A DNA stretch of 48,341 bases, from the NCBI GenBank assembly GCA_004366205.1, contig SIRW01000056.1, forward strand, positions 1 through 48,341. Reading direction: 5' to 3'. The notes under the pieces were generated by a model that was given only the letters and a program-made list of their open reading frames with translations, ran no database searches and had not been told where the DNA came from. Of this stretch, positions 1 through 48,341 are shown piece after piece (within the stretch, counting starts at the first letter, position 1; each line of letters starts with the position of its first letter). The translations under genes and the position numbers were made by a program. Origin of the DNA: Actinomycetota bacterium. Lineage in GTDB: Bacteria > Actinomycetota > Acidimicrobiia > Acidimicrobiales > CADCSY01.

Positions 1-1
1 C

Positions 2-220
2 ACCGTGATCGCCACCACCGTCCACCCGCTCCAGGTGCTCGACGGCCGCCTGCCCGAGACCGAGCACGACTTCCGGGTCGACCTCGTGGCCACGCCCGAC
101 GGCGTCCGCCGGTGCCGGCGGGTGCGCGCCTCCCGCCCGCCCGGGATCATCTGGGACGACCTCACCGACGGGCAGATCGACGCCATCCCCGTCCTGGCCG
201 GCCTACGATCCCACCTGTGA
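2..220 (+). CDS. 5-formyltetrahydrofolate cyclo-ligase, C-terminal fragment (tentative)
   Basis: The window opens inside this gene: frame 2 is open from the first base and only the last 72 codons are present. The tail contains PETEHDFRVDLVATPDGV, which resembles the C-terminal strand of 5-formyltetrahydrofolate cyclo-ligases (the segment usually written as PWDVPLDAVVT), followed by a short extension ending in IDAIPVLAGL. That enzyme converts 5-formyl-THF to 5,10-methenyl-THF with ATP in the cytoplasm. No catalytic residue lies in the visible part, so the call rests on this tail only. Its TGA overlaps the GTG of the next gene (GTGA, 217-220). Confidence 0.45.
   Translation, partial: TVIATTVHPLQVLDGRLPETEHDFRVDLVATPDGVRRCRRVRASRPPGIIWDDLTDGQIDAIPVLAGLRSHL
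204..209 (+). promoter_or_regulatory. -10 box TACGAT of the gene at 217
   Basis: TACGAT ends 7 nt before the GTG at 217. It lies inside the end of the upstream gene. No -35 hexamer is evident. Confidence 0.5.
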
Positions 221-1536
221 CCCCCCGAACGGCGGCGCTCCGACGGACCCCGCACGTCCTCCCGGCCCTCCTCGCGACGTTGCTCGTCCTCGCGGTGACG
301 GCGCTCCTCCCGACCCAACCGGCGGCCGCCAGCACCGAGCGGGTCCAGCCGTTCGGCTCGGCCCGGGCGCTCGGCGACCCGCCCGCGACCCGGGAACGGC
401 CGCTCGCCGGCATCGTGCCCACGTCGTCGGGCGCCGGCTACCACGTGACCGCCGCCGACGGCGGCGTGTTCAGCTTCGGCGACGCCCCGTTCCACGGCAG
501 CCTCGGCGGCACGACCCTCGCCGAGCCGATCGTGGGGATCGCGCCCGTCCGCGCCGGCCGGGGCGGCGACACCGGGTACCGGCTCGTGGCCGCCGACGGC
601 GGCGTGTTCACCTTCGGTGACGCCACCTTCCACGGCAGCCTCGGCCACCTGCGCCTCAACGCGCCGGTCGTGGGCATGGCCCCCACGCCATCGGGTCGCG
701 GCTACCTGCTCGCCGCCGCCGACGGCGGCGTGTTCACCTTCGGCGACGCCACCTTCCACGGCAGCCTCGGCCACCTGCGCCTGAACGCGCCGATCGTCGC
801 CCTGGCCGCCACCCCCTCGGGTCGCGGCTACCTGCTCGCCGCCGCCGACGGCGGCGTGTTCACCTTCGGCGACGCCACGTTCCACGGCAGCCTCGGCGAC
901 CGGCACCTGAACGCGCCGATCGTCGCCCTGGCCGCCACCCCCTCGGGTCGCGGCTACCTGCTCGCCGCCGCCGACGGCGGCGTGTTCACCTTCGGCGACG
1001 CCGCCTTCCACGGCTCGAGCCCGACCGGTGGAGGCGACAACCCGGTCGTGGCGCTGGCGGCCGTCCCGGTCGCCGCCGGGTCGACCTCGTCACCACCCGG
1101 GTACTGGCTGCTGCGCTCGCCGCCCCGGAACCCCCCGCCGCCCCCGGCATCGGGCACCGGCCGCCGCGTCGTCTACAGCATCACCGAGCAGCGGGTGTGG
1201 CTGGTCGCGACCCACGGCATGGTCGAGCGGTCCTGGCCCGTGTCGGGCCACCCGAGCATGCCCTCGCCGGGGACGTACCGGGTGTTCTCGCAGTCCCGCT
1301 GGACCCGTTCCGGGAGCGGGTCGGCGTCGATGGAGTACATGACCCGCTTCGCCCACGGCCCGACGCTCGCCATCGGGTTCCACTCGATACCGACGGACAG
1401 TCGCGGCCGGCCCCTCCAGAGCGAGGCCGAGCTCGGCCAGTACCGCAGCGCCGGCTGCGTCCGCATGGCCCGCGAAGCGGCGGCCGAGCTGTACCACTGG
1501 GCGCCCGTCGGGACCACCGTCGTCGTCACCCGTTGA
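217..1536 (+). CDS. Secreted L,D-transpeptidase with five GYxLxAADGGVF repeats
   Basis: 439 residues. The N-terminus has basic residues and then a hydrophobic stretch ending near AAAS, a typical Sec signal peptide. Five repeats follow (GYxLxAADGGVFxFGDAxFHGSLG), the last four spaced exactly 42 residues apart; similar repeats are familiar on exported proteins of Acidimicrobiia. The C-terminal ~120 residues form a YkuD/L,D-transpeptidase domain, with the conserved His in FHSIPTD (about residue 389) and the catalytic Cys in SAGCVRM (about residue 414). The expected role is 3-3 peptidoglycan cross-linking or anchoring of proteins to the wall, outside the membrane. The GTG start was chosen because it overlaps the upstream stop, follows a TACGAT box by 7 nt, and leads straight into the signal peptide. 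Confidence 0.85.
   Translation: MTPRTAALRRTPHVLPALLATLLVLAVTALLPTQPAAASTERVQPFGSARALGDPPATRERPLAGIVPTSSGAGYHVTAADGGVFSFGDAPFHGSLGGTTLAEPIVGIAPVRAGRGGDTGYRLVAADGGVFTFGDATFHGSLGHLRLNAPVVGMAPTPSGRGYLLAAADGGVFTFGDATFHGSLGHLRLNAPIVALAATPSGRGYLLAAADGGVFTFGDATFHGSLGDRHLNAPIVALAATPSGRGYLLAAADGGVFTFGDAAFHGSSPTGGGDNPVVALAAVPVAAGSTSSPPGYWLLRSPPRNPPPPPASGTGRRVVYSITEQRVWLVATHGMVERSWPVSGHPSMPSPGTYRVFSQSRWTRSGSGSASMEYMTRFAHGPTLAIGFHSIPTDSRGRPLQSEAELGQYRSAGCVRMAREAAAELYHWAPVGTTVVVTR
436..1020 (+). repeat. Tandem coding repeat, 126-bp unit
   Basis: Repeat starts (GGC/GGG codon of GYxL) fall at about 436, 574, 700, 826 and 952; the last three intervals are exactly 126 bp and the first is 138 bp. Units 3 to 5 are nearly identical at DNA level, which suggests recent duplication or gene conversion. 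They encode the 42-residue repeats of the L,D-transpeptidase. Confidence 0.9.
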
Positions 1537-1547
1537 CGGCGCGCCGC

Positions 1548-1553
1548 TACGCT
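1548..1553 (+). promoter_or_regulatory. -10 box TACGCT of arsC
   Basis: TACGCT ends 8 nt before the ATG at 1562, in a 25-nt intergenic gap with no Shine-Dalgarno sequence. Confidence 0.55.
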
Positions 1554-1561
1554 CGCCCCCG

Positions 1562-1942
1562 ATGGCCACGGGGCGCGTCACGGTCTGGCACAACCCCCGC
1601 TGCTCCAAGAGCCGCGGGGCCTGCGCCCTGCTGCGGGAACGGGGCGTCGACGTGGACGAGCGCCGCTACCTCGACGACCCGCCGACCCGCGCCGAGCTCG
1701 AGGACGTGATGCGCCGGCTCGGCGTCGACGACCCGCGGGTCCTCGTGCGGCCCGGCGAGGCCGTCTACGAGGAGCTCAACCTCGACCACGCCGACGCCGA
1801 CGGGCTGCTCGACGCCATGGCCGCCCACCCGATCCTCATCGAGCGCCCGATCGTGATCGCCGGAGACCGAGCTGTCATCGGCAGGCCCCCCGAGCGCGCC
1901 GTCGAGCTGCTCGACGGTGCCGGCGGGGGTGCCGGGGCCTGA
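1562..1942 (+). CDS. arsC: Arsenate reductase, ArsC/Spx thioredoxin-fold family
   Basis: 126 residues, close to the usual ArsC length of 110-140. The N-terminal strand leads into NPRCSKSR, with the catalytic Cys at residue 14. The family's HPILIERPIV and AVIGRPPE blocks follow in the expected order. The family reduces arsenate to arsenite with glutathione or glutaredoxin-type thiols; ArsC-fold proteins also include regulators of the Spx kind, but the IERP-type block favours a reductase. No arsenite exporter or ArsR gene is adjacent, so resistance in this strain is not shown. The gene is convergent with the desaturase, 16 bp apart. Confidence 0.85.
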   Translation: MATGRVTVWHNPRCSKSRGACALLRERGVDVDERRYLDDPPTRAELEDVMRRLGVDDPRVLVRPGEAVYEELNLDHADADGLLDAMAAHPILIERPIVIAGDRAVIGRPPERAVELLDGAGGGAGA

Positions 1943-1965
1943 AGGCGGGCCGGCTCGCTCAGGCC
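1936..1965. terminator. Hairpin spanning two convergent stop codons
   Basis: GGCCTGA (1936-1942) pairs with TCAGGCC (1959-1965), a 7-bp stem with a 16-nt loop. The arms contain the TGA stops of the arsC and desaturase genes. There is no U-tract, so termination in either direction is an inference. Confidence 0.35.
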
Positions 1966-2885
1966 GAGACGGGCTCGCCCCTGGCGGCGCGCTCCTGACG
2001 GCGCTCGGTGAGGCGGCGGGCGGCCTTGCCCAGGCGCTCGATGTGGGCGAGCACCCGGGTGCGGGCCTCCTCGGCCTCGGCGTTCAGTCCTTCGATGCGC
2101 TCGAGGCCCCAGTGCTCGAGGACGACGGGCACCAGCACGTGGTCGTGGTGGCTGGCGAAGTCGTAGATGCCGGCGCGGGCGATGGCCTTGGCGTGCGTCC
2201 CGAAGTCGGGGATGCCGGTGCCGGGCATCTCGAAGTCGCGCACCTGACGGTCGATGGCGAGCACGACCTCGGAGGGGTCGATCTCGATGGCCGCGCTGGT
2301 GGCGTCCCGGTAGAACACGAAGTGCAGGTTCTCGTCGCCGGCGACCCGGGCCATGATCTCGTAGCCGACCCGGTCGTCGAGCAGCCGGCCGGTGTTGCGG
2401 TGGGCGAGACGGGTCGCGAGCTCCTGCAGGGTCACGTACACCATCCCGTCGCACGGGCGGCCGGGCTCGGGCACCTCGCCGGTGCTGACCTGCACCATGC
2501 GGCCCCGCTCGAGGGCGACCGGGTCGACGGCGCGGGTGACGGTGAGGTAGTCGCGCAGCACGATCGAGTGGCGCCCCTCCTCGGCGGTCCAGCGCCGGGT
2601 CCACTCCCGCCACGGGTGGTCGACCCCGAACATCGTGTCGATCGTGTGGAAGTAGTGCGGCAGGTTGTCCTCGGTGAGCAGGTTCACGAACAGCGAGCTG
2701 CGCACCTCGGGCGACAGCCCGGCCTCGGCCGGGTCCCACTCGTAGCCCGGTTCGAAGTCCCGGCCCCGGCTCCAGGGCACCATCTCGTGCGGGAACCACT
2801 CCCGGGCGCTCCGGAGGTGCCGTTCGAGCAGGCGCTCGACGGTGGGGGCGAGCTCGTGCAGCAGGATGCGATCGGAGTCGAGCAT
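1959..2885 (-). CDS. Acyl-ACP desaturase (soluble di-iron, FA_desaturase_2)
   Basis: 308 residues. The sequence has the di-iron ligand pattern of the plant and mycobacterial acyl-ACP desaturases: an early Glu in TEDNLPHYFH, EEGRHSIVL (ExxH) in the middle, and DENLHFVFYRD (ExxH) later. These enzymes introduce a cis double bond into an acyl chain held on ACP, using O2 and ferredoxin, in the cytoplasm. The mycobacterial relatives are DesA1 and DesA2. The ATG at 2885 is 6 nt after a TAGGCT box that lies inside a palindrome resembling a TetR-family operator, so control by a lipid-responsive repressor is likely but not shown. No regulator gene is adjacent. Confidence 0.85.
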   Translation of the reverse strand: MLDSDRILLHELAPTVERLLERHLRSAREWFPHEMVPWSRGRDFEPGYEWDPAEAGLSPEVRSSLFVNLLTEDNLPHYFHTIDTMFGVDHPWREWTRRWTAEEGRHSIVLRDYLTVTRAVDPVALERGRMVQVSTGEVPEPGRPCDGMVYVTLQELATRLAHRNTGRLLDDRVGYEIMARVAGDENLHFVFYRDATSAAIEIDPSEVVLAIDRQVRDFEMPGTGIPDFGTHAKAIARAGIYDFASHHDHVLVPVVLEHWGLERIEGLNAEAEEARTRVLAHIERLGKAARRLTERRQERAARGEPVSA

Positions 2886-2891
2886 GCCCGC

Positions 2892-2915
2892 AGCCTACCT
2901 ACTGGTCGGTAGGCT
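2892..2915. promoter_or_regulatory. Palindromic operator with two divergent TAGGCT boxes
   Basis: AGCCTACC (2892-2899) and GGTAGGCT (2908-2915) are exact reverse complements around an 8-bp core; the core CTACTGGTCGGTAG is like TetR-family sites. TAGGCT is present on the minus strand at 2897-2892, 6 nt before the desaturase ATG, and on the plus strand at 2910-2915, upstream of the cyclophilin gene. A protein bound here would cover both -10 boxes. Confidence 0.6.
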
Positions 2916-2964
2916 GAAACAACCGGGCGGCGGCCGGCGGGAGCCGGTGTGCAAGGGTGGAGCC

Positions 2965-3441
2965 ATGGCTTCCCCTCCTCCGATGCAGATCGATCCCGCC
3001 GCCCGCTACGAGGTCACCATCACCACCGACAAGGGCGACCTGGTGCTCGACCTCGACCCGGAGCTGGCGCCCGTCACCGTCAACAACTTCGTGGCCCTCG
3101 CCCGCCAGGGGTTCTACGACGGCCTCACGTTCCACCGGGTGGTGCCCGAGTTCGTGATCCAGGGTGGCTGCCCCGAGGGCAGCGGGCGCGGCAACCCCGG
3201 CTACCGGTTCGCCGACGAGCCCGTGCGGGGCGAGTACACGCTCGGCGCCGTCGCCATGGCCAACGCCGGTCCCGACACCAACGGGTCGCAGTTCTTCATC
3301 TGCATCGACGACTGCCGCCAGAAGCTGGCGCCCAGCTACAACCTGTTCGGCTACGTCACCTCGGGCATCGAGGTCGCCCGGTCGATCGCGGTGGGCGACG
3401 TGATGCGCTCGGTCACGGTCGAGGAGCGGCCCGCCGCCTGA
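2965..3441 (+). CDS. Cyclophilin-type peptidyl-prolyl cis-trans isomerase
   Basis: 158 residues, the size of a single cyclophilin domain without a signal peptide, so probably cytoplasmic. Hallmarks in order: TFHRVVPEFVIQGG (with the catalytic Arg), NTNGSQFFI-like block read here as DTNGSQFFICID, and NLFGYVTSG. It catalyses proline isomerisation during protein folding. The ATG at 2965 is preceded by AAGGG 7 nt upstream; the transcript may begin near 2922, from the plus-strand TAGGCT box in the operator shared with the desaturase, giving a leader of about 40 nt. Confidence 0.9.
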   Translation: MASPPPMQIDPAARYEVTITTDKGDLVLDLDPELAPVTVNNFVALARQGFYDGLTFHRVVPEFVIQGGCPEGSGRGNPGYRFADEPVRGEYTLGAVAMANAGPDTNGSQFFICIDDCRQKLAPSYNLFGYVTSGIEVARSIAVGDVMRSVTVEERPAA

Positions 3442-3462
3442 GCCGGACGTCCGGCGCGCCGG

Positions 3463-3468
3463 TACGCT
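3463..3468 (+). promoter_or_regulatory. -10 box TACGCT of the hydrolase at 3477
   Basis: TACGCT ends 8 nt before the GTG at 3477, in the 35-nt gap after the cyclophilin gene. Confidence 0.55.
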
Positions 3469-3476
3469 GCGGCGCC

Positions 3477-4292
3477 GTGCCGTGGTTCCAGCGCGACGAC
3501 CTCGACCTCCACTACGCCGAGCGGGGCGACCCCGCGGGCGAACCCGTCGTGCTGCTGCACGGCCTCTTGTGGTCGGCCCGGATGCTCGACCGGCTGGCGG
3601 GGCACCTCGCCGACCGGCGGCTGCTCCTGCTCGACCTGCACGGCCACGGACCCTCCACCCGGCCGACCGACCCCGCCCGCTACGCCTGGCACGAGCTCGC
3701 CGCCGACGTCGTCGCCCTCCTCGACCACCTGGGGCTCGATCGGGCGGTGGTGGGCGGCCTGTCGCTGGGAGCCAACGTCACCCTGGCCACGGCCGTGCGG
3801 TCACCCGAGCGGGTGCGGGCGATGATCATCGAGATGCCCGTGCTCAGCCGCGGGCACGACATCGGCGAGCGGGCCTTCGGCGCCCTCGCCCGGTTCTACC
3901 GGGGCACGGCGCCCGTCCTCACGCCGGTGGCCCGGGGCGTGGGCCGGATCCCCCTCCCCCGGGTGCCCGAGCTCGTGGCCGTGCGCGACGTGCTGTCCGC
4001 CGACCCCCGCGCCGCCGCCGCGCTGCTCCAGGGCCTGCTGACCGACGAGCCCGTTCCCGAGGACGACGCCACCCTCGCCCGCCTCACCATGCCGGCGCTG
4101 GTGATCGGCCACGGCGGCGACCCGCTGCACGCCCTCGAGGACGCCCGCGAGCTCGCCGAGCGCCTGCCCGCCGGCGAGCTCCTCGAGGCCCGCTCGCTGA
4201 TCGACTACCGCATCCGCACCGGCGTGCTCGCCCGCCACCTGCGCGCCTTCCTCGACCGGCTCCCGCCCGAGCCCGCGGCGGCGACCGCATAG
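3477..4292 (+). CDS. Alpha/beta hydrolase fold protein
   Basis: 271 residues. The oxyanion segment VVLLHGLLWSA, the strand DLHGHGPS and the nucleophile elbow GGLSLGA (Ser in GLSLG) are clear. An acidic residue is available in GHGGDPLH. The usual GH motif near the C-terminus is not visible: the matching segment reads SLIDYRIRTGVLARHL, so the catalytic His may be displaced or absent. The substrate cannot be told from sequence. The GTG start is supported by a TACGCT box 8 nt upstream and by the immediate start of the domain. Confidence 0.75.
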   Translation: MPWFQRDDLDLHYAERGDPAGEPVVLLHGLLWSARMLDRLAGHLADRRLLLLDLHGHGPSTRPTDPARYAWHELAADVVALLDHLGLDRAVVGGLSLGANVTLATAVRSPERVRAMIIEMPVLSRGHDIGERAFGALARFYRGTAPVLTPVARGVGRIPLPRVPELVAVRDVLSADPRAAAALLQGLLTDEPVPEDDATLARLTMPALVIGHGGDPLHALEDARELAERLPAGELLEARSLIDYRIRTGVLARHLRAFLDRLPPEPAAATA

Positions 4293-4295
4293 CGT

Positions 4296-4307
4296 CGAGC
4301 CGGCTCG
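4296..4307. terminator. 12-bp perfect palindrome between convergent genes
   Basis: CGAGCCGGCTCG sits between the stop codons of the hydrolase (ends 4292) and the mannosyltransferase (ends 4309). The 14-mer CCGGCTCGCTCAGG (4300-4313) also occurs at 1950-1963, at the end of another convergent pair. A terminator role is only inferred. Confidence 0.3.
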
Positions 4308-4308
4308 C

Positions 4309-5460
4309 TCAGGGGACGAAGACGCCGAGGAGGGTGAGGGTCGTGAACCCCATCAGGCTGGCGCCGGCGAGGGCGAGCACGGTCCGCTCGTGGGCGGGGC
4401 GGACCGTCACGGCGGCGAGGGCCATCAGCAGCGGGAAGGCCGACAGGGCGTACCGCTCGAACGAGCCGAGGCTCTCGGCCGAGAGGGCGACGAACAGCAC
4501 CGCCGCGGCGTAGGCGCCGTAGGACACCGGGAGCCGGCGGAAGCACACCACGAGCAGCACCAGGAACAAGGCGATGAACGGCACGTGCAGCCCGGCGCCG
4601 AGCGCCTCGCCCCCGAACAGGTCGGCCACCGCCCGGACGACCCGCACGGGCGGCAGCACGTAGCCGCCACGGAGGTCGCCGGTCTCGTGGGCCCGGATCG
4701 GGGCCAGGGCGTCGTCGAAGCGGATGCCCACCCACGCCAGGTACGACGCCATCCCCGCCAGCGGCCCCAGGACGGCGCCCACCCGCGCGCCCCGCTGACG
4801 CCAGGATGCGGCGCGCAGGCCCCGGCCCGCCTCGATGGCCGCGGGGATGGCGAGGAGCACGCCCACCGGGCGGCACAGGGCGGCGAGGAGCCCGGTGGCG
4901 GCCGCCCAGCCCCAGCGACCGCCGCGGAGGGCCACGAACGTCCCGACGGCCAGGGCCATGGCCGGCGCCTCGGCGTAGGCGAACACCAGCACGAACGACG
5001 CCGGGAAGAGCGCGACGAGCCAGACCGTGCGGGCGGCGAGGGCGGTGTCACCGCCTTCGTCCCGCACCAGGCGGTGCAGCAGGAGCCCCAGGGCCACAGC
5101 GGCGATGTTGGCGATCACGACCAGGCCCACCTCGGGGCCGCCGGGCAGCAGCGCCCCCGCGATCCTCCCGAGGACCGGCAGCAGCGGGAAGAACCGCAGG
5201 CTGTCGGGGGCGAGGTGGTCGTAGCCGTCGGTGGCGATCTCGTCGTACCAGGCGCCGTCCCACGCCAAGAGGCCCTGACGCAGCGGCAGCGGTCGCTCCT
5301 CGGCGAGCTCGTCGGCCGCGACCACCGCGGCCACGAAGCCCACGGCCACCACGACGCGGGCCACCGCCCAGGACCACACCGCGGGGGCCACGTGGCTGGC
5401 CCAGGGGCGCTGGCGCTGCCGGCGCAGGATGCGCCGAGGCCGGTCGAGGAGGGTGCTCAC
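4309..5460 (-). CDS. Polytopic GT-C mannosyltransferase, PIG-V-like
   Basis: 383 residues with about nine hydrophobic segments. After the first membrane segment comes LLAWDGAWYDEIATDGY, the WD-x-x-WY/IAxxGY block characteristic of PIG-V-like mannosyltransferases, where the acidic residues in the first outer loop bind the donor. These enzymes use polyprenyl-phosphate sugars on the outer face of the membrane. The GTG at 5460 overlaps the TGA of the upstream GT39-like gene by 4 bp, indicating coupled translation. The acceptor is unknown. Internal GTG codons exist, but this start gives a basic cytoplasmic N-terminus and fits the operon. Confidence 0.75.
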   Translation of the reverse strand: MSTLLDRPRRILRRQRQRPWASHVAPAVWSWAVARVVVAVGFVAAVVAADELAEERPLPLRQGLLAWDGAWYDEIATDGYDHLAPDSLRFFPLLPVLGRIAGALLPGGPEVGLVVIANIAAVALGLLLHRLVRDEGGDTALAARTVWLVALFPASFVLVFAYAEAPAMALAVGTFVALRGGRWGWAAATGLLAALCRPVGVLLAIPAAIEAGRGLRAASWRQRGARVGAVLGPLAGMASYLAWVGIRFDDALAPIRAHETGDLRGGYVLPPVRVVRAVADLFGGEALGAGLHVPFIALFLVLLVVCFRRLPVSYGAYAAAVLFVALSAESLGSFERYALSAFPLLMALAAVTVRPAHERTVLALAGASLMGFTTLTLLGVFVP

Positions 5461-7127
5461 GGCGCGGGGAACCGCGTCAGGGTCGCGTGCTCGAAGGTGG
5501 GACGGGACGCGACCACGGTGCCGCTCGGTCGCTCGCCCTGGAGGGCCACGACGATCCGCTCGCAGCTGTCCTCCAGGGTCCGGTAGCCGGATGCCCAGAC
5601 CACCCACACGTCGCCGGCGCCGGCCTGGTCGAGCAGCGACCGGGCGAACCCCTCGGGGTCGGCGGTGGCCATGCGCTGGGCGTAGTCGACCCAGTCGACC
5701 CGGCGGGCGTCGTCTCCCGTCGGGAACGGGCGGACGGCGAGCCCCGGCGGCAGGTGGCGCGCCACCGCGGGGCCGAGCTGGTCGGGGCAGAACGCCACGA
5801 CGTCGGCGGGTCCGGCTTCGGCGGCCAGGGTGCGGCCGATCTCGCCGCCCTGGGTGCGCTCGGTGAGGGCGTTGCGGACGCCGCCGAGGAGCCCCGTGGC
5901 GACGAGGGCGGCCACCAACCCGACCCGCAGCGCCGGGCCGGGCAGGCGGGCCACGCCCACCGCGGCGGCGCCCAGGAACAGGGGGACGACCACGGCGATG
6001 TACCGGCTGGCGAAGCCGCTGCCCGTGGCGTAGCCGGCGAGCACGGCCAGGGCGAGCGTGCCCGCCACGGCGGCGAGCTCGGGGCGAACGCCCGGCACCG
6101 TGCGCAGGTCGAGCTGCACCAACCAGCGCCCGACGGGGCGAGCGGTGAGCGCCAGCACGGCCAGCGCCGCCAGCCCGATGCCGAGCAGCTGGGCCTCGCC
6201 GTAGGGGCCGCCGCCGAGGTCGGTCAGCGAGATCATCACGACGTTGGCGGGCCGGTCGGGCCGGGTCCACGGGGTGCCGGTGTGCTGGGCCTGGTACCAG
6301 AAGCTCGGCAGCCACGGGACGAAGGCGAGCCCGCCGGCGGCGACGGCGCCGAGGGTCCGCAGCGCCCGGGCCCGCACGTCGCGCGCCCGCTCGCCGCCCG
6401 CCGGGCTGCCGGCGGGTCCGTCCGGTCCGCGGAGCCCGCCGTCGCCGTCCCCTGCCGTCGATGGCCGGCAGGCCAGGAGCGAGGGCCGCAGCGCGAGCGC
6501 CCCGAGGCCGATGCCGGCGGCGCCGAGGACGTAGAGCGCCCAGTAGTGCGTCAGCAGGAGCGCCCCGCTGAGGGTCGCGATGGCCGCCAGCACGGGTGCG
6601 CCGGGCAGGCGCGGCCGGCGCCAGGCCTCGTCGAGCGCGAGCCAGGCCAGCGCGACCAGCAGCATCGCCAGGGCGTACATGCGAACCTCGGTGGCGTAGC
6701 GGATCGCGAACGGCGAGCTGGCCAGCAGCAGCACGGCGACGCCGGCCACCGTCGCGTCCCAGCGCCGGCGGGCCACGACCCACAGCACCGGGAGGGTGGC
6801 CACGGCGAGCACGCCCGACAGGGCGCGCACGGCCAGGTCGCCGTCACCGACGAGGCGCATCCAGGCGTGCAGCAGCCAGTAGTAGAGGGGCGGGTGGCCG
6901 TCCTGGCGGAGCGCTGCGGGGATGTCGCTCACCGCCCGCTCGGCGATGTGCACGCTGAGGGCCTCGTCGAGCCACAGGTCGCTCGTGGCGACGAAGCGCA
7001 GCACCACGCCGGCCGCCACCGCGCCGACCGCGGCCGCCGCGACGACGACCCGGAGGGTGCGTCCGCCGCCGGCGCCGCCGGCGGGAGGGCGCGCCGCCCC
7101 GGCGGCAGGAGCGGACCGCGTGCGCAC
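5457..7127 (-). CDS. Polytopic GT39/PMT-type glycosyltransferase
   Basis: 556 residues with about twelve hydrophobic stretches. The first outer loop has SDLWLDEALSVHIAER, where the DE pair is the GT-C catalytic-acid signature, followed by DGHPPLYYWLLHAW, typical of the PMT_2/GT39 family. A soluble C-terminal region of ~120 residues follows the last membrane segment. The role is sugar transfer from a polyprenyl-phosphate donor at the cell surface. It is the first gene of a two-gene operon with the PIG-V-like gene. The GTG start at 7127 gives an Arg/Ala-rich N-terminus of about 25 residues; a later start is possible. Confidence 0.75.
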   Translation of the reverse strand: MRTRSAPAAGAARPPAGGAGGGRTLRVVVAAAAVGAVAAGVVLRFVATSDLWLDEALSVHIAERAVSDIPAALRQDGHPPLYYWLLHAWMRLVGDGDLAVRALSGVLAVATLPVLWVVARRRWDATVAGVAVLLLASSPFAIRYATEVRMYALAMLLVALAWLALDEAWRRPRLPGAPVLAAIATLSGALLLTHYWALYVLGAAGIGLGALALRPSLLACRPSTAGDGDGGLRGPDGPAGSPAGGERARDVRARALRTLGAVAAGGLAFVPWLPSFWYQAQHTGTPWTRPDRPANVVMISLTDLGGGPYGEAQLLGIGLAALAVLALTARPVGRWLVQLDLRTVPGVRPELAAVAGTLALAVLAGYATGSGFASRYIAVVVPLFLGAAAVGVARLPGPALRVGLVAALVATGLLGGVRNALTERTQGGEIGRTLAAEAGPADVVAFCPDQLGPAVARHLPPGLAVRPFPTGDDARRVDWVDYAQRMATADPEGFARSLLDQAGAGDVWVVWASGYRTLEDSCERIVVALQGERPSGTVVASRPTFEHATLTRFPAP

Positions 7128-7299
7128 GGTCGCGCACGGTAGCCGCGAGGTGCCCGGCTCCCGTGCGCGCCGGAGGGCGGCGCCGCCGAACCACCGGCGG
7201 GCACGGGCCCGCCGTTGCGATGCCCCGATGCCCGGGAGCGCTGGGGGCCACCACTACGATGTGCCCGTCCCGATCCCCACCCAGACATGGAGCACCACG

Positions 7300-8862
7300 A
7301 TGGTCCCGGGCACCGATCCGGACCCCGCACCCCCGTCGCAGCCAGGTCCCGGTCGAGCCGGAGGCCACCAGATCGTCGTGATCGGCGCCGGACCCGCCGG
7401 CCTGACCGCCGCCTACCAGCTCGCCAAGCACGGCGAGACGGCCACCGTCCTCGAGGCCGACGACACCGTCGGCGGCATCAGCCGCACCGTCGAGCGCGAC
7501 GGCTGGCGCTTCGACATCGGGGGGCACCGCTTCTTCACCAAGGTCCAGGTCGTCGAGGACCTCTGGCACGAGATCCTCCCCGACGAGGACTTCCTGCTCC
7601 GCCCCCGGATGAGCCGCATCTTCTACGGCGGCAAGTACTACGACTACCCGCTGCGGGCCATGAACGCCCTGCGCAACCTCGGGGTGGTCGAGGCGGTCCG
7701 CTGCGTGGCGTCGTACGCCTGGGCGCGGGTCCGGCCCCCCAAGGACCAGTCGAACTTCGAGGGGTGGGTCTCGGCCCGGTTCGGCCGCCGCCTGTACCAC
7801 CACTTCTTCAAGACCTACACCGAGAAGGTCTGGGGTGTCCCCGCCACCGAGATCTCCGCCGACTGGGCCGCCCAGCGCATCAAGAACCTGTCGCTGTTCA
7901 ACGCCATCGTCAACGCCCTGCTCCCCCGGCGGAACCAGAAGGAGATCACCTCGCTCATCGAGGAGTTCCAGTACCCCAAGTACGGGCCGGGGATGATGTG
8001 GGAGGTCTGCCGCGACAAGGTCGAGGCGGCGGGCTCGAAGGTGATCATGGAGAGCCCGGTGCGGCGCATCCGCCACGAGGGCGGCCGGGCCGTGGCGGTG
8101 GAGGCCGAGCACGACGGCGGCGTCACCGAGTACCCGGCCACGGCGGTGATCTCCTCGATGCCGATCACCGACCTCGTGCGGATCATGGACCCGCCCGCCG
8201 CGCCCGAGGTGCTGGCCGCGGCCGACGGCACCTCGCACCGCGACTTCCTCACGGTCGCCCTCGTCGTGCCCGAGGCGTACTCGTTCCCCGACAACTGGAT
8301 CTACGTGCACTCCCCCGACGTGCAGGTCGGGCGCATCCAGAACTTCGGGTCGTGGTCCCCGTACCTCATCAAGGAGCGGCGCACCTGCCTGGGGCTCGAG
8401 TACTTCGTGTTCGAGGGCGACGAGCTGTGGACCATGGCCGACGAGGACCTCGTCGAGCTGGGCCGGCGCGAGCTGGCGACCCTCGGGCTCGTCGAGGCCG
8501 ACAAGGTCGAAGCGGGCTACGTGGTGCGCATGCCGAAGGCGTACCCCGTCTACGACGAGGGCTACGACGAGCGTGTGGGCGTGATCCGGCGCTGGTTGGA
8601 GGAGCACGTGCCCAACGTGCATCCCGTCGGCCGCAACGGCATGCACCGCTACAACAACCAGGACCACTCGATGCTCACCGCCGTGTTGACCGTGGAGAAC
8701 ATCCTGGGCCTCGGCGACCACGACATCTGGGCGGTCAACGTCGAGGCCGAGTACCACGAGGAGAAGGCCGCCGAGGGTCCCGAGGACGGCGGCACCGGCC
8801 GCACCGCCCCCGTGGTGCCCGCCGGCACCGGCGCCCGCCGGCGCACCCGGCCCGACGGCTGA
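7300..8862 (+). CDS. FAD-dependent oxidoreductase, UDP-galactopyranose-mutase-like
   Basis: 520 residues. A Rossmann motif GAGPAGL (residues 29-34 for GxGxxG) opens an FAD domain, then VGGISRTVERDG and GGHRFFTK, the same layout as UDP-galactopyranose mutase and protoporphyrinogen-oxidase-like enzymes. Further blocks are YDYPLRAMNAL, TYTEKVWGVPATEISADW and MHRYNNQDHSML near the end. Proteins of this group are common in actinobacterial glycan loci, but it is not certain that they form UDP-galactofuranose. The ATG at 7300 has GGAG 7 nt upstream. The last ~25 residues are Gly/Thr/Arg-rich and unlikely to be folded. The gene is divergent from the GT39-like gene. Confidence 0.75.
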   Translation: MVPGTDPDPAPPSQPGPGRAGGHQIVVIGAGPAGLTAAYQLAKHGETATVLEADDTVGGISRTVERDGWRFDIGGHRFFTKVQVVEDLWHEILPDEDFLLRPRMSRIFYGGKYYDYPLRAMNALRNLGVVEAVRCVASYAWARVRPPKDQSNFEGWVSARFGRRLYHHFFKTYTEKVWGVPATEISADWAAQRIKNLSLFNAIVNALLPRRNQKEITSLIEEFQYPKYGPGMMWEVCRDKVEAAGSKVIMESPVRRIRHEGGRAVAVEAEHDGGVTEYPATAVISSMPITDLVRIMDPPAAPEVLAAADGTSHRDFLTVALVVPEAYSFPDNWIYVHSPDVQVGRIQNFGSWSPYLIKERRTCLGLEYFVFEGDELWTMADEDLVELGRRELATLGLVEADKVEAGYVVRMPKAYPVYDEGYDERVGVIRRWLEEHVPNVHPVGRNGMHRYNNQDHSMLTAVLTVENILGLGDHDIWAVNVEAEYHEEKAAEGPEDGGTGRTAPVVPAGTGARRRTRPDG

Positions 8863-8921
8863 CCGCCCGCCGTCTGCCGGCCGCCGCCTGGCGGCCGGTC
8901 ACGCCCCGTCCGTGACCGCCG

Positions 8922-8927
8922 TACGAT
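8922..8927 (+). promoter_or_regulatory. -10 box TACGAT of the gene at 8938
   Basis: TACGAT ends 10 nt before the ATG at 8938. Confidence 0.45.
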
Positions 8928-8937
8928 CGGCGGGCCC

Positions 8938-10377
8938 ATGGCCGCCGACGCCCGCCGCTTTGCCCTCGCCCTCGGCCTGATCGCCCTCGTGGCGGTGGGC
9001 GCCCGATGGGCGTTCGTGCTCGGGGTCGACCCGCAGGTGCCCGAGGTGGGCGACGCCATGGCGTACCACCACCTGGCGAACCACCTGGCCGAGGGGTACG
9101 GGTACGTCCGACCGTTCGACCTGGTGCTGGCCGGCGCCGTGCGGCCCACCGCCGAGTACCCGCCGCTGTTCCCCGGGCTGCTGTCGATCGCTGCCCGGCT
9201 CGGCGTCACGACCGTCACCGGCCAGCGCCTCGTCGCCGCACTGTTCGGCGTCGCGGCCGTCGTGCTCATCGGCCTGCTCGGCCGGCGCGTGGCCGGGACC
9301 GCTGTGGGGCTCGTCGCCGCCGGCGCGGCCGCCGTGCACCCGGCACTGCTGATCGGCGACGCCACGCTCATGCCCGAGATGCTCTTCATGGCGCTGGTCG
9401 CGGCGACCGTCCTGGTGGCGCACCACGCCGCTGCCCGCCCGGTGCCGACCGCCTTCGCCGCCGTGGGGGCGCTGGCGGGCGTGGCCGCCCTCGCCCGGGC
9501 CGAGGCACTGCTGCTCGGCCCGCTGCTCCTGGTGCCGCTGGCCGCCCGCCGGTCGTGGCGGGTGCCACCCGCCCGCCGGGTCGGTCTCGGCGCGGTGGGC
9601 CTGCTGGCGATGGTCGCGGTGCTGGTGCCGTGGACGGTCCGCAACCAGGTGCGCTTCGACGCCTTCGTGCCCGTCTCCAACAACTTGGGCACGGTGCTCG
9701 ACGGCGCCAACTGCCCCCCCACCTACGAGGGGCCCTACATCGGCTTCTGGTTGTACACCGAGGAGGGGCCGTGCTTCGGCGGCTTCGACCAGGCCGCGCT
9801 GGCCCGTGACGGGGAGGCCGTCGTGGCGGCCGACCACCGGGCCCGGGGGCTGCGCCACCTGCGGGACAACGCCGACCGTCTGCCGGTGGTGGCGGCGGTG
9901 CGCCTGCTGCGGGTGTGGGGGTTGTGGGCCCCCGAGCAGCAGGCCCGGCTCGAGTCCCTCGAGGGTCGCCCCTACGGGTGGGCCCGGGCGGCCGGCGTCG
10001 TGCACTGGGGCGTGCTCGCCCTGGCCCTCGCAGGCGCTGCCGTCCTCTGGCGCCGGCGGGTGCCGCTGGCGCCGCTGCTCGCCGGCGTCGTGGTCGTGTC
10101 GGCCACCGCCGTGGCCACCTACGGCAACCAGCGGTTCCGAGCCGCGGCCGAGCCCGCCCTACTCGTGCTCGCCGCCGTCGCCGCGGTCGCCGCCGTGGAG
10201 GCCGTCGCCCGCCGCCGGGGGTGGGGCGCCCGGGGTGGAGGGACCGAGGGGGCGCGGCTCGCCCGGGGCGGGCCGGGCGACGGCGAGGATCGAGGTGCCG
10301 AGCGGCAGGGAGATCCGCCCCACGAGCTGGCGCTCGATGGCGGTGAGCACCAGGGCGGTCCGGTCGAGCAGGGGTGA
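8938..10377 (+). CDS. Polytopic GT-C glycosyltransferase
   Basis: 479 residues. The first outer loop has EVGDAMAYHHLANHLAEG and EYPPLFPGLL, the layout of GT39-like enzymes with the acidic residue after the first membrane segment. About nine more hydrophobic segments follow, with a short Cys-containing loop (GANCPPTYEGPY, GPCFGGFD) that may be disulphide-linked outside the cell. The hydrophobic domain ends near residue 425. The last ~55 residues are Gly/Glu-rich and read across the 3' end of the opposite-strand gene, giving a 219-bp tail-to-tail overlap. Donor and acceptor are unknown. Confidence 0.75.
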   Translation: MAADARRFALALGLIALVAVGARWAFVLGVDPQVPEVGDAMAYHHLANHLAEGYGYVRPFDLVLAGAVRPTAEYPPLFPGLLSIAARLGVTTVTGQRLVAALFGVAAVVLIGLLGRRVAGTAVGLVAAGAAAVHPALLIGDATLMPEMLFMALVAATVLVAHHAAARPVPTAFAAVGALAGVAALARAEALLLGPLLLVPLAARRSWRVPPARRVGLGAVGLLAMVAVLVPWTVRNQVRFDAFVPVSNNLGTVLDGANCPPTYEGPYIGFWLYTEEGPCFGGFDQAALARDGEAVVAADHRARGLRHLRDNADRLPVVAAVRLLRVWGLWAPEQQARLESLEGRPYGWARAAGVVHWGVLALALAGAAVLWRRRVPLAPLLAGVVVVSATAVATYGNQRFRAAAEPALLVLAAVAAVAAVEAVARRRGWGARGGGTEGARLARGGPGDGEDRGAERQGDPPHELALDGGEHQGGPVEQG

Positions 10378-11841
10378 GGTGGCGTCGAGGCCGAGCTGGG
10401 CTCGCCGGGCGCCGTCGCCGTCGCTGCCGCCGCCGGCCCGGGCCGAGCGGAAGCGTCGCCGGAGCCACACCGGGGCGACCAGCCAGCTGAACACGTGGGT
10501 GATGACCTCGGGCTCGAAGCCGGCCTCGTCGAGCTCGTGGCGGAGGCCCCGCCGGTCATAACGGCGGTGGTGGCCGAGCACCTCGTCGGCCGCGCTCCAC
10601 AACCACCCGTGAGCGGGGACGTTGACCACCAGCCGGCCGCCGGGCGCCAGGACCCGGCGCGCCTCCTGGAGGGCGGCGATCGGGTCGGCCAGGTGCTCGA
10701 TCACGTCGAGCAGGCAGACCACCTCCACCGAGCCCGTGGCCAGCGGCAGCCGGTCCACCTGGCCCTGGGTCGCGGCGAGGCCGTGCTCGATGGTGGCCCG
10801 CACAGCCAGGGTGACGTTGCCCTCCACCACAGCGACGCTGTCGGGGCGCCAGCCGAGCATGGCGGTCACGCCCCCCGAGCCGGCGCCCGCGTCGACGAGC
10901 CACCCGCGCGCCCGCCGGGCGCCCCCGGTGCGCCGCAGGGCCGTGGCGACGAACGCCGCCTTGCTGCGGAACCACCAGTGGGTGCGGTCGGCGCCGGCGA
11001 GCAGCTCGGCGTTGCCGGCGTCGAACACGCCCGGCGCCGCGGCCTCGCTGGCCGCGACCGGCGCGGGTGCGGGCAGCGACCGGGCCGATCGAGCCCGGGC
11101 CCAGATCCGGGGCGTGGCCGCCACCATGCGCAGGCCGTCGCGCCCGACCCGCACCTTGGACCGGTCGTCGTGGCGCCACTCGATCGGCACCTCGTGCACC
11201 TCGATCCCCCGGGCGAGGGCGACGGCGATGAGCTCGGCGTCCCAGGCGAAGCCGTGCTCGCGGGTGTGCGGCAGGATGGCGCGCCACACCGTGAGGCGGG
11301 CCGCCTTGGCGCCGCACTGCGTGTCGACCACGCCCGGCGTCACGGTCGCCTGGAGGAGCCGGTTGTAGGTGCGGCCCAACGCCTCGCGCAGCCGGCTCTG
11401 GCGGCGCAGCAACGTCGAGCCCGTCAGGTCGCGTGAGCCGATGGCGAGCACCGGTGCCCGCTCGGCGGCCCGCACGACCAGCTCGAGCTGATCGAGCGGG
11501 GTCGACAGGTCGAGGTCGCAGAACGCGCCCACGTCGGTCCGCAAGCTTCGGAGGCCGGCGGCGACGGCCGCTCCCTTGCCGGCGTGGCGACGCCGGAGGA
11601 GCCGGGCGGGGACGCCCGGCGCGTCGGCGAGCAGGCGCTCCACGGCGGCGGCCGTGCCGTCGGTGCTGCCGTCGTCGACGAGGACCAGCTCGCTCCCGGG
11701 GGGTTGATCGGCGATGAAGGCGAGCAGCGCCTTGCCGTAGTCCCGCAGCCGCTCCTCCTCCTCGTAGACGGGTACGACGACGCCCAAGCTGCGGTGGCGG
11801 TCGCCCGCGCCGGAGCGTTCGGAGGAGGTCGCGGAGGCCAC
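10159..11841 (-). CDS. GT2 dolichyl-P-glucose-synthase-like domain fused to a SAM methyltransferase
   Basis: 560 residues. Residues ~18-240 are a GT2 domain: VVVPVYEEEERL, LVDDGSTDGT, GKGAAVAAGL, the metal-binding CDLDLSTP and DTQCGAKAAR, in the ALG5/DPG-synthase arrangement. Residues ~260-480 are a class I methyltransferase: HWWFRSK, DAGAGSGG (motif I), LLDVIEHLADP and LAPGGRLVVNVPA. The GT2 half would load a sugar on polyprenyl phosphate; the other half could methylate a sugar or a lipid. No membrane segment links them. The GTG at 11841 follows TACGCT by 5 nt; an ORF extension to 11880 has no such signal. The last ~35 residues are Pro/Gly-rich and lie in the overlap with the gene ending at 10377. 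Confidence 0.8.
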   Translation of the reverse strand: MASATSSERSGAGDRHRSLGVVVPVYEEEERLRDYGKALLAFIADQPPGSELVLVDDGSTDGTAAAVERLLADAPGVPARLLRRRHAGKGAAVAAGLRSLRTDVGAFCDLDLSTPLDQLELVVRAAERAPVLAIGSRDLTGSTLLRRQSRLREALGRTYNRLLQATVTPGVVDTQCGAKAARLTVWRAILPHTREHGFAWDAELIAVALARGIEVHEVPIEWRHDDRSKVRVGRDGLRMVAATPRIWARARSARSLPAPAPVAASEAAAPGVFDAGNAELLAGADRTHWWFRSKAAFVATALRRTGGARRARGWLVDAGAGSGGVTAMLGWRPDSVAVVEGNVTLAVRATIEHGLAATQGQVDRLPLATGSVEVVCLLDVIEHLADPIAALQEARRVLAPGGRLVVNVPAHGWLWSAADEVLGHHRRYDRRGLRHELDEAGFEPEVITHVFSWLVAPVWLRRRFRSARAGGGSDGDGARRAQLGLDATSPLLDRTALVLTAIERQLVGRISLPLGTSILAVARPAPGEPRPLGPSTPGAPPPAAGDGLHGGDRGDGGEHE

Positions 11842-11846
11842 GGCAC

Positions 11847-11852
11847 AGCGTA
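11847..11852 (-). promoter_or_regulatory. -10 box TACGCT of the gene at 11841
   Basis: On the minus strand TACGCT ends 5 nt before the GTG at 11841. The palindromic repeat element begins about 50 bp further upstream. Confidence 0.45.
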
Positions 11853-11904
11853 CGCCCTTCCAGCCGCCGGGCCCGACCATGCCGAATGCAACCCACCTGC
11901 CGCC

Positions 11905-12027
11905 CCCGTGCGCGTTTTATCGAATCACCCACCGAATCACCCACCGAATCACCCAGCGAATCGGTCACCGAATCGGTCACCGAATCGGCCGTCGAATCGG
12001 TCACCGAATCGATAAAACGCGCCCGGG
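11905..12027. repeat. Palindromic element with seven 12-bp units (intergenic copy)
   Basis: Left arm GCGCGTTTTATCGA (11910-11923) and right arm TCGATAAAACGCGC (12009-12022) are perfect 14-bp inverted repeats; with one mismatch they extend to 19 bp (11905-11923 and 12009-12027). Between them are seven contiguous 12-bp units (11924-12007), grading from ATCACCCACCGA to ATCGGTCACCGA. The commonest motif, ACCGAATCGGT, is a dyad around a central A. Common units have 7 of 12 G+C, well below the neighbourhood. It lies between two minus-strand genes, 19 bp after the stop at 12047 and about 60 bp before the GTG at 11841. Mobility is inferred from the related second copy at 24661-24831. Confidence 0.9.
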
Positions 12028-12046
12028 TGTGGGAGGTGGTGGGTGC

Positions 12047-13858
12047 TCAGCCGGCGGCCGGGGGGTCGAGGGGGCCGAGGAACAGCCCGACGGTCTCGCG
12101 GTCCGTCGCTCCCTCCACGAGGACGACGCGCCGCTCGCCATCGTGCTCTCGCCGGGCGGCGTTCCCCTCCCGGATGCGCAGCGCCGTCGTGACGGCGGGG
12201 TCGTACCGGCGTCCGGGTCCGAGCTGGCGCTCGAGCCCCTCGTCGCCGGGCCCCACGACGAAGCGGACGCCCCGCCGTTGCAGCTCGGCCATCACAGGTC
12301 CGCTGTAGGGCTCGGCGAACCGGACACCCCGGAGGTCCACCACGAGGGGCTCCTCCCCCTCCAGCACGTCCATACCCGCCAGGAGCTGGCGGACGACGGG
12401 CATCGCCCAGGCGTCGGCTGCCGGGCCGCTCTGCCCCTCGTGCGTGGGCAGGTTGAGAGCGGCCAGGACCGCCGCCAGCAGGGTGAGCAGCCCGCCGGCG
12501 AGCCGGGGCCGGGCCCGCAGCGGCGGCGCCAGGCGGACCACACCCAGCAGGATGGTGGCGGTCACGAACACCGCGATCGGCCACAGCCACCGGAACTGGT
12601 GGGGCGCGACACCGAGCGTGCCGATCGGCATGCTGGCGGCGGTGACCGTCCCGGCGGCGAGGACGACAGCGCTCACCGCGGTCGCCGATGCGAGGGTGCG
12701 GTCCGAGCGTGCTCGTGCCGCCACCGCCACCGTGGCCAGGGCAGCGACGAGAAGGGCAAGGGAGGTGCCGGCCGCCGCGGCCCCTGGCAGCTCGAGCAGC
12801 TCGGGATCGACCCGATTGACGGCCTGGTCCGGGAGGAAGGCGTCCTCGAACGAGGGCCGCCCCCACCACGGCGGGAGCGCCACGACCGATGCGGTCATGC
12901 GCAACCCGTCCACGGCGCCGACCCGAACCGGTGAGCTGCCCGCCCCCTCGGCCAGGCGGGCCAGGTTCCCGTCGCCCCCGTAGCGGATCTGCTCGAGGAC
13001 CGGTTGCGCCCAGCACAGCGCCAGCGCCCCGACCGCGACCACGGCGATCCACCCGGCCCGCGGCGGGGAGCCACTGCTGGACCGCGGGGTGGGACGGGAC
13101 CGCCTTCGGGCATGCACCCCGAACGCCACTGTGCCGACGAGGACCAGCACGCCGGTCAGCAGGAAGTAGCTGAAGTGCGTCTGCACGAGCAGGCTGCCGA
13201 CCACCGCCGTCCACGGCAGCGCCACCAGGTCGCCGTCGACGAGCGACCACGTCAGCACCAGCAAGAGCAGGAACGGCAACAGGAGGCTGTGCGGCTGCCA
13301 CGGCTCGTAGAGCAGCTCGCTGCCCATCGACCAGGCCAGCCCGGCGCCGGCGACGGCCCCCGCCCCGGCTCCGACCGCCCCGGCCCGCCGCCAGGCGAAC
13401 ACCACGACGAGGCTGGCCGCGACCACGTTCAGCGCCGCCGCGCCCACCGCGATCCCCGCGCCGCCCACCCCGAAGCGGGCGGGGATGGCGTAGAGGTCGA
13501 ACAGCAGCGGCCCGGGGTTGTTCATGTGCACCCCCGCGGTGAGCGACGCCGAGGTCCAGGTGCCGAGCAGGGGATGGTGCTCGGTGAGCACGTCCCGGGC
13601 CCGGATCACGAAGTAGGCGTTGTCGCCGACCGGGACCCACCCGCGGGCCAGCCCCCGAGCGGCCGCGACGACGATCGGCAGGGCGGCCACGGCGAGCGCG
13701 CCGGCGAGGATCGCCCGCGCTTCCCGGCCCGGCGCCCCGTCCGCTCCCGTTCGCCTCGATCGCCGCCGCCCCCGGCCCGACCGCGAGCTGGGGCCGTCCG
13801 GTCGAGCCGAGCCCCGCTCCCGCCCCGCCTCGGTGGGCTCGGTCTCAGTAGCCGGCAT
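12047..13858 (-). CDS. Polytopic GT-C-like membrane protein (tandem paralogue 2)
   Basis: 603 residues. A basic, disordered N-terminus of ~50 residues is followed by about twelve hydrophobic segments. The first outer loop has VGDNAYFVIRARDVL and later GVHMNNPGPLLFDLYAIP, a pattern shared with the preceding gene (HPGPISFWALAGP). The C-terminal ~130 residues are soluble and probably outside, ending VGLFLGPLDPP; the neighbour ends AVFLGPPD. The two genes are therefore diverged tandem duplicates of a GT39-like family. The ATG at 13858 overlaps the previous gene by 14 bp. A role in envelope-glycan assembly is inferred from fold and context. Confidence 0.7.
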   Translation of the reverse strand: MPATETEPTEAGRERGSARPDGPSSRSGRGRRRSRRTGADGAPGREARAILAGALAVAALPIVVAAARGLARGWVPVGDNAYFVIRARDVLTEHHPLLGTWTSASLTAGVHMNNPGPLLFDLYAIPARFGVGGAGIAVGAAALNVVAASLVVVFAWRRAGAVGAGAGAVAGAGLAWSMGSELLYEPWQPHSLLLPFLLLLVLTWSLVDGDLVALPWTAVVGSLLVQTHFSYFLLTGVLVLVGTVAFGVHARRRSRPTPRSSSGSPPRAGWIAVVAVGALALCWAQPVLEQIRYGGDGNLARLAEGAGSSPVRVGAVDGLRMTASVVALPPWWGRPSFEDAFLPDQAVNRVDPELLELPGAAAAGTSLALLVAALATVAVAARARSDRTLASATAVSAVVLAAGTVTAASMPIGTLGVAPHQFRWLWPIAVFVTATILLGVVRLAPPLRARPRLAGGLLTLLAAVLAALNLPTHEGQSGPAADAWAMPVVRQLLAGMDVLEGEEPLVVDLRGVRFAEPYSGPVMAELQRRGVRFVVGPGDEGLERQLGPGRRYDPAVTTALRIREGNAARREHDGERRVVLVEGATDRETVGLFLGPLDPPAAG

Positions 13859-15785
13859 CCGGTGGTCCGAGGAACACCGCGGCGGGCGACCCGAGGTCGA
13901 GCATGCGGCTCATGCGGTCCTGCGTGGCCCGGGGGACCCGCGTGTCGATGGCCGCGGCGAACAGGTTCTCGTCCACGTCCACGAGCCGGTCGGTCAGCCC
14001 GAGCTCCCGGAGGTCGGCGAGCACCCGGGCCCGCAGCTGGTCGTACTCTCGCCGCTCCGCGGGCGAGCGGGGATCGTGGTACGCCACCTCCACCACCCCC
14101 TCCTTCGCCCGCCACCGCTCCACGTGCAGACCAGTGGCCAGGTGCACGACGGCGTCGGCCTCGTCGGCGGTGCGGAACCGGTGCGGGCCCGCGGGGATCC
14201 GCCAGCCGTGGGCGACACCCACGTCGAAGCCCCGCCGCACCAGCTCGTTCACCAGACCGATGCCCTGCGAGCCGATGTAGAGGGCGTCGGACCAGGTCAC
14301 CAGGTAGCGGCCGTCAGGCCCGGGCGCAGGGCCCTCCCCCCCGCGCAGCGCGGCGACGGTCGGGCCGACGAGCACGCCCAGGGTGTCCGACAGCCCGATG
14401 GCGGGTGGCTCGGCGCCGGCGGCGTCGACCGTGAACACCGCCGCCGACACCGCTCCGGCCACGACGAGCCCGGCGACGCCGGCGCGCACCAGGCTCACCT
14501 CGCGGGGGGTGGCTCGGACGCGGCGGTGGAGCGCGGCCGCCGCCGTCCAGAGGGTTGCGAACAGCACGAGGGCGGTGATCCCCCACGCCCAGATCATCAG
14601 GTAGTACCAGAGCTGCCCGAAGATGCGGCTGATGGCCACGGCGGCGAACACCAGGGCGACGCCCAGCACCAGGTGGAGCCGCAGCAAGAGGCCGTGGCGC
14701 AGCCGCCAGGCCCCCGCGACCGCCGCCAGCCAGGCCAGGACCACGACGAGGCCGGGCGCGAGCGACCCTGCCGGTGACTGCGAGGCCTCCACGAGCGAGC
14801 CCGTCGCCACCTGCTGCTCGGTGAGGAGGCGCCACGGGTCGAGGTGCAGCAGCACGAGCTCGGCGCCCCGGCGCAGCCCGGCGGTCTCCTCGGTGGGGCT
14901 GGCGAAGTGATCGACGAGCTTGGTGAGGTTGCCGGGGTCCCGGGTGAGCTCCTCCGCGACCGGCGCGGCCCACAGGGCAACCACGACCCCGGCGGCGGCG
15001 AGCGTCCAGCGCAGGGCGCGGGCACGCCAGGCGGGGTCGCGCCGGCGGGCCCAGGAGCGAGCGGCGACGGCGACCACGGCGAGCAGCGACGCTCCCGCCA
15101 CCACCCCGACGTAGGGGGTGTGGGTCTGCAGGCAGAACGTGGCGGCGAAGGCCGCGAGCGGCAGCATCGCCAGGTCGTCGTCGAGCACCGACCACACCGC
15201 CAGCAGCAGCACGAACCACCACAGCACCGGCATGTAGGGGTTCCACGGCTCGGTCATCGTGCCCGTGCCGTAGGCCCGGGTGAGCATGGCGAGCACTACC
15301 CCGATCCCGAGGACGAGGCGCACGCCGCCCCGCCGGTGGGCGATCCACAGCGCCGTCGCCATGGCCGCCGCGTGCAGGGTCACGGCGGCGGCCTGCAGCG
15401 ACCACGCCGCGGAGCCGAGCAGCCGGTAAGGTCCGGCGAGCGCCCAGAAGCTGATCGGGCCGGGGTGGCTCCCCTGCTCCCCGATCACGCCGATGCGGCC
15501 CGGGAGCCCGATGAGGGGCGTGTGGCGGGAGCCCACGTCCCGCACCCGAAGCTCGGTCATGGCCAGGTCGAGGATCGGGAACCACTCGGTCCGGCGCAGG
15601 GCCACGAGGGCGACGAGGAGGGGCGCGAAGAGCACGACCAGCGCGGCGCCACCGACGGCGAGCGGTCGGCGCCGGATCCCGGCGAGCACGCCACCGGCGG
15701 TGGGCTCGCGGGGCGGCGGCGCGTCGGGATCCTCGCCGGGCTGGCCCTCCGCGACTGCGGTGCCGGGTGCGGGGACGGGGGGCAC
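13845..15785 (-). CDS. Polytopic GT-C-like membrane protein (tandem paralogue 1)
   Basis: 646 residues. A Pro-rich N-terminus is followed by a first membrane segment (LAVGGAALVVLFAPLLVAL). The outer loop has PILDLAMTELRVRD and GSHPGPISFWALAGP, with acidic residues where GT-C enzymes bind polyprenyl-phosphate donors. Nine or more further hydrophobic segments follow, then a soluble C-terminal domain of ~150 residues. The GTG at 15785 was preferred to the longer ORF start at 15827 because a TATGCT box ends 8 nt upstream. It is the first gene of a two-gene unit with the paralogue at 12047-13858. Confidence 0.7.
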   Translation of the reverse strand: MPPVPAPGTAVAEGQPGEDPDAPPPREPTAGGVLAGIRRRPLAVGGAALVVLFAPLLVALVALRRTEWFPILDLAMTELRVRDVGSRHTPLIGLPGRIGVIGEQGSHPGPISFWALAGPYRLLGSAAWSLQAAAVTLHAAAMATALWIAHRRGGVRLVLGIGVVLAMLTRAYGTGTMTEPWNPYMPVLWWFVLLLAVWSVLDDDLAMLPLAAFAATFCLQTHTPYVGVVAGASLLAVVAVAARSWARRRDPAWRARALRWTLAAAGVVVALWAAPVAEELTRDPGNLTKLVDHFASPTEETAGLRRGAELVLLHLDPWRLLTEQQVATGSLVEASQSPAGSLAPGLVVVLAWLAAVAGAWRLRHGLLLRLHLVLGVALVFAAVAISRIFGQLWYYLMIWAWGITALVLFATLWTAAAALHRRVRATPREVSLVRAGVAGLVVAGAVSAAVFTVDAAGAEPPAIGLSDTLGVLVGPTVAALRGGEGPAPGPDGRYLVTWSDALYIGSQGIGLVNELVRRGFDVGVAHGWRIPAGPHRFRTADEADAVVHLATGLHVERWRAKEGVVEVAYHDPRSPAERREYDQLRARVLADLRELGLTDRLVDVDENLFAAAIDTRVPRATQDRMSRMLDLGSPAAVFLGPPDAGY

Positions 15786-15793
15786 GGCCGGGC

Positions 15794-15799
15794 AGCATA
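15794..15799 (-). promoter_or_regulatory. -10 box TATGCT of the gene at 15785
   Basis: Minus-strand TATGCT ends 8 nt before the GTG at 15785 and decides the start. Confidence 0.55.
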
Positions 15800-15860
15800 C
15801 CGACGCTCGGGCACCGCCCCGGAGCACCGCGGACCGCGGAACCGGGCCCGATGGAGGCGG

Positions 15861-16907
15861 TCAGGGCAGGCGCCGGAGGAGGCGCAGCACGCCGAGCCGG
15901 ACAGGCGACTGGTGGTGCGAGCCCGCCGGCCCGCCCGCCTCGGCCGGGACGCCGAGCCGGTCGCGGTGGGCGAGGAACCACTCGTAGGACTCGATCACCA
16001 TGTCAGCGTTGGAGTGGGCGGGCTCCCACCCCAGCTCGCTGCGGGCCCGGGTCGTGTCGAACCACAGCGACTCGCCGTACAGCAGCCAGTGGTAGGGGGC
16101 GAAGGGCGCCGCGCCGATCCCCGCCACGGCCCGCATGGCGAGCTGCGCCGGGCGGGCGGGGAGCCCCCGCACCCGGGACCCGGTGCCGGCGTGGCGGACG
16201 AGCGCCTCGAGGGTCTCGCGCATCGTGCCGAACTCGGTGGCGCCGACGTTGTAGGCGGCGGGGCCCGGCCGCTCGGCGGCCCGCAGGCAGGCGTCGGCGA
16301 GGTCGGCGGCGTGCACGAACTGGTAGCGGTTGTCGCCCCGGCCGAGCACGTACACGGGCGCGCCGGCGGCCACCAGCTCGAACAGCACGGCCATGATCCC
16401 GAGACGGCCGTGGCCGAGGATGGTGCGGGGCCGGATGATCGTCACGTCCAGCCCCGAGCCCGTCGCCTCCCGGCACAGGGCTTCGGCCTCGAGCTTGGCC
16501 CGCCCGTACGCCTCGAGGGGGCGCGGCGGGGTGTCCTCGTCGACGGGGTTGGAGTCGGGGATGCCGTAGACCGCGCTGGACGAGGTGTGCACGACCTTGG
16601 CCACGCCCGCCTCCCGGGCGGCCAGCAGGACGTTGGCGGTGCCCACCACGTTCACCGAGCGGAACAGGGCGCGGTCCTTGGCGAGGGGCACCTGGGCGAC
16701 GTTGTGCAGCACGGCGTCGACGCCCTCGCACGCCCCTCGAAGCGCGCTGCGGTCCCGGACGTCGCCGACCACGACCTCGACGCCGGCGGCGGCCTCGGCG
16801 GGCCGGTTCACGTCCAAGATGCGCACCCGGTACCCACGCGCCACCGCCTGCTCGGTGAGCACGGTCCCGAAGTACCCGGCGCCCCCCGTGATCAGCAGCG
16901 TGCTCAC
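15861..16907 (-). CDS. NAD-dependent epimerase/dehydratase (extended SDR)
   Basis: 348 residues. It begins VSTLLITGGAGYFG, the Rossmann TGGxGxxG of extended SDRs. An acidic residue after strand 2 (ILDVNRP) indicates NAD. A Ser-rich strand (HTSSSAVYG) and YGRAKLEAE supply the Ser and the YxxxK catalytic pair. Substrates of this family are nucleotide sugars or 3-beta-hydroxysteroid-like compounds; the neighbourhood favours a sugar, the coupled GMC enzyme leaves the second open. The GTG at 16907 overlaps the upstream stop (GTGA). It is the last gene of the four-gene operon 19700-15861. Confidence 0.8.
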   Translation of the reverse strand: MSTLLITGGAGYFGTVLTEQAVARGYRVRILDVNRPAEAAAGVEVVVGDVRDRSALRGACEGVDAVLHNVAQVPLAKDRALFRSVNVVGTANVLLAAREAGVAKVVHTSSSAVYGIPDSNPVDEDTPPRPLEAYGRAKLEAEALCREATGSGLDVTIIRPRTILGHGRLGIMAVLFELVAAGAPVYVLGRGDNRYQFVHAADLADACLRAAERPGPAAYNVGATEFGTMRETLEALVRHAGTGSRVRGLPARPAQLAMRAVAGIGAAPFAPYHWLLYGESLWFDTTRARSELGWEPAHSNADMVIESYEWFLAHRDRLGVPAEAGGPAGSHHQSPVRLGVLRLLRRLP

Positions 16908-17938
16908 AAGGCGCGGCCCCGTTCGAGGCACCAGCGGATGCTGGCCCGCATGCCGTCGAGCAGCGTCGTGGCCGGGCGGTAGCCGAGCTCGTCGACGGCG
17001 CGGGTCACGTCGCAGGCGATCGTCTCGCCCAGCTCGCCCAGCACGTGGATGGGCTGCACGTAGCGGCCGGCGGCCTGCAGGGCGGTGTCGACCCGCACCG
17101 CCACCCGTCCCGCCACGGCGGGCAGGCGCGGCTGGCGGGCCGTCACGGCGAGCCCCTCGGCCCGCAGCGCCGCCCGCACCGTGTCGAGGACGGCGCGCAG
17201 CTCGTAGGGCTGCGGGTCGGCGATCCAGTAGGCGCGACCGGGCGCGGCGGCCGCCACCTCGGCGCGGCGCAAGCCGTGCACGAGGTTGCCCGTGTAGGCC
17301 ATCGACCGGCGCTGCGAGCCGTCGCCGACGATCGGGAAGCGGCCCCGGCGGACCGCCGCGAGGAAGCGGGTCTGGCGCTCGGGCTGGTGCGGGCCGTAGA
17401 ACCACGGCGGCCGCACGATCACCGTCGCCAGGTCGCCCCGGTCGTGGGCCTGCTGCACCAGCAGCTCGGCCTCGTGCTTGGAGCGGCCGTAGGCCAGGTA
17501 GGGGGCGTAGGGCGAGTCCTCGGTGAACCGGTGGCCCGGGTGGGGGTTGAACCCGAACGGCGAGTTGGACGACACGTGCACGAACCGGTGCACGCCCGCC
17601 CGCCGGGCCCGGTCGAGGACGAGCGCGGTCCCGCCGACGTTCACGTCGAACAGCTCGCGGGTGCGTCCCGCCGGGTGGATGACGGCGGCGGCGTGGAACA
17701 CGGTGGCGCCGGCGGCGCCGGCGAAGAGCCGGTCGAGCGTGGCGGGGTCCCGCACGTCGCCCACCACCGTCTCGACCGCCCGGCCGGCTACCTCGAGCAG
17801 CGCGGCCTCCTCGTCGGTGCGGACCAGCCCGCGGACGCGCCGGCCGTCAGCGAGGAGGTCCCGCACGAGGTTCTGCCCGAGCCAGCCCGCCGCGCCCGTG
17901 ACCACCGCCGTCTCCGGCGCCTGCACGTCCATCGTCAC
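16904..17938 (-). CDS. NAD-dependent epimerase/dehydratase (extended SDR), second copy
   Basis: 344 residues. TGAAGWLGQNL gives the Rossmann motif, HVSSNSPFG the Ser-bearing strand and YGRSKHEAE the YxxxK pair. Similarity to the next gene is limited to the fold, so they probably act on different substrates or successive steps. The GTG at 17938 overlaps the GMC oxidoreductase stop (GTGA), which also gives VTMDV rather than the ATG two codons later. The C-terminus (YRPATTLLDGMRASIRWCLE) is the usual epimerase ending. Confidence 0.8.
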   Translation of the reverse strand: MTMDVQAPETAVVTGAAGWLGQNLVRDLLADGRRVRGLVRTDEEAALLEVAGRAVETVVGDVRDPATLDRLFAGAAGATVFHAAAVIHPAGRTRELFDVNVGGTALVLDRARRAGVHRFVHVSSNSPFGFNPHPGHRFTEDSPYAPYLAYGRSKHEAELLVQQAHDRGDLATVIVRPPWFYGPHQPERQTRFLAAVRRGRFPIVGDGSQRRSMAYTGNLVHGLRRAEVAAAAPGRAYWIADPQPYELRAVLDTVRAALRAEGLAVTARQPRLPAVAGRVAVRVDTALQAAGRYVQPIHVLGELGETIACDVTRAVDELGYRPATTLLDGMRASIRWCLERGRAL

Positions 17939-19374
17939 GTGGTCGCCAGGAAGTGCTCGGCGTTGCGGGCGGCGATGGTCATGACACCGGCCTGGGGGTT
18001 GACGCCCGGGGCGTCGGGCACGAGCGAGGCGTCGTTCACCCGCAGGTTGGTGTGGCCCCACACCGATCCGAAGCTGTCGGCGCCGGTGCGGGTGCGGTCC
18101 TGGCCCAGGCGGACCGTCGAGGTCAGGTGCACGGTCATGAGGTTCGCGCGGGCGGGCGTGAGCGCGTCCCACCAGGCACCGAGGTCGTCCACCCGCCGGA
18201 CGACCGGCCCACCGGTGACCGAGGGGTACAGCTCGGTGGCGCCGGCGGCGAGCAGCAGCTCACCGAGGTGCACGAGCCCTCGGGCGAGCCTGCTCATGTC
18301 GCTGTCGGTCAGGCGGTACGTGACGAGCGGCGACCGCAGGCCGGGCAACGCCTGGACCCGCCCGCCGGCGTCGCTGCGGATGGCGGCGTAGTAGACGAAC
18401 ACCCGCTCCCAGTCGGCGAGAGCGCCGGCGAAGGGCACGCCCGAGTCGGCCAGCGCGAGGGCCACGTGGCCCCGCCGGCTGGCCGAACCGCCGATGGCGA
18501 CCGCCGGCGAGAACTCGGTGACCCGGTAGGGCGGCACGTCGTCGTGGTCGAGCACGTCCGGGAAGCGGGCGGCGATCTTCACCGTCGGGTGGAGCTTGAG
18601 GCCGCGACCGATGCCCCGGCGGATCCCGCTGCGCTGGAGCAGCGCCGGCGTCTGGACAGCCCCACAGCAGACCACGACGTGGTCGGCTTCGATGACCAGG
18701 TCGCCCACGGACCCGTCGTCGTGGCGCCGCCGTCCCCGTGCGGCGACGACCCGGCGCGAGCCGGGCCCGTCGGGCCGGGTCACCAGCCGGTCGATGCGGC
18801 ACCCCGGCAGGATGGTGGCCCCGGCGGCCACCGCCCGGGGGATCATCGTGCGGGCCATCGTCTGCTTCTCGGCCCGGCCGTCCGGCCCGTAGCGGAACAC
18901 CCGGGCGAACTCGACCGACCGCCACCCGAGCGCGGCCGCTCCCCGGGCGAGCACGGCCGACGACGGCGGCAGGTCGCCGGGAAGGCGGCGCACGGACAGC
19001 GCCGCCTCGAGCGCCTCGGCGTGGCGGTCGAGCGAATCGGGCGTGAACTCGTCGATGTCGTAGTCCCGGCGCCACGCCTCGACGAGCTCGGCAGGGAGGC
19101 GGTGCCACAGCCCGCTGTTGACCTCGGTGCTGCCCCCCACGCACCGGCCCTCGGCGTAGGCCACGGGGGGCACGCCCAGGGCGGCCGACGACCCGTGGTG
19201 CCGGTACGTGCGGGCCATCTCCTCGAGTGAGAACGGCTCGAAGGCGCCGGGGTCGATCCAGGGGCCCTCCTCCACCACGGTCACCGTCCGTCCCGCCTCG
19301 GCGAGGAGGGCCGCAGTGGTGGCGCCCCCGGCCCCCGAGCCGATGACGAGCACGTCGGTGCCGACGCGCGTCAC
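17935..19374 (-). CDS. GMC-family FAD-dependent oxidoreductase
   Basis: 479 residues. The dinucleotide-binding motif is GSGAGG (residues 12-17), and the C-terminal GMC block has GHTNLRVNDASLVPDAPG and NPQAGVMTIAARNAE, with the conserved His and Asn of the active site. GMC enzymes oxidise an alcohol (sugar, choline, sterol-like or other) to a carbonyl, passing electrons to O2 or a carrier. There is no signal peptide. The gene is coupled on both sides by GTGA overlaps, upstream to a 109-residue protein and downstream to two epimerases, so all four probably act in one pathway. Confidence 0.85.
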   Translation of the reverse strand: MTRVGTDVLVIGSGAGGATTAALLAEAGRTVTVVEEGPWIDPGAFEPFSLEEMARTYRHHGSSAALGVPPVAYAEGRCVGGSTEVNSGLWHRLPAELVEAWRRDYDIDEFTPDSLDRHAEALEAALSVRRLPGDLPPSSAVLARGAAALGWRSVEFARVFRYGPDGRAEKQTMARTMIPRAVAAGATILPGCRIDRLVTRPDGPGSRRVVAARGRRRHDDGSVGDLVIEADHVVVCCGAVQTPALLQRSGIRRGIGRGLKLHPTVKIAARFPDVLDHDDVPPYRVTEFSPAVAIGGSASRRGHVALALADSGVPFAGALADWERVFVYYAAIRSDAGGRVQALPGLRSPLVTYRLTDSDMSRLARGLVHLGELLLAAGATELYPSVTGGPVVRRVDDLGAWWDALTPARANLMTVHLTSTVRLGQDRTRTGADSFGSVWGHTNLRVNDASLVPDAPGVNPQAGVMTIAARNAEHFLATT

Positions 19375-19700
19375 GGGGACGCCGGGGTGGCCCCCGCTGG
19401 GGCCCCGGCCCCGGCCAGCTCCTCCTCGGCGAACAGCACCAGCGAGCGGAACAGCCGCACGTGCTGACGCACCGGCCCGAGCGGCGAGTGCTCCATGGCG
19501 GCCACCAGCTCGGATCCGGTCCGGCCCGGTCGGGCCCGGTCCCACAGGCCGAGCACCAGCGAGAGCGCCCCCACCCCCAGGCGCAGGTGCTCGGGCATGT
19601 CCGCCAGGGTCCCCGTGACGAACCGCTCGACACCCGCTCGCCGCTCGGGCTCGGGCGCGGTGCACAGGGCGTCGACCAGCCGGTGTTCGAAGCGCAGCAC
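19371..19700 (-). CDS. Small protein coupled to the GMC oxidoreductase
   Basis: 109 residues with no signal peptide or clear membrane segment. The sequence is helical in character (VLRFEHRLVDALCTA..., MPEHLRLGVGALSLVLGL, RLFRSLVLFAEEELAG). Small proteins in this position beside GMC dehydrogenases can be electron-transfer or maturation partners (gluconate dehydrogenase subunit 3 is one known case), but I do not recognise the family. The GTG at 19700 follows TACGGT by 8 nt, and the stop overlaps the GMC start. Confidence 0.6.
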   Translation of the reverse strand: MLRFEHRLVDALCTAPEPERRAGVERFVTGTLADMPEHLRLGVGALSLVLGLWDRARPGRTGSELVAAMEHSPLGPVRQHVRLFRSLVLFAEEELAGAGAPAGATPASP

Positions 19701-19708
19701 GGCCCGCC

Positions 19709-19714
19709 ACCGTA
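19709..19714 (-). promoter_or_regulatory. -10 box TACGGT of the GMC operon
   Basis: Minus-strand TACGGT ends 8 nt before the GTG at 19700. It is probably the operon's only promoter, since all later genes are coupled. Confidence 0.5.
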
Positions 19715-19779
19715 CCGTCGCCGCCCGCCCCGGCCGCGCCGGCCCCATGGGTGCACCCGGGGCGGGGTGGCGGGGCCGG

Positions 19780-19785
19780 TAGCCT
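19780..19785 (+). promoter_or_regulatory. -10 box TAGCCT of the gene at 19795
   Basis: TAGCCT ends 9 nt before the ATG at 19795. Confidence 0.5.
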
Positions 19786-19794
19786 GCGGCCGCC

Positions 19795-21450
19795 ATGCGT
19801 CCGCTCCACCGGTGGGGGCCGCTCGCCGTCGTCGCGGCCACCGCCCTCCTGCCGTTCTGGGGGCTCTGGCGCGCCCCGGGCCCTCCGATGGAGGAGGGCT
19901 TCATGCTCGTGTTCCCCGAGCTCGTGCTCAACGGGTGGGTGCCGCACCGCGACTTCCTGCACCTGTACGGCCCGGGGAGCCTCTGGGTGCTCGCCGGCAC
20001 CTACGGGGTGTTCGGGACCACGCTCGAGGTCCAGCGCCTGGTCGGCTTCGCCCAGCAGCTCGGCGTGGCGTTCGGGGTGTTCGCCCTGCTTCGCCCCTTC
20101 GGCCGCTGGACCGCCGGGGCCGGCGGCGCCGTGGCGGCGATGATCATCGTGCCGCCGATCGGGCTGACCGCACTTGCGTGGGTCGGCGGCGTGGCCCTCG
20201 GCCTCTGGTACCTGAACGCCGGTCTGCGGGCCGTCGAGCACGGACCGGGCCGCCGGGGCCTCGTCCCCGTCGGCGCCGGCCTGCTGGCGGGCGCGGCCCT
20301 CCTCTACCGGCCGGACCTGGTCGTGGCGATCGGGCTGTCCGGGCTGGTGCTGCTCCGGGGGCTCGACCGGGGTGGGCGGGTCCGGCTGCTCGCCGGCTTC
20401 GCCGCCGGCGTTGCCCCCTACCTCGTACACGTCGCCACCGCCGGGCTCGGGACCGCCTTCCACGGCCTCGTGATCCAGCCGGTGTTCGAGCTCCGCCCCG
20501 GCCGGGCCCTCCCCCTCCCCCCGTCGTGGGACCGCTTCGACGGGTTCCTCCAGCGCGCCGGCACCCTGCGCGAGCTGCCCTGGCCGCTGCCCGCGCCCCC
20601 GGGCCCGCCTCAGCTCACGTTCTGGCTGGTGCTGCTCGTCGCGAGCGTGGCGCTCCTGCTCGCCGTCGGCGTCCGCGCCGCCCGCCGCGGCGCCGGCACG
20701 CCGCCGGTGCCGGCGGTGAGCCACCTGCGGCTGCTGGCGCTGGCGCTGTTCAGCGTGGGGCTGCTCCCCCAGGCCATGCAACGGGCCGACTCCACGCACC
20801 TGGCGTGGGCGAGCGCCGTGCCCTTCGGGCTCGCCGTGGGCGCCCTCGCCCACCTGCTGGCGCAGCGCTGGCCGGCCTGGCGGGACGGCGCCCGGGCGGC
20901 GGTGGCGGTGGCGGTCCCGCTCGTCCTGCTGCTCGCCCTCGTCCCCCACTTCACGTGGCGGACCTACGCCGACTACGTGGCCCAGACGTTCGGGTACCAC
21001 CGCCTCTCGTACGTGCTCGAGCGGGACGGGCGCATCTTCCGGTACGGCCGGGCCGACGCCGTCGCCGCCGTCGAGCGCATCCTCGCCGACGTCGAGCGCG
21101 TCGCCACGCCCGGTGACCGGCTGTTCGTCGGCACGGGTGACCTGCGCAAGACCCCGTACAGCGAGGCGTTCCTGTACTACCTGCTGCCCGAGCTGCCGCC
21201 CGCGACGCGCTACATCGAGATGGACCCCGGGGTCGCCAACGCCCCCGACTCGGGCCTGGCCGACGAGCTCCGGGCCGCCGACGTGGTCATCCTCTCCTCG
21301 ATCCGCGACGACTGGGACGAACCGAACGCCTCGCGGGACCTCGGCCCCAACGAGCCCAACGAGGTGCTCGCCGAGCTCTTCTGCCGGGTGAGCGCCTACG
21401 GCGAAGGGCCGTTCGGCCGGCCGCTCTACGCGCTGTACGTGCGGTGCTGA
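19795..21450 (+). CDS. Polytopic GT-C-like glycosyltransferase
   Basis: 551 residues with about nine hydrophobic segments. The first outer loop reads PMEEGFMLVFPELVLNGW then PHRDFLHLYGPGS, with an acidic pair followed by HRDF...YGPG as in many actinobacterial GT39-like proteins. A soluble C-terminal region of ~160 residues follows the last membrane segment (VPLVLLLALVPHF). It shares direction with the polyprenol-phosphate mannose synthase 31 bp downstream, which could supply its donor. Acceptor unknown. Confidence 0.75.
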   Translation: MRPLHRWGPLAVVAATALLPFWGLWRAPGPPMEEGFMLVFPELVLNGWVPHRDFLHLYGPGSLWVLAGTYGVFGTTLEVQRLVGFAQQLGVAFGVFALLRPFGRWTAGAGGAVAAMIIVPPIGLTALAWVGGVALGLWYLNAGLRAVEHGPGRRGLVPVGAGLLAGAALLYRPDLVVAIGLSGLVLLRGLDRGGRVRLLAGFAAGVAPYLVHVATAGLGTAFHGLVIQPVFELRPGRALPLPPSWDRFDGFLQRAGTLRELPWPLPAPPGPPQLTFWLVLLVASVALLLAVGVRAARRGAGTPPVPAVSHLRLLALALFSVGLLPQAMQRADSTHLAWASAVPFGLAVGALAHLLAQRWPAWRDGARAAVAVAVPLVLLLALVPHFTWRTYADYVAQTFGYHRLSYVLERDGRIFRYGRADAVAAVERILADVERVATPGDRLFVGTGDLRKTPYSEAFLYYLLPELPPATRYIEMDPGVANAPDSGLADELRAADVVILSSIRDDWDEPNASRDLGPNEPNEVLAELFCRVSAYGEGPFGRPLYALYVRC

Positions 21451-21468
21451 CCGCGACCCGCTGAGCGG

Positions 21469-21474
21469 TATCGT
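21469..21474 (+). promoter_or_regulatory. -10 box TATCGT of the gene at 21482
   Basis: TATCGT ends 7 nt before the GTG at 21482, so the mannose synthase gene may have its own transcript. Confidence 0.45.
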
Positions 21475-21481
21475 TCGGCCG

Positions 21482-22243
21482 GTGCGCACCCTGGTCGTGC
21501 TGCCCACCTACGACGAGGCGGCCAACATCGTGGAGGTCCTCCAGCGGGTGCGGGCCGCGGCGCCGCAGCTCGACGTCCTGGTCGTCGACGACAACAGCCC
21601 CGACGGCACGGCGGCGCTCGCCCGGGCGGCCGCCGACGAGCTCGGCCAGATCGACGTGCTGGTGCGGGAGCGCAAGGAGGGCCTGGGCAACGCCTACCGC
21701 CATGGGTTCAGCGTGGGCCTGGAGCGGGGCTACAGCGTGCTCGTGCAGATGGACGCCGACCTGTCGCACGACCCCGCCGCCATCCCCGCGCTGCTGCGCG
21801 CGATCGACGACGGCGCCGAGGCCGTCATCGGCTCCCGCTACATCCCCGGCGGCTCGATCCCGCACTGGCCGTGGTACCGGCGGGCGCTGTCCCGGTACGG
21901 CAACCGCTACTCGTGCCTCGTGCTGGGCATGACCGTGCGCGACGCCACGTCGGGGTACCGGGCCTACCGGGTCGACGCCCTGAAGGCGATCGACGTGTTC
22001 TCCACCCGGGCCAAGGGCTACGGCTTCCAGATCGAGACCGCGTACCGGGTGTCCCGTCAGGGCCGGGCCCTCGCCGAGGTGCCCATCGAGTTCACCGACC
22101 GGGTGCGGGGCTACTCGAAGATGTCGCTCAGCGTCATGGTGGAGGAGCTCGTCCTCGTGACCTGGTGGGGCCTCCGGGACCGGGTGCTGCGGCGGGTCAG
22201 TGGGGCCAGACGGCGGGGTCGCGGTGGCCCAGGAGCCGGGTGA
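21482..22243 (+). CDS. ppm1: Polyprenol monophosphomannose synthase (DPM1/Ppm1 type)
   Basis: 253 residues, typical for the catalytic domain of DPM1. Motifs in order: VVLPTYDEAANI, VVDDNSPDGTA, QMDADLSHDP (the DxD for metal and GDP-mannose), GSRYIPGG, DATSGYRAYR and VPIEFTDRVRGYSKM, a signature of the mannosylphosphodolichol synthase group. It transfers mannose from GDP-mannose to polyprenyl phosphate on the inner membrane face, producing donors for GT-C enzymes such as those around it. The C-terminus is basic and has no membrane anchor, unlike some homologues. It overlaps the convergent methyltransferase gene by 47 bp. Confidence 0.9.
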   Translation: MRTLVVLPTYDEAANIVEVLQRVRAAAPQLDVLVVDDNSPDGTAALARAAADELGQIDVLVRERKEGLGNAYRHGFSVGLERGYSVLVQMDADLSHDPAAIPALLRAIDDGAEAVIGSRYIPGGSIPHWPWYRRALSRYGNRYSCLVLGMTVRDATSGYRAYRVDALKAIDVFSTRAKGYGFQIETAYRVSRQGRALAEVPIEFTDRVRGYSKMSLSVMVEELVLVTWWGLRDRVLRRVSGARRRGRGGPGAG

Positions 22244-23039
22244 GGCGGCCGAGGCGGGCGGCGATCAGGACCTTGACGGCGACGTTGCGGGCGAACCAGG
22301 GCAGCTCGGCGGCCTGGCGGAGCGCGTTGCCGGCGCGGGCGACGCCGCCGAGCGGCTCGCGGCGGTACTCGGCCATCGACCCCACCCGGCCGACGTAGCG
22401 GAAGCGCCCGCCCGCGAACAGGGTGGTGAGCAGCGCCAGGGTGACGCCGATCGAGCTGAAGGCGTCGTGGACGAGGAGGGTCCCGCCGACGGGCACCCGG
22501 GCGCCCCACCGCACGATGTCGTCGCGGGCGGGCCCGAAGCGGTGGGCGCCGTCGATGTAGAGCAGCTCGATCGGGCCGGGCACGGCGTCGCCCGCCTCGG
22601 TCGAGGGCAGGCGCACGTGCTCGACCCGGCCCGCCACCCCGGCTCGAGCCAGGTTCGCCCGGAAGGCGTCGTTGTCGGCCTGGCCCTCGGCGGCGGTGCC
22701 GGTGATCTGCCGCGGGCCCCGGTCGTTGCCGGCGTGCGGGTCGATGGCGACGACGGCCACCCCGGGCGGCGCCGCTGACGCCAACACGATGGCCGACCGA
22801 CCCCGGTAGCTGCCGATCTCGACGATGCGGCTGCCGGGTGCGAGCGCGCGCGCCCGGTCCCAGAGGCGCCGGGCCTGGCCGTCGGTCATCCACCCCTCGA
22901 CCCCGGCCACGGCGCGCAGGGTGGCGTCGAACGAGGCGCCGGTGGAGGCACCGCCGGGTGCGCCGTCGGAGGTGCCGGTAGGAGAGCCGTCGGAGGTGCC
23001 GTCGGAGGTGCCGGCGGAGGTGCCGTCGGGTGCGGTCAT
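22197..23039 (-). CDS. Class I SAM-dependent methyltransferase (Methyltransf_24 type)
   Basis: 280 residues. A Thr/Ser/Gly-rich, probably disordered N-terminus of ~35 residues comes from GGAGGTGCCGTC-like tandem DNA repeats. The domain begins with a WMTDGQA segment and motif I VEIGSYRGRSAIVLA, then VAIDPHAGND, LLYIDGAHRF and TLLVHDAF. This layout is common in glycan loci (compare CmcI and Methyltransf_24 proteins). The substrate is unknown. The ATG at 23039 is 9 nt after a TATCCT box; the longer ORF to 23264 would run into the divergent gene. Confidence 0.8.
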   Translation of the reverse strand: MTAPDGTSAGTSDGTSDGSPTGTSDGAPGGASTGASFDATLRAVAGVEGWMTDGQARRLWDRARALAPGSRIVEIGSYRGRSAIVLASAAPPGVAVVAIDPHAGNDRGPRQITGTAAEGQADNDAFRANLARAGVAGRVEHVRLPSTEAGDAVPGPIELLYIDGAHRFGPARDDIVRWGARVPVGGTLLVHDAFSSIGVTLALLTTLFAGGRFRYVGRVGSMAEYRREPLGGVARAGNALRQAAELPWFARNVAVKVLIAARLGRLTRLLGHRDPAVWPH

Positions 23040-23047
23040 GGCGGGCC

Positions 23048-23054
23048 TAGGATA
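23048..23054. promoter_or_regulatory. Overlapping divergent -10 boxes (TAGGAT / TATCCT)
   Basis: The 7-bp stretch TAGGATA holds a plus-strand TAGGAT (23048-23053) and a minus-strand TATCCT (23054-23049). The minus box ends 9 nt before the methyltransferase ATG at 23039; the plus box is 23 nt before the GT4 ATG at 23077. Confidence 0.5.
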
Positions 23055-23076
23055 CGGCCGCCGTCCGGCGCACCCC

Positions 23077-24267
23077 ATGACCGACCCGTCCCTGCCACGC
23101 GCCTCCGACCACGACACCGCCGTCGCCAAGCTCGGCGACATCGCCGCGGCGGCGGGCCTGCGCCGCATCCACATGCTGTCGTGGCGCGACCTCGACGACG
23201 TCGAGGCGGGCGGGTCCGAGGTCCACGCCAGCACCGTCGCCCGCCTGTGGGCCGAGGCCGGCATCGACGTGACCCTACGTACCTCCTATGCCCAGGGCCA
23301 CCCCCCCACGATCGTCCGGGACGGCTACAAGGTCGTGCGCCGGGCGGGGCGCTACCTGATCTTCCCCCGTGCCGCGCTGTGGGAGCTCAGCGGGCGGGCC
23401 GGCCCCCGCGACGGCCTGGTGGAGATCTGGAACGGGATGCCCTTCTTCTCTCCCCTGTGGGCGAGGGGGCCCCGCATCGCCTTCCTGCACCACGTCCACG
23501 CCGAGATGTGGCACATGGTGCTGCCCCCGAACCTGGCCCGCTTCGGCGACGCGCTCGAGCGGCGTGTCGCCCCGCCCATCTACCGGCGCACCCGCATCGT
23601 CACGCTGTCGTCGTCCTCCAAAGACGAGCTGGTGCACGAGCTCGGCTTCCGTCCCGAGCGCGTGGACGTGGTGCCCCCGGGCATCGACCCCCTGTACTCG
23701 CCCGCCGGGGAGAAGGCAGCGCACCCGCTGGTGCTCGCCGTGGGCCGGCTCGTCCCGGTGAAGCGCTACGACGTGCTGATCGACGTCCTCGCCCGGCTCC
23801 GGGCGCGGCACCCCACCCTCGAGGCGGTGATCGCCGGTGAAGGCTACGAGCGCCTCGCCCTCGAAGAGCGCGTCCGGGACCACGACGCCGCCGGCTGGTT
23901 GCGCCTCCCGGGGCGGGTCACGGGCGATGAGCTGCTGGCGCTGTACCGCCGGGCGTGGGTGCTGGCCAGCGCCTCGGCTCGGGAAGGCTGGAACATGAGC
24001 ATCACGGAGGCGGCGGCGTGCGGGACCCCGGCCGTGGTCACCGACATCGTCGGGCACCGCGACGCCGTCGCCGCCGGGCGCAGCGGGCTGCTGGCCGAGG
24101 GTGCGGAAGGGCTCGCGGAGGGGCTCGATCGGGTTCTCGGCGATGGCGAGCTGCGCCGGCGTCTCGGTGCCGGCGCGCTCGAGCACGCGGCCCGGTTCAC
24201 GTGGGAGGCCACCGCCGCCGGCACCCTCACGGCCCTCGCGTCCGAGGCGCTCCGCCGCCGGCGATGA
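23077..24267 (+). CDS. GT4-family (GT-B) glycosyltransferase
   Basis: 396 residues. The N-terminal domain has RRIHMLSWRDLDDVEAGGSE, where AGGSE is the usual GT4 start. The C-terminal domain has VLAVGRLVPVKRYDVLI, VIAGEGYE, and the donor site SAREGWNMSITEAAACGTP (EGWNxxxxEA), the GT4 E-x7-E motif. It would transfer a sugar from a nucleotide donor in the cytoplasm. ATG 23077 was chosen; an in-frame ATG at 23038 overlaps the divergent gene's start. Its stop overlaps the AftD-like start (ATGA), so the two are translated together. Confidence 0.85.
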   Translation: MTDPSLPRASDHDTAVAKLGDIAAAAGLRRIHMLSWRDLDDVEAGGSEVHASTVARLWAEAGIDVTLRTSYAQGHPPTIVRDGYKVVRRAGRYLIFPRAALWELSGRAGPRDGLVEIWNGMPFFSPLWARGPRIAFLHHVHAEMWHMVLPPNLARFGDALERRVAPPIYRRTRIVTLSSSSKDELVHELGFRPERVDVVPPGIDPLYSPAGEKAAHPLVLAVGRLVPVKRYDVLIDVLARLRARHPTLEAVIAGEGYERLALEERVRDHDAAGWLRLPGRVTGDELLALYRRAWVLASASAREGWNMSITEAAACGTPAVVTDIVGHRDAVAAGRSGLLAEGAEGLAEGLDRVLGDGELRRRLGAGALEHAARFTWEATAAGTLTALASEALRRRR

Positions 24268-27200
24268 CGCCAGGCCCAGGCCAGGCGGCGCGCCCACCCG
24301 AGGACCGGCCCTGGTGGTGGCGGCGCCGGCACGGGCTTGTGCACCACGCCGTCCTGGCGGCGCTCTGCTACCCGGCGTTGCTGCTGACCGCACCCGGGCA
24401 GGTGGCGGCCGACACCAAGACGTACCTGTACCTGGAGCCCGGGCGCCTGCTCGCGCGGGCGCCGTCGATGTGGGATCCCAACATCGGGTTGGGCACCGTC
24501 ACCCACCAGAACATCGGCTACCTGTTCCCGATGGGGCCGTGGTACTGGCTCTTCGACCGGCTCGGATCGCCGGACTGGGTCGCCCAGCGCCTCTGGCTCG
24601 CCACGATCATGTTCCTGGCCGGCGCCGGCGTGCTGTTCCTCCTGCGCACCCTTGGTCCCACCCGTGCGCGTTTTATCGATTCGCCCACCGATTCGCCCAC
24701 CGAATCACCCACCGAATCACCCACCGAATCACCCACCAAATCGGCCACCGAATCGGTCGCAGATTCGGCCACCGAATCGGCCACCGAATCGGGCACCGAA
24801 TCGGTGGGCGAATCGATAAAACGCGCTCGGGGGTGGCCAGTGGCGGGGACAGCGGCGTGGGCGCGGGCGGTGGCGGGAGCAGCCACGCCGGCGCGGGCGG
24901 CGGTGGGGGCAGCGGCCCTGGCAGGGGCGGTGCTGTACGCCCTCAGCCCCTACGTCCTGCACTACTCGGCGCGCATCTCGGTGCTGCTGCTGCCGTGGGC
25001 CGCGCTGCCGTGGCTGATCGGGCTGACCCAGCGGGCGATCCGCACAGGGAGCTGGCGGCACCCGGCCGCCTTCGCCATCGCCGTCACGCTCGTCGGTGGC
25101 GTGAACGCCACCGCCCTCGTGCTCGCCGGCATCGGCCCGCTGCTCTGGCTCGCGTTCGCCGCCTTCGTCCACCGCGAAGCACCTCCCCGGGCCGTCCTGG
25201 CGGCCGCCGCCCGCATCGGCGTCCTCACGACCGCCTGCTCGCTGTGGTGGATCGCCGGCCTCGCCGTGCAGGGCGGGTGGGGCATCGACATCCTCCGCTA
25301 CACCGAGACCGTCGAGACCGTCGCCCGCACGTCGCTCGCCTCCGAGGTGCTGCGGGGGCTCGGCTACTGGTTCTTCTACGGCGGGGACCTGCTCGGCCCC
25401 TGGATCGAGCCCGGGCGGCGCCACACCCAGGAGCTGTGGCTCATCGCCGCCGGCTTCGCCGTCCCCGCGCTCGCCGCCGTGCTGGGGGTGAGCGCGCAGT
25501 GGCGGTACCGGGCGTTCTTCGTGGCGCTCGTCGTGGCCGGCACGGCCGTGGCCGTCGGGGCGTACCCCTTCAACGACCCCTCCCCCGCCGGCAGCGTGTT
25601 CCGGGACCTGGCCACGACCTCGACCGTCGGGCTGGCGATGCGCAGCACCCCCCGCGCCGTGCCCCTCGTCGTGCTCGGCCTGGCCGTGCTCGTCGCCGCC
25701 GGACTGGCGGCGCTCGGCCGGAGGTTGCCGCGGGCGGGCACGGCCGCCGCGCTCGCGGTCGTGGCCCTCGCCATGGCGGGCCTGCCCTCGCTGTGGCTCG
25801 GCGAGATGATCGGCGAGAACCTGCAACGTCCCGAGGAGGTGCCGCGCTACTGGCGGGAGGCCGCGGCGTGGCTGGACGAACGCGGCCACGACACGCGCGT
25901 GCTCGAGGTGCCGGGCAGCGACTTCGCCTCGTACCGCTGGGGCAACACCGTCGATCCGATCACCCCGGGGCTGATGGACCGGCCCTACGTGGCGCGTGAG
26001 TTGATCCCCTACGGGTCGCCGCCGTCGGCCGACCTCCTCATCGCGCTCGACCGGCGCTTCCAGGAGGGCGTCCTCGACCCGGCGGCCATCGCTCCGGTCG
26101 CCCGGCTCATGGCCGTGGGCGACGTGGTGCTGCGCGCCGACCTGCAGTGGGACCGCTATCGCACGCCCCGGCCGCGTCACCTCTGGGACCTCCTGACGCC
26201 GCCGCCCGACGGCCTGGGCGACCCTGTCGCCTTCGGCCCGCCCACCCCCAACGAGCCCTCGCGCGCCACGCCGCTCATCGACGCGCTCACCCTCGCCGTG
26301 CCGGCAGGCACACCGGACCCACCGCCCGTGGCGGCCTTCCCGGTGCGCGACGCCCAACCGATCCTGCGGGCGCGCCCCCCCGCAGCCGTTGTCCTCGCCG
26401 GCGACGGCGAAGGCGTGGTGGAGGCAGCCGCCGCCGGCCTGCTCGACGGCCCCGCACCACTGCTGTACTCGGCCGGGCTCGACGCCGCGCAGTGGTCCCG
26501 CCTGGCCGGGAGCGGCCTGGTCGAGCGCCTCGTCCTCACCGACACGAACCGGCGGCAGGCCCGGAGGTGGAGCACGGTGCGCGAGACGGCCGGCCAGACC
26601 GAGCGACCCGGCCAGGAGCCGCTGGTCGACGACATCAGCGACAACCGCCTACCTGTGTTCCCGGGCGCAGGTGACGACGCCCGCACGGTGATCGAGCAGC
26701 GAGGCGTGCGCCGGGTCGACGCCACGGCCTACGGCAACACGATCAGCTACACACCCGAGGACCGGCCCGCGCTCGCCCTCGACGGCCGGCTCGACACGGC
26801 GTGGCGGGTCGGCGGGTTCGGCCCCGTCGTCGGTCAGCGCTGGGAGGTGGAGCTCGAGGCACCCGTCACCGTCGACCACGTCAACGTGGTGCAGCCCCTG
26901 CACGGCCACCGGAACCGCTTCATCACCGAGGTCGAGGTCCGGGTCGACGGCGAGGCCGTCGGCACCTACGCCCTCGACGACCGCTCCCGCACACCGGAGG
27001 GCCAGGACCTCGCCTTCGGCGCCCGGCCCGTCTCGCTGCTGCAGCTGATCGTGACCGCCGACAACGTCGGGCCCCTCCCCGACTACGCCGGCTGGAGCCC
27101 GGCGGGCTTCGCCGCGGTGCGCCTCGGCGACGTGCGCGTCGAGGAGGTCGTGCGCCTCCCGCTCGACCTGCTCACCCGGGCCGCCCACGCCCGGGAGTCA

Positions 27201-28967
27201 CGAGAGGGCACGCTGGCCCGCCGGGCCCCACTCGACATCGTGCTCGGCCGGTGGCGGGCCAACCCGCTGGAGACCGAGCGCCGCGACCCCGAGCCGGCCC
27301 TGGCCCGGACCTTCCGCTTGCCCGTCCCCCGAACCTTCACGCTCGCCGGCCACGCCCGGCTGGCGGCGGACGCGCCCGACCACGTCCTCGAGGAGGTGCT
27401 CGGGGCCACCGGGCCGGTGGCGCGGTCGTCGAGCCGGCTGCCCGGCCTGCCCCGCGCACGGGCCGCGGCCGTGCTCGACGGCGACCCGTCCACCGCCTGG
27501 ATCGCGGCCTTCGGCGAGCAGATCGGCCAGTGGCTCGAGGTGCACTCGCCCGAGGCGCTGGCCGTCGAGCGCGTCGAGGTCGACGTGGTGGCCGATGGCC
27601 GCCATTCCGTGCCCACGGCCCTGCTCGTGGTCGTCGACGGCGAGGTGGTGGCCCGGGCCGAGCTGCCCCCGGTCCGCGACGGCAGCGAGGAGGGCGCCAC
27701 GACGACGGTGACGGTCGATGTCGGCGGGGCCGTGGGCCGATCGATCCGCCTCGTCGTCGACGACGTGCGGCCCGTGCACGGCAGTGACTCGTTCAGCCAC
27801 GACCCCCGCGAGCTGCCGGTCGCGATCGCCGGCGTTCGCATCCCCGGCCTTCCGCCGGCGACGCCCGGCCCGGAGACGGGCGACGGGGCCAGCGACCCTG
27901 GATCGGCGGCCCTGCCGGCGCCGTGCCGGGCCGACCTCCTGCGGCTCGGCGACCGGCCCGTCCACGTGCGCGTGGCGGGGACCGTGGCCGACGCCCTCGC
28001 CCGCCGGCCCCTGACGGTCGAGCTGTGCGGGCCCGACGCCCGCGGGCTGGTCCTGCCCGCGGGCGACCACGACCTGTTCGCCGCGCCGGGCGCCGACACC
28101 GGCGTCGACCTCGACCGGCTCGTGCTCTCCTCGCCGGGAGCGCAGGAGCCGCGGCGCGCCCCGCCGCCGGCCCTCGCGGTCACGGGCGAGGGCCGGACCG
28201 CCGCCGACGTCCGCCTGACGGGCATCGACGGTCCGTTCTGGCTGGTGCTCGCGCAGAGCCACAACCCCGGCTGGCGGGCCCGCGTCGATGGGCTCGGCGA
28301 CCTCGGCGACCCGGTCATCGTCGACGGGTACGCCAACGGCTGGCTGATCGACCCCGGGGACCGCACCGAGCTCGCCGTCGCCCTCCGCTGGACCCCCCAG
28401 CGCATGGTGTGGGCCGCGCTCGCCCTGTCCGCCGTCGCCTTCCTCGCCAGCCTGCTCATCGCCCTCAGCCCGTGGCTCCCGCCCCTCGCTCGAGGCGACC
28501 GGCGCGCACGCCGCCGGCCGCCGGCTGCGCCCGCCGGCGACGCCCCCGGGTGGGGCGGCCCCCTCCCGGTGCTCCATGCGCCCTGGGCCCCCGTCGGCGC
28601 CCGCCCGCCGGTCGTGCCGGCCGTCCTCGTGGCCCTCGGCGCCGCCGCGCTGGCCGGTGCGATGGTACGGCCGTGGGTGGGGCTCCTGGCCCTCGGCGCC
28701 GCCCTGCTCGGCCTGCTGACCGGGCGGGGCCGGGTCCTGCTCGGCGCCGGCGCGGCCGGCGCCATCGCCCTCGCCGGCGCCTACGTCGTGGCCCGCCAGG
28801 CCCGCCACGGCTATCCACCCGACTTCGGCTGGCCCGCCCACTTCCACCGCGCCCACCTGCTCGCCTGGGTCGGCCTGGTGCTCCTCGGGGTCCACGCCGG
28901 TGTCGACGTGACCCGGGAGCGGCGCCGCCGTCCCCACCACGATCCCCAGGCAGATCCCCAGGGTTGA
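24264..28967 (+). CDS. aftD: Alpha-(1->3)-arabinofuranosyltransferase, AftD-like (DUF3367)
   Basis: 1567 residues; mycobacterial AftD has about 1400. The N-terminal GT-C core shows the family block DTKTYLYLEPGRLLARAPS, MWDPNIGLG and later YALSPYVLHYSARISVLLLP. Two galactose-binding or F5/8-type regions are suggested near residues 820-960 and 1025-1190 (LDGRLDTAWR and LDGDPSTAWI blocks), and membrane helices close the protein (about 1380-1530). AftD adds arabinofuranose branches to arabinogalactan and lipoarabinomannan from decaprenyl-phosphoryl arabinose at the outer face. Residues 135-188 are unlike any AftD segment I know: they are encoded by a palindromic 12-bp repeat element inserted in frame between early membrane segments. 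The ATG at 24264 overlaps the GT4 stop (ATGA). Confidence 0.8.
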   Translation: MTPGPGQAARPPEDRPWWWRRRHGLVHHAVLAALCYPALLLTAPGQVAADTKTYLYLEPGRLLARAPSMWDPNIGLGTVTHQNIGYLFPMGPWYWLFDRLGSPDWVAQRLWLATIMFLAGAGVLFLLRTLGPTRARFIDSPTDSPTESPTESPTESPTKSATESVADSATESATESGTESVGESIKRARGWPVAGTAAWARAVAGAATPARAAVGAAALAGAVLYALSPYVLHYSARISVLLLPWAALPWLIGLTQRAIRTGSWRHPAAFAIAVTLVGGVNATALVLAGIGPLLWLAFAAFVHREAPPRAVLAAAARIGVLTTACSLWWIAGLAVQGGWGIDILRYTETVETVARTSLASEVLRGLGYWFFYGGDLLGPWIEPGRRHTQELWLIAAGFAVPALAAVLGVSAQWRYRAFFVALVVAGTAVAVGAYPFNDPSPAGSVFRDLATTSTVGLAMRSTPRAVPLVVLGLAVLVAAGLAALGRRLPRAGTAAALAVVALAMAGLPSLWLGEMIGENLQRPEEVPRYWREAAAWLDERGHDTRVLEVPGSDFASYRWGNTVDPITPGLMDRPYVARELIPYGSPPSADLLIALDRRFQEGVLDPAAIAPVARLMAVGDVVLRADLQWDRYRTPRPRHLWDLLTPPPDGLGDPVAFGPPTPNEPSRATPLIDALTLAVPAGTPDPPPVAAFPVRDAQPILRARPPAAVVLAGDGEGVVEAAAAGLLDGPAPLLYSAGLDAAQWSRLAGSGLVERLVLTDTNRRQARRWSTVRETAGQTERPGQEPLVDDISDNRLPVFPGAGDDARTVIEQRGVRRVDATAYGNTISYTPEDRPALALDGRLDTAWRVGGFGPVVGQRWEVELEAPVTVDHVNVVQPLHGHRNRFITEVEVRVDGEAVGTYALDDRSRTPEGQDLAFGARPVSLLQLIVTADNVGPLPDYAGWSPAGFAAVRLGDVRVEEVVRLPLDLLTRAAHARESREGTLARRAPLDIVLGRWRANPLETERRDPEPALARTFRLPVPRTFTLAGHARLAADAPDHVLEEVLGATGPVARSSSRLPGLPRARAAAVLDGDPSTAWIAAFGEQIGQWLEVHSPEALAVERVEVDVVADGRHSVPTALLVVVDGEVVARAELPPVRDGSEEGATTTVTVDVGGAVGRSIRLVVDDVRPVHGSDSFSHDPRELPVAIAGVRIPGLPPATPGPETGDGASDPGSAALPAPCRADLLRLGDRPVHVRVAGTVADALARRPLTVELCGPDARGLVLPAGDHDLFAAPGADTGVDLDRLVLSSPGAQEPRRAPPPALAVTGEGRTAADVRLTGIDGPFWLVLAQSHNPGWRARVDGLGDLGDPVIVDGYANGWLIDPGDRTELAVALRWTPQRMVWAALALSAVAFLASLLIALSPWLPPLARGDRRARRRPPAAPAGDAPGWGGPLPVLHAPWAPVGARPPVVPAVLVALGAAALAGAMVRPWVGLLALGAALLGLLTGRGRVLLGAGAAGAIALAGAYVVARQARHGYPPDFGWPAHFHRAHLLAWVGLVLLGVHAGVDVTRERRRRPHHDPQADPQG
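24661..24831. repeat. Palindromic element with eleven 12-bp units (in-frame in aftD)
   Basis: The arms 24666-24695 and 24797-24826 are a perfect 30-bp inverted repeat that begins with GCGCGTTTTATCGA. With one mismatch at 24665/24827 it continues 5 bp further out, giving 24661-24831 (171 bp). Eleven 12-bp units fill 24680-24811 (TTCGCCCACCGA, ATCACCCACCGA, ATCGGCCACCGA and variants). The reading frame passes straight through, giving A-R-F-I-D-S, then [D/E]SxT or [D/E]SxA units, then E-S-I-K-R-A. The reverse strand is also open and gives a similar peptide. Slippage between units would change the protein in steps of four residues. Confidence 0.95.
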
Positions 28968-29008
28968 CCCCCTGGTTCCCCACAGGCGGGTGCCCGCATA
29001 CTCGGCCC

Positions 29009-29239
29009 ATGGGCTACGAGGTGACGACCCGGGACGGCGCAGCCGAGCTGATCGAGGACGCCGACACGTACTGCCAGGAGGGCCCGCTCACCACGTTCTT
29101 CGCCACCGACCCCGGCCGGCAGGTGATCGACTCGTGGAGCGTGCGCCTGGCCAGCTACCGCACGGCCGAGATCGTGCGGGTGCGGCGCGTCGAGGGCGGA
29201 GCCGGCGGTGGCTGGTCCACCACCCGCCTCGCCGGCTGA
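29009..29239 (+). CDS. Small hypothetical protein
   Basis: 76 residues, predicted soluble (MGYEVTTRDGAAELIEDADTY..., VIDSWSVRLASYRTAEIVRVRR). It resembles no family I recognise. A CATACT sequence, 9 nt upstream of the ATG, may be a weak -10 box. The codon pattern fits a real gene and no better ORF covers the region, but the evidence is modest. It ends 6 bp before the convergent UbiA-family gene. Confidence 0.5.
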   Translation: MGYEVTTRDGAAELIEDADTYCQEGPLTTFFATDPGRQVIDSWSVRLASYRTAEIVRVRRVEGGAGGGWSTTRLAG

Positions 29240-29245
29240 GGCCCG

Positions 29246-30151
29246 CTACACGTAGGCGAACACGAAGAAGATCGCCAGCCACAGCGCCACGATCAGCTGC
29301 AGCGGCCGGTCGCGCAGCGCGATCTCGGTGGGCGAGCCGAAGCGCCCCTCGACCATCACCGCCTGCAGGTAGCGGAGCAGGCCGGCGACGACCGGGAACG
29401 TGGTCAGGTAGAGGTGCTCCGACCCGAACTGCTCGAGGCTGTAGTCCGACACGGTGAACAGCGCGTAGAAGGCGATGATGGCGGCGGCGAGGGCGCCGAG
29501 GCTGACGTCGATGAACCCCTGCGAGTAGCCCGCGAGGGCGCCCCGGCCCGAGCCGTCCTCGACCTCGAGGTCGGCCCGGCGCTTGCCCAGCGCCATGAAC
29601 AGCGCGAGCAGCCCGGTCGACAGGATGATCCAGGACGTGGGGAACACGCCGATGGCGAGCGATCCCGCCACCACCCGCAGCACGAACCCGCTCCCGATCA
29701 CGAACACGTCGGCGAGGGGCACGTGCTTCAGCCAGAACGTGTACGCCAGGTTCATCACCAGGTAGCTGAGGATCACGCCCGCGAACGCCAGGCGGTAGCC
29801 CACGAACAGCGTGACGGCGGCCGAGCCGGCGAGGGCGACGGTGAGCGTCACGTACGCCTCGCCCGGCCGGAGCTGCCCGGCGGCCAGCGGGCGTGAGGCC
29901 TTGTCGGGGTGCTGGCGGTCGTGCTCGCGATCGGCGACGTCGTTCACGATGTACACGGCGCTCGCCACGAGCGAGAAGACGACCACGGCGGCGATCGCCT
30001 CCAGCACGGCGTGGGGCTCGAACAGCTGCTGCGAGAAGAACAGCGGCGCGAGCACGAACAGGTTCTTGCTCCACTGCGGCACCCGGATCAGGGCGAGGTG
30101 GAGCGAGAGGCGGCCGCGCGCCGGCGGGGTCAGCTCGTCGGGGTCGATCAC
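29246..30151 (-). CDS. Decaprenyl-phosphate phosphoribosyltransferase-like UbiA prenyltransferase
   Basis: 301 residues with about eight membrane segments. The first helix region has VPQWSKNLFVLAPLF, and the aspartate-rich motif NDVADREHDRQHPDKASRP (starting near residue 70) is the NDVxDxxxD/HPxKxxRP pattern of the DPPR synthase (Rv3806c) group. That enzyme transfers 5-phosphoribose from PRPP to decaprenyl phosphate, the first step to decaprenyl-phosphoryl arabinose, which is the AftD donor. The nearby AftD-like gene supports this reading; other UbiA enzymes share the fold. DprE1 and DprE2 homologues were not seen here. GTG 30151 is 4 nt after the ArfB stop. Confidence 0.75.
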   Translation of the reverse strand: MIDPDELTPPARGRLSLHLALIRVPQWSKNLFVLAPLFFSQQLFEPHAVLEAIAAVVVFSLVASAVYIVNDVADREHDRQHPDKASRPLAAGQLRPGEAYVTLTVALAGSAAVTLFVGYRLAFAGVILSYLVMNLAYTFWLKHVPLADVFVIGSGFVLRVVAGSLAIGVFPTSWIILSTGLLALFMALGKRRADLEVEDGSGRGALAGYSQGFIDVSLGALAAAIIAFYALFTVSDYSLEQFGSEHLYLTTFPVVAGLLRYLQAVMVEGRFGSPTEIALRDRPLQLIVALWLAIFFVFAYV

Positions 30152-30155
30152 GGGA

Positions 30156-30584
30156 TCACCACCCCGGCGGCGGCTCGCGCCGGAGGCGCTTCTTCTGGGA
30201 CTGGCGGCGCTTCTGCTCCAGGCGGCGCTCCACGGCGACCCGGCTGGGGCGCGTGGGCCGGCGAGGACGCTCCCGCCGGAGGGCGCCGGCGAGGCGCTCA
30301 CGCAGCCGATCGAGCGCGATGGCGCGGTTGCGGGCCTGGGAGCGCTCGTCGGCGGCGACGACCCGCACCACGGGCCCGAGGCGCTCGAGCAGCCGAGCCC
30401 GCTGCCGGGGCCCGAGCGAGGGCGACGACGCCACGTCGAAGCGGACCTCGGCCCTGGTGTTGGCGGTGTTGGCGTGCTGGCCGCCGGGCCCGCCCGCCCC
30501 GCTGAACCGCCACTCGAGCTCGGCGAGGGGGATGGCGCACGTGCGGCTCACCCGCAGCACCCGCTCGTCGTCGGCGTCCGGCAC
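30156..30584 (-). CDS. arfB: Alternative ribosome-rescue factor ArfB (peptidyl-tRNA hydrolase)
   Basis: 142 residues. The catalytic GGQ loop is present in GAGGPGGQHANTANTRAEV, and the C-terminus is strongly basic (EQKRRQSQKKRLRREPP), the tail that enters the empty mRNA channel. ArfB hydrolyses peptidyl-tRNA on ribosomes stalled without a stop codon. It lacks the rest of a release factor, which separates it from RF1 and RF2. GTG 30584 follows TACCGT by 7 nt. The UbiA-family gene follows 4 nt later and may be co-transcribed. Confidence 0.85.
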   Translation of the reverse strand: MPDADDERVLRVSRTCAIPLAELEWRFSGAGGPGGQHANTANTRAEVRFDVASSPSLGPRQRARLLERLGPVVRVVAADERSQARNRAIALDRLRERLAGALRRERPRRPTRPSRVAVERRLEQKRRQSQKKRLRREPPPGW

Positions 30585-30591
30585 GGGGCCG

Positions 30592-30597
30592 ACGGTA
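30592..30597 (-). promoter_or_regulatory. -10 box TACCGT of arfB
   Basis: Minus-strand TACCGT ends 7 nt before the GTG at 30584. Confidence 0.5.
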
Positions 30598-30659
30598 CCG
30601 CCCACCGGGCGGGCCGGCGGGTACCGCCTCCACGGGCCGGCGCCTCCCGGCGGGCGGCG

Positions 30660-30665
30660 TAGGGT
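30660..30665 (+). promoter_or_regulatory. -10 box TAGGGT of the gene at 30673
   Basis: TAGGGT ends 7 nt before the ATG at 30673; it is divergent from the arfB promoter 63 bp away. Confidence 0.5.
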
Positions 30666-30672
30666 CATCCCC

Positions 30673-31365
30673 ATGGAACCGCCCGTGCTGCTCGTCCACG
30701 GCTTCGCCTCGTCCTTCGACCAGAACTGGCGCGAGCCCGGCCTGGTCGACCTGCTCGCCGACGCCGGCCGTACCGTCATCGGCGATGACCTCCCCGGCCA
30801 CGGCCGCGCCGCCAAGCCCCACGACCCCGAGGCCTACGCCGACGTCGACGAGCGGGTGCGAGCGCTGCTCCCCGCCGAGGGCGCCGTCGACGCCGTCGGG
30901 TTCTCGATGGGGGCGCGCATCCTGCTGACCCTCGCCGCCGCCGAGCCCCAGCGGTTTCGCCGGATCGTGGCGGGCGGCGTCGGGGCGAACCTGCTGTCCC
31001 CCGGCGAGCCCGGCGTGCTGGCCGCCGCCATCGAGCAGGGCGCCGAGGCCGGCCCCGAGGCCCCGGCGGTGCTGCGCCTGTTCACCCGGTTCGCCGCCGA
31101 CCAGGGCAACGACCCCAAGGCGCTCGCGGCGTTCCTGCGCCGGCCCATGACACAGCTCACGCCCGACGTGCTGGCGAACGTGACCTGCCCCGTCCTCGTG
31201 CTCACCGGCGCGCAGGACGAGATCGCCGGCGATCCCGAGCCCCTCGCCGCCGCCCTGCCCGACGGCCGCGTGAAGACGCTCCGGCGCGTCGACCACTTCG
31301 CCACGCCCCGCCAGTTCGAGTTCGTCGACGCCGTCCTCGACTTCCTCGACGCCACCCCGGTCTGA
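30673..31365 (+). CDS. Alpha/beta hydrolase
   Basis: 230 residues. LLVHGFASSFDQNW gives the oxyanion region, DDLPGHGRA the second strand, VGFSMGARI the nucleophile elbow (Ser in GFSMG), TGAQDEIAGDPE the Asp segment, and VDHFATPRQFEFVDAV the His segment. All three catalytic residues appear in order. The short length suggests a compact esterase-like lid. The substrate is unknown. The gene is convergent with the nitroreductase. Confidence 0.8.
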   Translation: MEPPVLLVHGFASSFDQNWREPGLVDLLADAGRTVIGDDLPGHGRAAKPHDPEAYADVDERVRALLPAEGAVDAVGFSMGARILLTLAAAEPQRFRRIVAGGVGANLLSPGEPGVLAAAIEQGAEAGPEAPAVLRLFTRFAADQGNDPKALAAFLRRPMTQLTPDVLANVTCPVLVLTGAQDEIAGDPEPLAAALPDGRVKTLRRVDHFATPRQFEFVDAVLDFLDATPV

Positions 31366-31398
31366 CTCGCCGGGAGGTCAACAGGCGCGACCGGGCCC

Positions 31399-32112
31399 TC
31401 AGCGGCGGGGCGGGCCGGCGGCGGTGTGCCGGGTGCCGGGCGGGTCGACGGCCCAGCCGGCGGCCTGCTCCCAGCCGTCCTCGTACACGAGCTCGGCCAG
31501 GGGGCGGCGCCGAACCGGGCCGTGGCGGCCCTCGGGTACGCCCAGGGGGATGCACCCGCCGATCGCCACGCCGTCGGGGATGCCGAGCAGCGCCCGCAGC
31601 TCGGCCTCGACCAGCTGGTGCCACATGGTGAGCACCCCGCCGTAGCCGAGGGCGCGGGCGGCGAGCAGCAGGTTCTGGCACGCCGGGTAGAGCGACGCCC
31701 CCTCGGTGGGGTGCGGCTCCCGGTAGCGGACCAGGCAGGCCAGCACGACAACGGGCACCTGCTCGAAGTGATCCACGAAGCGTTGCATCGCCGCCGCCGT
31801 GCGGGCCTTGGGCGAGCCGGGCTCGGCGCCCGAACCCTCGTCGTAGCCGTCGGCCCGGCGCTTGGCCGACCACGCGGCCCGGAACGACTCGCCGAGCAGT
31901 CGCTTCGCCTCCCGGGCGCGGGGGCCGTCCCGCAGCACCACGAAGCGGAACGGCTGGCGGTTCGAGCCCGACGGCGCCCGGGTCGCGGCGAACAGCACGT
32001 CCCGCAGGTCGTCATCCGCCACCGGGTCGGGACGGATCCGGCGGATCGCCCGGGTCGTGGCGAGCAGATCGAGCGCCCCGGCGGCGGCAGGGTGGGCATC
32101 GGGGGTGGGCAC
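31399..32112 (-). CDS. Nitroreductase-family FMN protein
   Basis: 237 residues. RAIRRIRPDPV and APSGSNRQPFRFVVLRDG form the family's N-terminal FMN-binding Arg and Ser/Asn blocks. The C-terminal half has YGGVLTMWHQLVEAELRALLG and IPLGVPEG. Members reduce nitro groups, quinones or flavins with NAD(P)H as dimers. An insertion of ~20 residues (SAKRRADGYDEGSGAEPG) separates the usual core helices. Start GTG 32112. Confidence 0.8.
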   Translation of the reverse strand: MPTPDAHPAAAGALDLLATTRAIRRIRPDPVADDDLRDVLFAATRAPSGSNRQPFRFVVLRDGPRAREAKRLLGESFRAAWSAKRRADGYDEGSGAEPGSPKARTAAAMQRFVDHFEQVPVVVLACLVRYREPHPTEGASLYPACQNLLLAARALGYGGVLTMWHQLVEAELRALLGIPDGVAIGGCIPLGVPEGRHGPVRRRPLAELVYEDGWEQAAGWAVDPPGTRHTAAGPPRR

Positions 32113-32180
32113 GGGACCATCCTGGCGCAGACCAGAGCAGAGCAGAGCAGGGCCGAGCCTCGCTCGGAGGCCGCGCGCCC

Positions 32181-32186
32181 TACGCT
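32181..32186 (+). promoter_or_regulatory. -10 box TACGCT of the small membrane protein
   Basis: TACGCT ends 9 nt before the ATG at 32196 and supports the gene being real. Confidence 0.5.
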
Positions 32187-32195
32187 GGAGGGGCC

Positions 32196-32402
32196 ATGGC
32201 GCGCCTCGCCCCGCTGCTGCTCCTCCTCGTGGGATCGGTGGCGGCCATCACGCTCGTGGTCGTCCAGCGCGTCCGGGCCTGGCGCGAACCGGCGCCCGGC
32301 GACGAGCTGCCCCGCTCGACGGCGGCGGTGATGGCGACCTACGGGGTGCTGCTGGTGCTCGCCGTGGTCGCCGCTCTGTTCGTCATCGCCGTCACCGGCT
32401 GA
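32196..32402 (+). CDS. Small two-helix membrane protein
   Basis: 68 residues with two hydrophobic segments (LAPLLLLLVGSVAAITLVVV and YGVLLVLAVVAALFVIAV) joined by a polar loop with Arg, Pro and Glu residues. No family recognised. It is convergent with ctaA and overlaps its 3' end by 64 bp (32339-32402). A respiratory accessory role is only suggested by that neighbour. Confidence 0.55.
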   Translation: MARLAPLLLLLVGSVAAITLVVVQRVRAWREPAPGDELPRSTAAVMATYGVLLVLAVVAALFVIAVTG

Positions 32403-33301
32403 GGCTGCACCTGCGGCTCGACCGGCACGCGCTCGTGCATGCTGCACAGGAAGCGCAGCACGCCGATCCACACGGCCACCGCCCCGGCGATGTGCACCCC
32501 GACCAGCACCTCGGGCACGCCGGTGAGGTACTGCACGTAGCCGACCGCGGCGTTGGCGACCAGGATCCCCAGCACGATCAGCCCCCGGCGCTGCACCCCG
32601 GCCGGGGCGTGCGACGAGCGCAGGAGGAACACCAGCGTCACGGTGAGGGCGACCAGGAGCACGACGGAGATGCCGTGGACGCGGGCCACGTCGGGCAGGT
32701 ACAGCGGCAGGCGCTCGACGTGCTCGTCGCCGCCGTGGGGGCCCGCCGCGGTGACGATCGTTCCGGTGAACACCACCACCGCGGCCGCGGCGACCACCAC
32801 CCGGCCGAGCACCAGCTGCTCGCGCTCCACGACGAGCCGGGGCTCGGTGTCGGGCCGGCCCGCCCGCCAGTGCAGCACCGTGGCCGCCCACAGCAGGAGC
32901 ATCGACATGAGGAAGTGGGCCATCACCACCTCGGCCCGCAGCTCGGTCAGCACGGTGACGCCGCCGAGCACGACCTGCGCGGCGGTGCCGGCGACGAGCG
33001 CCCAGCCGAGCAGCACGAAGTCGCGCCGCTTCGGGTCGCGCAGGTGGGCCGCCACGAGCACGGCCAGCACCGTCAGGACCACCGGGCCGCTCATCAGCCG
33101 GTTCGTGAACTCGATGACCCCGTGGTAGTGCAGCTCCTGCACCACGAACGACCCCGCCTCGCAGCGCGGCCAGTCCGGGCAACCCAGGCCCGAGCCGGTG
33201 AGGCGCGTGGCGGCGCCGGTGCCGATGATCGCCACCTGGAACACGAGAGCGGCCAGCGACAGCCGCGCGAAGGCCCGGGGGGAGACGCGGGGGGCGGTCA
33301 T
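32339..33301 (-). CDS. ctaA: Heme A synthase, CtaA/COX15 family
   Basis: 320 residues and eight hydrophobic segments. The family signature TRLTGSGLGCPDWPRCE, with its Cys pair, follows the first helix; His residues for heme occur in YHGVIEFTNR, AHFLMSM, RVHGISV and GVHIAG, as expected. The enzyme oxidises heme O to heme A for aa3-type cytochrome oxidase in the membrane. The C-terminal ~20 residues (Thr/Ser/Ala-rich) are those overlapping the small membrane protein gene. ATG 33301 follows TAGCAT by 9 nt. Confidence 0.9.
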   Translation of the reverse strand: MTAPRVSPRAFARLSLAALVFQVAIIGTGAATRLTGSGLGCPDWPRCEAGSFVVQELHYHGVIEFTNRLMSGPVVLTVLAVLVAAHLRDPKRRDFVLLGWALVAGTAAQVVLGGVTVLTELRAEVVMAHFLMSMLLLWAATVLHWRAGRPDTEPRLVVEREQLVLGRVVVAAAAVVVFTGTIVTAAGPHGGDEHVERLPLYLPDVARVHGISVVLLVALTVTLVFLLRSSHAPAGVQRRGLIVLGILVANAAVGYVQYLTGVPEVLVGVHIAGAVAVWIGVLRFLCSMHERVPVEPQVQPQPVTAMTNRAATTASTSSTP

Positions 33302-33310
33302 GGCGCGCCC

Positions 33311-33316
33311 ATGCTA
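33311..33316 (-). promoter_or_regulatory. -10 box TAGCAT of ctaA
   Basis: Minus-strand TAGCAT ends 9 nt before the ATG at 33301. Confidence 0.5.
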
Positions 33317-33362
33317 GAGCGCGATCAACTCCGGGCGGCGAGCCGGGCATCCGGCCAGCAGC

Positions 33363-33388
33363 CCGGGGCGGCGGTCCCGCCGCCCCGG
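33363..33388 (-). terminator. G+C-rich hairpin downstream of the SDR gene
   Basis: Exact 12-bp arms CCGGGGCGGCGG (33363-33374) and CCGCCGCCCCGG (33377-33388) with a 2-nt centre, 7 nt after the stop at 33396 on the minus strand. No U-tract follows, so this is an I-shaped terminator candidate of the kind common in actinobacteria. Confidence 0.5.
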
Positions 33389-33395
33389 CGCCGCG

Positions 33396-34250
33396 TCAGG
33401 CGTTGCGGACCGTCAGCCCCCCGTCGACCACGAGCACGGCGCCGGTGATGAACGACGCCGCCGGGAGGGTGAGGCTCACGACGGCGTGGGCGACCTCCTC
33501 CGGGTCGCCGTAGCGGCGCAGCGCAACCCGCCGGTGGGCGAAGGTGGCCTTGGCGTCCTCGGGGATGGCGGCCGTCATGCCGGTGCGGATGGGCCCCGGG
33601 CACACGGCGTTGACCGTGACCCCCCGCGGGCCGAGCTCGACGGCGAGGCCCCGGGTCAGCCCGATCACACCGTGCTTGCTCGCCGTGTACGGGCTGATCA
33701 TGGCGGTGGCGCCCAGGCCCTCGGTCGACGCGATGTTCACGACCCGGCCCTCCCCCGCCCGGGCGAGCTGGGGCAGGCACGACCGCACCATCCGGGCGTG
33801 GGCGAGCAGGTTCACCGCCATGGTGCGCTCCCACGCCGCCTCGTAGCCGTCCATGTCGATGGGGGCCGGGAGGCTGACACCAGCGTTGTTCACCAGGATG
33901 TCCACGGGCCCCAGGCGGCCGGCGACGTCCGCCACCACGGCGGCGATGCGCTCGGGATCGGCGACGTCGAGCGCCCAGCCGGCAGCGGTGCCCCCCGCGG
34001 CGGCGATCTCGCCCGCCACCGCGTCGCAGGCCGCCTGGTCGAGGTCGCACACCGCCACCCGCGCGCCCTCCGCAGCCAGCACCCGGGCGGTGGCCCGGCC
34101 GATGCCGCTCGCCGCCCCCGTGACGATCGCCACCCGCCCGGCGATCGACCGGCTCAGCGCCGTGAGCGGCTCGGCGGCTGCCGCCGCGGCAGGGCCGGGG
34201 GGTGCGGCGGAAGGGTCGCCGGTGGGTCGGGGAGCGTCGGCGGCGGGCAC
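33396..34250 (-). CDS. Short-chain dehydrogenase/reductase (classical SDR)
   Basis: 284 residues. TGAASGIGRAT is the TGxxxGIG cofactor motif, ILVNNAGVS the NNAG block, NIASTEG supplies the catalytic Ser region and YTASKHGVIG the YxxxK pair. VCPGPIRTGM and the ending GAVLVVDGGLTV complete the family pattern. The acidic residue after strand 2 (VCDLDQA) suggests NAD(H). The N-terminal ~35 residues are Ala/Pro-rich and not part of the fold. The GTG at 34250 follows TAGGGT by 8 nt; that box overlaps the stop of the upstream gene. The substrate is unknown. Confidence 0.85.
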   Translation of the reverse strand: MPAADAPRPTGDPSAAPPGPAAAAAAEPLTALSRSIAGRVAIVTGAASGIGRATARVLAAEGARVAVCDLDQAACDAVAGEIAAAGGTAAGWALDVADPERIAAVVADVAGRLGPVDILVNNAGVSLPAPIDMDGYEAAWERTMAVNLLAHARMVRSCLPQLARAGEGRVVNIASTEGLGATAMISPYTASKHGVIGLTRGLAVELGPRGVTVNAVCPGPIRTGMTAAIPEDAKATFAHRRVALRRYGDPEEVAHAVVSLTLPAASFITGAVLVVDGGLTVRNA

Positions 34251-34258
34251 GCCGGCGG

Positions 34259-34264
34259 ACCCTA
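34259..34264 (-). promoter_or_regulatory. -10 box TAGGGT of the SDR gene
   Basis: Minus-strand TAGGGT ends 8 nt before the GTG at 34250 and includes the TAG stop of the upstream gene. Confidence 0.5.
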
Positions 34265-34921
34265 CTGCGGCGCCATCCCCGGCCGCACCGGGCGGCGCCG
34301 CATGCGCCACCACAACCCGGCCAGAGCCACGGTGAGCACGGTCAGCCACACCCAGTTCTGAGCGGCGAACTCGACAAGCAGCTCAACGGGCCCGCTGATG
34401 GCGCCGCCGAAGCTCCGGATCAGCAGCACGGTGGCCAGCGTGCCCACCACCGTGAGCGTGGCGAAGGTAGCCCAGTGCATCCCGCTGGCACCGGCGAGGA
34501 CGCAGACCACACCGCCGGGGAACAGCGCGACGATCGGGATCCCCCACGTGCGAAACCCCCGCTGCACCGGCCGCAGCCACCACCCGCCTCCGGCCCGCCG
34601 GTCGATCCACGCCACGGCGTCGTCGCCGTACCACCGGCCCAGCAGATACAGGAACGGGTTCTCCAGCGACCGGCGTACGAGCGCCACCAGCACATAGGGC
34701 ACGGGATCGACGGTGGTCGCCGTCAGCACCAGGTGCCGGGTCGTGGCGTTGAGGGCGAGCAGCACGAGCGGGTGCGAGTGCACCAACGCCGCCACGAGCA
34801 GGTTGCCGGCCAGAGCGCTGGCGGCGAGGGCGGCGAGGGGAGCCGTCAGCAGCGCGAGCCGCCGGCGCCGGGTGCCCGTGCCGATCCCGAGACCCTCCTG
34901 CACAACCCCATCGTCGCCCAC
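34262..34921 (-). CDS. DedA/VTT-like membrane protein
   Basis: 219 residues with about five hydrophobic segments. The order ENPFLYLLGRWYGDDA, then FRTWGIPIVALFPGGVVCVLAG and SGMHWATFATLTVVG matches the VTT/DedA layout (F...GR..G, then P....AG...M....F). DedA proteins are linked to undecaprenyl-phosphate or lipid flipping. The usual R-x-x-P is not evident and the protein is divergent, so the assignment is moderate. The GTG at 34921 is the first possible start; no promoter box is obvious. Confidence 0.5.
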   Translation of the reverse strand: MGDDGVVQEGLGIGTGTRRRRLALLTAPLAALAASALAGNLLVAALVHSHPLVLLALNATTRHLVLTATTVDPVPYVLVALVRRSLENPFLYLLGRWYGDDAVAWIDRRAGGGWWLRPVQRGFRTWGIPIVALFPGGVVCVLAGASGMHWATFATLTVVGTLATVLLIRSFGGAISGPVELLVEFAAQNWVWLTVLTVALAGLWWRMRRRPVRPGMAPQ

Positions 34922-34999
34922 GCGGCCCCGGCGGCGGGGGCGCCGCGGCCGGGGCCGTGGGGCGGTCAGGGGACGGCGGGCCGTCCGCTGAGCGCCGGG

Positions 35000-35326
35000 C
35001 TACGCCGCCCGGCGGATGGGCGTGGGGCGGCCCAGGGACTCGTCCAGCGTGGCCTTGTCGTGGGTGAGGAACCCGAACAGGGCCCGCCAGGGCACGGTCA
35101 TGCCGGCGACAACGAAGCCGGTGACCCACACGCCGAGGGTAGCGTCACGGATGGCGACGCCGAACCCGGCGAACATGGAGTAGTCGAGGGCCCACACCGC
35201 GCCGATGGCGACGACGAAGGTGAGCAGGGACCGGAGCCGCTCGGCCCCGGGGAGGTTGTCCACGGCGAAGTCGACGAGCTTGACCGTCGCCAGCGCCATG
35301 AGGGCGAGGATTGCGAAGTGGTACAT
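35000..35326 (-). CDS. Small multi-helix membrane protein
   Basis: 108 residues with three hydrophobic segments (YHFAILALMALATVKLV, LLTFVVAIGAVWALDYS, GVWVTGFVVAGMTVPWRAL) and a basic C-terminus. Similar short proteins occur in actinobacteria, but no function is known to me. Unlike most genes here it has a full Shine-Dalgarno (AGGAGG, 6 nt before the ATG). Confidence 0.6.
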   Translation of the reverse strand: MYHFAILALMALATVKLVDFAVDNLPGAERLRSLLTFVVAIGAVWALDYSMFAGFGVAIRDATLGVWVTGFVVAGMTVPWRALFGFLTHDKATLDESLGRPTPIRRAA

Positions 35327-35419
35327 GTCGGACCTCCTGTCTCGATCCGCCCACTAGTTGGACCCCGCGGCCGTTCACGAGGTCACATGACGATGTCGTG
35401 GCGGTCCGCGACCATCCCG

Positions 35420-35425
35420 TAACCT
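35420..35425 (+). promoter_or_regulatory. -10 box TAACCT of the gene at 35432
   Basis: TAACCT ends 6 nt before the GTG at 35432. Confidence 0.45.
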
Positions 35426-35431
35426 CCCGCC

Positions 35432-36376
35432 GTGCCCGCCGCCGACGCTCCGTCCCCGGAGCCGCACGCCGACGAACCGCTGCCCACGTTCCCCGGCGCG
35501 CACCGACCCGACCGCACCCGCACCGTCGACGTGGGGGGCCTGCGCCTGGCGGTCCACGAGTGGGGCGACGAGGGGGCCCGTCCGCTCCTGCTCGCGCACG
35601 GCGGGTTCGACTTCGCCGGCACCTTCGACGTGTTCGCCCCCCTGCTCGCCGACGAGGGCTGGCGGGTCGTGTCGTGGGACCAGCGGGGGCACGGCGACTC
35701 GCAGCACGCGCCCCTCTACAGCTGGGACGCCGACGTGCGCGACGCCCTTGACGTGCTCGACACCGTCACCCACGACCCCGTGCCCGTGATCGGCCACTCC
35801 AAGGGCGGGGGACTCATGCTCCAGCTGGCCGAGTCGGCACCACACCGGGTGAGCCACCTCGTGAACCTCGACGGGCTGCCGTCGCGACGCCGCCACCCCG
35901 ACGTCGCCGACCGGGAGCGCACGCGGCTGCTCGCCGGCGAGCTGACCGCGTGGCTCGACCACCGCCGCTCGGCGGCCGCCGCCGAGCGCAAGCCGGGGAC
36001 GCTCGACGAGCTCGCCCGGCGCCGGGCCCGGATGAACCCCCGACTCCCGATCGAGTGGCTCCGCTACCTCGTGCCCATCGGCGCCCGCCGCGACCCCGAC
36101 GGCTGGCGCTGGAAGATCGACCCGGCGCTGCGGTTCGGCGGGTTCGGGCCCTGGCGCCCCGAGTGGTCGCTCCTGCGCATGCCCGGCCTCGGCGTGCCCA
36201 TGCTCGGGGTGCTCGGCCTCGAGCCCGAGGACATGGGCTGGGGTACCACCCCCGACGACGTGGTGCCGTTCCTGCCGCCCGGCGCCCGCTTCGTCCCCAT
36301 GGAGGGCACGGGGCACTTCGTGCACATCGAGCGCCCCCACGAGGTCGCCGAGCTGGTTCTGGAGCTCCTCTCGTGA
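35432..36376 (+). CDS. Alpha/beta hydrolase (tandem pair, active copy)
   Basis: 314 residues. LLAHGGFDFAGTFD (oxyanion region), WDQRGHGDS, the nucleophile elbow VIGHSKGGGL (Ser in GHSKG), and GTGHFVHIERPHEV (catalytic His) are intact. A Pro/Glu-rich N-terminus precedes the fold. Substrate unknown; the order resembles esterases and epoxide-hydrolase relatives. It overlaps the following paralogue by GTGA. Confidence 0.8.
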   Translation: MPAADAPSPEPHADEPLPTFPGAHRPDRTRTVDVGGLRLAVHEWGDEGARPLLLAHGGFDFAGTFDVFAPLLADEGWRVVSWDQRGHGDSQHAPLYSWDADVRDALDVLDTVTHDPVPVIGHSKGGGLMLQLAESAPHRVSHLVNLDGLPSRRRHPDVADRERTRLLAGELTAWLDHRRSAAAAERKPGTLDELARRRARMNPRLPIEWLRYLVPIGARRDPDGWRWKIDPALRFGGFGPWRPEWSLLRMPGLGVPMLGVLGLEPEDMGWGTTPDDVVPFLPPGARFVPMEGTGHFVHIERPHEVAELVLELLS

Positions 36377-37062
36377 CGGCGCCGCCGGCCGGACCGGAGG
36401 TCGGGACCCGCAACCCCGTGGTCCGCCTGCGCCACAACAAGGTGGAGCTCGCCCTCCACGAGCTGCGGGCCGGCGAGGGCCGCCCCCTGCTGCTCCTGCA
36501 CGGCCTCGGCGAACGGGCCCCCCGCGAGGTGCCGGCGGCGGTCGCCGGCTGGCCCGGACCGGTCCACGCCCTCGACTTCACGGGTCACGGCGAGTCGACC
36601 GTGCCAGCCGGCGGCGGGTACACCTGCGAGGTGCTCATGGGGGACGTGGACGCCGCCATCGCCCACCTGGGGCCGGTCACCGTGCTCGGCCGGGGCCTGG
36701 GCGCCTACGTGGCGCTCTTGATCGCCGGGGCCCGCCCCGAGCACGTCCGCGGCGCCATCCTCTGCGACGGGCCGGGCCTGGCCGGGGGTGGTCCCGACCC
36801 GGGATCGCCGACCGTCGTGCGGCTGGACCGCACCGTCCCGACCCCGCCCGACCCCTTCGCCCTGCTCGAGCTCGCCCGGGACGTGCGCCCCCCCGACTAC
36901 GCCACGAGCTTCGCCCGGCAGGCCACACACCTCTCCGGGCTCACGACGCCGATCAGCGTCTGCGCCCTCGGTCGCCCGGCCTGGCTCGAGGCGGTGGTGG
37001 GCGAGCCCGGCGTGGAGACCGCCGATCTGGAGCAGGCCCTAGGCCTCCACGCGTCGAACTAG
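36373..37062 (+). CDS. Alpha/beta hydrolase-fold protein lacking the nucleophile
   Basis: 229 residues. LLLLHGLGERAP and DFTGHGES match the fold, but the elbow reads VLGRGLGAYV: the Ser of GxSxG is Gly. No C-terminal GH motif is seen, and the protein is ~85 residues shorter than its neighbour. It is probably a non-enzymatic paralogue, maybe a partner of the preceding hydrolase, to which it is coupled by a GTGA overlap. Nothing in the reading frame suggests decay. Confidence 0.7.
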   Translation: MTAPPAGPEVGTRNPVVRLRHNKVELALHELRAGEGRPLLLLHGLGERAPREVPAAVAGWPGPVHALDFTGHGESTVPAGGGYTCEVLMGDVDAAIAHLGPVTVLGRGLGAYVALLIAGARPEHVRGAILCDGPGLAGGGPDPGSPTVVRLDRTVPTPPDPFALLELARDVRPPDYATSFARQATHLSGLTTPISVCALGRPAWLEAVVGEPGVETADLEQALGLHASN

Positions 37063-37267
37063 TGGATGATCCCGTCTCCGGGTAGGCGGGCGGCGGAGCG
37101 GGGCAGACTGGCCAAGACGGTCCGTCCACCGGCGGGCCGGCGAGCCCGAGGAGCCGACGATCACGACCGATCCCCACCACGCCGAGGCGGCGGGCGCCGA
37201 CGAGGCCCCGGTCGACGATCCCATCGGCGCGGCCTCGGCCGGGCTCCTCGCCGCCGGTGTCGTCGGG

Positions 37268-38377
37268 ATGGAGCGACTGCGCGTCCTGCGCATCCTCGGG
37301 CTGATCGTCGACCACACCAGCGGCGACGAGCAGCTGCGGATGGGCCCCGACACGCTCGCCGGCGAGTTCGGGCTCGACCCCGCCGCCACCCGGGACGCCT
37401 ACGAGCGTCTCGAGGGCGTGGGCGCGCTCCGGCCGACCGGCGACGGCTGGTCGGTCCCCGGTGCGCGCCATCTGCACGGCCAGGGCCTCCGGCCCGCCGA
37501 CGCCCTCGACGCCATCGCCGCCGTCCTCGCCGGCACCGAGACCCCCACCGCCGCCGTCCTCGCCGGCACCGAGACCCCCACCGCACCCGACGCACCGGCG
37601 CCGGCGGCTACGGGACCGAGCCCCGAGCGGGTCCCGACCCTCGCCACCCTGCCCACCCCCGTCGAACCCACCGACCGTCCGGTCGGCTCCTCGGTGCTCG
37701 TGGCCGCGGCGCTGGTCGTCGTCGTGGGGCTCGCCGCCCTGCTGTTCGGCAGCGGGCGGGCCACCGCGCCCGTCGAGGTGGCCACGGGACCGACCGCCCC
37801 CGTCACCGCCCCGAGCCCGGGACCCGGCCCCGTGCTCGACGATCTCGATCGCCTCGGTGGCCTCGTGACCCGACACGCCCGCCGCACCCCGCCGCTGCCC
37901 CGCGCCGGCTCGACGGCTGGCACCGGCACCACGACGACGACCGCCGGCCGGTCCCCGTCGCCGGGCACGACGACCCCCGGACCCGCCGCCGCCGAGCCCA
38001 CCTCGCCGGTGCCCGGCCCGCTCGGCGCCGACCCGCCCGGCGAGCTGGCCTGCCCCGTACCGCCGCCCACCGTCACGATCACGACCACCGCCGCCGTGTC
38101 CCAGCTCGACTTCGCCGGGTGGGTGCTCATCGTGCGCGGCGTCGTCGAGGGCCACCCCGACCATGACGCCGTGATCGAGGAGATCCTCGCCCACGTCGTC
38201 ATCGACGGCACCGAGGTGACCGACGACGCCCTGGACGAGCCCGTGCGCCTGGCCGCCGGCGACCGGCTGGAGTGGCAGGCCGAGCTCTCGGTGCCGACCG
38301 GGTCCGCCCCGCCCCACCCCCGGGCCGCCCTGGGCGGGTGGCGCTGGGCCGACCCGGCCCACGGCGCCTGCCCCTGA
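37268..38377 (+). CDS. Membrane-anchored winged-helix protein with a Pro/Thr-rich outer region
   Basis: 369 residues from the first ATG. Residues 1-65 look like a winged helix (LRILGLIVDHTSGDEQLRMG, LAGEFGLDPAATRDAYERLE, GALRPTGDGWSV). A Thr/Pro/Ala linker follows, then a membrane helix near 142-161 (VLVAAALVVVVGLAALLFG). The outer part has a Pro/Thr-rich stretch and a C-terminal domain of ~110 residues (PTVTITTTAAVSQLDFAGWV...). This layout, with DNA-binding inside and sensing outside, is like ToxR/CadC proteins, but I do not recognise the family. The open frame runs back to 37070 with coding-like sequence and no ATG or GTG; an ATC at 37160 with GAGGAG upstream is a possible rare start. Confidence 0.6.
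   Translation: MERLRVLRILGLIVDHTSGDEQLRMGPDTLAGEFGLDPAATRDAYERLEGVGALRPTGDGWSVPGARHLHGQGLRPADALDAIAAVLAGTETPTAAVLAGTETPTAPDAPAPAATGPSPERVPTLATLPTPVEPTDRPVGSSVLVAAALVVVVGLAALLFGSGRATAPVEVATGPTAPVTAPSPGPGPVLDDLDRLGGLVTRHARRTPPLPRAGSTAGTGTTTTTAGRSPSPGTTTPGPAAAEPTSPVPGPLGADPPGELACPVPPPTVTITTTAAVSQLDFAGWVLIVRGVVEGHPDHDAVIEEILAHVVIDGTEVTDDALDEPVRLAAGDRLEWQAELSVPTGSAPPHPRAALGGWRWADPAHGACP
37517..37582 (+). repeat. 33-bp perfect tandem duplication in coding sequence
   Basis: Copies at 37517-37549 and 37550-37582 are identical and encode AAVLAGTETPT twice, in the cytoplasmic linker of the winged-helix protein. Confidence 0.9.
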
Positions 38378-38813
38378 TCCGTCACCCGTCGACGACGCCG
38401 CCCTGTGGGTGAGGTTGTGGGTGACGGGCCCGCGGTTGGGGATCTCGCGGGCATCCTGGGGACGGGGCTGGGGATCTCGCGCGCACCCCTTGACGCCGTC
38501 CGCCCGGTCGCGCATCGTCTGGGTACCGGACGAGCCGAGCTCGCCGGGCAGGGAGGCCAGGGACGGCCGGGACCGGGGTGCGAGCCCCGGGAGCGGACCG
38601 CCCGACGGTCGACGTGCCCGGGACTCCTCGCCCGCACAGGGCCGGCGCCCGCTGGTGGCCCCCGACAGGGGGGCCATGCGGGGGCGTCGGACCGCCAGCA
38701 CCGCCCCGGACGGGCGCCGGCACCGGCGGCCGCCCGGGGCCGCTGCGCGGCCCGGGTTCGGGCAGGGCGCCCACCGGCCTCTCGGCGCCGCGAGCGGCGG
38801 CCCGCCGGGCGAC
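38378..38813. other. 436-bp intergenic region without a supported gene
   Basis: This lies between convergent genes. It holds a 9-bp inverted repeat CCGTCACCC/GGGTGACGG (38379-38387 and 38419-38427), the 13-bp direct repeat TGGGGATCTCGCG at 38437-38449 and 38469-38481, a 6-bp hairpin at 38573-38590, and a longer G+C-rich hairpin at 38733-38756. Open frames here are Arg/Pro/Gly-rich shadows without start signals. No tRNA or known RNA was recognised. Confidence 0.6.
38733..38756 (-). terminator. G+C-rich hairpin 3' of the PLP-enzyme gene
   Basis: CCCGGGGCCGC pairs with GCGGCCCGGG (one bulged G, 3-nt loop), about 57 bp past the stop at 38814 on the minus strand. No U-tract is present. Confidence 0.35.
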
Positions 38814-39800
38814 CTACCGGCAGTCGCCCGGACCGTACCGCTCGGCCAGCGCGCGCGACGTGGCGGCGGTGAACAGCGCGGGGGTGCCGCCGGTGTGGAG
38901 GAACACGACCCGGTCGTGGCGGCCGATGCGGCCCGTCCGCCGGGCGGTCACGAGCCCGGCCAGCGCCTTGCCCGTGTACACGGGATCGAGGACGAGCCCC
39001 TCCGTGCGCGCCGCAAGCTCGATCGCCGCCCAGGTCTCCTCGGTGGGCACGGCGTAGTCGGGCCCGGCGTGGTCGTGGTCGACGGTGACGTCGCCGGCCG
39101 GTTCCGGCCGCCCGGCCAGCGCCGCCGTCTTCGCGGCCGTGGCCGGCACGTAGTCGTCGAGGTCGCCCCGGGCGCCGACGTCGACCCCGAGGACCATCCC
39201 CGCATCACCGAGCCCGGCGACCAACCCGGCGTGGGTGCCACCGGAGCCGTCGGCCGTGACCACGAGCGCCACGTCCGGCACCTGGGCCCGGAGCTCGTCG
39301 GCCGCGTCCACGTACCCCAGCGCGCCGACGGGCGTGGCGCCGCCGATCGGCATCGGGTACGGCGTGCGCCCCTCGGCCCGGAGCCGCTCGCACGTGGCGG
39401 CGATGGCCTCCTCGGTGCCCGAGTAGCCCACCGGGCCGGCCCACACGATCTCGGGGCCGAGCAGCAGGTCGAGGATCACGTTGCCGCTCGGCAGGTCGGG
39501 CGTCCCGCTCGACAGCACGATCGTGCACGCCAGGCCGAGCCGGTTGGCCGCCGCCGCCGTCATCCGCACGTGGTTGCTCTGCCGGCCGCCGCCCGTCACG
39601 AGCGTGTCGCACCCCTGGGCGAGGGCGTCGGCGCACAGGTGCTCGAGCTTGCGGGCCTTGTTGCCACCCCCGGCCAGGCCGGTCATGTCGTCGCGCTTCA
39701 CCAGCAGGGCGCCCTCGGCCATGTCGAGGGCGGCGGCCAGGCGGTCCATCGCCTCGACCGGGGTCGGCACGTGGGCCAGGCCGAGGCCCCGCCGTGTCAC
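38814..39800 (-). CDS. PLP-dependent D-cysteine desulfhydrase/ACC-deaminase-family enzyme
   Basis: 328 residues, fold type II. The Schiff-base Lys is in [10 protein letters not shown] (about residue 48), after [29 protein letters not shown] is the SNH block, and [16 protein letters not shown] the phosphate-binding Gly-rich loop. The family includes D-cysteine desulfhydrase and ACC deaminase; residues that separate the two were not resolved. Its GTG overlaps the msrB stop (GTGA), so the two sulphur-related genes are coupled. Confidence 0.8.
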
Positions 39801-40207
39801 CCCCCGTCCGCCGGCTGGAAGTCCAGCGCCGCGGAGTTCATGCAGTAGCGCAGGCCGGTGGGGGCCGGGCCGTCGGGGAACACGTGGCCGAGGTGGGCGT
39901 CGCAGGCCGCGCAGCGCACCTCGGTGCGGATCATCCCGTAGCTGGTGTCGGTCACGGTCCGCACCCGCTCGTCGGAGACCGGCTCCCAGAACGACGGCCA
40001 GCCCGTGCCCGAGTCGAACTTGGTGCCGCTCTCGAACAGCAGGGCGCCGCAGCACACGCACCGGTAGGTGCCGTCGTCCTTGCGGTCCCAGTGCTCGCCG
40101 GTGAAGGCCGGCTCGGTGCCGCCCTTGCGGGTGACCTCGTACTGCTGGGGCGTCAGCCGCTCCCGGTACTCGGCGTCGCGGCTGTCGTCGATCGGGGTCG
40201 TCGCCAT
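39797..40207 (-). CDS. msrB: Peptide-methionine (R)-S-oxide reductase
   Basis: 136 residues, a single MsrB domain. Two Cys pairs for zinc occur in CVCCGA and [17 protein letters not shown] is the conserved core; the catalytic Cys is in [11 protein letters not shown] (about residue 122), a cysteine form. It reduces methionine-R-sulfoxide in proteins with thioredoxin, in the cytoplasm (no signal peptide). Confidence 0.92.
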
Positions 40208-40226
40208 GCCTCCATTCCAGCGGATC

Positions 40227-40895
40227 TCAGAGCAGCCGTCGATCGGCGACCCACCGGGTCAGCTCGTGGCGGTTCGACAGCTGCAGCTTGCGCAGCACCG
40301 CCGAGACGTGCGTCTCGACGGTCTTGACGGAGATCTCGAGGCGCCGCCCGTTCTCTCGGTACGTGTAGCCCCGGGCGAGGTGACGCAGCACCTCCCGCTC
40401 CCGGGCGGTCAGCTGGTCGAGCTCGGGGTCTGCGAGCGGCACCGGCACGCCGGCGAAGGCGTCGAGCACGAACCCGGCGAGGCGCGGCGAGAACACGGCG
40501 TCGCCGTCGGCGACCCGCCTGACGGCGTCGACCAGCTCGGGGCCGGAGATCGACTTCGTGACGTAGCCTCGGGCACCAGCGCGGATGAGGGCGATGACGT
40601 CCTCGGCCGCGTCCGACACCGACAGGGCGAGGAACCGGACGTCTGGATCGGCCCGCCCGACCGCGTGGAGCACGGCGAGGCCGCCGCCCCCGGGCAGGTG
40701 CACGTCGAGCAGGACCACGTCCGGACGCCGCTCCAGGATCATCTCGATGGCGGGATCGACCTCGGACGCCTCGCCCACGACGTCGACGGCGTGGCCGATC
40801 TCGGTGCGCACCCCCGACCGGAACAGGTCGTGGTCGTCCACGAGGAACACCCGCACCGGCGGGCGCTCCCCGCTCGCCGGCCCATCGGCGCTCAC
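40227..40895 (-). CDS. Two-component response regulator, NarL/LuxR type
   Basis: 222 residues. The receiver domain has the acidic pair VDDHD (residues 20-21), the phospho-acceptor Asp in LLDVHLPGG (about 64) and the Lys in YVTKSI. The C-terminal LuxR-type HTH reads [22 protein letters not shown] and [16 protein letters not shown]. It pairs with the histidine kinase whose stop overlaps its GTG (GTGA). The combination with PspC/LiaF genes suggests an envelope-stress response of the LiaR type. Confidence 0.9.
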
Positions 40896-42160
40896 GCGCC
40901 GCCTCCGGGCAGCCAGAGCTCGATCTCGGTGCCCTCGCCGGGTGCGGAGCGGACCACGGCCCGGCCGCCCAGACGGGCCATGCGACCCTCGACGGAGTCG
41001 GCGAGGCCCCGCCGGCCGGCGGGCACCACGGCGGGGTCGAACCCGACGCCCCGGTCCCGGACGAACACCGACACGGCGTCGTGCTCCACCTCGGCGAACA
41101 GGGCGATGCTGGGCTCGCCCGAGAACTTGGCGGCGTTCACCATGGCCTCCCGAGCGGCCAGCACCAGGGCGTGGGCGGCCTCGTCGCCGGGGCGGTCGCC
41201 GACGACGACCACCTCCACCGTGACCCCGTAGTCGTCCTCCACCTCGGCGGCGGCGGCCTCGAGCAGGGCCCGGAGTCTCTCGGTTCCTCCCGCCGTCGCG
41301 GCGCCGGCACGCTCCCCGTACAGCCAGGACCGCAGCTCGCGCTCCTGGCGGCGGGCGAGCCGGGCCGCGGTGGCGGGATCGTCCGTCCGCTGGATCAGGG
41401 CGAGGGTCTGCAGCACCGAGTCGTGCACGTGGGCGGCCAGCTCGGCCCGCTCCTCGGTGCGGATCCGCTCCCGCCGCTCCTCGCCGAGCTGGCGGGCGAG
41501 GCGCATCGCCCACGGTCCGAAGATCAGCGCCATGCCGGCGGCGGCCACGCCGGCGGCCAGCACGACCTCGGTCGCCGCGGCCAGGTCGAGGTTGGCGGCG
41601 AGGAAGGCCCCGATCCCGCCGGCGACGAGCAGCACGCCGACGGCCACTCGCAGTCCCGCCTGCCGGCCCGCCAGGGCGAGCGGGCGCGGCGGCCCCGGGG
41701 CGCCGCCCCTGCCCGAGGCGGCCAGGTCCTGCTGCTGCTCGCGCCAGAGCAGGGCGAGGCCGGCCGCCGCCAGGGCTACGGGCCACACGAGGGCGTCGGC
41801 GAACCACAGCCCGAGCTCGCGCACGAGGAGCAGGCCGCCGGCGACCAGCAACCCCAAAGCGACCAGGTGCCCGGCGTCGGCGGGGCGCCGGACCGCCGCC
41901 GCGGCGATCGACGCGGAGGCGTCCCGGCGGGGCACCATCAGCCACGCCAGCAGGTACAGCACCACGCCCGAGCCCCCGGCAAGGGCCAGCACGACGAAGG
42001 CCACCCGCACCGCCACCACGTCGATGCCGAACCGCTCGGCGAGTCCGGCGGCGACACCGGCGACGACCCGGTCCTCGACACTGCGGGTCAGCCGCGGCGG
42101 CAGGGACGCAGGGCGCGGCGGACCCGGGGTCGGCTGGTGCGTGGAGAACGCGCTCACCAC
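40892..42160 (-). CDS. Sensor histidine kinase with an N-terminal PspC domain
   Basis: 422 residues. After a Pro-rich start, residues ~22-80 are a PspC domain (RSVEDRVVAGVAAGLAERFG then a hydrophobic helix). Further membrane segments follow. The HisKA_3 motif is AAHVHDSVLQTLALIQ (phospho-acceptor His in HDS), and the ATPase domain has REAMVNAAKFSG and RDRGVGFDP. It should phosphorylate the LuxR-type regulator. The open frame extends much further upstream, but that part would lie on the divergent gene. Starts at 42160 or 42157 are equivalent. Confidence 0.85.
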   Translation of the reverse strand: MVSAFSTHQPTPGPPRPASLPPRLTRSVEDRVVAGVAAGLAERFGIDVVAVRVAFVVLALAGGSGVVLYLLAWLMVPRRDASASIAAAAVRRPADAGHLVALGLLVAGGLLLVRELGLWFADALVWPVALAAAGLALLWREQQQDLAASGRGGAPGPPRPLALAGRQAGLRVAVGVLLVAGGIGAFLAANLDLAAATEVVLAAGVAAAGMALIFGPWAMRLARQLGEERRERIRTEERAELAAHVHDSVLQTLALIQRTDDPATAARLARRQERELRSWLYGERAGAATAGGTERLRALLEAAAAEVEDDYGVTVEVVVVGDRPGDEAAHALVLAAREAMVNAAKFSGEPSIALFAEVEHDAVSVFVRDRGVGFDPAVVPAGRRGLADSVEGRMARLGGRAVVRSAPGEGTEIELWLPGGGA

Positions 42161-42290
42161 CTTCGAGCCTGCCAGACGGGCTCGGCGCCGGCTCGCCGGT
42201 AGGGCCCTGGCCGCCATCCTGACCGCCCTGGGCGCCGTCTCAGGGGGATCCCCGATACCCGACGGTGCGCGCCAGGCGCACGATGGCGGC

Positions 42291-43499
42291 ATGAGCACGA
42301 CCGACGAGCCCGCGCCGGCGCGCCTCACCCGCACCCCGGACGACAAGGTCGTCGCCGGCGTCGCCGGCGGCCTGGGCCGGTACTTCGGTCTCGACCCCGT
42401 GATCTTCCGGATCGCCTTCGTGGCCCTGGCCCTGCTGGGCGGCGGGACCGGGATCCTGCTGTACGTCATCGGCTGGATCGCCATGCCCGAGGGCCAGCCC
42501 GGCGCACCCCCGGCATCCCGCGCGGGCAGGGATGGGAGCACGGTCGCGGTCGCCGTCGTCCTCCTCGTCGTCGGCGGCCTGCTGCTCCTCGAGCGGCTGG
42601 CCCGCATGGGGGACCCGTGGGGCCCGGCACGCGGCTTCTGGCCCGGCTTCGGGCTCCCGTTGCTCCCGCTCGCCCTGATCGGCCTCGGTGTCTGGGTGCT
42701 CGTCTCCCAACGCCAGGACGGTGGTGCCGGTGGCGACGCCCCGCCCCCGGACCGCGCCAGCGGGACGACTCCCTTCGCCGGGAGCGCCCCCGCCACAGCC
42801 ACGAGCACCCCCGCCCCACCTCCGCCTGCACCGGCGCCCGCACCGGCGCCCGCACCCCCGCCTGCCCCGCCGCCTGTGCGCGCCCCGCGCTCCCCGCTCG
42901 GGCCGACCGTGCTGAGCGTCCTGCTCATCGTCGGCGGCGGCGCGGCGCTGCTCGACGTCTCGGGCGCGGTGGAGGTGTCCCTCGTCGGCTTCCTGGCGGT
43001 CGCCTTGATCCTCACCGGCGCGGGCCTTGTCGTGGGCGCCTGGTGGGGTCGGGCCCGGGGGTTGGTCGCCCTGGGCATCGTGCTCACGCTGCTCCTCGGG
43101 TTCGCCCGGGTCGTCGACGTCAACGTCGCCGGCGGCATCGGCGAGCGGGTCGCGCGGCCCGCCACCCCGGGCGAGGTCGACGACCGGTACCGGCTGGGCA
43201 TGGGCAGCCTCACCCTCGACCTGCGCGACCTGGACGCCGGCCGCATCGCCCCCGTCGAGGCCCGCGTGGGCATCGGCGAGCTCGTCGTCGTCCTGCCTTT
43301 CGACGCACCCGTCGTGGTCACGGCCCGCTCCGGCATCGGTGAGGTCGACCTGTTCGGCCACTCCGAAGGTGGCGTCGGCGTCGAGCGGCGGGTGGCCGAC
43401 GCCGGGGCCGGCCGCGACCCCGACGACGTGGAGCCAGGGGACGAGCTGGAGATCGACGCCCAGGTGGGCATCGGACGGATCGAGGTGCGCCGTGGATAG
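42291..43499 (+). CDS. PspC-LiaF-type membrane protein
   Basis: 402 residues. PspC domain at ~12-70 (RTPDDKVVAGVAGGLGRYFG, then FVALALLGGGTGILLYVIGW), several membrane helices, a Pro/Ala-rich loop, more helices, and a C-terminal LiaF-like beta domain (YRLGMGSLTLDLRDLDAG, RVGIGELVVVLP, GIGEVDLFG). LiaF proteins hold the cognate kinase in check until the envelope is stressed. The gene is head-to-head with the PspC-containing kinase, separated by 130 bp. Its last 8 bp overlap the next small gene. Confidence 0.8.
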   Translation: MSTTDEPAPARLTRTPDDKVVAGVAGGLGRYFGLDPVIFRIAFVALALLGGGTGILLYVIGWIAMPEGQPGAPPASRAGRDGSTVAVAVVLLVVGGLLLLERLARMGDPWGPARGFWPGFGLPLLPLALIGLGVWVLVSQRQDGGAGGDAPPPDRASGTTPFAGSAPATATSTPAPPPPAPAPAPAPAPPPAPPPVRAPRSPLGPTVLSVLLIVGGGAALLDVSGAVEVSLVGFLAVALILTGAGLVVGAWWGRARGLVALGIVLTLLLGFARVVDVNVAGGIGERVARPATPGEVDDRYRLGMGSLTLDLRDLDAGRIAPVEARVGIGELVVVLPFDAPVVVTARSGIGEVDLFGHSEGGVGVERRVADAGAGRDPDDVEPGDELEIDAQVGIGRIEVRRG

Positions 43500-43713
43500 G
43501 CACGACCTGGACGCGACGTCGCTCATCGCGGGGATGCTCTTCATCGCCATCGGCGCGCTGTTCCTGCTCGACCGGATCGACGCGCTCGCCCTCGACGTGC
43601 GCTGGATCTGGCCCCTGCTCCTGATCGGCCTCGGCATCGCCGGGCTGGCGTCGTCCCGGCCGTGGCAGGCGCCCCCCGACGACGGCGAGGGGCCATCCCC
43701 CAGCGGCACCTGA
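43492..43713 (+). CDS. Small two-helix membrane protein (LiaF N-terminal-like)
   Basis: 73 residues. Two hydrophobic segments (LIAGMLFIAIGALFLLD and WIWPLLLIGLGIAGLAS) are separated by a short turn containing DVRW, the layout of the small domain in LiaI/LiaF-type proteins (DUF5668-like). The GTG at 43492 overlaps the end of the PspC-LiaF gene by 8 bp. It is probably a partner in the same stress module. Confidence 0.65.
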   Translation: MDRHDLDATSLIAGMLFIAIGALFLLDRIDALALDVRWIWPLLLIGLGIAGLASSRPWQAPPDDGEGPSPSGT

Positions 43714-43763
43714 GGAAGTCGGGCTCCGTCCGGCCCGCCCGCCAGGGCACCCACGCCGGGCTC

Positions 43764-43886
43764 CGTCGGGAAGAACTCTCCGCAATGCTCAGGGGTCGCC
43801 GGCACCGAACCGGGAGCGAGCGCCCGACCTCCGCGCCCGCCTCAGCCCCTGCTCTGCCTGAGAATCCGTGAGAATTCTTCCCGACG
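43764..43886. repeat. 123-bp palindrome-ended element (MITE-like)
   Basis: The arms CGTCGGGAAGAACTCTC (43764-43780) and GAGAATTCTTCCCGACG (43870-43886) are inverted repeats of 17 bp with one mismatch; the inner 10-15 bp also align (CTCAGG on both sides). The 89-bp centre has no gene. It lies between convergent genes and could be a miniature inverted-repeat element or a bidirectional terminator. Confidence 0.6.
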
Positions 43887-43928
43887 CGGCGAGACCGGAC
43901 CGTCCCGATGCCTCTTCGCCACCGGTGG

Positions 43929-45158
43929 TCAGTCCCAGCCGAGGAGGTTGCGGGCGATGTGGGTGACCTGGATCTCGTCGGTGCCCGCGTAGATCTGGAG
44001 CACCTTGGCGTCCCGGGCGAGCTGCTCGACCTGGTACTCGGCCATGTAGCCGTTTCCACCGAACAGCTGCACCGCCTCCAGCGCCACCTCCATCGCCGCC
44101 TGGGCGCTGTAGAGCTTGCAGGCCGACGCCTCGGCCAGGCTCATGGACTTGCCGTCCCGGGCCATCGCCATCTGGCGGAACACCAGGTTCTGGATGTTCA
44201 GGCGGGCGACCTCCATCTTGGCCAGCTTCAGCTGGATGAGCTGGAACTCGCCGATGGGCCGGCCGAACTGCACCCGCTCCCGCGCGTAGTCCACCGACAG
44301 CTCGAGGCACTGCTCGACGATCCCGAGGGCCATGGCGGCGACACCGGTCCGCTCCATCGAGAACGTCGCCTTCGCACCCTCCCGCGACGAGCCCGCATCC
44401 TCGGTCTCGCCGAGCAGGCGGTCCCTGCCGGCCCGCACGTCGTCGAGGAACAGCTGGCCCGTGGGTGAGGAGTGCAGGCCCATCTTCCGCAGCGGCGGCG
44501 ACTGCTCGAGCCCGGGCATGCCCCGGTCGAGGACGAAGGTGAGCACCTTGCGGTCCTTGGGGTCGTTGCCCTCGTCGAGCTTGCAGATGAACACGATGGT
44601 GTCGGCGTGGGGGCCGTTCGTGATGAACGTCTTCGACCCGTTCAGCACGTACTCGTCGCCGTCGCGCCGGGCGGTCGACCGCATGCTGCCGAAGGCGTCC
44701 GAGCCCGAGTCGGGCTCGGTGATCGCCCACGCCCCGATCTTGTCGAGCGTGAGCAGGTCGCGGGCCCAGCGCTCCTTCTGGGCGATCGTGCCTTTCGACA
44801 TGATCGCCGAGGCCGTCAGCCCGACCGAGACGCCCATGGCGGTGACCATGCCCGGGCAGTAGCGGCACAGCTCGATGATCGGGATCATCATCATGCCGCC
44901 GTCGCCACCCGGCCCGGCGCCGCCCTCGCGCTCGGGGACCTCCTCGCCGGCCGCCTGCGCCTTCTCCCGCTGGATGCGGGCGTCGAACTGGGCGGCGGCC
45001 ATGGCGTCGAGGCCGAACGTGCGATACAGCTTCCGCAGCACGTCGTAGGGAGGGGTGTCGCCGTGCTCGAGCTCCTCGAGGTTGGGCTTGACCTCCTTCT
45101 CGACGAACTGCCGGATGGCGTCGCGCACCATCAGGTGCTCGTCACTCCACTCGTACAT
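43929..45158 (-). CDS. Acyl-CoA dehydrogenase
   Basis: 409 residues. The family's FAD and substrate blocks are GAWAITEPDSGSD, TFITNGPHAD, REGAKATFSMERTGVAAMALG, YARERVQFGRPIGEFQ, LFGGNGYMAEY and LQIYAGTDEIQ (the base is expected just before or in this loop, Glu of YAGTDEIQ region). A ~25-residue insertion rich in Gly/Glu (AGEEVPEREGGAGPGGDGG) lies near residue 70. It oxidises an acyl-CoA at C2-C3, passing electrons to ETF. ATG 45158 has GGAGG 7 nt upstream. The chain-length preference is unknown. Confidence 0.88.
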   Translation of the reverse strand: MYEWSDEHLMVRDAIRQFVEKEVKPNLEELEHGDTPPYDVLRKLYRTFGLDAMAAAQFDARIQREKAQAAGEEVPEREGGAGPGGDGGMMMIPIIELCRYCPGMVTAMGVSVGLTASAIMSKGTIAQKERWARDLLTLDKIGAWAITEPDSGSDAFGSMRSTARRDGDEYVLNGSKTFITNGPHADTIVFICKLDEGNDPKDRKVLTFVLDRGMPGLEQSPPLRKMGLHSSPTGQLFLDDVRAGRDRLLGETEDAGSSREGAKATFSMERTGVAAMALGIVEQCLELSVDYARERVQFGRPIGEFQLIQLKLAKMEVARLNIQNLVFRQMAMARDGKSMSLAEASACKLYSAQAAMEVALEAVQLFGGNGYMAEYQVEQLARDAKVLQIYAGTDEIQVTHIARNLLGWD

Positions 45159-45202
45159 GGGCGGTCCTCCGAAGCGGTCGGTTCCGGGCATGCTAGGTGC
45201 CC

Positions 45203-46492
45203 GTGCGCCGACCCCCCGCTGCCGTCCTCGCCGTGCTCGCCGCCGCCCTCGGCCTGGTCGCCGCCGCCTGTGCCGGTGAGGGGACCGGACCCGACCTGGC
45301 GCGCGGCACGACGACCACAACCTCGCCGGCCGCGCCGCCGACCACGGCGCCGGACGCCGAGGAGCCGCCACCACCGCCCGTCACCGAGCCCCCGCCCCTC
45401 CCCCCGCCCCGGGTCCGGCTGCCCCGGCCGTTCACCGGCGTGTGGGTGCACCTGTTCGACGACAGCCTGAAGACCCCCGCCGGCCTCGAGCAGGTGCTCG
45501 ACGACGCCGCTGCTGCCGGGCTCGACGCCGTGTTCGTGCAGGTGGCGCGCCGCCACGACGCCTACTACACCTCGCAGCACCTGCCCCCCACGTCGGATCC
45601 GGGGCTGGCGCCGGGCTTCGACGTGCTGGCCGCGGCGGTCGAGGGGGGTCGGGCGCGGGGCCTGCAGATCCACGCCTGGTTCAACGTCGCCACGGCGTGG
45701 CACCACACCTACGCCAACCTGGAGCTGCCGCCGGGGCACGTCACCCGGGAGCACGGGCCCGGCAGCGCCGACCCGTGGATGACCGTGTCCCACGACGGCA
45801 CCCAGAGCCGCGAGTACTTCGACATCGGCCTGCTGGAGCTGCACGACCACGTCGCCGCCGTCGTCACCGACATCGCCCGCTACGAGGTCGACGGGGTGCA
45901 CCTCGACTACCTCCGCTACGACGGCGCCGAGTGGGGCTACCACCCGCGGGCGCTGCAGCGCTTCGCCGCCGAGACCGGCTTCGAGGGCGTCCCCGGGCCG
46001 AACGACCCCACGTGGTCGGCGTGGCGCCGGGCCCAGGGCCGGGCGATCGTGGCGCGGGCGCAAGCCGCGCTCGCCGCCGCCCGGCCCGAGGCGCTGCTGA
46101 GCGCCGCCGTCATCGCCCTCGGCGACGGTCCGGCGGCCACGGGTGGCTTCGCCGGCACGCGGGCGTACCGGGACCTCCAGCAGGACTGGGCCGGGTGGGT
46201 CGCCGGCGGGCTGATCGACCTCGTCGTGCTGATGGCCTACCAGCGCGAAGCGGTGCCCGCCCAGGCCAAGGCGTTCCGGGACTGGGTCGCCTACGCCGCC
46301 GAGCTCGACGGCGCCCACGCCGACGCCCACGTCGCCGTCGGCGTCGGCGCCTGGCTGAACGCCGTGCCCGCCGGCCTCGCCCAGGCCCGGGAGGCGCTGG
46401 CCCACACCGCCGGCGCGGTGCTGTTCTCGTACCAGCAGGACAGCGCGGATGCCCCACGCGGCGCGCTCCTCCAAGCGCTTCGCCACGGCTGA
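45203..46492 (+). CDS. GH10-like (GHL10) lipoprotein
   Basis: 429 residues. A hydrophobic leader ends in VAAACAGEG, a lipobox-like site, followed by a Thr/Pro-rich linker and a (beta/alpha)8-type domain: GVWVHLFDDSLKTPAG, VFVQVARRHDAYYTS, IHAWFNVATAW and EVDGVHLDYLRYDG (with acidic residues on the strand end), then VVLMAYQREAVPAQAK. This is the pattern of the GHL10/DUF187 family near family-10 glycoside hydrolases. It probably acts on a surface glycan. GTG 45203 was preferred to 45197 because a CATGCT box ends 8 nt before it. Confidence 0.75.
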   Translation: MRRPPAAVLAVLAAALGLVAAACAGEGTGPDLARGTTTTTSPAAPPTTAPDAEEPPPPPVTEPPPLPPPRVRLPRPFTGVWVHLFDDSLKTPAGLEQVLDDAAAAGLDAVFVQVARRHDAYYTSQHLPPTSDPGLAPGFDVLAAAVEGGRARGLQIHAWFNVATAWHHTYANLELPPGHVTREHGPGSADPWMTVSHDGTQSREYFDIGLLELHDHVAAVVTDIARYEVDGVHLDYLRYDGAEWGYHPRALQRFAAETGFEGVPGPNDPTWSAWRRAQGRAIVARAQAALAAARPEALLSAAVIALGDGPAATGGFAGTRAYRDLQQDWAGWVAGGLIDLVVLMAYQREAVPAQAKAFRDWVAYAAELDGAHADAHVAVGVGAWLNAVPAGLAQAREALAHTAGAVLFSYQQDSADAPRGALLQALRHG

Positions 46493-46516
46493 CCGGCGGT
46501 TGACCGGCCTCAGCCG
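46486..46516. terminator. Hairpin spanning two convergent stop codons
   Basis: CGGCTGA (46486-46492) and TCAGCCG (46510-46516) are exact inverted repeats that include both stop codons, 17 nt apart. Same design as at 1936-1965. Confidence 0.3.
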
Positions 46517-48033
46517 GCGGATGCCAGGGGTCGTCGCGACGCCCGGGCCGCGGCGATCCCCGTCACCACCAGGGCCACCGCCGCGACCGAAACGGCGACC
46601 GGCGGGCTCGCATCGCCGGCGCCGCCCGCACCCCCGAGCGCCAGCTCGTGACCCCCGCGGGCGGGATCGAACCGGTGCGGGTCCCGCAGGCCGGGGGGCG
46701 CCTCGCCGGTCCCGAGGGCGCGAGCCTGGTCGATGCGGGTGCCAGCCGGAGGGTGGAGCTCGGGGAGCGCCCGACCGAGCCGCTGCGCCACATCTCCCGG
46801 CGGTGCGGAAGCGGCGGCGGGCGCCAGCTCACCGGGGACCGGACCCGCGGCGGCGGGCTCGGTGCGGCGCGCACCGCGCTCCTCGCCCGGATGCCCGGGC
46901 GGCGCCGGCGGCGCCTCCTCGACGCCCCGTGCGGGCGGCGGGGCGGGCGCCGCCGGTGCCGGCGGGGGGCCGGGGATGTGGCGGAACGAGGTGGGGCCCG
47001 TGGTGGGGGCCGAGACCCAGGCCCGGCCCTGGGCGAACGTGACCCGGTCGATGCGCAGCGAGCGGGCGCCCTCGGGGTAGCCGACCTGCCCCGCGGTCCA
47101 GGCGTGGTAGGCCATCCACGTGCCGCCGTCGGGGTCGGTGAAGAGCTCCACGCCGCCCGGGCCGGCGGCGCCGTTGGCCGAGGCGAAGAGGGGTCCGTCA
47201 CCCACCCGCCGGCACGGTCCGGTCGGCGCGTCGCACACGGCGTGGCCGACCGCGTAGTCGGCGGACCGCCACCGGTTCGCCGAGTAGAAGAGGAAGTAGC
47301 GCCCGTCGGCGGCGATCATCGCCGGGTTCTCGATGATGGGCTCCTCCCAGGCCTGCTCGGTGGCCAGCAGCTCGTGCTTCGGGCCCACGAGCGACCGGCC
47401 GTCGGGAGCGAGCTGCTGGATCCAGATGCGGGTGGGTTCGCGGTGCTCGATGCCCTCGCTCTTGAAGAGCAGCCACGGCGTGCCCGCGGGGTCCACGAAG
47501 GGGCTTGGGTCGATCGTGCCTCGGCGATCGCGCTGGCAGACCAGCGGCTCCCGGGACCGGTCGATGAACGGGCCCTGGGGGCCGTGGACGCTCACGGCGG
47601 CCGAGACGCAGAACAGCCCGCTCGCCCGTTCGGCCACCGCGTAGTACAGGACGTGGGCGCCCGGACGGGCCAGCACCGAGGGCGCCCACACCCACGGCCC
47701 GGCGGCCCAGTCGGGGAGGAACGGAAGCGCCGTGCCCAGGTCGCGCCACGAGACGAGGTCGTCGGACCGCAGGATCTGGATGTTGGCCAGACCCCGGTGG
47801 GTGCCGTACGCGTAGTAGGTCGAGCCCGCCCGAAGCACGAACGGGTCGGGGAAGTCAGGCTCGTGCACGGGGTTGCGGTACTCCGACGGCCCGCCGACGG
47901 GCCCGATGGCGCCCACCGGCGCCGGCTCCAGCGCCACCAGCCCAGCCGTGGCGACGACGGCGGCGACGGCCGTCCCGAGCAGCACCACCCCCACCGAGGT
48001 GCCCTGGATCCGCCGAAGGGCCATCGGGTTCAT
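46510..48033 (-). CDS. GH43-type five-bladed propeller glycosidase, anchored at the surface
   Basis: 507 residues. A signal peptide or anchor (SVGVVLLGTAVAAVVATAGLV) is followed by a GH43-like propeller: EPDFPDPFVLRAG (catalytic Asp), GTIDPSPFVDPAG (second Asp) and EEPIIENPAMIAADG (acid Glu). Endo-arabinanases and beta-xylosidases are typical members. After ~330 residues comes a Pro/Ala-rich stretch of ~130 residues and a C-terminal Gly-rich turn, membrane helix (VAVSVAAVALVVTGIAAA) and RASRRP tail. That suggests anchoring or processing at the envelope. With AftD and DPPR synthase in the same window an arabinan substrate is plausible. ATG 48033 has AAGGGGG upstream. Confidence 0.75.
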   Translation of the reverse strand: MNPMALRRIQGTSVGVVLLGTAVAAVVATAGLVALEPAPVGAIGPVGGPSEYRNPVHEPDFPDPFVLRAGSTYYAYGTHRGLANIQILRSDDLVSWRDLGTALPFLPDWAAGPWVWAPSVLARPGAHVLYYAVAERASGLFCVSAAVSVHGPQGPFIDRSREPLVCQRDRRGTIDPSPFVDPAGTPWLLFKSEGIEHREPTRIWIQQLAPDGRSLVGPKHELLATEQAWEEPIIENPAMIAADGRYFLFYSANRWRSADYAVGHAVCDAPTGPCRRVGDGPLFASANGAAGPGGVELFTDPDGGTWMAYHAWTAGQVGYPEGARSLRIDRVTFAQGRAWVSAPTTGPTSFRHIPGPPPAPAAPAPPPARGVEEAPPAPPGHPGEERGARRTEPAAAGPVPGELAPAAASAPPGDVAQRLGRALPELHPPAGTRIDQARALGTGEAPPGLRDPHRFDPARGGHELALGGAGGAGDASPPVAVSVAAVALVVTGIAAARASRRPLASAG

Positions 48034-48080
48034 CTGTTCCCCCTTCGCCGTGCGGGTAGCCGGCTCCTGCTCACCGGCCG

Positions 48081-48086
48081 TAGCGT
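48081..48086 (+). promoter_or_regulatory. -10 box TAGCGT of the gene at 48094
   Basis: TAGCGT ends 7 nt before the ATG at 48094. Confidence 0.5.
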
Positions 48087-48093
48087 TGGGGCC

Positions 48094-48341
48094 ATGCCCG
48101 CCACCACCTCGCCCTGCGGCCGGCCGGGCCGGCGCCTGCTGCTCGCCGCGCTCGCGCCGCTGCTGGCCATCGCCCTCGGGGCCTGCGGCGGCGACGACGC
48201 CGCCGGCGACGAGGTCGACCCCGACCGCACGACCACCACCGCACCGGCGCCGGCGACCACGACCACCACGAGGGCCCCCGCCACCACGACCACCACGGCC
48301 TTCGCGGGCCAGACGACGCCGGCGTCGGTCCCGCCGGGCTC
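48094..48341 (+). CDS. Lipoprotein, N-terminal fragment
   Basis: The frame is open from ATG 48094 to the window's end (82 codons). It opens with a basic and hydrophobic leader (RRLLLAALAPLLAIALGAC) ending in the lipobox LGAC, followed by acidic residues and a Thr-rich, Pro-rich linker (DPDRTTTTAP, ATTTTTRAP). The rest of the protein is outside the window, so its function cannot be told. It is divergent from the GH43-like gene. Confidence 0.7.
   Translation, partial: MPATTSPCGRPGRRLLLAALAPLLAIALGACGGDDAAGDEVDPDRTTTTAPAPATTTTTRAPATTTTTAFAGQTTPASVPPG

Follow-up and report, generated by a model that had tools for sequence, protein, structure and literature searches.

A dispersed family of palindromic elements with a phased GAWTC array, read in frame in protein genes of an actinobacterium

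It has been proposed that new protein segments can originate from in-frame palindromes, which have been described chiefly in Rickettsia, Wolbachia, a single archaeon and the MITEs of enterobacteria. The Rickettsia palindromic elements (RPEs) are 105–146 bp long, form hairpins, carry terminal inverted repeats and lie both between genes and in frame within conserved genes; what moves them is unknown (Ogata et al. 2000, via PMC2229807 and PMC10969869). In-frame palindromic repeats are also described in protein genes of Wolbachia and Methanocaldococcus (PMC2229807, PMC2996958). For actinobacteria we found no in-frame palindromic element in the open-access literature, a scope outside which most subscription papers fall.

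Here we analyse a 48,341-nt stretch of DNA from an Acidimicrobiales bacterium (hereafter the window) together with its own genome, a draft of 3.44 Mb in 119 contigs. The first-pass annotation of the window described a palindromic element read through by an AftD-like gene and likened it to RPEs. The likeness is borne out: the genome contains 14 arrays of this type, eight of them complete, within genes and between them, and homologues in relatives do not have the segment. We favour, with some reserve, the view that they are palindromic mobile elements of a non-autonomous kind, a family specific to this lineage that lives much as RPEs or coding MITEs do. Their mobility is inferred from dispersal, as neither a transposase nor a target duplication nor an empty site in another strain has been shown.

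The copy inside the AftD-like gene is composed as follows.

24264–28967, plus strand: gene of the AftD-like alpha-(1->3)-arabinofuranosyltransferase (GT-C), host of the element; Pfam PF11847 GT-C_AftD, E 1.4e-87
24606–24665, plus strand: left C-rich flank, 25 C to 16 G, strongest in its last 30 nt
24666–24826, plus strand: complete palindromic element of 161 bp (12n+5), in frame, read as ARFIDS-(D/E S x T)n-ESIKRA
24666–24682, plus strand: left terminus GCGCGTTTTATCGATTC; the perfect inverted repeat runs on to 24695
24678–24814, plus strand: 12-bp array with a GAWTC core each 12 bp, 12 sites, one of which is AAATC
24810–24826, minus strand: right terminus, reverse complement of the left one (inverted repeat 24797–24826)
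24827–24932, plus strand: right flank, rich in G; 24840–24932 within it is a tandem repeat of 30 bp, likewise G-rich

The perfect 30-bp inverted repeat reported earlier is real: 24666–24695 and 24797–24826 are exact reverse complements, about 3e-11 such pairs are expected by chance in the window, and a chance origin is excluded. The size of 171 bp given with it corresponds to 24661–24831, and only 161 bp of this (24666–24826) are the palindrome proper. Where eleven 12-bp units were noted before, there are eleven exact GAWTC sites and the one AAATC, spaced by 12 bp throughout. Read from the ATG at 24264, the gene indeed passes through the element with no stop, the peptide from ARFIDS to ESIKRA occupying residues 135–188, and the claimed contrast in base composition amounts to 60.2% G+C in the element vs 76.2% in the gene. 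The PF11847 match falls into two stretches, of which the best begins at residue 216, past the insert. Folded as single-stranded DNA, the element has z = -11.7.

A second complete copy, absent from the first-pass annotation, lies in the same window.

11850–11909, no strand assigned: left C-rich flank, 30 C to 14 G
11910–12022, no strand assigned: second complete element, 113 bp, intergenic, 24 bp beyond the stop of the minus-strand gene 12047–13690
12023–12082, no strand assigned: right G-rich flank, 35 G to 12 C

Two other features of the window are recorded here in their own right. A 126-bp tandem repeat of 3.5 copies (93% alike) spans 573–1014, in the gene 217–1536 with a YkuD L,D-transpeptidase domain. 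At 2512–2579 on the plus strand, opposite the minus-strand gene 1959–2885, Rfam matches the antisense sRNA ASdes with 65 bits (cut-off 40), which may merely reflect conservation of a desaturase gene on the opposite strand.

A search of the genome for further copies, which the first-pass annotation had proposed as a check, showed that the pair of repeats in AftD is not alone. The terminus gives 20 matches at up to 3 mismatches, and the search with the array core returned 85 windows of sequence, every one within the 14 arrays. Eight arrays are complete, four have one terminus and two have none, so that arrays may also arise or persist free of termini, a point against the mobile-element reading. 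In a complete copy a C-rich flank is followed by the 17-bp terminus GCGCGTTTTATCGAWTC, an array of n units, the mirror terminus GAWTCGATAAAACGCGC and a G-rich flank; terminal inverted repeats extend over 17–30 bp overall. The eight complete copies carry identical inverted termini in unrelated contexts. They are 113, 125, 137 or 161 bp long, always 12n+5, and fold as DNA with z from -5.9 to -11.7. Repeat numbers may be wrong, given a single draft assembly.

Five arrays are intergenic (on C52 at 11910 and on C38, C50, C98 and C108) and nine are in coding sequence, with genes called by codon bias and then checked by family search. All five intergenic copies are complete vs 3/9 of the genic ones (P 0.03), which fits trimming of hairpins in genes. 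Every genic copy (9/9) is in frame, and all are placed in loops, linkers or ends of the protein. Apart from AftD, the hosts are as follows.

LipB-LipA fusion protein: array in the linker
ImuB-like Y-family polymerase: array between the catalytic part and the C-terminal region
FabH: array in a surface loop
ECF sigma factor: array in the linker of regions 2 and 4, in the frame giving RIGD
Alpha/beta-hydrolase: array in the C-terminal tail
Thioredoxin-like lipoprotein: array at C51:2878, in a linker
LigT/ThpR-like gene: array at the N-terminal end, start codon uncertain
A ninth genic host, which we take to be an HmgA-like protein (no Pfam match)

Eight of the nine genic copies use the frame GAW-TCG, which gives [D/E]-S-x-x on either strand, with the sigma factor copy as the lone exception. 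Such a bias has P 0.001 if three frames are open and 0.02 if two are. Translation of the insert and its neutrality for the host protein are inferred. The hosts include conserved enzymes and factors (AftD, FabH, lipoyl synthase, the ImuB-like polymerase, the sigma factor), and tolerance of the insert is thus directly testable.

The thioredoxin-like lipoprotein presents a separate peculiarity. In its thioredoxin-like domain (C51, about 2460–3100, minus strand) the first Cys of the CxxC motif is an in-frame TGA (TAC TGA ACG ACC TGC, Y-?-T-T-C), and the sequence to either side of it codes well. The protein is a candidate selenoprotein; Rfam found no SECIS in the 300 bp searched.

The first-pass annotation had also proposed to align AftD homologues and see whether close relatives lack exactly residues 135–188. 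In AftD of relatives, which lacks the segment, the two helices are joined by a few residues, and in the alignment with the mycobacterial AftD (PDB 6w98), which covers residues 30–131 and 218–532, 86 residues here stand against 6 there. Hence the segment is missing from homologues. The insert relative to them exceeds the palindrome itself, because the family is defined by the conserved terminus, the 12-bp GAWTC array and the signature of C-rich and G-rich flanks. The right flank of the AftD copy encodes extra loop residues that close homologues do not have. One relative (G003) also has a longer AftD loop.

Three other hosts give the same picture. ImuB-like proteins of relatives have a short linker without the segment, and FabH has 15 residues extra relative to PDB 8vd9. 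LipB-LipA of relatives also does not contain the segment and is fused nevertheless; the element is thus rejected as the cause of the fusion. Most genomes of the order have LipB and LipA fused in a single reading frame, as does an Acidimicrobiaceae record; from this shared fusion and from gene content the genome is taken as that of an actinobacterium of the Acidimicrobiia type. In one relative (G018) the same ImuB loop carries an unrelated 12-bp tandem repeat (PTAD), and this loop seems repeat-prone.

Outside its genome the family was not met. The exact terminus gives one match in a single one of 97 other relatives, by chance. The three-unit array pattern has 67 matches per strand in the own genome, whereas among 397 genomes of the order none of the others exceeds 2. 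The combined terminus-array pattern in about 85,000 species genomes has 8 chance matches, none with an array and none in Rickettsia. No plasmid or phage match for the element was obtained, and the terminus pattern gave one chance match in viral sequences, so that a plasmid or phage source is rejected. Among the viral-contig matches listed for the array pattern alone, tandem arrays of 12 bp that share the core spacing abound; they are ordinary 12-bp repeats and uninformative. Judged by these searches, the family appears private to this genome as far as tested, within the genomes searched.

In the 99 units, the four fixed bases of GAWTC (G, A, T and C) depart from the consensus at just one of 396 positions (395 conserved), whether the copy is genic or intergenic. 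As the intergenic copies share this conservation, constraint, or recent common origin, acts at the level of DNA. The genic copies keep GAA and GAT, and genome-wide just 6% of Glu and Asp codons end so. The 28 spacer types among the 99 units argue against recent origin alone; a starting set of several unit types is not excluded. Neighbouring units have identical spacers with a frequency of 0.25, units elsewhere in the same array 0.11 and units of other arrays 0.06, and the arrays thus grow in place by tandem duplication.

These data bear on the main rival of the mobile-element reading, namely that the arrays are functional multi-site elements, selected on DNA at about 14 sites and bound by a DNA-binding or DNA-modifying protein. 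The binder would be a nucleoid, segregation or replication factor or a GAWTC-reading enzyme, and sites within genes would simply be read as loops. The constraint on the core in both kinds of copy, the exact 12-bp phasing with length 12n+5 and the codons kept against host usage speak for such a function, and conserved GANTC sites occur also in the Caulobacter CIR repeats (PMC2229807). However, absence from all relatives searched makes a core chromosomal function unlikely, core enzymes are an odd place for a binding site, and GAWTC is neither avoided nor enriched elsewhere (20 sites in the 133 kb examined vs about 18 expected). Methylation of the CcrM type at GANTC is rejected on the same count and for want of CcrM: the lone full-length N6/N4 methylase match scores 55.7 bits against a CcrM cut-off of 830, and its best match is a Thermus methylase. 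The GAWTC constraint supports a binding array and the narrow distribution weakens it; on balance we think it unlikely.

All eight complete copies mark a change from C-rich to G-rich sequence. On either side, the inward skew (C minus G) reaches +0.44 per base over the 30 nt next to the element and has faded to zero at a distance of about 180 nt. It is not a general trait of intergenic DNA, a possibility rejected because other intergenic regions are far below, and homologous sites of relatives have on average no skew (one ImuB homologue has -0.38 on the right side). We found no homology among flanks of different copies, with alignment scores as in shuffles, and the flanks thus share composition only. 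Several right flanks are tandem repeats, and in AftD, LipB-LipA and ImuB the flank codes in part for residues that most homologues do not have. This signature is not explained by simple insertion and counts against the mobile-element reading.

Such flanks could alternatively belong to a bidirectional terminator or RNA-level regulator, in which convergent C-rich, G-poor sequences load Rho on either strand, with the hairpin halting or processing the RNA. The strength of the skew by the element, far above other intergenic regions, would suit this role, as would the position of some intergenic copies 25–120 nt beyond a stop codon. The hairpins are, however, followed by G-rich sequence rather than U tracts, Rfam identifies no known RNA family at the element, and flanks of this same kind are also present midway through genes that look essential and that premature termination would damage. 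We regard termination as improbable.

It might also be supposed that repeats of the ordinary VNTR kind expanded within genes, selected for flexible acidic loops, and that they are convergent rather than dispersed. The unrelated 12-bp repeat in the ImuB loop of the relative shows the kind of event that is meant, and the ordinary viral repeats mean that the spacing alone is not special. Yet the five intergenic copies with identical 17-bp inverted termini and the GAWTC core contradict it, one genic copy is read in another frame (RIGD), and the codons run against host usage, which leaves this explanation very little room. An assembly artefact, with repeats misjoined or invented in a draft of 119 contigs in which short palindromic repeats are hard to assemble, is scarcely credible, since in six hosts (AftD, ImuB, FabH, LipB-LipA, the hydrolase and the sigma factor) the sequences before and after the array are parts of a single protein, correctly ordered and in frame, and arrays never abut a contig end (the closest lie at 299 and 341 bp).

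We return to the family as mobile elements and propose how it may operate. A complete copy is a hairpin-forming unit of 113–161 bp, in which GCGCGTTTTATCGAWTC stands inverted on each side of the GAWTC tandem array. Copies would arise at new sites, probably through the action in trans of a recombinase that the genome no longer has or that goes unrecognised; its target would be the terminus, the GAWTC array or both. Transposition and the recombinase are inferences.

Landing in a gene can be tolerable because stops are scarce in the units whichever of most frames is used. When read as GAW-TCG, the favoured frame, either strand gives ARFI-([D/E]-S-x-x)n-IKRA, hydrophilic and probably a disordered loop. 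The surviving genic copies lie in loops, linkers or ends, and many are trimmed.

No target-site duplication was detected, the longest word shared by the two flanks being 2.88 vs 3.00 in shuffles, which speaks against a plain MITE. Outside the arrays the terminus does not recur in the genome when up to 1 mismatch is allowed; with 2 mismatches its 13-mer has a few matches, which look like chance. As the terminus is thus confined to arrays (at up to 1 mismatch), descent as a MITE from a resident IS or parent transposon with the same ends is rejected. A RAYT/REPIN origin is rejected as well, as no Y1_Tnp (PF01797) is present in the genome.

We advance one further idea tentatively, as possible and no more, under which the arrays would be a new class of small DNA, selfish or functional: the unit of selection would be the phased GAWTC array itself, and a site-reading protein (a recombinase, nuclease or architectural factor) would spread the arrays and leave the convergent flanks, while the same DNA reads as a soluble loop from either strand. 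If true, this would be the first known family of coding palindromes in actinobacteria, and no earlier one would have a tandem binding array as its basis. Two features, the strictly phased GAWTC sites and the flanks with their strand asymmetry, offer a way to approach the mover, which has not been identified for RPEs either.

Last, we compare the element with known systems. Like RPEs, it is a stable stem-loop, here of 113–161 bp, with dispersed copies, five intergenic and nine in frame in coding sequence, whose inserted residues are missing from homologues. Unlike RPEs, it resides in a G+C-rich actinobacterium, contains a GAWTC array, has a length of 12n+5 and is flanked by C-rich and G-rich sequence; RPEs comprise about ten families vs one family of 14 arrays here, and a 12-bp tandem array is not described for them in PMC2229807 and PMC10969869. 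The element works like an RPE but is not one by architecture and, with no Rickettsia genome among the matches to the terminus-array pattern, probably not by descent either. The coding palindromes of Wolbachia and Methanocaldococcus are alike in being in frame and outside Rickettsia, and belong to other lineages.

The enterobacterial ERIC/RU-1, YPAL/RU-2 and RU-3 are similarly MITE-like, intergenic and fused in frame within genes, whereas several of them have target-site duplications and no 12-bp array is described (PMC2759123, PMC2229807). As regards MITEs in general, terminal inverted repeats are present here (17–30 bp), but no target-site duplication was detected and no parent transposon with the same ends (terminus at up to 1 mismatch). 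REPs, which are 20–40 bp and mostly extragenic, and REPINs with RAYT resemble it as dispersed palindromic repeats; Y1_Tnp is absent here.

The Caulobacter CIR are alike as an inverted-repeat family of about 110 bp with conserved GANTC sites, but they are never intragenic, have stops in all frames and carry one GANTC at the loop rather than an array (PMC2229807); the present element departs from them by its in-frame genic copies and in that no CcrM was found. PARCELs, too, are tandem dyad-symmetric repeats read as protein that spread within genomes; they encode a 25-residue amphipathic domain in genes of unknown function (PMC2996958), in contrast to the 4-residue hydrophilic repeat, the conserved-enzyme hosts and the intergenic copies here. 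By the tests made, the element is thus none of RPE, MITE, REPIN, CIR or PARCEL and constitutes a differently built family.
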